Origin: Eubacteriales bacterium
GTDB taxonomy: Bacteria > Bacillota > Clostridia > Oscillospirales > Oscillospiraceae
Length of the DNA stretch: 33,308 nucleotides
Direction of reading: 5' to 3'
Assembly (NCBI GenBank): GCA_030533415.1
Contig: JAUNJE010000031.1
Coordinates: 1-33,308 of the forward strand
Shown here: in pieces, positions 1 to 33,308 of the stretch
Position numbering within the stretch: position 1 is the stretch's first letter
Layout: the number at the start of each line of letters is the position of its first letter
Made by a program: the position numbers and the translations under genes
Notes under the pieces: generated by a model
Databases searched by the model: none
What the model was told of the DNA's origin: nothing
The model's input: the letters and a program-made list of their open reading frames with translations, nothing else

Positions 1-52
1 AAAATCCATTGCCAGCGATGGCGTGCGGGTTCAAGTCCCGCCACCGGCACCA
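1..52 (+). tRNA. tRNA-Leu, 3' part only
   Basis: The window opens inside a tRNA. The T-arm (GCGGGTTCAAGTCCCGC), the acceptor strand CACCGGC, discriminator A and an encoded CCA at 50-52 are all visible. The short CCAT/ATGG stem just before the T-arm is a long variable arm, so this is a class II tRNA. The acceptor strand would pair with GCCGGTG, typical of bacterial tRNA-Leu. The anticodon lies outside the window, so the isotype is inferred and Ser is not fully excluded. Confidence 0.8.
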
Positions 53-196
53 TAATTGATAAACACTTTAGATGCAGCTTGCAAAAAGTTGACGGCTAAA
101 GTGTTTTTCAATTATTATGCGCTGATTTATTGGCATAAAAGTATACGAATTTCCCATAATTTGTGAACATGATTTGCAACGTGAAAATTGATGCAA
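53..196 (-). repeat. tRNA-associated repeat, copy 1 (inverted, diverged)
   Basis: Read on the minus strand this segment aligns along its whole length with 1280-1421 and 17173-17316, roughly three quarters identical by eye. It starts directly after the CCA of tRNA-Leu, as the 17173 copy starts directly after the CCA of tRNA-Lys. It contains the tRNA terminator plus about 90 bp of AT-rich sequence, and ends exactly where the IS66 terminal repeat begins. Confidence 0.8.
61..108 (+). terminator. Terminator after tRNA-Leu
   Basis: Arms AAACACTTTAG (61-71) and CTAAAGTGTTT (96-106) pair, with an inner stem around AACTTTTTGC, and are followed by T residues. The same stem recurs at 1370-1410 and 17262-17305. 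Confidence 0.75.
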
Positions 197-235
197 GTAA
201 GCGTCAAATAGTCCCGTACCATAGGTTAGGAAAAC

Positions 236-265
236 CGGTCACCAAAGTTAGCGTGGTGACCGGTT
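236..265 (-). terminator. Hairpin terminator behind the IS66 transposase remnant
   Basis: ACCGGTCACC and GGTGACCGGT form a perfect stem, followed on the minus strand by TTTTCC. It lies right after the stop of the transposase remnant. Confidence 0.6.
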
Positions 266-1206
266 ATTTACACTGCGCTTGCACCCGAGGGTTCCAAGGC
301 AGACATTCTTCTATTGCGGCTCCCTCGGGAAGATTCTCCAGCAAATAGAGGAAATATCGGAAGGGTCGAAGATGATTTGCTTTTGCGGTTTCCACTAGAG
401 AGTAAATCGCCGCACTGGCATCCGCCCCATTGGGAGTATTGCAGAACAGCCAGTTCTTACGTCCTACCGCAAATGGCCGAACGGAACGCTCCGCCCGGTT
501 ATTGGACAGTTCCAGCCGCCCGTCCAGGAAAACATTCCCCAGCCACTTTTCCTGGTTTACGGCATAAGTCAACGCCGTGCCGAGCATGCTTTTCGTCACG
601 GGGTTCTTTTTTGTTCCCTCTTTGCCCACGCGAAGAAGCTCTCCGCGATCGGCTCCGATTTTTCCAGTCTCAGCTGATACCGCTGCCTGGAATCATGGCC
701 TTGGGAACACCGCTTTTCTTCATGGGGGTATTCTGCCCTGTCTTTTCACATTGGCGGCAGCTATACACCGTTTGAATATGCTCACGCACTTTATACTGCG
801 CCGGAATGTACACCAATTCCCGCCGCAGGACTTCCTGCCCACAGGGGTGCAGCGGCCCGCCGCACTCCGGACAGACCTGTTCCGCCCCGGGCAATTCATG
901 GAGGATTCTCTCCGTGGGAAGGCTGGAAAGGTCCAACTCCCGTTTCCCTTTCTGTTTCTTTTTTCGGTAGACCACAGTCTCCGTTTCCTCAGTGGAAGGC
1001 TCCGCGCTGGCTTCTGTCTCATTGAAAAAAGACATTTGGTCAAGCAGTTCCGAGGTTCGTTCGCTGCCCGCGCCAAAACGCCGCCCTTGCATGAGCCGAA
1101 GCTGCTGTGTCAGCCAGTCCACCTGATGCTGCAGGGCGGTGATCTCTTCTTCCTTTTTGTCCAGTAGTGCCTGCCACTCGGCAGGACTTTTCTCATTCAA
1201 TTTCAT
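264..1206 (-). pseudogene. IS66 transposase (TnpC), deleted and frameshifted
   Basis: The N-terminal part (670-1206) has the IS66 leucine-zipper region (about residues 15-45, KEEEITALQHQVDWLTQQLR), a basic linker and a zinc-binding domain with CPECGGPLHPCG and CRQCEK. The C-terminal part (264-629) has the conserved tail LSNNRAERSVRPFAVGRKNW. Intact IS66 TnpC proteins are about 500 residues; the DDE catalytic core between these parts is missing. A frameshift near 615-625 also separates the segment reading FFAWAKREQKR from the PVTKSMLGT frame. The translated pieces total about 300 residues. It is a dead remnant; the homology is clear from conserved blocks. Confidence 0.85.
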
Positions 1207-1279
1207 AGGAAAATGATACAGAAGATACTGAAACTCTCTTTACCATGGGGGACAACGTACGGGTCTATTTGACGCTTAC

Positions 1280-1421
1280 GCATCTATGGATGCAGTAAAA
1301 ATCGTGTTCACAAATTTGGATAAATTCGTATATTTTTATGCCGATAAATCGGCGCAAATAATTGAAAACACTTTAGAAGCCAACTTTTTGCCAGTTGCAT
1401 CTAAAGTGTTGTTCAAGTATG
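1280..1421 (+). repeat. Island-flanking direct repeat, left copy (copy 2)
   Basis: This is identical to 17173-17316 except for two single-A length differences and one C/T change. It begins flush against the IS66 terminal repeat and ends at GTATG, where the right copy continues into the tRNA-Lys CCA. It includes the hairpin AACACTTTAG/CTAAAGTGTT. A further partial copy, AACACTTTAGATGCAG, follows at about 1431-1446. Confidence 0.9.
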
Positions 1422-1610
1422 TGCTTCGCCAACACTTTAGATGCAGGCTTTCTTGGCGCGCAATCCTATGAATTTCTTTGAACAAGAAAATTTTGCTCGC
1501 ATGTTTCGATATTACTTTCTTTATCAGATTGTGAATTTTGTAGAATACCGTAGCCTGCCCTACTGTAATAAGTTTCTACCAGATTTCAAAATCTGTTTTG
1601 CGAATAACTC

Positions 1611-1640
1611 TTGACAATGTCTCTCAATTTACTATATATT
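1611..1640 (+). promoter_or_regulatory. Sigma-70-like promoter pointing into the protease gene
   Basis: TTGACA at 1611-1616, an 18-bp spacer and TATATT at 1635-1640. It points rightward, opposite to the gene ending at 1650, so any transcript would be antisense to that gene. There is no plus-strand gene downstream to explain it. Confidence 0.45.
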
Positions 1641-1649
1641 ACGCCCTAA

Positions 1650-2798
1650 TCAATCTTTTCCTTTATCAAACATTAAAGATAGTACTTCCATGTAGTCGTC
1701 CAAATAAACATCGATATTAGCTATTTTATTTACATGGTAGTATAACCGCTTACTATCGGTAAACATGACCATAATGTATTTTCCAAAATTAGAAAAATCT
1801 ATGCTTTGACTTGCTCTTATTTTTTCGATGTCTATAGTATTATTTGTCCTTTTATTTATTTCCTCCAATTCACCAATTGTTTTATTACATAAGTCGTATA
1901 CTGCCGCTTTTTTGCAAATGTCATTATTATATAATTCTGCTGTTAGAATCATCAACGCAAATATTTCGCGGTAAGTTATAGTTCCTTCTATGCCTGTCCC
2001 TTTGTCTCTGAAAGGTTGATATAGTATAGAATAAGGAAGCGTCATTGCAGTTATCAAAACATTTAGTGCCATGAGTTCAATTTCTTCTATAGTAAACTCA
2101 TTCAAGTATTCTTTGCAGCTAACAAGCCCTTGCAGTACAAGGGGAAACTCCTGAGCTAGCTTTTCTGATGCAAAGGTGTCAGCATCTATTTCATAGTCAC
2201 TGTTAGTATTATCACTTGCTTTCAATAAAGCAAATTTATTGTAATTATTCGAAATTTTTGCAATGTGACCTCTGACATGATGCCCAATCTCATGAAGGAC
2301 CAAAAAACGAAGGGCTGTCTCAGTTATCATATAGCTTAATACTCTTTCGTCCTTATACCCCAAGAGGCTATCATCGCTTCTTATTTCCAAAACACCTTCA
2401 TTGCCTATAAAAATCTTTTTAGGCTTAAATCTTTCCATTAGAAAATTGCTTTCGAATATTGAACCAATCATTAAATTGACATTATACTCGACTTCCGTTA
2501 TGCTTCCTATGTAAAGTCCTACGATCGGTATATTCTTTATGGAAGTGGCAATCGCATTTGTGCTACTATCATTTATAAGAATAAATTCCAAATCAGGTAA
2601 ATATTTCTTATCATTTTCATTTATGCCAAAAGGCAAGCTAAAATTATTTGGCTCATTTTCTCTATATTCATATCCGCTTACCCTTGTATCTGGCATAAAA
2701 ATGCATGGTTCAGTAACATCAATTAATTCGCCGTGCTTCTTTAAACAATCACTTATTTCAGAATCAGATAAAGTGACTTTTTCAGAAGATGAGCACAT
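1650..2798 (-). CDS. HEXXH zinc-metalloprotease-like protein
   Basis: A 382-residue protein of unknown role. The motif HEIGHH (about residues 169-174) sits in a hydrophobic helix (ALRFLVLHEIGHHVRGH). It is followed about 35 residues later by EIDAD (203-207), which fits the third zinc ligand of gluzincin-type peptidases such as the M48 or ImmA/IrrE-like groups. No signal peptide or clear membrane segment is visible, so it is probably cytosolic. The ATG chosen has AAAGG eight bases upstream; an in-frame GTG nine bases earlier lies on top of that site. The gene overlaps the stop of 2782-3387 by 17 bp, so the two are probably translated together. Its base composition is much more AT-rich than the rest of the window, suggesting separate acquisition. 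Family membership beyond a zinc peptidase fold is not claimed. Confidence 0.75.
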   Translation of the reverse strand: MCSSSEKVTLSDSEISDCLKKHGELIDVTEPCIFMPDTRVSGYEYRENEPNNFSLPFGINENDKKYLPDLEFILINDSSTNAIATSIKNIPIVGLYIGSITEVEYNVNLMIGSIFESNFLMERFKPKKIFIGNEGVLEIRSDDSLLGYKDERVLSYMITETALRFLVLHEIGHHVRGHIAKISNNYNKFALLKASDNTNSDYEIDADTFASEKLAQEFPLVLQGLVSCKEYLNEFTIEEIELMALNVLITAMTLPYSILYQPFRDKGTGIEGTITYREIFALMILTAELYNNDICKKAAVYDLCNKTIGELEEINKRTNNTIDIEKIRASQSIDFSNFGKYIMVMFTDSKRLYYHVNKIANIDVYLDDYMEVLSLMFDKGKD

Positions 2799-3387
2799 AC
2801 TTATCACCTTTTAATTTGATCACTTTTTTATTAATCATCGACTCTAAAGTCTTGTCAATCATTTCACTGTCTACCCATTTATTGCATGTTCCATCGTCAT
2901 TTAACTTTCCGCACTTCAAATTGTAATGAACAAAATTGCACTGACACGAATGCTTCAATTCATCTGAACTAAGAGCTTTTTCTTCCTTCAATTTATATGC
3001 GATACATTTTTCCATATCATCTAACTTTACTAAAGAATAATCCACACCAAGCATCGCCAATAAAAAGGAGGCAAATCCTTGCGAAACTGCTATGTCAAAT
3101 ATTAAACATATTAAAGCAAGCGTTGTATATTTTATATTTATATGGTATTTCTGATGGGCAAGCATAAGACCAAGCATGGCGGTACCATCAGAGCTTTTGT
3201 TCTTATCTTCAAATGAATCCGAAATATCCTCAACAAAACATTCATCATTTGATAGTAACGTTTTATTTTTATGTATTATACTGAACAACAAGTCAGCGTT
3301 TGCCTTATTATATGTAACACTTCCAATCATACAATTCTCAATTTGATTTGCTGTTCCCGTTTCTTTGAAATATTCGTTTGTTTTCAC
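2782..3387 (-). CDS. Cys-rich protein of unknown function, partner of the protease
   Basis: A 201-residue protein I do not recognise. The start is a GTG with GGGGG seven bases upstream; the longer frame back to 3447 has no good ribosome site. Around residues 88-115 there is a hydrophobic stretch (TTLALICLIFDIAVSQGFAS) that could be one membrane segment or a buried helix pair. A Cys/His cluster follows (CQCNFVHYNLKC, then C at DGTC), possibly metal-binding. The C-terminus (EMIDKTLESMINKKVIKLKG) resembles a winged-helix wing. It is first in a two-gene AT-rich operon with the HEXXH protein, so it may be a substrate, regulator or membrane partner of that enzyme; this is inference only. Confidence 0.7.
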   Translation of the reverse strand: MKTNEYFKETGTANQIENCMIGSVTYNKANADLLFSIIHKNKTLLSNDECFVEDISDSFEDKNKSSDGTAMLGLMLAHQKYHINIKYTTLALICLIFDIAVSQGFASFLLAMLGVDYSLVKLDDMEKCIAYKLKEEKALSSDELKHSCQCNFVHYNLKCGKLNDDGTCNKWVDSEMIDKTLESMINKKVIKLKGDKYVLIF

Positions 3388-3418
3388 ATAAATTCCCCCT
3401 GTAAATAAAGTAATAGCT

Positions 3419-3556
3419 ATAAATGAGTAAATCTGAATATTGCACAAATTTGTCCGTAAAGAGAAAACAAATTGGCTTGAATCAGAGGTACTTGCCTTTG
3501 GAGGAAGGAGAAAACACCTTGCTTTTTGTGCATATTGTGAATTTGCTCATTTATAA
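3419..3556 (-). repeat. Imperfect long inverted repeat in the protease-operon leader
   Basis: The segment at 3419-3447 (CTATAAATGAGTAAAT...TTGCAC) and the segment at 3528-3556 are imperfect reverse complements over 29 bases, about 20 matching, separated by 80 bases. Both arms lie in the expected 5' leader of the 3387 gene, between its promoter and start. It could fold into a long hairpin in RNA, or be the trace of a small mobile element. Confidence 0.5.
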
Positions 3557-3584
3557 ATTATATCATGCTTCCGCCAATAATCAA
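3557..3584 (-). promoter_or_regulatory. Promoter of the AT-rich protease operon
   Basis: On the minus strand: TTGATT (3579-3584), a 16-bp spacer and TATAAT (3557-3562). The spacer holds GGCGGAAGC, shared with the antitoxin promoter at 8227-8254, which has the same 16-bp spacing. Transcription would start near 3550 and give a leader of about 160 bases before the GTG at 3387. Confidence 0.6.
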
Positions 3585-3760
3585 GAACATAGTTTTGGTA
3601 TTTCCGTTTTTTCCTTCATCAGGCTGATTCTACCGGACCTCCGGTTAATCACTTTTCCCAATATATGCCGTGTATCCTCCAGTGAGAATTGCATCTTTAT
3701 TACTATCGCATGGAGACAATCCGCTTCTCCATGGATATCGGACAGAACATATTGGGGCAT
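3581..3760 (-). pseudogene. Serine/threonine phosphatase (metallophosphoesterase) N-terminal remnant
   Basis: A 59-codon open frame starts MPQYVLSDIHGEAD, the metal-binding DxH block of PPP-type phosphatases. The next expected block, GDxxDRG, is degraded to GKVINRR, losing the metal and phosphate ligands, and the frame then stops. Full enzymes of this type are about 200-250 residues. AAGGGAGC precedes the ATG. It lies 30 bp downstream of the DUF1016-like gene in the same direction. It is almost certainly non-functional as a phosphatase. Confidence 0.65.
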
Positions 3761-3789
3761 TGCCGTTTGCTCCCTTCGTTTGAACTGTA

Positions 3790-4332
3790 CTAGTATTTGT
3801 GCTTGTGAATCATATACCGGATTTTCCTCACAATGCCGAGTAGATTATGGGTGTTATCTGCAGTCACCTTATTTTGCTGTTTTTCACTATAACACACATC
3901 ATCCCCAATAGCGAGAACAATTTTCTCATGTGCATTGTCCGCAATGTTTTCAGTCAGCTCTACCTTGGACCAGCCAAACTGCTTCGCTGCCCGGAGATAC
4001 CATTCACGCAGTTCCCTGGGCAAGTCCGCTTCCATAATCACCACATTCTGTGTCCAGCCGATCTGCAACGCAAAAGTCAACAGAGCAGGATAGTTTTCAT
4101 AGGTACGGTAGAAATCCCGCATCCGGCGGACATTCCGGGGAGAGAAACCGTGAACATCCGGATAACGCTCAGTAAGGTACTTTGCCGCCGCGACAGCAGC
4201 ACCTTTTTCGGGGTGCTGGCTTACTGCCTTGCCAATGGCACAGTACAGCTCCATTTGCCCCATTTTAGATGCCATTGCATGATCAAGGGCGGCGTACATA
4301 TCCCTGTAATCGATGTTCTTTCGGATGTTCAT
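3790..4332 (-). CDS. DUF1016/YhcG N-terminal-domain protein
   Basis: 180 residues. The block FSPRNVRRMRDFYRTYENYP...ALQIGWTQNVVIMEADLPRELREWYLRAAKQFGWSK is the N-terminal (DUF1016_N) domain of YhcG-like proteins. In full-length members this domain is followed by a PDDEXK nuclease domain, which is absent here, so the gene is either a stand-alone form or a truncation. The last 30 residues (NKVTADNTHNLLGIVRKIRY) do not look like part of the family. The start ATG has GGAGGG six bases upstream; the longer frame lacks a ribosome site. It follows the ligase gene by 54 bp on the same strand, so it probably belongs to the Ku-ligase operon. Confidence 0.75.
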   Translation of the reverse strand: MNIRKNIDYRDMYAALDHAMASKMGQMELYCAIGKAVSQHPEKGAAVAAAKYLTERYPDVHGFSPRNVRRMRDFYRTYENYPALLTFALQIGWTQNVVIMEADLPRELREWYLRAAKQFGWSKVELTENIADNAHEKIVLAIGDDVCYSEKQQNKVTADNTHNLLGIVRKIRYMIHKHKY

Positions 4333-4386
4333 TTGTTTCCCTCCTGCATAATGATTTTGGGAGTGCTGGTAGTTCAGCACTCCCGT

Positions 4387-5325
4387 TTAATCTTCGAGAC
4401 ATTCCTTCGGCTGCTTGTTTGTCCTCAGCCCTTTGAACACGGGCTGGCGCAGGCTGCCGCTTTCGGTTTTCATCATATATTTTACGGTGCAGACCAGTTG
4501 GGGCTGCACCCATACCGCGTTTTCATTTCCATCCGGGACATTCATTGGTGGATAATTGATCTTTGGAAGATCCCGGATCTTTCGGAAGGACTCTCCGCCT
4601 ACTCCCAGAGTCACATGGCCTTTGTAGATGAGCTGCCCGTCCCGGTACTGTCCCAGAACAATACTGGTCATGTGATTCTCCTTTGGAATGTACCCGCAGA
4701 CCACATAATCGGAGTCCTTGAGATTCTTGCACTTGATCCAGTCCTTTGTCCGCTTATCAAAATAATACCGGCTGTCCTTCCGTTTCGCAACGATTCCCTC
4801 CAGATTTTGCTGCTCAGCCAATCGGTAAAAAGCAACGCCATGTCTTTCAATCGGACGGGATACTGCGAAACGGGCGGATTCTTCCCGGACAACACTTTCC
4901 AGCAGCTTCTTTCGCTCCGTCAGGGGCAGATCCGTCACCGGGTGATCTTCATAATACAGGATATCAAAGGCAGTGAAGCAGGCCGGGTGCCGCTGGGCTT
5001 CCAGCTCGATCTTCATGGGATTGGACATCATAGAGCGCTTCTGAATCAGGAAGAAGTCCGGCTTTCCCGCATGGATGACTGCCAGCTCCCCATCCAGAAT
5101 GCAGCGGCATTTGACCTGCTTGTGGATCTGGGACAGTTCCGGCACTTTGGGAAGCATTTTCATGTTCCGCTTGTTCCGAAGATCCGTCCCATCCCCATCC
5201 AGATAGGCAATACACCGCTCTCCATCCAGCTTCAGCTCATACAGATACTCATGGGAGTCAAAGGCTTCTCCTTCCACGCCGATCAGCATGGGTTTGATGT
5301 TCTTTTCCCGGAACAGGTCACCCAT
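4387..5325 (-). CDS. ligD: ATP-dependent DNA ligase, LigD ligase-domain type (NHEJ)
   Basis: 312 residues. It seals nicks and breaks with ATP; in bacteria this form works with Ku in non-homologous end joining. Nucleotidyltransferase motifs are in order: motif I ELKLDGER with catalytic Lys at 32, LDGEL at 78-82, FDILYYE at 120-126, motif IV LEGIVAKR at 175-182 and motif V WIKCK at 196-200, then an OB-fold region (VCGYIPKEN, VGGESFRKIRDL). It has only the ligase part; the polymerase and phosphoesterase domains of long LigD proteins are missing. The ATG overlaps the Ku stop by 8 bp, so it is translationally coupled to ku. No damage is seen. Confidence 0.92.
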   Translation of the reverse strand: MGDLFREKNIKPMLIGVEGEAFDSHEYLYELKLDGERCIAYLDGDGTDLRNKRNMKMLPKVPELSQIHKQVKCRCILDGELAVIHAGKPDFFLIQKRSMMSNPMKIELEAQRHPACFTAFDILYYEDHPVTDLPLTERKKLLESVVREESARFAVSRPIERHGVAFYRLAEQQNLEGIVAKRKDSRYYFDKRTKDWIKCKNLKDSDYVVCGYIPKENHMTSIVLGQYRDGQLIYKGHVTLGVGGESFRKIRDLPKINYPPMNVPDGNENAVWVQPQLVCTVKYMMKTESGSLRQPVFKGLRTNKQPKECLED

Positions 5326-6085
5326 CGGACCGCACCTTTGCGAGGCTCTGCTTCAGTGCCTCCATAATATCGATGACATTGACCTGAACGTTCTCCGCTG
5401 GGGTGGTGATCTCCCTGCCCTGGATCTTCTGCTGAATGATCTGCCACAGCTTGGATTTGTATTCATCCTTGTACTGCTCCGGACGGAAGGGCTGAACCAT
5501 AGCGCTGATAAGCGTTTTTGCCATGGTCAGCTCCGCGTCCTGGATTGCGGGAGGCGTCAGTTCCTTGGGTGCTTCCTTGACTTCCTCCGCGAAGAACAAG
5601 GTTTCAATCAAAATGCCGTCATCAGTGGGGATCAGGGCCAGCAGCTTTTCCCGGGTGCCCATGACCGTCTTGGCGATGGCCACCTTGTTTTCCTCCTTCA
5701 TAGCCCGGCGCAGCAGCTCAAAAGCCTTATCGCCGCCCTGCTCCGGGACGGCGTGATAGGTCTTATCGTAATAGATGGGGCGGATATCCTGCAGATCTGT
5801 GAAGTGGAGAATGTGGATGGTCTTGTCCTTTTCGGATTTGGCTTTTTCAAAGTCATCCTCCGTCATGGTCACAAACTTTCCCTTCTCATACTCAAAACCC
5901 TTGACAATATCCCCGGAGCCGATCTCCTTGCCGCATCCGGAACAGACTTTTTTATACTTCACCCGGCTGCCATCTTCCTTGCAAAGTTGGTTGAAGTGGA
6001 TATCATTGTCCTGGGTAGCCGTGTAAAGTCCCACCGGGATATGCACCATGCCAAAGGATATGGCGCCTCTGTGTGATACTGCCAT
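5318..6085 (-). CDS. ku: Ku protein (NHEJ DNA-end binding)
   Basis: 255 residues, the normal size for bacterial Ku, a homodimer that rings broken DNA ends and recruits the ligase. It starts MAVSHRGAISFGMVHIPVGLY and continues with FNQLCKEDGSRVKYKKVC and GCGKEI, which match the Ku core; later DKTYHAVPEQGGDKAFELLRRAM and the C-terminal helical part are also typical. The ATG used has GAGGTG six bases upstream; a GTG three codons earlier lies on the ribosome site itself. It is the first gene of the ku-ligase pair, with an 8-bp overlap. The frame is intact, in contrast to the broken methyltransferase just upstream. Confidence 0.93.
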   Translation of the reverse strand: MAVSHRGAISFGMVHIPVGLYTATQDNDIHFNQLCKEDGSRVKYKKVCSGCGKEIGSGDIVKGFEYEKGKFVTMTEDDFEKAKSEKDKTIHILHFTDLQDIRPIYYDKTYHAVPEQGGDKAFELLRRAMKEENKVAIAKTVMGTREKLLALIPTDDGILIETLFFAEEVKEAPKELTPPAIQDAELTMAKTLISAMVQPFRPEQYKDEYKSKLWQIIQQKIQGREITTPAENVQVNVIDIMEALKQSLAKVRSDG

Positions 6086-6138
6086 TTTGTACACCTCAAT
6101 TCTTTTTTGATAGTGTACCCAATTCTGTTTTTCTCATA

Positions 6139-7821
6139 TCAAGGCCAAGCCTTTTGGGGAAGAACTGTGACCACAATCATACATCGTTCCCGCCTCCTGC
6201 GGTTCTCCCGCAGCACCAGTGCGATCCCCCGCATAACGAACTCCACGCAAGGAATCGCCACACTGTTGCCCAGGGCTTTGTAACGGGCGGAATCAGAGGC
6301 GGATGAGATGTTTGTCCACCCGTCTGGGAACCCCTGCAAACGCTCGCACTCAAGGGGCGTCAGGCGGCGAATCAGGCTCGGGCCGTCCACGATACACTTG
6401 TCATCACTGACATACTGGTTGCTGATACCTTTATGGTCGGAGCGAACCAGTGTACCCACCATCTGCTGGTAGGGCTGGACTACCAGATCCGTGGCATCCT
6501 TATGCTGGCGGGCGCTTTCGGTACTGACCACATCATTCTCCTGAAACACATCCACCCGTTGGCGGCTGTAGACCGCGTGGTGGTCGGAGGTTGTAACGGT
6601 ATAGGCGATGTTCTCCTGACAGCCCAGTCCGTTGCCGCCGTTCTCCGGCTCCCGGTCAATGGTATTGCCAGAAATACAGTAGACATCCGGCATTTCTTCT
6701 ACAAGCGGAAGATTGTTCCCGCCAGTACCACCCCGGGCGGATAGTGTGGGTACAATATTATGGGGGCCGGTGTACCGGGCATCGATACCGTGATTCTCAT
6801 AGACAAGGGGCTGGTGGCTGTGCATCTGTGCCCGGAGGGTGCCGGTGATGTTTTCCGTGCAGTCCATAACCTGTCCGCCCTGGTCATTCAGGCACAGAAC
6901 ACTTGGAGATTCCTGCCCCGCGCCGCAGGCTACAAAGGTCTGCTGCTTCATTCCCGGGTTGACCCCCAGAGAGCCAGCCACATCGTGCAGATCCCGGACT
7001 TCATCCCGCTGATTGGCAGCAAACGCAGCCGCATGGAATCCTGCCGCTGGTTCACCGGGACAGTTCCTCAGCCCTGTCTGGATCTCAAGCGCCTGCCGGA
7101 GCTGGGGTGGTAATGGCTTGCCCCGCTCAGATGCCCGCCGCAGGATACCCTGGCACGCTTTCCTGGTCAAAAAGTATTTGGGGTGCGGATGTTCCTCCAA
7201 AATCTGCCACAAGATAGATCCTTTTGCGTCTCTGGGGGACACCCCAGTATTGGCTGTCCAGGACGCGCCACGCCAGGGAGAAAGAATCTCCCAATAGAAT
7301 TCGTCCAGCAGGTTCCCAGCGCCCGGTGTAAGGTCCAGGGACAGAAACGGAATCGAAACAAATTCGGAGGATCTCCTCGAGGACGATGCGGAAATCTTCC
7401 CCCTTGGGCGTTCCGCTGGAGAAGGCTCCTGGGACATTTTCCCAGACCATGTATCTTGGCCGAATAAACTGATTTGTTCTTCCCTGCAGTTTGTCAGCGT
7501 TTCTCATCTCCCTTACGATTCGTGTTTGTTCCATAAACAGGCCGGAGCGGGCACCAGCTAAGCCAGCGCGCGCCCCGGCCACAGACAGTCCTGGCAAGGA
7601 CTGCCCCCACAAATAATATCTACCGGCGGTAACTTTGCTCCGTCCAGTTTTGTGATGTCCCCCACATGGATCATGTCGGGGAACCGCAGCTTGGTCACTT
7701 CCATGGGGAAGGCTTCAATTTCGCTTGCCCACACCGGGCGGATGCCGTTTCGTACCGCCGCTAGGGGAAAGCCGCCAATCCCATCAAAGAGGCTGCCCAT
7801 GGTTAATTCATCGTTGGTGAT
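6139..7821 (-). pseudogene. DNA (cytosine-5) methyltransferase, two frameshifts
   Basis: Three consecutive frames together give one C5-methyltransferase. The N-terminal frame has motif I MGSLFDGIGGFPLAA and the catalytic PCQ motif (GGSPCQD). The middle frame (7127-7612) has ENVPGAF and QRRKRIYLVADF. The C-terminal frame (6139-7437) has the variable target-recognition region, then RRLTPLECERLQGFPDGW and RYKALGNSVAIPC. The frame is lost once near 7588, where one C seems missing after CAGGA, and again near 7150, where one extra T fits. The expected start codon near 7821 reads ATC, eight bases after GGAG; an ATG at 7800 lacks a ribosome site. As read it cannot make a full enzyme. Consensus error is possible but two separate shifts make decay more likely. 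Confidence 0.8.
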
Positions 7822-8056
7822 AAAACCATCTCCATTTCTTAGATTTTTCGCTATTTTGTTTGACAACATCCGCCAATTCTGATAAAATATACCCGGTTCC
7901 ACTTGGAACCGGGCGCTGTCATAATAGATTGAGGTGTGATTGCCACCGGCAATCAAAGAATTCTGATTCGCTGCGCGGAGCACCACGTGTAGGCGGTTAA
8001 CCCCCACTTTAGGGGGCAGCTTCTTCGCCCCCTGATCATACGAAAGGGGGGGCTGC
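7822..8056. other. Gap with hairpins upstream of the toxin
   Basis: No gene is seen. It holds a perfect 9-bp hairpin, CCCGGTTCC/GGAACCGGG (7892-7913), and a second hairpin, CCCCC...GGGGG, near 7998-8017. The latter is followed by more G and C runs just ahead of the toxin start, so the toxin mRNA probably has a folded 5' leader. Confidence 0.5.
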
Positions 8057-8143
8057 ATGATGAGTACATCCGAAGTTTTTCAACTTTGCCTTGTTATCAT
8101 TGGCGTTATCAGCCTCGTTTTACAGGCTACAAAGAAGAAGTAA
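8057..8143 (+). CDS. Holin-like type I toxin, 28 aa
   Basis: A tiny membrane protein, MMSTSEVFQLCLVIIG followed by VISLVLQATKKK. It has the layout of the putative holin-like toxin family (Hol-Tox, related in style to TxpA and BsrG): a short polar start, one membrane helix (residues 7-23) and a Lys-rich tail. AAAGGGGGGG precedes the two ATGs (8057 and 8060). The stop is followed at once by the AAGTAACCGC/GCGGTTACTT hairpin typical of these loci. A strong promoter on the other strand (8227-8254) would make an RNA overlapping its 3' end. Members of this family depolarise membranes when overproduced; here the role is probably element stabilisation. It is one of the few intact plus-strand genes in the island. 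Confidence 0.8.
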   Translation: MMSTSEVFQLCLVIIGVISLVLQATKKK

Positions 8144-8220
8144 CCGCCCTGGCCACCAACCTAGCGGTTACTTCATCGCAATGTTAGGGGGCTAACCGTC
8201 TATTGGCAGCGCCCTTTTCT
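8126..8220 (-). ncRNA. Predicted antisense antitoxin RNA of the holin-like toxin
   Basis: The RNA would start near 8220 from the promoter at 8227-8254 and run leftward through an AGGGGGC/GCGCCCT hairpin (about 8186-8214) into the toxin 3' end. The stem AAGTAACCGC/GCGGTTACTT (8138-8173) followed by TTCTTTG on this strand could terminate it. This convergent 3' overlap is the usual layout of type I systems of this family. The ends are estimated. Confidence 0.6.
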
Positions 8221-8226
8221 ATTGTT

Positions 8227-8254
8227 ATTATACCACGCTTCCGCCGAAAGTCAA
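8227..8254 (-). promoter_or_regulatory. Antitoxin promoter
   Basis: Minus strand: TTGACT (8249-8254), a 16-bp spacer TTCGGCGGAAGCGTGG and TATAAT (8227-8232). This is near-consensus. No protein gene lies close downstream on this strand. Confidence 0.75.
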
Positions 8255-8270
8255 GTGCGGGAGCGTGGTT

Positions 8271-9877
8271 TTATATTTGCCACTGGATCTCTGTTCCATT
8301 TGCCAGGCATACCAGGATACGTTCAGCGGAAAGCACTTTTACCGTATGTACCAGCTGCCGGATCAGGTTGTCATCCCACTGGGTAAGATGAGGGGAATAG
8401 CCTCTCAGCAGATCCTTTGTCACCTGGATCCGATCATAGGCCGTACCCTGTTCTCGAAGGTAAGCCTCCAGTGCGTCCCGCTGCTGTTTCAGCGATGCCA
8501 GTTCCTCGGTGTTAGCGCGGAACTGCCCGGTGTAGTCAGCGTTTGGATCCTCAGCTGCTTTTTGAAGCAGGCCGCAGAAGGTATTCTCCAATTTTTGAAT
8601 TTTGTTCTTTATCTCTCCCAGTGGCACCTGCTCTCCCGGTAAGCAGACGGTTTCCTCTACCGTTGTATCAACAATCTGATCCGCCAGTGATTTCTTGGGA
8701 CTCATCACGGAGTTGACCGCCTCCAGAATTGCCCGCTGGAGCGGTTCCTCGTCCAGGGTGGGGGAGTTGTGGCAGTATTTCTTTCCGTAGTCCAACCGGC
8801 TGATGCACCGCCAGACAACCCGCTTTTTTCCGTCCCGCTTCCAGCTGCACCTTCGGTACAGCGTCCCACACTCTCCGCACACCAGCCGCTCCGACAGCGC
8901 GTATTTGCTGGTGTAGCAGGAGCGGCCTGTGGGAGCCTGCTTGAGGGAGGGGCTTTTGAGAGCATTGCGCCTTGCCAGCTCCGCCTGGGCTGCGTTATAG
9001 GCATCCCGGCTGATAATGGCCGGGTGATTGTCCCGTACCAGATACATGGGAAGCTGGCCGACACCACCTTCTTGCTGATACAGTCGGAAACATAGGTTTT
9101 CTGCATCAGCACGTCCCCACAGTATTTTTCATTCAGCAGGACCGCCCGGACGGCGGGCATGGTCCATTTCTTTTCATTCCGGTAGGGAACGCCCTTTGCG
9201 TTTAGCTCCTCCTGGATCATCCGCAGGCTGTCTCCCATTCGAAACCGTTCAAATATCTTATCCACGACGGCTCCTTCTTCGGGAATAATTTGGGGATCCC
9301 CGTTCGCATCGATACAGTACCCGTAGAGTTTTTCGAACTGTACATGGGTTTTGCCCTCCCGCATGGCCTGACGTTTGCCCCAGGAGACATTCTTGGAGAT
9401 GGATTCGCTTTCCGACTGGGCGAAGGCTCCCAGCAGGGTGATAATCAGCTCACTGTCGGACTCCAATGTGTTGATGTTCTCCTTTTCAAATACCACGCCG
9501 ATGCCCAGCCTCTTCAGAATGCGGATGTATTTCAGGCAGTCCACCGTGTTCCGGGCGAACCGGGAGATGGACTTGGTCAGGATCAGGTCGATCTTCTTCT
9601 GCTTGCACATGTGGATCATGTGCAGGAATTCGGGACGCTTCTTGGCGGAGGTGCCGGTGATGCCCTCATCGGCAAAGATGCCCGCCATGGTCCACTCTGG
9701 GTTGGTCATGATCTTGCCGGTGTAATAGCTGCACTGGGCCTCATAGCTGGACTGCTGTTCTTCTTCCTCAGTGGATACCCGGCAGTAGGCGGCCACCCGG
9801 AGCTGCCGCCGCATAGCCTGATGGGGGGCAAACGGCTTTGCCGGAATGATGGTTACGGTTTTCTTTCTTTCGCTCAT
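8271..9877 (-). pseudogene. Large serine recombinase, frameshifted (third of three)
   Basis: The first frame (from 9877) has the resolvase catalytic domain with nucleophile Ser35 in AAYCRVST, then DEGITGTSAKKRPEF and KSISRFARNTVDCLKYIR, and the recombinase domain (YGYCIDANGDPQIIPEEG...LLNEKYCGDVLMQKTY). Near 9050-9065 the frame breaks after SDCISKKVV; the rest (8271-9047: MYLVRDNHPAIISRDAYNAAQ, zinc ribbon CGECG...C, and coiled coil) continues in another frame. One missing base explains it. Together it would be about 535 residues, the normal size. Its ATG overlaps the stop of 9874-10629 by four bases (ATGA). It is probably inactive unless the shift is a sequencing error or is bypassed. Confidence 0.85.
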
Positions 9878-10629
9878 GGTACACTCTCCTTTCCGATGAT
9901 CTGGCCATTCTTTAGCTTGACGGTGACTGCACCGTTTCCGTCCACGATAACAGTGCGGACAGCCTGACGAATCACTTCCGCGTCTAATTCGGACATAGGT
10001 TTTTGTTCTTGGAACAATTTCTGAAGACGCTGGGTTTCATATTCTTCCGAGCCAATGGTTTCGTACCGTGCCGACGCCAGGTCAAAAATGGTCTTTTCCG
10101 CCTGTTCCTCGTCTACGGGCAGCTGCCGGAGCAAATCGTCTACGGTGGCTTCCAGGGCGGTCACGGCGGGGCTGCTTCCTGCTGGCGTGCTTGGAGACTG
10201 AATCAATGATGGTGATTGGATCAGCTTATTCAGCAAAGCCAAGACTTCCAATTCTATCTGTGGGAAAACTTTGTAATTACATTTCTGCCGCAGGAGCTTC
10301 TGTGCCTGGGTCTGCTGGATGGGGGCAGAGCGCTTGCTCCGTTTTTCCGTGACGCTCTGAAACAGGGTGAAGGGGATCAGCTGCGGGTAGGGGGGAAGAC
10401 CTGTATACCGTCCGTCTGCTAAGATTCTTGCAATCATGTTCTTGTTCCATGGCTTGTCCCCATCATAGGGGATGCCCCATTCCTTCATGGCGTTGGTCAG
10501 ATCCAGAAAGGATTTTCCCTGGTCATATTCCCGGAATAGATACCGCACCGCGGAGGCTTCCTCCGGGTGGATCACGATCTGACCCAGCTCCATTTTGTAG
10601 CCGAATGGCTGCTTTCGGTTGCTGCCCAT
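9874..10629 (-). CDS. Recombinase-domain protein lacking the catalytic domain
   Basis: 251 residues. It has the middle recombinase (DNA-binding) domain of large serine recombinases: PFGYKMELGQIVIHPEEASAVRYLFREYDQGKSFLDLTNAMKEWGIPYDGDKPWNKNMIARILADGRYTG, in register with its neighbours. It starts directly with this domain, so the resolvase domain with the catalytic serine is absent. The zinc ribbon is also reduced, and a helical C-terminal part ends VIVDGNGAVTVKLKNGQIIG. It overlaps both neighbours (TAATG at 10629, ATGA at 9874). It may act as an accessory or directionality subunit bound to one site; this is inference from the layout. Confidence 0.8.
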   Translation of the reverse strand: MGSNRKQPFGYKMELGQIVIHPEEASAVRYLFREYDQGKSFLDLTNAMKEWGIPYDGDKPWNKNMIARILADGRYTGLPPYPQLIPFTLFQSVTEKRSKRSAPIQQTQAQKLLRQKCNYKVFPQIELEVLALLNKLIQSPSLIQSPSTPAGSSPAVTALEATVDDLLRQLPVDEEQAEKTIFDLASARYETIGSEEYETQRLQKLFQEQKPMSELDAEVIRQAVRTVIVDGNGAVTVKLKNGQIIGKESVP

Positions 10630-12200
10630 TACCGCACCGTCCTTTCGATTTGCTCCGGTAGCTCCAGCCCATTGATAAGCCGGAAGCGGATCCGCTCATT
10701 GCTTTCCACAATGATTTTCTCAACCAACTCGCGGAACAGTTCCCCATCGAAGGAATCCAGATTTTCCGGCCCGTACTCGAGAATTTCCATCAGCTCACGG
10801 GTTTTGGAGAGGGCGTCGTTTCCGTCCCGCTCCAGGAGTTTCTCTTTCTGCCGCTTTGCCTTGCGGAGCTGCTGCGCCAGTTGGTTGGTTTGGGATATAA
10901 AAATGTCAGGGTCAACGGCTCCCTGCTGGTTCAGCACGGTAAGCATGTGACTCTGACTGGATAGGTTGGATATTTGTTTGTTGAGTTCGATCACGTCTGG
11001 GTGCCACAGCATCTGGCGGCTACGGACGGCAATGAGAGAATCCTTTAGCTCCCTGAGGAGATTTCCGTGTTTCAGCTTGTAGTAACAGCGGAGAAATGCT
11101 TGCGTAATTTCATCTTCAGGAATTTGTGTAATGGTACAGTTTCGTGTTCTTTTTTTGTCACGGCCAATACAAGCCCAATATACGATGTCATTGACAACCT
11201 TTCTTCGGAACGTTGCTCCACAGCACCCACACTGGATTTTTTCCCGGTAGGGGGCATTTTCCGCCTTTTCTCGGATAATGCGTTGTGAGCGGCTTTCCAA
11301 CAGAAGATTGGCTTGCTGAAATACTTCCTCACTGATAATAGCGGGGTGGGTGTTTTTCACAAAATAGGAATCCACGCTCCCGTCATTCTTTAGGCTTCGG
11401 AATGGAAGGGTATCTGTTGTATAGTATTTTTGCCAGAGAGAGTCTCCCGTATATTTCTCATTGCTTAGAATATACCGAACGGAAGATGCATCCCAAGCAC
11501 ATTTTCCATTTTTACAGGGTATCTTTTCTTCCCGTAAGGCTTTGGCGATATTCTCTGTGCTGACGCCTGACAAATATTCCTCAAATATGCGTTTTACAAT
11601 CGCTGCCTGATTAGGTTCTGCTTCAATGTAATTCCCGTTTCGAATATATCCATAGGGGAGATAATGCGGTATGAAATCGCCGTTCTGCATTCGCTTTAGG
11701 TAGCTCCACCTCATATTTTGGGAAATGGATTCACTTTCCGCCTGGGCGCAGGAGGCCAGTACAGCGGTCAGCATTTCCCCGGATACCACGCTGGTGTCAA
11801 TGTTCTGCTCATCAAAGACCACGCTGATGCCCAGGGCTTTCAGCTCGCGAATGGCTTTCAGGCAGTCCGTCGTGTTTCTTGCGAACCGGGAGATGGACTT
11901 GACCAGCACCTTATCGATCTTGCCTTTGCGGCAGTCCGAAAGCAGGCGCTGAAAGTCGGGGCGCTTCTTGGCGGAGGTGCCGGTGATGCCCTCGTCGGCA
12001 TAAATGTCTACCAGTGTCCAGTTTTCCTTGCCGGTGATGAGTGCCGTGTAGTAGGCATTCTGGGCGGCGAAGCTGTTCTTCTGGTCTTCCGAATCCGAGC
12101 TGACCCGGCAGTAAGCCGCGACCCTCAGCTGGATGGTTTCCGGCGCTTGATTCGCCGGGATGACAATCGTTTTTCTCGCAAGGTTATCTGCCGCTGCCAT
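10629..12200 (-). CDS. Large serine recombinase (integrase), intact (first of three)
   Basis: 523 residues, the one complete recombinase here. N-terminal resolvase domain: AAYCRVSS with nucleophile Ser at about 34, DEGITGTSAKKRPDFQRLL, KSISRFARNTTDCLKAIREL and the CAQAESESISQNMRWS helix. The recombinase domain covers about residues 180-290 (YLPYGYIRNGNYIEAEPNQAAIVKRIF...SNEKYTGD). A zinc ribbon follows (CGCCGATFRRK...WACIGRDKK...C), then a long coiled coil and the C-terminal RIRFRLINGLELP. Such enzymes cut and exchange attachment sites with a 2-bp crossover. The ATG has AGGAGGTG six bases upstream. It is the first of a coupled trio and probably the element's own integrase. Confidence 0.92.
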   Translation of the reverse strand: MAAADNLARKTIVIPANQAPETIQLRVAAYCRVSSDSEDQKNSFAAQNAYYTALITGKENWTLVDIYADEGITGTSAKKRPDFQRLLSDCRKGKIDKVLVKSISRFARNTTDCLKAIRELKALGISVVFDEQNIDTSVVSGEMLTAVLASCAQAESESISQNMRWSYLKRMQNGDFIPHYLPYGYIRNGNYIEAEPNQAAIVKRIFEEYLSGVSTENIAKALREEKIPCKNGKCAWDASSVRYILSNEKYTGDSLWQKYYTTDTLPFRSLKNDGSVDSYFVKNTHPAIISEEVFQQANLLLESRSQRIIREKAENAPYREKIQCGCCGATFRRKVVNDIVYWACIGRDKKRTRNCTITQIPEDEITQAFLRCYYKLKHGNLLRELKDSLIAVRSRQMLWHPDVIELNKQISNLSSQSHMLTVLNQQGAVDPDIFISQTNQLAQQLRKAKRQKEKLLERDGNDALSKTRELMEILEYGPENLDSFDGELFRELVEKIIVESNERIRFRLINGLELPEQIERTVR

Positions 12201-12272
12201 GAACTTCACCTCCTGTCAGCAACACACAATACCACACTCTTTTTCATAAAGCTAGTGATTTTCTGAACTTTT

Positions 12273-12416
12273 CTAAAGAGAAATAAGCACATCCGCACCG
12301 GTTTTCTGGGCGATTCTGGCAGCGATGCGTTTTGCTTCCGCATATGTAAAGGCACCTGCCTCGACAAGCTGCCGGAGTAGATTCAGGATGCCGCAGTAAT
12401 CTACATTCTTATCCAA
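12273..12416 (-). CDS. 47-aa conserved-looking small protein of the recombinase module
   Basis: A TTG start has GGAGG eight bases upstream. The product starts MDKNVDYCGILNLLRQLVEA and continues GAFTYAEAKRIAARIAQKTG ADVLISL. It is amphipathic and helical; the G-x-x-T/S-x-x-E-A-K pattern resembles short SHOCT-like motifs. I do not know its function. It sits 72 bp ahead of the intact recombinase on the same strand, and a perfect terminator hairpin lies directly upstream of its ribosome site. The strong ribosome site and clean codon use make it a likely real gene, perhaps an accessory factor for recombination. Confidence 0.6.
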   Translation of the reverse strand: MDKNVDYCGILNLLRQLVEAGAFTYAEAKRIAARIAQKTGADVLISL

Positions 12417-12432
12417 AATGATTTCCTCCTAA

Positions 12433-12486
12433 ATGCAAAAAGCCGCCCTGCTGTCTGCGCCAACGCGCAAAAACAGCAGGGCGGCT
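12433..12486 (-). terminator. Terminator directly ahead of the 47-aa gene
   Basis: A perfect 14-bp stem AGCCGCCCTGCTGT/ACAGCAGGGCGGCT is followed on the minus strand by TTTTTGCATTT, and six bases later by the GGAGG of the 12416 gene. It either ends transcription from the sigma-factor side or acts as an attenuator for the recombinase operon. Confidence 0.75.
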
Positions 12487-12917
12487 CCCTTCTGAAATTT
12501 GAATGTTTACAACAGCCTGTATTTGACACTACTTCCCCAGGCAAGGGCAGAAGCGGAAACCGCGCCTGGCCGCGCGTCACGGGACTTTCACCCCTCCGAG
12601 GATCTCTCCGAGCTGCCCCTTTCGGGACAGGAGTACCAACGTTGGTGCTGTCATCGCAAGACAGACCGGCCATGATCTGCTTCCTGGACGGTTGGACCCG
12701 CTCACCACCTTATTTGCCGCTTTCATGCAGATTCTCTGCACAGGTGGGTCACCGCGCTCCCTCCAGTGTCGCTTGCCCATTCTCTGTCTATACAAGGCAC
12801 ACCAACGGATGTATTTCCGTTTCTGGATATTTACTTGAGAAGGTTCACGGGGGTAGGATTGCTTTTTTATGCCCCTCACTACTTATCCAGTTTCAGAGAC
12901 ACTTTGAAAACAAAAAT
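12487..12917 (-). other. Non-coding stretch, possibly a structured RNA
   Basis: About 430 bp between the sigma-like gene and the terminator. No convincing gene is seen; a 100-codon frame starting GTG at 12879 has unusual composition and no clear family. Read on the minus strand it is rich in stems: CCCGAAAGGGG near 12615, GGGTGAAAGTCCCG near 12585, GCGCGGCCAGGCGCGG, and a palindrome ACCAACGTTGGT at 12634-12645. Its density of small stems and its GTGAAAGTCC element suggest a folded RNA, perhaps a group II intron-like remnant; no reverse transcriptase is present. Confidence 0.35.
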
Positions 12918-13349
12918 TCAAAAACTTCCCATAAAATCCATAAATATTCTCATCTTCGACAATATTTTTCTGCGCCTTTTATTGATGCCCATTTGACTGC
13001 TTCCCTTCTTCTGCGCATATTCTCTTTCGGTCAGCCCCTCGAAGTATATCGCATAGATCAACTCCCGCTCCGCGCTTGTGAGGGCAGCCATTGCACGATG
13101 GAGTTTGAGATGGATGTCTTTGGCAATAGCTTGTTCCTCCAGGCTTGGACTGGCCAAATCTGGGAAGGTTTCTTCTCCAACAGTTTCCCCATTGTCCAGC
13201 GCGTCGTAGGAAAACACACCATGCTCCTGCTTCTTTTCCTCCTGCCAGCGCTCCTGCCGCTCCATGCGAAAGTAAGCGTAATAAACCTCCGGGGTCACCT
13301 CTATCGGCGCCCCCTCAATTTTAATCATGTACTTCTCATTATCTGCCAT
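12918..13349 (-). CDS. Sigma-70-like factor (region 4 HTH), element-borne
   Basis: 143 residues. The C-terminal part LHRAMAALTSAERELIYAIYFEGLTEREYAQKKGSSQMGINKRRRKILSKMRIFM is a sigma region 4 helix-turn-helix. The N-terminal half (EVYYAYFRMERQERWQEEKKQEHGVFSYDALD) matches the small sigma-like proteins found in clostridial integrative elements rather than a full sigma factor, since regions 1-3 are absent. The ATG has GGAGGT seven to eight bases upstream. It lies upstream of the recombinase operon on the same strand, so it may control excision genes. Confidence 0.8.
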   Translation of the reverse strand: MADNEKYMIKIEGAPIEVTPEVYYAYFRMERQERWQEEKKQEHGVFSYDALDNGETVGEETFPDLASPSLEEQAIAKDIHLKLHRAMAALTSAERELIYAIYFEGLTEREYAQKKGSSQMGINKRRRKILSKMRIFMDFMGSF

Positions 13350-13576
13350 GTTGCAGACCTCCTTAGAAATTTGATTATGAATGGATCAAATTTCAGAAGG
13401 AGGTCCCCGAATTCTCTCTAAAAATGCTGGTGCTTTTTTGTATAATACGGAGAATTTTACAAAAGATGCCCTATCTATGTGGAACTGTGACTTATTCCAG
13501 CAGAAAAAATAACACCGTTCCGCAAAACCTGCTATTTTCTGATAGCAGATTTTATAGAGCAGTGTCGAAAAATTTA

Positions 13577-14037
13577 AGGGCGCAAGCAGTATGTTCACTG
13601 CTTGCGCCCTCAGACCGTCGAGGAACCCCAGTTTTGCATCAAGCAAGACTGGGGTTCCTTGTAAATATAGGGAAATGGAACACCATAATGCCAGAAATGG
13701 AGTGGAAGTGGGTGCCCCTCCAATTCCATTTTGCAAACTTTTTTAAGTTCATGGCAGCAAATTTAAGCTTTACCCAGTTCTTAGCCTGGGCCAAGCCTGT
13801 GTATCTGGTATATCGCATCCCATGCGGTTCTTTGGCATCAGCTCTCGCTTTGTACATCTTCTTTGGCACCAAGCTCTCTGTGTCGTCGATCTCAAATACC
13901 CCGCGCTCCATTTTTCCGTGTTCCAGCATCTTACATCACCCACGTCTATTATACCATAAGTAACGGAAAAAGCCCAGCAAAAGCTGGACTTTTCGACACT
14001 CTGAGGGCACAAGCAGTATGTTCACTGCTTGCGCCCT
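13577..14037. mobile_element. IS1182-type remnant between two near-identical hairpins
   Basis: Two 34-bp palindromes bound the segment: AGGGCGCAAGCAGT/ACTGCTTGCGCCCT (13577-13610) and AGGGCACAAGCAGT/ACTGCTTGCGCCCT (14004-14037). Inside them, inward-facing ends CAGACCGTCGA and CAGAGTGTCGA are related terminal repeats. A terminator-like stem AGGAACCCCAGT/ACTGGGGTTCCT lies at 13621-13659. Only the tail of a transposase remains. Confidence 0.6.
13639..13929 (-). pseudogene. IS1182-family transposase, C-terminal fragment
   Basis: The stretch KARADAKEPHGMRYTRYTGLAQAKNWVKLKFAAMNLKKFAKW matches the end of IS1182-type DDE transposases (the Y-x-G-L-A-x-x-x-x-W-x-x-x-x-A-A-M-N-L-K-K pattern). All catalytic residues lie in the missing N-terminal part. 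The last 30 codons (THFHSISGIMVFHFPIF) run into non-homologous sequence. It is a dead fragment. Confidence 0.7.
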
Positions 14038-14068
14038 ATATGTAGGATAGATATATTTTGAAATAGGT

Positions 14069-15073
14069 CTATAGTATGTTGCCACAAATACCATACACTA
14101 TTGCAGGCATTAGCATAATTGATAAAACTTGCAGCGATATTATCATAGTCATAACCGCTAGTGAAAACTCACAAGCGCCAATGCCAGATATTATATGCGC
14201 AAAATACTTTAACATCAAGATGAGCAGCTCATGGAACTGCGCCCCAGCTACTCTCCGCTGGGCCATGGAGTGAATGCGCTGGAAATCCAGGATATCGTAA
14301 TCCTTATACAGCTCCCGCACCTCCGGGAAGTCCGCCTGGGAAATGAGCCACTTGCCCTTGCACTGTGCCAGGGTGTCCCGAAGAAGGACGTGCTGCTCCC
14401 AGTCAAAGTCCGCGTCGTAGACATACTCGCTGCTGAAATAGGGTGGGTCGCCGTAGAAAAAGGCGTCCTCCCGGTCATAGTGGGGAATAAGCGTCTCGAA
14501 GCTCTGATTCTCAATAATGACATTGGCCAGGCGGAAAGACAATTCACTCAACTGGTCAAATACGGTAAAGACATTGAAGGGCTGGCAGGCGAAGCTCCGG
14601 CCGGAACTGGAATAGGAGTTTCGGACGCGCATAAAGTACGCCGCGGCCTGCCGCACCTCCTGGTAGTCAGCCCGCTTGTTTAGCGCCGCTTTTATTTCCT
14701 CCGCCCACTCTTTGGGAATAAGCCGGTCAATGATTTCGATTTGAGTGGGCAGGTGAGCAACAACTTCGTCCTTGCTAGTCTCAAAATGAAGCCAGCGCTG
14801 GAATTCCGACCGGGAATTCAGGGGCAGCAGCCCCAGCTCCAGAAGCAGCTCCGCTGGGCGGTTTCGGACACAGCGGAACAGGTTCACCAGTTCGCCGTCG
14901 ATGTCGTTATAGACCTCGAACTTACATGGCTCCTTCCCAAGCAGCACAGCGCCGGAGCCGCCAAAGATATCGATGTAACGTCCGTATTCCTTTGGGAATA
15001 CGGCGTAAAGAATCGGCAGCAGGTTTGTTTTGTTGCCGATTCGGGTAATGGGTGTTCTGATAGGCTAGTTCAC
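14069..15073 (-). pseudogene. DNA adenine methylase (Dam/D12 class), broken at both ends
   Basis: The frame reads IRTPITRIGNKTNLLPILYA, then YGRYIDIFGGSGAVLLGKE (SAM-binding FGGSG), YNDIDGELVNLFRCVRNRP, and later the catalytic DPPY (in FFYGDPPYFSSEYVY). These are hallmarks of Dam-type N6-adenine methyltransferases carried by integrative elements. No good start exists: the best one, GTG at 15073, is followed two codons later by TAG, so a nonsense mutation at codon 3 is likely; the next ATG (14947) would remove FGGSG. After AGAQFHELLI the C-terminus becomes an AT-rich hydrophobic tail of 45 residues unlike the family, so the end is probably replaced by foreign DNA next to the IS1182 remnant. 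Confidence 0.7.
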
Positions 15074-15203
15074 ACTCCTCACAAAAAGAAAGAGCCGGAA
15101 GGATGATCTGGACGGAGATCCCATTCCGGCAAGTAACCAATGTTCTTCCATTTTTCCTGGAGCGCCTGTCCTTGAACACCGGATAGTTGAATTTTGTTTT
15201 CAA
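14922..15203 (-). CDS. Small protein overlapping the dam remnant, uncertain
   Basis: A TTG start follows GGAGGTG closely. The first 45 residues (MKTKFNYPVFKDRRSRKNGR...CRNGISVQIILPALSFCEEC) look like a real small protein with a CxxC pair. The remaining half overlaps the dam frame and is rich in Arg (RYLWRLRRCAAW), like an out-of-frame read. The original gene probably ended near the dam start and has lost its stop, or only its N-terminal half is meaningful. Function unknown. Confidence 0.4.
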   Translation of the reverse strand: MKTKFNYPVFKDRRSRKNGRTLVTCRNGISVQIILPALSFCEECELAYQNTHYPNRQQNKPAADSLRRIPKGIRTLHRYLWRLRRCAAWEGAM

Positions 15204-15356
15204 AAAAATCACCTCCAGCGGCGTAAATGCCGCATTGCTTTTTTAACCACTGATTTGTTTGGATCCTTCCCGGTTTATTGGACGGAATCTGTGCTACAAT
15301 TTTGCAGTCAGCCATGGGAAATGTGTTTGGAACAAGCTTTTTCAAAAAGTCAAGTC

Positions 15357-15385
15357 TTGTTCTTGCAACTATTTCATGGTATAAT
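15357..15385 (+). promoter_or_regulatory. Promoter of the 107-aa gene
   Basis: TTGTTC (15357-15362), a 17-bp spacer and a perfect TATAAT (15380-15385), 34 bp before the ATG at 15419. Confidence 0.7.
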
Positions 15386-15418
15386 CCCGCCTAGCGCGAA
15401 CCAAAAGGAGAGACAGAT

Positions 15419-15742
15419 ATGAACACTGCTACGATTTCCCAGCTTTCCCACACAACAAGGAAGCAGCTTTTGGCGGCTGAGCAAACCGCTTTCAGCCGGA
15501 TCCCCGGTATGGACAAACTGCGAAGCGCCACACCGGACACCATTGCCGCCCTGATGAACAAGTACCCAGACGCCGCTTTCGCCCTGATGATCTCGGAAAA
15601 CCTGTTCACCGGCGACCGGGAGCAGAATGAAATCCACCAGCGTGCCTACAAGGCCATCCTGAACGGCGAGCCTATGACCGGGATCCGGTTCCGGTATGAC
15701 TACGATCTGGAAGATTACCTGCTCAAGCACATGTGGGATTGA
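15419..15742 (+). CDS. Element-borne protein of unknown function, 107 aa
   Basis: A soluble, mostly helical protein (MNTATISQLSHTTRKQLLAA...). I do not recognise a family. It has AAAGGAG ten bases before the ATG and its own near-consensus promoter, and it is transcribed against most island genes. The C-terminus RFRYDYDLEDYLLKHMWD is acidic and aromatic. No membrane segment, Cys cluster or catalytic motif is seen. Its separate promoter suggests expression independent of the minus-strand operons, perhaps an anti-restriction or regulatory role; this is a guess. Confidence 0.65.
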   Translation: MNTATISQLSHTTRKQLLAAEQTAFSRIPGMDKLRSATPDTIAALMNKYPDAAFALMISENLFTGDREQNEIHQRAYKAILNGEPMTGIRFRYDYDLEDYLLKHMWD

Positions 15743-15754
15743 TTTCCCTGAAAT

Positions 15755-15804
15755 AGAAAAAGGCCAGTATGGTTTTCCCTCCCGGGACATTCCATACTGG
15801 CCTA
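15755..15804 (-). terminator. Terminator between convergent genes
   Basis: A perfect 11-bp stem GGCCAGTATGG (15762-15772)/CCATACTGGCC (15792-15802), with TTTTTCTATTTC after it on the minus strand. It ends the minus-strand gene at 15802 and may also serve the plus-strand gene ending at 15742. Confidence 0.75.
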
Positions 15805-16395
15805 TTGCATTTCCATGGAGAAATTATCTGACATGGTTTCTTTTTCATTAACGGATGTAATGTTTACATAATCCCCTATAATGCTCAGGGCGGAATCATA
15901 ACTGTGGCACTGGGTGATCCGCTGGAACATCTGGTCTGCCTCATCCTCCATGCCGTTCTCCCGCAGTGTGCGGCTGGCAATTCCTATTAGGTTCCATATA
16001 TTCCCATCCGCACCAATGAGGGGACAGTCCGGCTTGGTCTGTTCTTTCTTCGGTTTCGGCTGGTCCCGGGCAAAGCCGCCCAGACGGTTGGGCACATAAT
16101 CTGAAAGCCAGGTTCCTCCGAAAACATTTTGAGATTGGAGCCGCCAAGCTGCTAATCTTCCCATGTCCAGCTTTACATCCCCGGTAAAGGGAAACAGCAG
16201 GCAGGTGCAGCCGTCATGCTCAAAGCTGCTGACCTTCTGGAAAGTAGTTCCTTCCAGGAGACAACCGTTTTCCGTGAGCATTTGGTTGACCCCATCCACC
16301 CACTCCCACAGCGGCCCGCCGCAGCCTTGGAGGATAAGGCCCTCCTGGTCTTTCATCCGGCGAAGGTCGCCCACTGTAATCTTTTCAATTTTCAA
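15802..16395 (-). CDS. Element-borne protein of unknown function, 197 aa
   Basis: The start is a TTG with GGGAGGAA about eight bases upstream, immediately after the stop of the DUF4314 gene. The N-terminal half (KIEKITVGDLRRMKDQEGLILQGCGGPLWEWVDGVNQMLTENG) reads as an alpha/beta protein. The middle is a Lys/Pro-rich linker (RDQPKPKKEQTKPDCP), and the second half (LIGADGNIWNLIGIASRTLRENGMEDEADQMFQRI) is helical. Similar proteins follow DUF4314 genes in clostridial mobile elements, as I recall, but the function is not known to me. It is the last gene of a three-gene coupled operon. Confidence 0.65.
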   Translation of the reverse strand: MKIEKITVGDLRRMKDQEGLILQGCGGPLWEWVDGVNQMLTENGCLLEGTTFQKVSSFEHDGCTCLLFPFTGDVKLDMGRLAAWRLQSQNVFGGTWLSDYVPNRLGGFARDQPKPKKEQTKPDCPLIGADGNIWNLIGIASRTLRENGMEDEADQMFQRITQCHSYDSALSIIGDYVNITSVNEKETMSDNFSMEMQ

Positions 16396-16396
16396 C

Positions 16397-16666
16397 TTAC
16401 ATTCCTCCCATTGTCATAGCGAGATTCTGCTTGAACTCCTGTTCAGGAACGGTCCGAAACCGGTCTACACCGGGAATTAGGGAAAGGCTGCTGCCATTGT
16501 TCCACTTCATAACCAGCTGACCAGCGTCATCCACAGCCAAAACCTTACCACGGGTGCCAGGAGGTACTGGGTGGGGATCCTCCGGCATAGCGATAAGCTC
16601 CACCTCCGTTCCGGGGGGATACTGCTGGCGGATGCGTTCCACCTGTGCGCGGGATAAAAAGTTCAT
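16397..16666 (-). CDS. DUF4314 domain protein
   Basis: 89 residues. The pattern RIRQQYPPGTEVELIAMPEDPHPVPPGTRGKVLAVDDAGQLVMKWNNGSSLSLIPGVDRFR is the DUF4314 signature: a small beta-barrel-like domain found in integrative elements and phage of Firmicutes. The biochemical role is unknown; the fold suggests nucleic-acid or protein binding. The ATG has GGAGG seven bases upstream and overlaps the preceding stop (ATGA). It is in an operon with 16663-16875 and 15802-16395. Confidence 0.85.
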   Translation of the reverse strand: MNFLSRAQVERIRQQYPPGTEVELIAMPEDPHPVPPGTRGKVLAVDDAGQLVMKWNNGSSLSLIPGVDRFRTVPEQEFKQNLAMTMGGM

Positions 16667-16875
16667 CTGTTTTCCTCCTTCCTGTTTTGCAGTTTTTCCA
16701 TTCTGGTTCTCATGCAGTCCCCACTCTCACTCCAGCAGATAAAGCCGGAGCCAGGATAGGGACAGCCCACACATTTTTCCGACCGGGTACACACTGCTGC
16801 TTCCGGCGGGGGCGGCGGCACATAGCCCCGCCGGTACTCCGGCCCGTACTTTTGGCGCTTGGCGCCCTTTTTCAT
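16663..16875 (-). CDS. Small Cys-rich basic protein, 70 aa
   Basis: It starts MKKGAKRQKYGPEYRRGYVP, then a Pro run, then a Cys cluster (VCTRSEKCVGCPYPGSGFIC and a further C) that could bind one zinc ion. The family is not recognised. AAAGGAG lies about 25 bases upstream, separated by a five-codon mini-frame (ATG GAA CCG GAA TGA) whose stop overlaps the start, so translation may be coupled through a leader peptide. It overlaps the DUF4314 start by four bases and heads that operon, just behind a terminator-like hairpin. Confidence 0.55.
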   Translation of the reverse strand: MKKGAKRQKYGPEYRRGYVPPPPPEAAVCTRSEKCVGCPYPGSGFICWSESGDCMRTRMEKLQNRKEENR

Positions 16876-16908
16876 TCCGGTTCCATACGAACCAACTCCT
16901 TTCTCAAA

Positions 16909-16941
16909 TAAAAAATGCCAGTCCGTATTTCAGGACTGGCA
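16909..16941 (-). terminator. Terminator/attenuator-like hairpin ahead of the DUF4314 operon
   Basis: A perfect 9-bp stem TGCCAGTCC (16916-16924)/GGACTGGCA (16933-16941), followed on the minus strand by TTTTTTATTTG and then the operon's AAAGGAG. Confidence 0.7.
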
Positions 16942-16982
16942 GATAAAACTATACAACAGGGTCTGGTGCCCTTTTTGACGAC

Positions 16983-17030
16983 AAAAAAGGCCGGATACTT
17001 AAAGAGCATCATGCTCTCAAATACCCGGCC
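16983..17030 (-). terminator. Second, longer terminator-like hairpin
   Basis: GGCCGG and CCGGCC arms enclose an inner AGAGCAT/ATGCTCT stem; TTTTTTGTCG follows on the minus strand. It is in tandem with 16909-16941. Confidence 0.65.
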
Positions 17031-17172
17031 CAAATAAAATTGATAACTTTCTGAAAACTCTCGAAAAAGGCCAGCGCCCTTTTTGAATTTCCCGCAAAGC
17101 TATGCTGGAAACCTGCCTCAATCAGGGGAATAGGGGGTTCAAGTCCCATTCGTCACGTCTCGACAGGCGTTT
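17031..17172. other. Right end of the island, no gene
   Basis: No gene is seen. At about 17127-17146 it contains GGGGGTTCAAGTCCCATT, which resembles a tRNA T-arm and loop, although only three pairs of the stem fit. It may be a degenerate tRNA-end or attachment-site remnant. Confidence 0.35.
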
Positions 17173-17316
17173 GCATCTATGGATGCAGTAAAAATCGTGT
17201 TCACAAATTTGGATAAATTCGTATATTTTTATGCCGATAAATCGGCGCAAAATAATTGAAAAACACTTTAGAAGCTAACTTTTTGCCAGTTGCATCTAAA
17301 GTGTTGTTCAAGTATG
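17173..17316 (+). repeat. Island-flanking direct repeat, right copy (copy 3)
   Basis: 144 bp, matching 1280-1421 with three differences. Its last two bases are part of the CCA of tRNA-Lys. In its native reading direction (minus) it is the sequence immediately downstream of tRNA-Lys, including its terminator. Confidence 0.9.
17255..17305 (-). terminator. Terminator of the tRNA-Gln/Lys operon
   Basis: AACACTTTAG and CTAAAGTGTT pair with an inner stem; on the minus strand it is followed by TTTTTCAATTATTTT. It lies about 10 bp after the tRNA-Lys CCA. Confidence 0.75.
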
Positions 17317-17390
17317 GTGACCCGCTGGAGATTCGAACTCCAGACCCACTGCTTAAAAGGCAGTTGCTCTACCTACTGAGCTAGCGGATC
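17315..17390 (-). tRNA. tRNA-Lys (anticodon TTT)
   Basis: 76 bases on the minus strand. The acceptor GATCCGC pairs with GCGGGTC, the anticodon loop is CTTTTAA, the T-arm is TGGAGTTCGAATCTCCA, and CCA is encoded at 17317-17315. It is the probable integration target of the island. Confidence 0.95.
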
Positions 17391-17395
17391 AAATT

Positions 17396-17471
17396 TGGCT
17401 GGGATGGCCGGATTCGAACCGACGAAATGCCAGAGTCAAAGTCTGGTGCCTTACCGCTTGGCGACATCCCA
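17396..17471 (-). tRNA. tRNA-Gln (anticodon TTG)
   Basis: 76 bases on the minus strand. The acceptor TGGGATG pairs with CATCCCA, the anticodon loop is CTTTGAC, the T-arm is GTCGGTTCGAATCCGGC, and CCA is encoded. It lies 5 bp upstream of tRNA-Lys in one operon. Confidence 0.95.
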
Positions 17472-17507
17472 ATGTGGAGCGGCGCCCTTTGATCGGACAC
17501 ACTGGGT

Positions 17508-17536
17508 ATTATAGCATGGCTTTTTCGTTTTGGCAA
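17508..17536 (-). promoter_or_regulatory. Promoter of the tRNA-Gln/Lys operon
   Basis: Minus strand: TTGCCA (17531-17536), a 17-bp spacer and TATAAT (17508-17513), 37 bp before tRNA-Gln. Confidence 0.8.
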
Positions 17537-17733
17537 TCTTTTTTTTACGAATTTTGGCGGGAATTTGTTTTCTGTCAGTTTTTTGTTTTGCCGCAAAGGA
17601 GGATGCTGTTTTGTCAAAAATTTTGGCACCGGATCCCGCGTTTTTCGGATACTTTCAGAGCCGGCAAATGTGTGTCCGGCACGGCGCTCCAAGGCGGATA
17701 GCCCCGGTGAGCCGAAGAGTACGGGCTGCGCTC
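17537..17733. other. Intergenic, no gene seen
   Basis: About 200 bp of mixed sequence between the tRNA promoter and the GH18 promoter. A T-rich part (17539-17590) and a GC-rich part with CCGGCAAATGTGTGTCCGG are present. Short open frames here lack ribosome sites. Confidence 0.4.
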
Positions 17734-17762
17734 TTTACATTCTGCAAAACCTATGCTAAAAT
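17734..17762 (+). promoter_or_regulatory. Promoter of the GH18 gene
   Basis: TTTACA (17734-17739), a 17-bp spacer and TAAAAT (17757-17762), 32 bp before the ATG. Confidence 0.6.
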
Positions 17763-17794
17763 TTTACTATCCCAAAGGGAAAGGAAAATGCGAA

Positions 17795-18712
17795 ATGGAT
17801 CAGGATTTTAAGTGTATCGTATATATCTTTTGTCTGGCGAAGGAAGGGCTTTCCAAGCTGCGCTTTGACATTGTGACCCATGTGAACTATGCCTTTGCCA
17901 TCCCCACGAAGGAGGGGCATGTACTGCCCCTGGACAATCCCGAACTTGCCAAAGCGGTGATTGCAAAGGCCCATGCCAGCGGCGCGAAGGTCTGTATTTC
18001 TCTGGGTGGCTGGAGCTATGAGGATATCCCCCTGGAGGCAACCTTCCGGGAGGGGACGAATACACCGGAAAAAATTTCCACGCTGGCGGAAGAGATCACC
18101 GCTATGGCGGAGGACTTTGGCTTTGACGGTGTCGATGTGGACTGGGAATATCCCCGCACCGGCGACGGCTCGAAGGAACAGTACGAGGCCTTTCTTTCCC
18201 TTCTGCATGAGAAACTGAAGCCGAAGGGCATGCTGCTGACTGCGGCCGTACTTGCGGGATTGGATTCCCGCAATGAGCCGGTCCGCTCCGCCGCCGAAGC
18301 CCAGGACCGTCCCTCCTTCGACAAGCTGGATTGGATCAACCTGATGACCTATGACTGTGACGGCCCCCAGCACTCCACCTACGGTTTTGCGGAGAATTGT
18401 GTAAAATACTGGGTAGAGGACCGGGGCTTTGCGCCTGCCAAGCTGAACCTGGGACTGCCGTTCTACGGACGTCCCTTCCCCGGCGCCTATTGTGACCTTC
18501 TCAAGGCGGACCCGGAGGCTCTGGAGAAGGATATGGTTGTCCTGAATGGAAGGGAAGTGTGGTACAATGGCCGGGACACGCTGCGCAGGAAGGTGGCGCT
18601 GGCCAAGGAATACGGACTTGGCGGCGTTATGGTCTGGGAAATCTCCGAGGACAGCGAAGAAGAGGACAAGAGCCTGCTCACAGTTTTGGGACAAGCGATC
18701 GCGGAAGTATAA
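17795..18712 (+). CDS. Glycoside hydrolase family 18 (chitinase-like)
   Basis: 305 residues with a TIM-barrel order of motifs: THVNYAF (28-34), SLGGW (69-73), the catalytic FDGVDVDWEYP with acid Glu118, LMTYD, GLPFYGR and VMVWEISEDS. Family 18 enzymes cleave beta-1,4-N-acetylglucosamine links (chitin, N-glycan cores, peptidoglycan-like chains) by substrate-assisted catalysis. There is no signal peptide, so it probably acts in the cytoplasm or on the cell's own oligosaccharides. The start MDQDFKCIVY is chosen because AAAGGAAAA precedes it; the longer frame from 17753 begins upstream of the transcription start. It stands alone with its own promoter. The exact substrate is not readable. Confidence 0.9.
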   Translation: MDQDFKCIVYIFCLAKEGLSKLRFDIVTHVNYAFAIPTKEGHVLPLDNPELAKAVIAKAHASGAKVCISLGGWSYEDIPLEATFREGTNTPEKISTLAEEITAMAEDFGFDGVDVDWEYPRTGDGSKEQYEAFLSLLHEKLKPKGMLLTAAVLAGLDSRNEPVRSAAEAQDRPSFDKLDWINLMTYDCDGPQHSTYGFAENCVKYWVEDRGFAPAKLNLGLPFYGRPFPGAYCDLLKADPEALEKDMVVLNGREVWYNGRDTLRRKVALAKEYGLGGVMVWEISEDSEEEDKSLLTVLGQAIAEV

Positions 18713-18848
18713 AACATGTCATTCGAATCGGAATGCTTTTCTGATACGCAGACCAGGGAATTTCGCCCGGTCTTCCGGATGCCGTTTCACCTGATCTATA
18801 TGGAAGGGAAAGCAAAATCCTGCATATATTTTGTCCGGCTTAACAGAG

Positions 18849-18886
18849 CAAAATACGCCTCTCCCTTGTGCCTTGGGAGAGGCGTG
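18849..18886 (-). terminator. Terminator of the membrane-protein gene
   Basis: A perfect 11-bp stem ACGCCTCTCCC/GGGAGAGGCGT, then ATTTTGC on the minus strand, six bases after the stop at 18892. It may also serve the GH18 gene. Confidence 0.75.
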
Positions 18887-18891
18887 TGCCA

Positions 18892-19707
18892 TTATTGGAC
18901 CGCGTCTGTTCCTTCTTCCGGAGAAACCACCTGGGGAATGAAGCGGGATGCCACCTTGCTGCGTCCCTTCCCCTTGACAAAGAAGAATCCGATGACGGAG
19001 AACGCCGCCGCGCCGATAAAATTCACGAACAGGTCCTTCATGGTATCGTGCAGGCCGATGTCCAGATAGCCGCCAAGGCCCAGGGCCTCCTGGCTGCCAT
19101 CGGAATGGACAAGGATCACATCCGTGATATCCTTGATCCGCACCACCGTGTTGGTCATGGTGGGATCAAGGTTGACGGAGTTGATGGCGTTTACCACCGT
19201 ATCCTTCTGCATATCCAGACCCAGAAGGCAGTCGCCGCCAAATTCAAAAAATTCCCAAAGCACGCCCACAGTCATAGAGAAGCAGAAGGCCACCAGCGCA
19301 AGGTATGCCGGGGAAAGCTGGAAGGAGAAGCGGTCGTTCCGGTTCAGCATATCCACCAGGGCAAAGCCGATGGCGGCGCAGAGAAAGCCGTTGATGGTAT
19401 GCAGCATGGTGTCCCAATGGGGCACCCGGACATAGAAGCTGTTCAACTCTCCTAAAATTTCCGCCGCAAAAACAAACAGCAGAATGATGATTTCCAGGGT
19501 GCTGGGCAGCATGATCTCCAGCTTCCGGGCAACGACGCTGGGCATGACCAGCAGGATCAGGGACAGGGCGCACAGGAACACATTCTGGTATTCCTGACGG
19601 AATATGGCCCGGATCATGGCGAGGATAATCAATCCTCTTAAAATCAGATAGACGGTTAGGGTCGTTTTGTTTTTATAAGGCCGCGGCCTTTTCTTGTTAC
19701 GTTCCAT
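18892..19707 (-). CDS. Multi-pass membrane protein with HWDxxLH motif
   Basis: 271 residues with about six membrane segments (residues 17-36, 43-60, 70-90, 101-120, 133-155 and 230-250), a basic N-terminus on the cytoplasmic side and a soluble loop at 157-220. The motif VPHWDTMLHTINGF (95-108) and the VGVLWEFFEF segment resemble the DUF2238/YjdF-type membrane proteins; the function of that family is unknown to me. The ATG has GGAGG eight bases upstream and a near-consensus promoter. It is a single-gene unit divergent from 19864. The His, Asp and Glu in membrane segments could bind a metal or lipid head group; this is inference. Confidence 0.7.
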   Translation of the reverse strand: MERNKKRPRPYKNKTTLTVYLILRGLIILAMIRAIFRQEYQNVFLCALSLILLVMPSVVARKLEIMLPSTLEIIILLFVFAAEILGELNSFYVRVPHWDTMLHTINGFLCAAIGFALVDMLNRNDRFSFQLSPAYLALVAFCFSMTVGVLWEFFEFGGDCLLGLDMQKDTVVNAINSVNLDPTMTNTVVRIKDITDVILVHSDGSQEALGLGGYLDIGLHDTMKDLFVNFIGAAAFSVIGFFFVKGKGRSKVASRFIPQVVSPEEGTDAVQ

Positions 19708-19739
19708 GCAAGCGCCTCCTTATTTCCTGTTTTCCTGCT

Positions 19740-19767
19740 ATTATACCATGATTTTCGCCCCCGTCAA
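19740..19767 (-). promoter_or_regulatory. Promoter of the membrane-protein gene
   Basis: Minus strand: TTGACG (19762-19767), a 16-bp spacer and TATAAT (19740-19745). Confidence 0.75.
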
Positions 19768-19809
19768 GGGAGCGGCGGGGAAAAGGGTGTTTCCTGCTAT
19801 GGTGTCCCG

Positions 19810-19838
19810 TTGCGTTTCAAGGGATTCTGTGGTAATAT
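19810..19838 (+). promoter_or_regulatory. Promoter of the 398-aa gene
   Basis: TTGCGT (19810-19815), a 17-bp spacer and TAATAT (19833-19838), 25 bp before the start codon. Confidence 0.55.
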
Positions 19839-19863
19839 AAGGTACGCAAGAGGAGGTGCTTCC

Positions 19864-21060
19864 ATGAAACATTTTTTAAGGTCCCGGCTCTTTGCCGGGC
19901 TGCTCTGCGCTGCGTTGCTGCTGGCAGCAGCGGCCTGGTTTTTCTTCCGGGCGGACTTGCCCGGCTGGGACGCACCGGAGGGACTCTCCTTTTCCCAGCG
20001 GAATAGGGTGAAAAAGGAGCTGATTCAAATCAGCCGGGTTTGCCGGGAATTCTATACAGCTGCGAAAAACCCGGAGGAAATTTCCCGGGCGGACATTGAC
20101 ACATTGGAAGCAAAGCTGCTGGCCGCCGGATATCCTGTGGTGGACACGGATGAGACCTATCCTTCGTATCTTGGGAACCCGGAAAGCCTGTACAGGTTTT
20201 GGGAAGCGGTCTGCGCTGGGAAGAATGCCGTCCAGACCATCATCCGGGTCAGCGGGGACGGCAGTCTCTGGCATACCTGCCTCATTCAGGAGGACGGTGA
20301 AGGGAGCTGTCTGCTTACCCACCTCGCCTGGAACGGAGAAAACACGGTACAGGTGCAGACCTGCGAGCTGCTGCCTCTTTATGAGGTGGAGCTGGCGGAC
20401 TGGGGAATCTTTTATTACCGGATGTATCCGGCTGATGATCCCCATTACATCGACTACAGCCAGCTTCGCCTTGGCCCTGCGGACCGGGAACTATACGACC
20501 TGAACCGGAAATACATCCTTCCCGTGGGCTACCAGATGGTCAACCTCTTCCTATGTGACTGGCAGGAGGGGAAATGGGGAGAGATGTCTTTTAACGACCT
20601 GTTCGAATACTTTTATGAGAAGGACAAGGGAGAACGCTTTGAATGGGACGGAGGTTCCAGCTGGGATACGCATGCCTGGGCGGTCCTCCCGGCACAGCTT
20701 TTGGAAGAGACGGTGCTGCCCTATTTCCAAATTTCTCTGGAGGATTTCCGGAAAATCTGCGGGTATGACGAAGCCCGGGAGGGCTACCCCTGGCGGCCCA
20801 TCTATGGGTGGGACCTGACCTCCTGGCACTATCCCATGTGTCAGCCGGAGGTCCTGGACCAGACCCAAAACAGCGACGGTACCATCACTCTGACGGTGCA
20901 GGTCTATTCGCCGGATCTGAAAACCGACCGGCTGTTCACCCACGAGGTCACCATACGCCCCATGGAGGGGGAGAACTTTCAGTATGTGGGAAACCGGGTC
21001 ACCTATGTCAGCGACCGGGGCCTGCCCCCCAATATGGCGCGGTTTGACCTGGATGGGTAA
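19864..21060 (+). CDS. Membrane-anchored extracytoplasmic protein of unknown function
   Basis: 398 residues. The N-terminus MKHFLRSRLFAGLLCAALLL has positive charges followed by a hydrophobic helix to about residue 29, then a long soluble domain, so the protein is probably anchored outside the membrane. No lipobox is seen after the helix. The body is rich in Tyr, Trp and acidic residues (DETYPSYLGNPESLYRFWEAV; DWGIFYYRMYPADDPHYIDYS). It may correspond to a clostridial DUF family such as DUF6070, but I cannot confirm this. AGGAGGTG precedes the ATG by six bases; the longer frame starts upstream of that site. It is a single-gene unit with its own promoter and terminator. Confidence 0.75.
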   Translation: MKHFLRSRLFAGLLCAALLLAAAAWFFFRADLPGWDAPEGLSFSQRNRVKKELIQISRVCREFYTAAKNPEEISRADIDTLEAKLLAAGYPVVDTDETYPSYLGNPESLYRFWEAVCAGKNAVQTIIRVSGDGSLWHTCLIQEDGEGSCLLTHLAWNGENTVQVQTCELLPLYEVELADWGIFYYRMYPADDPHYIDYSQLRLGPADRELYDLNRKYILPVGYQMVNLFLCDWQEGKWGEMSFNDLFEYFYEKDKGERFEWDGGSSWDTHAWAVLPAQLLEETVLPYFQISLEDFRKICGYDEAREGYPWRPIYGWDLTSWHYPMCQPEVLDQTQNSDGTITLTVQVYSPDLKTDRLFTHEVTIRPMEGENFQYVGNRVTYVSDRGLPPNMARFDLDG

Positions 21061-21073
21061 TGGGATTGCGGTG

Positions 21074-21115
21074 AAAAGCGGTGCGGCTCCGAGGGGGGGA
21101 CGCACCGCTTTTTTA
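21074..21115 (+). terminator. Terminator after the 398-aa gene
   Basis: A 12-bp stem AAAAGCGGTGCG (21074-21085)/CGCACCGCTTTT (21101-21112), with six T residues from 21109 and a following A. Confidence 0.85.
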
Positions 21116-21121
21116 TACTGT

Positions 21122-21210
21122 TTCTTTCTAAAAATGTTTCATTTTTAGAAAGAAGGCACCGCCTGACGGCGTTGCCGTTTTCGTGATTTTTAGATAGAAA
21201 ATCACGAAAA
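21122..21210. repeat. Three tandem hairpins
   Basis: Hairpin A has 15 perfect base pairs (21122-21136 with 21140-21154) and a 3-nt loop. Hairpin B is GGCACCGCC/GGCGTTGCC (21155-21176). Hairpin C has 13 perfect pairs TTTTCGTGATTTT/AAAATCACGAAAA (21178-21190 with 21198-21210). They follow one another almost without gaps. No coding frame explains them. Confidence 0.75.
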
Positions 21211-21316
21211 CCCGTCTCATAATGATCTTCCTATTAACCTATTAAAAAGTTCTATCTGGCGAATAATGGAATATCAGTATTATCTCACCGTTTCCCCAGC
21301 CGCATAGGGGGTGGTG

Positions 21317-22279
21317 TCACGGCGTCTCCTGGTTCGGGGGCTGTTCGCAGCGCTTCCCCCCGGAACCGGCAGGTGTCTGGATAATCTCCTGGTAAAATAC
21401 GCCCAGCACACCGATGTAGTCATCGTGCCAGGGCTTATTTTTCCCGCAGTAGTGGATGACCACGCTGTGCGCCCGGACCCAGGCCAGGTCTGCCTTTTCG
21501 TGGGAACGGTCGGCATTATAGAATGCCAGAATGCGGTCACTGAGGTTGTAGCGCATGGTGTCTGCCAGCTTGACCTTGTCCCCATACAGGGCCGTCAGAA
21601 TGTCCTGGTCCGGCAAAAGCAGGGCGTGTTTGCGCTCCTGGGTATACGCGCGAATCTCTGCAAGGCTTACGTTTTCCCGCAGCGCGGGCAGGTTGAGCAG
21701 CAGAACCCCTGTGTTGATATACGATACCGCCTTTTCGGACTTCAGCCGGGCTTGGTTGATTTTTGTCAGAAACTCCCGGGTATGGGTGCAGCCCACATAG
21801 AAATTCCCCGCGAAGTCCGTCTCGTACAGCTCCGTCAGGGGATTGATGATGACCGTGTCCACGTCCAGATAGAGGATTCGGTCCAGGTCCTTGGGCAACA
21901 GCAGCGGCGCTGCCAGACGGTAATAGATCTGCTTTGGATACCGGTCCGATTCCGGGAAACCCTCAAACAGTGTTTCCGGAACCCGGATAAAGTGAAAATC
22001 CACCTGTCCCCGGAAATCCTGCCCCAGAGCGTCGATCCCACGCTGGTCAAAATCGGAATGCAGAATATAGGCGTCATAGTGCGCATATCCCCCGCTTCGG
22101 ACAATGGAGCGGATGCAGCTGACGAAGAGCGTGATGAATTTCCGGTTGATGCAGAACAGCAGATTCATGGAGCCAGTGCTTTCCCGTTGTGGCGGCTGCG
22201 CCGTTTGCCGGAGGGGCTGGCCGTGCTCCAAATCCACCATTTCCGGCACTTTCCGCAGTCCATATTTTTTTCGTTTCAT
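21317..22279 (-). CDS. Glycosyltransferase family 8
   Basis: 320 residues. It starts after an unusual charged N-terminal 37 residues, then MNLLFCINRKFITLFVSCIRSI. The GT8 pattern follows: YYRLAAPLLLPKDLDRILYLDVDTVI, where the DxD metal- and nucleotide-sugar-binding motif is DVD (about residues 139-141); then NTGVLLLNLPALREN, LPDQDILTALYGDKV and HYCGKNKPW. Such retaining enzymes transfer glucose or galactose from UDP-sugars to cell-surface polymers such as lipopolysaccharide or teichoic-type chains. No membrane segment is seen. The ATG has GGAAAGGGA about eight bases upstream. It is transcribed towards the hairpin cluster and has no partner gene. Confidence 0.88.
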   Translation of the reverse strand: MKRKKYGLRKVPEMVDLEHGQPLRQTAQPPQRESTGSMNLLFCINRKFITLFVSCIRSIVRSGGYAHYDAYILHSDFDQRGIDALGQDFRGQVDFHFIRVPETLFEGFPESDRYPKQIYYRLAAPLLLPKDLDRILYLDVDTVIINPLTELYETDFAGNFYVGCTHTREFLTKINQARLKSEKAVSYINTGVLLLNLPALRENVSLAEIRAYTQERKHALLLPDQDILTALYGDKVKLADTMRYNLSDRILAFYNADRSHEKADLAWVRAHSVVIHYCGKNKPWHDDYIGVLGVFYQEIIQTPAGSGGKRCEQPPNQETP

Positions 22280-22395
22280 GGGCAGATCCCTTTCCTTTGC
22301 GCGTTTTTTCCATTTTAGCACGAAAATCCCGAAGGGGCTACACAGCCAGAAAACTTTTTACACAAAGTTCATTTCCGGTTCCGAAGGGAAGCCGC

Positions 22396-22424
22396 TTGAC
22401 TTTCCTGCAAAGACGGAGTAAACT
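22396..22424 (+). promoter_or_regulatory. Promoter of the DUF362/ferredoxin gene
   Basis: TTGACT (22396-22401), a 17-bp spacer and TAAACT (22419-22424). Confidence 0.65.
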
Positions 22425-22487
22425 ATTTGCGGATGGAAATATTTTCTGGCCTTTCCCGGAGGGAAAGATGGATTAGGAGGAATCCTT

Positions 22488-23591
22488 ATGGCAGCTAAGG
22501 TTTATTTTACCGACTTTTGCACCGGCACATCCGAGACCCTGCCCCAGAAGCTGGCCAGGCTTTGCCTGTCCGCAGGCATGGACCGGATCGACTTCAAGGA
22601 CAAGTTCGTGGCCATAAAAATTCACTTTGGAGAATTGGGCAATATGGCCCATCTGCGCCCCGGCTATGCCCGGGTTGTCGTGGACCTTATTAAGGATTTG
22701 GGAGGCAAGCCTTTCCTCACCGACGCCAACACCATGTATGTCGGCTCCCGGAAAAACGCCCTTGACCATCTGGAAACCGCTTACTTAAATGGCTTCACGC
22801 CCTACTCCACGGGCTGCCATGTGATCATCGCTGACGGATTGAAGGGAACGGACGACGTGGACGTACCGGTGGTGGGCGGTGAATATGTAAAGTCCGCCAA
22901 GATCGGCCGGGCCATTATGGACGCGGATATCGTCATCTCCCTGAACCACTTCAAGGGCCATGAGGAGGCCGGCTTCGGCGGCGCCATGAAGAACCTGGGC
23001 ATGGGCTGCGGCTCCAACGCCGGCAAGCGGGAGATGCACTCCGAGGGCCGCCCTGTGGTGGACGAGGACAAGTGCGTCGGCTGCGGCACCTGCGCCAAAT
23101 ACTGCGCCCACGACGGTCCCCAGCTCCGGGACGGCATTATGCACATCGACTGGACAAAGTGCATGGGCTGCGGACGCTGCATTGACGTGTGCCCTGTCGG
23201 CGCTATCCACTCCGCCTATGCCCAGTCCACCTCTATTTTGAACTATAAGATCGCCGAGTATACCAAAGCCGTGCTGGACGGACGCCCCCATTTCCACATC
23301 AGCCTGGTGCGGGATGTCAGCCCCTACTGCGACTGCCATGCGGAAAACGACATCCCCATCGTCCCCGACGTGGGTATGTTCGCGTCCTTCGACCCTGTGG
23401 CGCTGGATCTGGCCTGCGCGGAGGCCGTCAATGCCCAAGCCATCATGCCCAGGTCCAAGTTGGCCAAGGCCAACCGGCCCGACCTGGACAACCTGACAGG
23501 CTCCTTCCCGGAAACCAACTGGCGCAGCCAGATCTCCCATGCCAAGAAAATCGGCCTGGGAGAGGATTCCTATGAATTGATCACAGTATAA
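22488..23591 (+). CDS. DUF362 protein with two 4Fe-4S clusters
   Basis: 367 residues. The N- and C-terminal parts form a DUF362 domain (KIHFGELGNMAHLRPGYARVVVDLI, DADIVISLNHFKGHEEAGFGGAMKNLGMGC). A two-cluster ferredoxin insert is present: Cys196, 199, 202 and 206 (CVGCGTCAKYC) and Cys225, 228, 231 and 235 (CMGCGRCIDVCP). This architecture is widespread in anaerobes and is thought to carry electrons; the reaction is unknown. The protein is cytosolic. The ATG has AGGAGG six bases upstream. It is a monocistronic unit with its own promoter and a GC-rich hairpin behind. Confidence 0.9.
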   Translation: MAAKVYFTDFCTGTSETLPQKLARLCLSAGMDRIDFKDKFVAIKIHFGELGNMAHLRPGYARVVVDLIKDLGGKPFLTDANTMYVGSRKNALDHLETAYLNGFTPYSTGCHVIIADGLKGTDDVDVPVVGGEYVKSAKIGRAIMDADIVISLNHFKGHEEAGFGGAMKNLGMGCGSNAGKREMHSEGRPVVDEDKCVGCGTCAKYCAHDGPQLRDGIMHIDWTKCMGCGRCIDVCPVGAIHSAYAQSTSILNYKIAEYTKAVLDGRPHFHISLVRDVSPYCDCHAENDIPIVPDVGMFASFDPVALDLACAEAVNAQAIMPRSKLAKANRPDLDNLTGSFPETNWRSQISHAKKIGLGEDSYELITV

Positions 23592-23602
23592 CAACCGGTC
23601 TG

Positions 23603-23637
23603 GCGGGCGCGGGAACACTCCCGGCGCCCGCTTTCCG
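23603..23637 (+). terminator. Probable terminator after the DUF362 gene
   Basis: An 8-bp stem GCGGGCGC/GCGCCCGC with an inner GGGA...TCCC part, followed only by TTTCC, so it is a weak terminator. Confidence 0.5.
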
Positions 23638-23741
23638 CTTGAGGGACAAAATGGATTTTCGGGCACGTCCGTGCCGTGGTGGAAAATATCCCTTGCCACA
23701 CTTTTTAATGGAATATCCGTATAAAACCAGGGGTGAATATC

Positions 23742-24575
23742 GTGGGAAAGGCTGTCTCCCTCCGAATATGGGAGTATTTGGACAACCACCGGAAAAATGA
23801 ATACGCATTAAAGCCCTATTTGCTGCGGGACGGGAAAACCCACCCTGTGGCGGTGATCTGTCCCGGCGGCGGATACCGGAGGATATGCAGCTTCATAGAG
23901 GGCCGGCCCTATGCGAAAAAACTGAACGCTATGGGCTATCACGCCTTCGTGGTATACTACCGGGTCAGGGAGAAGGCCCTCTTTCCGGCACCCCAGGACG
24001 ACCTGGCCCGGGCGGTGCGGGAAATCCTGGAGCACAGCCAGCGCTGGAAGCTGGATATGCGGGGATACTCCGTTTGGGGGTCCTCTGCCGGGGGCCATCT
24101 TGCGGCCTGCTTTGGTACGGAATCCATGGGCTATGCCCACTATGGCCTCCCCAAGCCCGGTGCCATTATCCTGACCTATCCCGTCATAACCATGGGCCAT
24201 AAGGCCCACGAGGGCTGCCGCAGGTTTCAGCTTGGCCCGGAGCCTTCCCAGGAGCAGATTCGCCTGCTGAGCATGGAACAGCAGGTAAGTCCGTCGTATC
24301 CCCCTGTTTTCCTGTGGTGGGGGGATGCGGACGGCTCCGTGGACCCGGATAACAGCCGAATGTTCCGCGCGGCACTGGAAAACAATCAAATTCCATCCCG
24401 CTGCATCGAATATTCCGGTGTGGATCATGGCATCGGGATCGGTACGGGTCTTGCCTGTGAGGGCTGGTTTGAAAACGCCGTGGCCTTTTGGGAAGAATAT
24501 ACCGGGCGCGGCCGAAATACAGGCGCTGTCCGTCAACAGATCAGAAAGGAATTGCAATGGAAAAGAAATACATGA
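23742..24575 (+). CDS. Alpha/beta-hydrolase esterase
   Basis: 277 residues. Motifs of an alpha/beta-hydrolase are in order: oxyanion loop VICPGGGY, nucleophile elbow GSSAG with Ser at about 115, the acid near FLWWGDADGSVDPDNS, and His in YSGVDHGIG. The type resembles BD-FAE/acetylxylan-esterase-like enzymes that remove acetyl or other acyl groups from sugars. No signal peptide is visible. The start is a GTG with AGGGGTG about seven bases upstream; another GTG three codons earlier sits on that site. The next gene, an SGNH-type esterase, overlaps its end by 19 bp, so the two probably act together on acylated glycans. Confidence 0.85.
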   Translation: MGKAVSLRIWEYLDNHRKNEYALKPYLLRDGKTHPVAVICPGGGYRRICSFIEGRPYAKKLNAMGYHAFVVYYRVREKALFPAPQDDLARAVREILEHSQRWKLDMRGYSVWGSSAGGHLAACFGTESMGYAHYGLPKPGAIILTYPVITMGHKAHEGCRRFQLGPEPSQEQIRLLSMEQQVSPSYPPVFLWWGDADGSVDPDNSRMFRAALENNQIPSRCIEYSGVDHGIGIGTGLACEGWFENAVAFWEEYTGRGRNTGAVRQQIRKELQWKRNT

Positions 24576-25465
24576 TCCTTTGCGTTGCCGGCCAGTCCAA
24601 TGCCGTGGGCTATGATGAATCCCCGGTTCCCGCCGGTTATATGGCCCGCTTTCGTGCGGACCGAATCTTCCAGTTGGGATTCTGGGGCGGCGACAACCTT
24701 CAAATCATTCCTCTGGGCCCCTGCGCCCAAAGCTTTCAGGACATGCGCCCCTATGGCAATCCCGCAAATCCCGGTACCGGCACCAGGGGCATTCATCTGC
24801 CTCTGGCCCACCGCCTGCTGGAGTGCATTCCGCCGGATTATGATATCCTGGTCCTGTCCTGCGCCTACGGCGGCACCGGATTTACGGTGGGGCAGCTGGG
24901 GGATTACGATGCGGCTTCCATGACACCGGCACCGGGAATTTGGCGTTGGGGCGTTTCCTCCAACTATTACCGCGCCATGTGTGACCGGATCGGCTATGCC
25001 CTGTCCCGGAATCCGGAAAACCGCTTTCTGGGGGTCGTATGGTGCCAGGGGGAATTTGACAGCGAGGACGCGGTGGGGCACGGGCATGGTTTTGATGCCA
25101 TGACGGCGGACTTTTTCCGCACCATGGCCGAAAAATTCCCCGGCCGGGTATACCGCGGAGACTGGAACAGGAATATCTGGTATAACATGGAGACTGTGGC
25201 GTATTGGCACAGCTACCATGAGTGCCCGCAGATTTGGGCGCATTACCGGAGCTGGAACCCGGACACTTATGTGGAAATTCCCCGTTCTGCGGATTCCAAT
25301 GAGGTGAACGGCACCGGCATAACGGCCAAGCTCAGAGCGGCCCATTTTGGAAACGACGCTTTTGACCGGGTCATAGCGCCTTTGGTAGCCGAAGCGATGA
25401 AGCGGCGTCTGGCAGTGCCGGATGCCCCTGAAGAAAGCAGCGAAAGCCGGGAAACAGCCGTATAA
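24557..25465 (+). CDS. SGNH/sialate O-acetylesterase-like hydrolase
   Basis: 302 residues. The start MEKKYMILCVAGQSNAVGYD shows the SGNH block I GQSN with nucleophile Ser14. Later come LSCAYGGTGF (Gly block), VVWCQGEFDS (in place of the WxQGExD of the sialate O-acetylesterase family) and AAHFGNDAFDRV, with the probable catalytic His. These enzymes remove O-acetyl groups from sugars. No signal peptide is visible. The ATG has AAAGGA seven bases upstream and lies 19 bp inside the preceding esterase gene. The pair forms a small operon. Confidence 0.85.
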   Translation: MEKKYMILCVAGQSNAVGYDESPVPAGYMARFRADRIFQLGFWGGDNLQIIPLGPCAQSFQDMRPYGNPANPGTGTRGIHLPLAHRLLECIPPDYDILVLSCAYGGTGFTVGQLGDYDAASMTPAPGIWRWGVSSNYYRAMCDRIGYALSRNPENRFLGVVWCQGEFDSEDAVGHGHGFDAMTADFFRTMAEKFPGRVYRGDWNRNIWYNMETVAYWHSYHECPQIWAHYRSWNPDTYVEIPRSADSNEVNGTGITAKLRAAHFGNDAFDRVIAPLVAEAMKRRLAVPDAPEESSESRETAV

Positions 25466-25480
25466 TTTGACAATTTATCC

Positions 25481-25509
25481 TTGACTTATCCCCTGATTGG
25501 AATCATAAT
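25481..25509 (+). promoter_or_regulatory. Promoter of the LRR-like gene
   Basis: TTGACT (25481-25486), a 17-bp spacer and CATAAT (25504-25509), 68 bp before the GTG start. Confidence 0.6.
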
Positions 25510-25576
25510 AGATAGCGTATGCACGGGAAAGTGCGTGAATGCTGGCGCTTTCCGGAGGGCAAGGAGGAAAATTTAC

Positions 25577-27121
25577 GTGAACAGGACCAAAAAGCTGTGG
25601 GTTACGGTACTGGTACTGCTGCTGGTTGCGGTGGTTTTGGCACTGGTGCTGTATATGACGTATTTTGTCATTATTGATTTCCACTTCTATCCCAAGGACG
25701 CGCAGACTCTGGATTTACGGGGACAGGAAATCAGCATCGCGCATTTTGAAGCGATTCGCAGCCAGATCCCCGACTGCGAAATCCACTGGGATATCCCGTT
25801 CCAGGGGACGACCTATCCGGATGACACCAAGGAGCTGACCGTCACCAGTCTGACGGAGGAGGATGTGGCAGTGCTGGACTACTTTCAGTCCCTGCAGACC
25901 GTCCGGGCGGAGCAGTGTACGGATTATGCCCAGCTGCTGGAATTACAGCGGCGGCATCCGGAAGCGGAGCTTATCTACCAGCTGGAACTCAACGGCAAGT
26001 CCTATTCCCGCAGCGTCACCGAGGTGACGCTGGATGGCATTGCCCAGGAGGAGATATCCCTGCTGGCCTGTCTGCCGAAGCTGAAAACCGTAGTGGTCAG
26101 CGGCGGCGAAGCCGTAGAGAATTTTGCGCAGCTGCAGGAATACTGCCATGAAAACGCTCTGGCGTTCTGCATTGAGGCAGGCGGGGAGACGGTGGCGGAC
26201 GACGCGAAAAAGGTGTCCCTGGGGGCTGTGACCGACAGTGAGCTGAACCTGCTGCAGTTCCTGCCTGAAATGGAGGAATTACATATCGTCAAGCCGGAGG
26301 CGTCGGCAGAAAAGCTGGTACAGCTCCGGGAAACCTATGGCGCTGTGGCCATTACCTGGGAGCAGGAAATCTGGGGCAAGGTGTTCGCCAGCGGGGAGGA
26401 GGAGATCGACCTCTCCGACGCGGAAATCGGGACTCTGGACCAGGTGGAGGCGGGAATGGCCTATTTCCCGGATGCGCAGCAGGTTTTCCTGGGGGAGTGC
26501 GGTATCGACAATGAGGAGATCGCGGCCTACCGGGAGCGTGCCCGGGAGGATTACAAGGTGGTATGGATCGTGCGCTGCGGTGAGAAGCTGCCCACCCGTA
26601 CCGACGCCACCTCCTTTATGCCCAGCCGGGACGGTGTCGGCTATTTTAGGGACAATGAATCCTACAATCTGCGCTACTGTGAAGATTTAATTGCCATCGA
26701 CGTTGGCCATATGGGTGTAAAGGACATCAGTTTTGTGGCCTATATGCCCAATCTGAAATATCTGATTCTGGCCCACACCGAGGTCCAGGACATCACCCCC
26801 ATCAGTAACTGCAAAAACCTGATTTTCCTGGAGCTGGACTGGAGCCCTATCAAGGACTATACGCCCCTGCAGGGCTGTACCGCACTGGAGGATCTGAACA
26901 TCGGTATGTATGGCGCTGATGTGACACCCATCTGTGAAATGACCTGGCTGAAAAACGTATGGTGCGTTTTCCGCCCTGCCGCGGCGGGGAAGCTGGCACA
27001 GGCCCTGCCCGACACCAAGGTGGTTGCCTCCGGCAACGCCACCGTCTCCAGCGGCTGGCGAAACCTGCCGAATTACTACGCCATGCGGGACGCGCTTGGC
27101 ATGTATTACATGTCTTGGTAA
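25577..27121 (+). CDS. Membrane-anchored LRR-like surface protein
   Basis: 514 residues. The GTG start has AAGGAGG nine bases upstream; the longer frame from 25481 overlaps the promoter. Residues 7-34 form one membrane helix (KLWVTVLVLLLVAVVLALVL), so the rest is outside the cell. The body shows irregular leucine-rich repeats: LTVTSLTEEDVAVLDYFQSL, VTLDGIAQEEISLLACLPKL, LGAVTDSELNLLQFLPEM, then regular units (DLIAIDVGHMGVKDISFVAY; LKYLILAHTEVQDITPISNC; LIFLELDWSPIKDYTPLQGC; LEDLNIGMYGADVTPICEM). LRRs bind proteins or glycans. It is followed 97 bp later by a sortase gene with its own promoter. No LPxTG-like signal is present at its end, so it is not an obvious sortase substrate. Confidence 0.8.
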   Translation: MNRTKKLWVTVLVLLLVAVVLALVLYMTYFVIIDFHFYPKDAQTLDLRGQEISIAHFEAIRSQIPDCEIHWDIPFQGTTYPDDTKELTVTSLTEEDVAVLDYFQSLQTVRAEQCTDYAQLLELQRRHPEAELIYQLELNGKSYSRSVTEVTLDGIAQEEISLLACLPKLKTVVVSGGEAVENFAQLQEYCHENALAFCIEAGGETVADDAKKVSLGAVTDSELNLLQFLPEMEELHIVKPEASAEKLVQLRETYGAVAITWEQEIWGKVFASGEEEIDLSDAEIGTLDQVEAGMAYFPDAQQVFLGECGIDNEEIAAYRERAREDYKVVWIVRCGEKLPTRTDATSFMPSRDGVGYFRDNESYNLRYCEDLIAIDVGHMGVKDISFVAYMPNLKYLILAHTEVQDITPISNCKNLIFLELDWSPIKDYTPLQGCTALEDLNIGMYGADVTPICEMTWLKNVWCVFRPAAAGKLAQALPDTKVVASGNATVSSGWRNLPNYYAMRDALGMYYMSW

Positions 27122-27153
27122 AGAAACTAAACTTTTCTTAAACTTTAGGCTAC

Positions 27154-27183
27154 TTGACAGCCTGGGGGCATCTGAACTATAAT
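27154..27183 (+). promoter_or_regulatory. Promoter of the sortase gene
   Basis: Consensus TTGACA (27154-27159), an 18-bp spacer and TATAAT (27178-27183). Confidence 0.8.
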
Positions 27184-27218
27184 AAAGAAACGGTAATATG
27201 CAAAGGAGGTATGCGCTT

Positions 27219-28034
27219 ATGAAAAAAAAGGGACTGTTTACCATTATTGTGGTTGTTCTTCTGATCGCCTTTGGCGTCAGTGCATTCAAAGTGGGAAGTT
27301 ATCTGCTGGAAGGGAAGAAGGCCGAGGACCGTTATAACCAGCTTTCCGACATCAAGGCCAACGCCCAGACCACGCCCACCGTGCCCACAGCTGCGGCAAC
27401 CACCGGTGCGACGGAGCCTTCCGCCACTACGGTACCCACCGCCCCGACGGAACCGAAAATCCTTGCCGAGTATGAAGAGCTGTATGAGATGAACTCCGAT
27501 CTGGTAGGCTGGATCAAGATCGAGGGCACCAAGGTGGATTACCCGGTCATGCAGACCCCGAACGATGTTGATTACTACCTGCACCGGGATTTCGACAAAG
27601 CGAACAGCGACCGGGGAGCCATCTATGCCCGGGAGGTGTGCGATGTCAATAAGCCCAGCGATAACGTTACCATTTACGGCCACCACATGAAGGACGGCAG
27701 CATGTTCGCCGGACTGAATGCTTATGTAAACAAGTCGGCATGGGAAAACAACAGTCTGATCTTCTTCGACACGTTGACAGAATACCACATCTACAAGATT
27801 TTTGCCGTATTCGCGACCAGCGCCAACATTGGCGAGGGCTTCAGCTATCACCAGTTTGTGGATGCGGAAACCGAAGAGGAGTTCGACGAATTTGTTGCCA
27901 CCTGCAAGCAGCTGGCGTACTATGACACCGGTATCACGCCCAAATATGGAGACAAGCTGATCTGTTTGTCCACCTGCGAGTATACGCATGGTGACAATGG
28001 CCGCTTGGTCGTAGCAGCCTACAGAATTACGTAA
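27219..28034 (+). CDS. srtB: Class B sortase
   Basis: 271 residues. Residues 7-28 are an N-terminal membrane anchor, followed by a Thr/Pro/Ala-rich linker (48-80). The sortase domain follows: GWIKIEGTKVDYPVMQTPNDVDYYLHRDF, then YGHHMKDGSMFAGL with catalytic His155, LSTCEYTHGDNGRLVVAAYR with Cys253 and Arg262. Sortases cut a C-terminal sorting signal and join the protein to the cell wall or another protein. The class B assignment rests on the YPVMQ and DxxYYLHRDF features. AAAGGAGG precedes the ATG. No protein with a clear sorting signal is in the window, so the substrate lies elsewhere. Confidence 0.92.
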   Translation: MKKKGLFTIIVVVLLIAFGVSAFKVGSYLLEGKKAEDRYNQLSDIKANAQTTPTVPTAAATTGATEPSATTVPTAPTEPKILAEYEELYEMNSDLVGWIKIEGTKVDYPVMQTPNDVDYYLHRDFDKANSDRGAIYAREVCDVNKPSDNVTIYGHHMKDGSMFAGLNAYVNKSAWENNSLIFFDTLTEYHIYKIFAVFATSANIGEGFSYHQFVDAETEEEFDEFVATCKQLAYYDTGITPKYGDKLICLSTCEYTHGDNGRLVVAAYRIT

Positions 28035-28054
28035 CAAGTGCTTTTCTGCTTTGG

Positions 28055-28096
28055 ACAAATTCCGTTCACATCCGTGGACGGAATTTGTTTTGTCCA
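28055..28096 (+). terminator. Terminator of the sortase gene
   Basis: A 10-bp stem ACAAATTCCG (28055-28064)/CGGAATTTGT (28079-28088), followed by TTTTGTCC. Confidence 0.8.
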
Positions 28097-28189
28097 TTTC
28101 CGGCGGTTTCTGGGAAATTTATCCCCCCTGGGGGCTTTCATCCGGGAAAACTTACTGCTATAATACGAAAAAAACAAGGAGGTTTTTCC

Positions 28190-28744
28190 ATGAAGACCAT
28201 GACTTCTATCAAACAAATGACCCTGGCTGCGGTGTGCGCCGCGCTGTGCGTGGTGCTGCCCATTGCCTTCCACTCCGTTCCCAACGCAGGCAGCGTGTTC
28301 CTGCCCATGCACATTCCCGTGCTGATCTGCGGCCTGATCTGCGGCTGGCCCTATGGCCTGGTCTGCGGCCTGATGGGGCCGCTGCTCAGCAGCATCATTA
28401 CCGGTATGCCCCCCGCTGCCATATTGCCTTCCATGATGGTGGAGTGCGGCATTTATGGCCTGACGGCCAGCCTGGTGCTGAAGTTCCTCCGCACCGGGAA
28501 TACCTATGCCGACCTGTACATTGCCCTGGTGGCAGCCATGCTGGCGGGCCGTGTCATTTCCGGCATTGCCAAGGCTCTGATTTTTAGCCCCGGCCTGGCC
28601 ATGTCTGCCTGGGTGGGTTCCAGCTTTGTCACAGCGCTGCCCGGTATTTTGATCCAGCTGGTGTTCCTGCCCAGCGTGGTTTTTGCGCTGATGAAAGCGG
28701 GGATCGTGCCTGTCCGTTACGCCAAGGGAGAAGCGGCGGTGTGA
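28190..28744 (+). CDS. ECF transporter S component
   Basis: 184 residues, strongly hydrophobic with about five or six membrane helices (MTLAAVCAALCVVLPIAFHS; LPMHIPVLICGLICGWPYGL; LLSSIITGMPPAAILPSMMV; and others). The pattern of short helices with P-M-H-I-P-V and G-P-L-x-S is typical of substrate-binding S components of energy-coupling-factor vitamin transporters, which need shared ATPase and T subunits encoded elsewhere. The substrate is not readable. CAAGGAGG lies eight bases before the ATG; TATAAT at about 28159-28164 is a likely -10. The stop overlaps the start of the methyltransferase gene (GTGA), so the two are coupled. Confidence 0.85.
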   Translation: MKTMTSIKQMTLAAVCAALCVVLPIAFHSVPNAGSVFLPMHIPVLICGLICGWPYGLVCGLMGPLLSSIITGMPPAAILPSMMVECGIYGLTASLVLKFLRTGNTYADLYIALVAAMLAGRVISGIAKALIFSPGLAMSAWVGSSFVTALPGILIQLVFLPSVVFALMKAGIVPVRYAKGEAAV

Positions 28745-29325
28745 ACAAGCAGGAGATCATTCGGTTTTTTGACCATCTGGCCCCACAATGGGATGCGGAT
28801 ATGGTCCGCAGTGACAGCGTGATCGATACAATTTTGGAAAATGCGGAGGTCAGGCCCGGCGCTGCCGTGCTGGATGTGGCCTGCGGCACCGGCGTGCTGA
28901 TCCCCGATTATCTGAAGCGGAATGTATCTTCCGTGACGGGGGTGGACATTTCCCCCGAAATGGTGAAGATCGCCAGCAGAAAATTTCCGCAGGAGAATGT
29001 CCGCTTCCTGAACGCGGATGTGGAGGAGATGGACTGCGGGGAAGCCTATGACGTGATCATGGTTTACAATGCGTTTCCCCATTTCCCCGAGCCGGAGCGT
29101 CTGATTGCCGCTCTGAACGGCATGTTAAAGCCCGGCGGTACGCTGACCGTGGCCCATGGCATGAGCCGTGCGGCAATCGACCACCACCATGCGGAAGCGG
29201 CGGGAAATGTGTCCCGGGGACTGATGCACGAGGATGAACTGGCCGGGATTTTTTCAAAATACCTGACCGTTACCGTGAAAATCTCCGATGAACACATGTA
29301 CCAGGTCACAGGCAAGAAACTTTGA
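28741..29325 (+). CDS. SAM-dependent methyltransferase (class I)
   Basis: 194 residues. Motif I VLDVACGTGVLIP (about 43-55), the acidic post-I loop VTGVDISPEMV, then FLNADVEEMDCGEAYDVIMVYNAFPHFP and LKPGGTLTVAH give a Rossmann methyltransferase of the UbiE/small-molecule type. The GTG start overlaps the stop of the ECF S gene by four bases, so the methyl acceptor is probably the transported molecule or a derivative of it; this is inferred from the context. The extra HHHAEAAGNVSRGLMHEDELAGIF part is a lid or substrate loop. The frame is intact. Confidence 0.88.
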   Translation: MNKQEIIRFFDHLAPQWDADMVRSDSVIDTILENAEVRPGAAVLDVACGTGVLIPDYLKRNVSSVTGVDISPEMVKIASRKFPQENVRFLNADVEEMDCGEAYDVIMVYNAFPHFPEPERLIAALNGMLKPGGTLTVAHGMSRAAIDHHHAEAAGNVSRGLMHEDELAGIFSKYLTVTVKISDEHMYQVTGKKL

Positions 29326-29332
29326 CAAGGAA

Positions 29333-29656
29333 GGGGCTGTCTCAAAATGGTTCTCCGGAATCAAAAGAGGCAGTCCCTCTTTTCTTCTCGCTTATGGATA
29401 AATGAGCGAAATTGTGGATAAAATCAGCAAAACTGGCCAGTTTGTATTTTATGATGCAGCTTCATGATGTTGCAGGCCGTACTGATTAAGTGCCATTCAA
29501 CAGACACATTCCTGCATCTCACCGGTTCGTATGACGGGATCAAAATTTCTGAATTCATGGGCAAGCAGACTTGACACCCAATCCCGTATGCCGTATACTT
29601 TATGTGTATTTAATTTTGTTTCACACCTTAATTATACGCCTTGGTGAGACAGCCCC
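29333..29656. mobile_element. IS1182-type remnant, left of the Sel1 gene
   Basis: Perfect 12-bp ends GGGGCTGTCTCA (29333-29344) and TGAGACAGCCCC (29645-29656) bound 324 bp. A decayed piece of transposase tail reads on the minus strand near 29430-29510 (VEWHLISTACNIMKLHHKIQ). The first 70 bp are repeated at 30128-30199. No complete gene remains. Confidence 0.75.
29571..29599 (+). promoter_or_regulatory. Consensus promoter inside the IS remnant
   Basis: TTGACA (29571-29576), a 17-bp spacer and TATACT (29594-29599). It points outward towards the Sel1 gene, with a leader of about 98 bases. Confidence 0.7.
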
Positions 29657-29669
29657 TTGCGATTATAAT
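29641..29669 (+). promoter_or_regulatory. Promoter spanning the IS remnant junction
   Basis: TTGGTG (29641-29646) overlaps the IS end, then a 17-bp spacer and TATAAT (29664-29669) just outside it. Its start would be about 28 bp before the Sel1 ATG. Confidence 0.55.
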
Positions 29670-29703
29670 GGACAAATCCCAGATTGATTGGGGGTACGGC
29701 GGG

Positions 29704-30087
29704 ATGCGCGCACAGGAATTATATGAACTTGCCATGAAATATATCTATGGCGATGGTGTGCCAGAGGACAATGAACTGGCAACGAAGCTGCTGACCCAAG
29801 CGCATGACCTGGGTCATGTGGAAGCCACCTACAACTTAGGCATCTGTTACCACTACGGGTTTGGCACCGGCGTTGATTTGAAAAAAGCATACGAGCTGTA
29901 TCTTGAAGCCGCAAATGGTGGCTATGGCAAGGGTATGGAGCTTGTGGGCCGGTTCTATAACCGGGGTATCTATGTAAAGCAAGACCGCAGACAGGCGGAA
30001 TATTGGCTTCAAAAGGCTATGGGCAGTTCCGACCCGGAAGCAGTTGCGGGCGCAAAGAAAGAAATGATTTTTGACGGGACAGCATGA
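29704..30087 (+). CDS. Sel1-like repeat protein
   Basis: 127 residues from the ATG at 29704, which has GGGGG and GGCGGG upstream; longer starts fall in the IS end or between promoter elements. Three Sel1/TPR-like units are readable: LYELAMKYIYGDGVPEDNEL, YNLGICYHYGFGTGVDLKKAYELYLEAANGGY and FYNRGIYVKQDRRQAEYWLQKAM. Sel1 repeats are protein-binding solenoids, often parts of larger proteins, so this short form may be a truncation cut by the left IS remnant. No signal peptide is seen. It sits between two related IS remnants, which suggests it was moved or isolated by them. Confidence 0.75.
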   Translation: MRAQELYELAMKYIYGDGVPEDNELATKLLTQAHDLGHVEATYNLGICYHYGFGTGVDLKKAYELYLEAANGGYGKGMELVGRFYNRGIYVKQDRRQAEYWLQKAMGSSDPEAVAGAKKEMIFDGTA

Positions 30088-30125
30088 GAAATCCATGCAG
30101 CTGTTTACCGTATATTTTAGGAAAA

Positions 30126-30261
30126 GAGGCTGTCTCAAAATGATTTTCCGGAATCATAAGAGGCAGTCCCTCTTTTTCTCTCGCTTGTGGATAAAATCTA
30201 CAAAATACAGCGCACGAAATCTGAGGGGCGGGGCTGCCTCCCATTTGGGGGAGACAGCCCC
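30126..30261. mobile_element. Second IS1182-type remnant, right of the Sel1 gene
   Basis: 136 bp. Ends GGCTGTCTC (30128-30136) and GAGACAGCC (30251-30259) match those of the left remnant, and the first 70 bp repeat it in the same orientation with a few changes. No coding part is left. Confidence 0.65.
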
Positions 30262-30303
30262 TTTTTTGTGGTTTGAGCGCTTGGAACAAAGAATGATTCC
30301 CTC

Positions 30304-30332
30304 TTGAGCTTCGGTGGCGGATGGAGTATAAT
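30304..30332 (+). promoter_or_regulatory. Promoter of the GH2 gene
   Basis: TTGAGC (30304-30309), a 17-bp spacer and TATAAT (30327-30332). Confidence 0.75.
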
Positions 30333-30356
30333 TAAAGAAAAAAGGAGGCTTTATTT

Positions 30357-32705
30357 ATGCTGAGTCTTTGTAATCATTGGGAATTTATCCCGCAATGGTT
30401 TGATGGATTTGCCATTGGAGAGGGGGAGGGCACGCCTGTCCGCCTGCCCCATACGGTGCGGGAGGTCCCCCAGCATTACGCGGACCACACATCCTATCAG
30501 ATGGTCTGCGGCTACCGGAAAAAAATCACACTGGGAGAGGAATTGGCCGGAAAGCGGCTGTTTCTGCAATTTGACGGCGCGGCCCACATTGCCACCGTCT
30601 ACATGAACGGCCGGGAACTGGCCTGCCACCGCTGCGGCTATACGGCGTTTCGTGTGGAGATCACCGGTGAGGTAACGTTGGGCGAGGAAAGCCTGCTCAG
30701 CGTGAAGCTGGATACCACGGAAAATCCCGATGTGCCGCCCTTCGGCTTCGTCATCGATTACCTGACCTACGGCGGATTGTACCGGGAGGTTTGGCTGGAT
30801 GTCCGGGAGAATAGCTTCCTTGAGGACCTGTACATCACCACACCCACGCTGACCACGCTGAACCTGCGCGCCACAGTGCAGAACGGAGAGGGCTGCTCCC
30901 TGAAAGTGGAGCTGACCAAGGGCGGCCGGGTCCTGGTGCAGGGGTCTTACCCGGTGGGGGAACCGGTTGTTATGAACTGCCCCAATGTGAAGCCCTGGGA
31001 TACGGAGCGTCCCGTCCGCTACACCTGCCGTGTCTGCCTGATGCGGGACGGGACTGTGCTGGATGTGCAGGCGGTGAAGTTTGGCTTCCGCACGGCGGAA
31101 TTCCGGGCTGACGGCTTCTATCTCAATGGCAAAAAGACCTTCCTGCGGGGCCTGAACCGGCACCAGTGCTATCCCTATGTGGGCTATGCCGTGCCGGAAC
31201 GGCTGCAGCGGGAGGATGCCCGGATCCTGAAGGAGGAGCTGAGCTGCGTGGCCGTGCGCACTTCGCATTATCCCCAGAGCCAGTATTTTATCGACGAATG
31301 CGACCGGAGGGGCCTGCTGGTGCTGACGGAGATTCCCGGCTGGCAGCATGTGGGGAGCGAAGAGTGGAAGGATCAGGCGGTGGAGAATACCCGGGAGATG
31401 GTTCTGCAGTACCGCAACCATCCCAGCATCATCCTGTGGGGCGTGCGGATCAATGAAAGCCAGGACGACGACGAACTGTACCGCCGCACAAATGCCGTGG
31501 CCCATGAACTGGACCCCAGCCGCGCCACCTCCGGCGTCCGCAATTTTGAAAAGAGCAGTCTGCTGGAGGATGTGTATTCGTTCAACGATTTCTCCCATAC
31601 CGGCGGCAATTCCGGGTGTAAGCCCAAAAAGTCCGTCACGCCCGACGGGACGAAAGCCCTTGTCATCACAGAGCACAACGGCCATATGTTCCCCACCAAG
31701 CCCTATGACACCTGGCAGCGCCGCCAGGAGCAGGCCCTGCGCCATGCCCGGGTCCAGGAGGACGCGGCGGCCGACGGCGATCACGCAGGCTGCTTTGGCT
31801 GGTGCATGTTTGACTATCCCACCCACAAGGATTTCGGCTCCGGGGACCGGGTGTGCTACCATGGCGTTATGGATGCCTTCCGGAATCCCAAGCTGGCGGC
31901 GGCCCTCTACGCCAGCCAGGGAGAGGGGCGGCCTGTCCTGGAGATAGGCTCCTCCCTGGACATTGGAGATTATCCGGGCGGCATGATTGGTGACATCTAC
32001 GTCTTTACCAACGCCGATTCCGTGTCCCTGTATAAAAACGGCAGCTTTGTGGCCAAGCTGTCCAAGGGCGAATGGAAGGGGCTGCCTCACGGCCCCATGG
32101 CCGCGGACGATACCATCGGCTGCTTGCTGGAAACCCAGGAGGGCTTCGACAAAAAGAAAGCGGAGCTGCTGCATGCCTGCCTGCTGACGGTGCAGAAGAA
32201 GGGACTGACGGGGCTGAACCCGGCGGATATGGCGAAGCTCGGCTATGCCATGGTGAAATACGGCCTGAAATATTCCGATGCCGTGGCGCTTTATGGCAGG
32301 TATGTGGGCAATTGGGGCGGCGAAGCCACGGTGTGGCGGATGGATGCGGAGAAAGACGGAACCATAGTATCGTCCCGCACCTGCTGCCATGGCGCGAAGC
32401 TGCATTTGGAAGCGGCGGCAAGCCATACGGCTCTTTCCGAAGGGGATACTTATGATATGGCGGCAGTGCGCATCCGTATTCTGGATGAGCATGGCAACTT
32501 ATCGCCCTATGCCCAGCTGCCGGTTCAGTTCCGGCTGGAAGGGGCTGCGGAGCTGGTCGGTCCCACGGTAGCCGTTGCCGAGGGCGGCATGACCGGGACT
32601 TACCTGAAAACCGTGGGCAAAGGCGGCAGGGCGCTGCTCACCATTACCACAGCCCAGACCGAGCCGGTGACAATTGCCTTTACGGTGGACTGCCCGGAAG
32701 CGTAA
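30357..32705 (+). CDS. Glycoside hydrolase family 2 (beta-galactosidase-like)
   Basis: 782 residues. Domain order: N-terminal sugar-binding jelly roll (about 1-155: RLPHTVREVP, VYMNGRELACHRCGYTAFRVEIT), an immunoglobulin-like domain (156-245), a TIM barrel (246-540) and C-terminal beta domains. Catalytic residues: acid/base Glu367 in WGVRINES and nucleophile Glu439 in VITEHNGHM; NRHQCYPYVG and RTSHYPQSQYFIDECDRRGLLVLTEIP also fit the family. It cleaves beta-linked galactose, glucuronate or related terminal sugars; the barrel does not tell which. There is no signal peptide, so it is intracellular and probably acts on imported oligosaccharides. GGAGG lies eight bases before the ATG, with its own promoter and terminator. 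Confidence 0.9.
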   Translation: MLSLCNHWEFIPQWFDGFAIGEGEGTPVRLPHTVREVPQHYADHTSYQMVCGYRKKITLGEELAGKRLFLQFDGAAHIATVYMNGRELACHRCGYTAFRVEITGEVTLGEESLLSVKLDTTENPDVPPFGFVIDYLTYGGLYREVWLDVRENSFLEDLYITTPTLTTLNLRATVQNGEGCSLKVELTKGGRVLVQGSYPVGEPVVMNCPNVKPWDTERPVRYTCRVCLMRDGTVLDVQAVKFGFRTAEFRADGFYLNGKKTFLRGLNRHQCYPYVGYAVPERLQREDARILKEELSCVAVRTSHYPQSQYFIDECDRRGLLVLTEIPGWQHVGSEEWKDQAVENTREMVLQYRNHPSIILWGVRINESQDDDELYRRTNAVAHELDPSRATSGVRNFEKSSLLEDVYSFNDFSHTGGNSGCKPKKSVTPDGTKALVITEHNGHMFPTKPYDTWQRRQEQALRHARVQEDAAADGDHAGCFGWCMFDYPTHKDFGSGDRVCYHGVMDAFRNPKLAAALYASQGEGRPVLEIGSSLDIGDYPGGMIGDIYVFTNADSVSLYKNGSFVAKLSKGEWKGLPHGPMAADDTIGCLLETQEGFDKKKAELLHACLLTVQKKGLTGLNPADMAKLGYAMVKYGLKYSDAVALYGRYVGNWGGEATVWRMDAEKDGTIVSSRTCCHGAKLHLEAAASHTALSEGDTYDMAAVRIRILDEHGNLSPYAQLPVQFRLEGAAELVGPTVAVAEGGMTGTYLKTVGKGGRALLTITTAQTEPVTIAFTVDCPEA

Positions 32706-32736
32706 CGGAACGGTATTCGAATTTCATAAATACTGC

Positions 32737-32770
32737 GGGGCGGAGACATATCTCCGCCCTGCTGCTTTTT
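32737..32770 (+). terminator. Terminator of the GH2 gene
   Basis: A 9-bp stem GGGCGGAGA (32738-32746)/TCTCCGCCC (32751-32759), then TGCTGCTTTTTG. Confidence 0.75.
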
Positions 32771-32801
32771 GAAGAAAAAAGCGAATTCTTTTTCCCGCCT
32801 A

Positions 32802-32830
32802 TTGACAACAGGGAAAAGCGGATGTATACT
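32802..32830 (+). promoter_or_regulatory. Promoter of the metal-binding protein gene
   Basis: TTGACA (32802-32807), a 17-bp spacer and TATACT (32825-32830). Confidence 0.8.
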
Positions 32831-32840
32831 TGTTTTAACA

Positions 32841-32860
32841 AATGAATGATTGCTCATATG
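32841..32860. promoter_or_regulatory. ArsR/SmtB-type operator
   Basis: The minus strand reads ATATGAGCAATCATTCATT. The core TGAGCAATCATTCA follows the TGAAC...TTCA pattern of SmtB/CzrA/ZiaR-type operators. It lies just after the -10, where a repressor would block transcription. No repressor gene is in the window. Confidence 0.6.
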
Positions 32861-32886
32861 TTAAAATAATAAAAGGAGGAGATTCC

Positions 32887-33270
32887 ATGGAAAAGAAAGT
32901 CTACATCATCGAAAATCTGGACTGTGCCAACTGCGCGGCAAAGATTGAGGATAAGTTCAACGCGCATCCCAAGGTGCAGGAGGCGGTCATCACCTTTTCC
33001 ACCCGGCAGCTGCGGCTGACGGCGGAGGATCCGGACGCACTGATTCCGGAATTGCAGGAAATCGCCCGGAAGATAGAGAGTGAAGCAGTCATCTACCCCA
33101 GGGACAAGGCCCATAAGAAGGCACAGCACCGGGGAGAACATCATCATGAGCACGAAGACGGATGCTGCTGTGGTCATGAGCACCACCACGAGCATGACCA
33201 TGATGACGAATGTGGCTGCGGTCATGAGCACCACCACGAGCATGACCATGATGATGAGCTATTGTTCTGA
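32887..33270 (+). CDS. HMA-domain metal-binding protein with His-rich tail
   Basis: 127 residues. An N-terminal heavy-metal-associated domain has LDCANCAAKIEDKF, with metal ligands Cys13 and Cys16, and runs to about residue 70. A tail of about 45 residues follows, rich in His, Asp, Glu and Cys and built from two near-identical units, CCCGHEHHHEHDHDDE and CGCGHEHHHEHDHDDE. It probably binds zinc, cadmium, cobalt or nickel. The ATG has AAAGGAGGA nine to ten bases upstream. In relatives such genes precede P-type metal ATPases; here the window ends just after it. The ArsR/SmtB-like operator upstream supports metal-induced expression. Confidence 0.85.
   Translation: MEKKVYIIENLDCANCAAKIEDKFNAHPKVQEAVITFSTRQLRLTAEDPDALIPELQEIARKIESEAVIYPRDKAHKKAQHRGEHHHEHEDGCCCGHEHHHEHDHDDECGCGHEHHHEHDHDDELLF
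33172..33267 (+). repeat. 48-bp tandem duplication coding the His-rich tail
   Basis: The unit beginning GGTCATGAGCACCACCACG at 33172 recurs at 33220 with almost no change, giving two in-frame 16-residue metal-binding units. Confidence 0.85.
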
Positions 33271-33308
33271 AATCATTCTTGCACAATAGTATATGCCGCG
33301 CGTTACTA

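Follow-up and report, generated by a model that had tools for sequence, protein, structure and literature searches.

What kind of system is encoded by two overlapping, AT-rich genes in a 33,308-nucleotide stretch of DNA from an Eubacteriales bacterium (the window), and does it belong among the many forms of bacterial immunity? A reading made from the sequence alone had seen a HEXXH metalloprotease-like protein encoded beside a Cys-rich partner, a pairing that matched no system it could name and that could be a defense, toxin-antidote or regulated-proteolysis module. Positions of the features discussed below are collected in Table 1.

Table 1. Features of the gene pair, of its products and of the surroundings in which it or its relatives lie.
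Feature	Position	Strand	Remarks
Partner gene	window 3387-2782	-	201 aa, GTG start
Peptidase (HEXXH) gene	window 2798-1650	-	382 aa from ATG 2798
Gene overlap	window 2782-2798	-	17 bp; same length in L001
Promoter-like site	window 3557-3584	-	TTGATT-16-TATAAT, TG before the -10; consensus match only
Inverted-repeat leader	window 3418-3555	-	138 bp; 31-nt arms, 74% complementary
Putative M78-like core	peptidase residues about 100-235		385-aa numbering; HEIGHH 172-177, ExxADxFA 206-213
Partner parts	partner residues		helical N-terminal part; hydrophobic core about 88-115; Cys C148/C150/C159/C168; possibly winged-helix C-terminus
DUF1016_N piece	window 3790-4335		next upstream; Pfam 2.3e-20, PADLOC PDC-S02 2.9e-24
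Ku and ATP-dependent DNA ligase genes	window 4387-6094	-	bacterial end-joining pair, 8-bp overlap, beside DUF1016_N piece
IS66-type remnant	window 51-1421		inverted arms 51-107 and 1365-1421
IS66 transposase in two pieces	window 264-629, 670-1206		inside the inverted arms
Serine recombinase genes	window 8271-12209	-	10629-12209 with all three expected domains; 8271-10629 further pieces
pemK cis-regulatory RNA	window 12577-12642	-	Rfam, 54.6 bits
G757 defense cluster	L010 4042-7917 and L043 301-5825		Helicase-DUF2290, truncated partner relative, IetAS, Avs3a-like piece

The layout itself suggests translational coupling through the 17-bp overlap, a figure that assumes ATG 2798 as the peptidase start (the alternative GTG at 2807 gives 385 residues). 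The G+C content of the two genes, 0.32 and 0.33, stands against 0.50-0.53 in flanks measured as kilobase windows covering 1-1500 and 4001-6000, with the low-G+C stretch extending from about 1450 to about 3650. Both the overlap, given the ATG start, and the sharp contrast in composition had been claimed at first sight and are borne out. As to the shared promoter proposed at the same time, the best minus-strand promoter-like site upstream of the pair (3584-3557) has 10 of 12 consensus matches and an extended -10, and a weaker one lies at 3688-3660; such sites are hardly more frequent here than in shuffled sequence (20 on both strands versus 12.6, sd 3.9). Between the better site and the partner gene sits the inverted-repeat leader, which is single copy in the genome, has no match in Rfam, folds with a z-score of -1.5 (16 of 200 shuffles fold as well) and was not seen upstream of the second known copy of the pair. 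A 59-aa frame at 3581-3760 on the minus strand, starting MPQYVLSDIHGE, ends near the AT-rich junction; it may be what is left of a metallophosphatase N-terminus (PDB phmmer E no better than 0.48), and the cassette could have inserted into or next to that metallophosphatase-like gene. At the other side, base 1 falls in a stretch (1-51) read as a tRNA gene 3' end, which ARAGORN did not call; this end, the IS66 remnant, the pair and the recombinases follow in that order, which makes the earlier placement of the pair at an island's end plausible.

That second copy came from one search of genome contigs, in which 1 of 30 pattern matches encoded a relative. It lies, in the same gene order, in locus L001 of a metagenome-assembled genome of an uncultured Clostridia bacterium, isolate Lapin-002 (Lapin is taken to mean rabbit). 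Identity to the window is 73% for the peptidase and 68% for the partner, and in L001 the genes again overlap by exactly 17 bp, with the second start preceded by the same Shine-Dalgarno-like AAAAGGT. Divergence is mostly synonymous, with dN/dS (NG86, window versus L001) of 0.15 for the peptidase (0.145/0.966) and 0.20 for the partner (0.178/0.886); four estimators span 0.11-0.35, a rough estimate from one sequence pair. Both predicted reading frames are kept. Beyond the genes, the comparison took in 413 bases on the upstream side of the window pair and 449 on the downstream side. Upstream, nothing aligned better than the ribosome-binding region (score 28, against a mean of 21 and a maximum of 29 in 100 shuffles); downstream similarity amounts to a 10-base match. 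Since the two loci cease to resemble each other at the DNA level close to where the pair ends, the two genes form a conserved unit that behaves as a cassette, and on present sequence evidence they are a real module.

Profile searches place the HEXXH core of the peptidase closest to ImmA/IrrE (M78) proteins, although its Pfam M78 score (PF06114, 12.7 bits, E 0.12) is below the cut-off of 22. HEIGH (172-176) and ExxAD (206-210, both in 385-aa numbering) are kept in L001. Among 20,000 shuffled versions of the protein, a single one had HExxH followed 20-60 residues on by E..[AH][ND] (HExxH alone appeared in 0.7%), so the zinc-peptidase motif with a fitting third ligand picked out by the sequence-only reading is well founded. 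ExxAD is not exclusive to M78, as M48 peptidases have it also. PHROG_87 (metallo-protease) matched the window peptidase at 2.9e-7 and the L001 copy at 8.8e-10, PHROG_1914 matched at 2e-6, these alignments spanning 66-134 residues, and the best PADLOC match was capP (1.1e-4); these scores are evidence independent of motif choice. In hhalign comparisons, the probability was 96.7 over 66 columns for a set of seven proteins read as ImmA-like and 83% over 16 columns for a protein read as M48-like. Six of the seven had been hand-picked from 25 loci by the motif HEIGHHxxGH, and the seventh, L004 (Pfam M78 2.8e-7), the only one of them scanned and found to be M78, by the peptidase profile itself; the M48-like protein and a U49-like one considered below were also chosen by that motif. 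The motif part of the hhalign scores is therefore not independent evidence. Neither the first 100 nor the last 150 residues of the peptidase matched anything convincingly, the best PHROG match in the C-terminal part being PHROG_25652 at 0.05. Two PDB matches (0.01-0.024) to a calcium-binding protein, covering residues after the HEXXH motif, were set aside.

For the partner, searches of Pfam, NCBIfam and PADLOC all came up empty and PHROG gave only 0.026 and 0.16; no HTH family in any of these profile sets matched it. With no family above its curated cut-off in Pfam or NCBIfam for either protein, neither falls into a housekeeping family, and the initial impression that the pairing corresponds to no known system is upheld. 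Four partner relatives share Y81, I83, N84, K86, T89, D98, G104, A106, G114, E126 and C128, giving a core signature YxINxKx[TA]T...D...GxA...G...E[KR]C; C150 and C168 are invariant too, and the spacing of the Cys cluster varies. The hydrophobic core reaches a Kyte-Doolittle value of 2.0 over 19 residues (1.6-2.0 for the best such window in each of the four), and many of the invariant columns fall in this stretch and the E(K/R)C motif that follows it. Of the partner features first described, the hydrophobic core and the four clustered Cys are present, but the winged-helix-like tail is suggested only by a pattern in a poor model (helix-helix-strand-strand in the last third, pLDDT blocks 47-66). 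A WH_GDS1 match for L006, the L009 relative, was at chance level (0.13). AlphaFold2 models from two-row alignments had mean pLDDT 38.7 for the partner and 32.1 for the peptidase, too poor for use, and no fold is claimed for either protein on that account.

Both genes are rare. At E 0.001 the peptidase was matched in 1 of 136 genus genomes and in 2 of 300, 2 of 391 and 1 of 358 genomes of the family, class and phylum samples; the samples overlap, and the genome of origin is one match in each. The extra matches (G232, 2.7e-4; G580, 9.6e-5), both short and weak, come from different metallopeptidase-like proteins: L004 from G580, the M78 protein mentioned above, and L003 from G232, which stays under every Pfam cut-off (best M48, 0.0037), were set aside. 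The partner was matched in 4 of the 391 class genomes, namely its own, G755 (4.5e-13), G757 (1.8e-10) and G558 (8.6e-5), the last a chance match to a protein that reads as tRNA(Ile)-lysidine-synthetase-like (0.39 with a four-row profile). That four-row profile found only the genome of origin among 358 phylum genomes and only the starting genome among 14 in the family of G757 and among 22 in that of G755. Neither G755 nor G757 had a peptidase match in the class-sample search at E 0.001.

The peptidase is thus known in two places, with the partner beside it in both; homologues always found apart, which would have spoken against a module, is not the pattern seen. The partner is known in four, and in two of these, L009 (G755) and L010 (G757, where it is 5'-truncated next to a frame read as transposase-like), it lacks the peptidase and so is not strictly dependent on it. 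In viral contigs, searched by a method that reaches mostly close relatives, no relative was confirmed among 4, 70, 65, 82 and 15 candidate stretches. The 25 viral loci with HEIGHHxxGH, of which only L039 fell below 0.001 against the peptidase profile (4.7e-5), were read as ImmA-like, M48-like or chance frames, the one scanned being L025 (U49). Plasmids and phages held no peptidase match at 1e-5, no partner match at E 1 and no match to the L010 relative at 0.1; plasmids held none to the L009 relative at 0.1. At E 10 the peptidase matched 1,444 plasmid records, and the 20 listed comprise 13 ImmA/IrrE proteins, 4 Tn3 transposases and 3 without an annotated gene. A literature search by titles and abstract starts found no description of the pair.

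Where relatives do occur, defense genes are often close by. The L001 pair directly follows genes for SIR2 (PADLOC 3.9e-97), HerA (3.3e-235) and an Mrr-like protein just under its Pfam cut-off (7.8e-4, 20.0 bits versus 21), all on the same strand; the neighbors at 173-1318 and 7718-8758 had no PADLOC match. The partner relative of G757 has a helicase gene (3.5e-147) and DUF2290 (7.7e-22) about 600 bp away on the other strand, IetA (1.7e-73) at about 4.9 kb, IetS (3.2e-35) at 5.9 kb and an Avs3a-like N-terminal piece (1.1e-78) at 8.9 kb. Of two neighboring proteins tested in L009, neither matched PADLOC and one also lacked a Pfam match. In the window, the DUF1016_N piece and cytosine methylase pieces lie upstream of the pair, with serine recombinases beyond; Ku and ligase had no PADLOC match there. 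The defense genes beside the pair thus differ between L001 and the window and are upstream of it in both. As a raw count, three of the four partner loci have defense-gene surroundings, and the earlier suspicion of a link with defense gains from the L001 and L010 neighborhoods. The best explanation of these patterns is a two-gene accessory module that would travel as a cassette and settle near defense genes. It lies outside the family libraries used here, and its surroundings appear to favor defense; known from only two copies, and with neither a fold nor a target, it is a good candidate rather than a discovery.

How such a module might act is a further question. Our preferred answer, held tentatively, is regulated proteolysis in the manner of ImmR/ImmA or CapH/CapP, though with a partner of another type and without an evident target operon. 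The upstream gene would encode a small protein, a regulator or sensor, that combines a Cys cluster with a DNA-binding-like C-terminus; an M78-like zinc peptidase, encoded by the overlapping gene downstream, would most likely cut this partner or be checked by it, and a stress or phage signal would change the partner's action, as in those two systems. Catalysis, the partner as substrate, DNA binding, trigger and output are what we infer in this scheme. It is put first because the gene order, the overlap and the core of the peptidase are reminiscent of ImmR/ImmA and CapH/CapP, and because partner genes are also found with no peptidase beside them, which suits a self-acting protein better than a dedicated inhibitor. 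Counting against it are the lack of an adjacent operon common to both pair loci, the place of the recognized defense genes upstream of the pair in both, the pair's own promoter-like site, the partner without an HTH family match, a peptidase of about 382 residues with long unmatched regions, two poor models, only two known copies and several neighbors without a PADLOC match.

Alternatively, the peptidase itself could act as effector in a stand-alone abortive-infection or toxin-antidote module, cutting a host protein on a phage trigger as Lit does, with the partner inhibiting it or sensing phage. We regard this as rather unlikely and place it second because the cassette moves without a common target operon, DNA similarity ending near its edges; the defense-gene surroundings of the peptidase also suit such an effector. 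The NCBIfam Lit model NF007238 gives a weak match (E 0.023, 13.9 bits versus a cut-off of 274) that is collinear, peptidase residues 164-219 aligning with model positions 163-206, and hhalign reaches 94.1% over 46 columns for the U49-like viral protein (Pfam U49), although Pfam U49 (PF10463) itself does not match the peptidase, which by profile resembles the ImmA-like set more strongly and over a longer stretch. The partner without a peptidase in two of four places also argues against a Lit-like effector, as does the case of TnSmu1 immRA, labelled toxin-antitoxin by a database and concluded by its authors to be otherwise, in the part of the report drawn on here (PMC10233336). That case also implies that gene layout alone says little about function.

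Improbable, in our estimate, is an ordinary accessory pair of a mobile element whose role has nothing to do with phages, for example control of the element's own genes. Serine recombinases, the IS66 remnant and gene pieces surround the window pair, and passages of PMC10233336 name several mobile elements that carry ImmRA-like modules. Against an accessory role, the seven proteins scanned in the 13-kb L001 locus include no recombinase or transposase, and three of them are SIR2, HerA and the Mrr-like protein.

The boldest of these readings, and a very improbable one, is a membrane-active partner freed when the peptidase removes its Cys/winged-helix part, in the way of protease-activated pore formers: the conserved hydrophobicity of all four relatives, the invariant columns in and after it and a peptidase-less relative near defense genes would suit this, but an Asp is conserved within the core, whose length is scant for crossing a membrane twice, a helical hairpin in solution would fit equally, and the partner has neither fold nor family match.

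It is likewise doubtful, though worth stating, that the partner founds a new family of defense components that sense or execute alone, and that here a co-translated zinc peptidase would switch it on by cutting. If regulated proteolysis is the right mechanism, peptidase-controlled switching in defense islands would use partners beyond the classic HTH repressors, and the range of regulated-proteolysis systems would be wider. Meanwhile the core signature offers a handle on a family that is near defense systems in three of its four known places and absent from the libraries searched.

Lit, according to part of PMC3014915, is a zinc metalloprotease of the HEXXH type and cleaves EF-Tu when phage T4 infects the cell. 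The peptidase here has its HEXXH about as far from the N-terminus and shares the phage-defense setting, but it fails the U49/Lit models, and in each of its two known loci a partner gene accompanies it. Lit is not known to need a partner gene.

The immR-immA genes form a two-gene operon with the metalloprotease downstream, and inducing TnSmu1 ImmA affected the growth of E. coli only slightly, as sections of PMC10233336 describe. ImmR/ImmA (ICEBs1, TnSmu1) and IrrE-DdrO (M78) have in common with the pair the HExxH and ExxA[DN] core and the order of regulator, then peptidase; unlike them, the peptidase here has extra N- and C-terminal regions and falls below the Pfam M78 cut-off, and its partner differs by profile from an HTH repressor.

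CapH/CapP, the controller of CBASS and other systems, involves activation of CapP on ssDNA binding and cleavage of CapH, and controllers of this type adjoin the operon that they control, at least in the portion of PMC13373217 consulted. Here, by contrast, no adjacent immune operon is common to both loci, the partner has a hydrophobic core and a Cys cluster with no HTH family match, and the peptidase has long unmatched regions. What the two share is a two-gene unit of regulator and peptidase set among defense genes, with capP the best PADLOC match of the peptidase.
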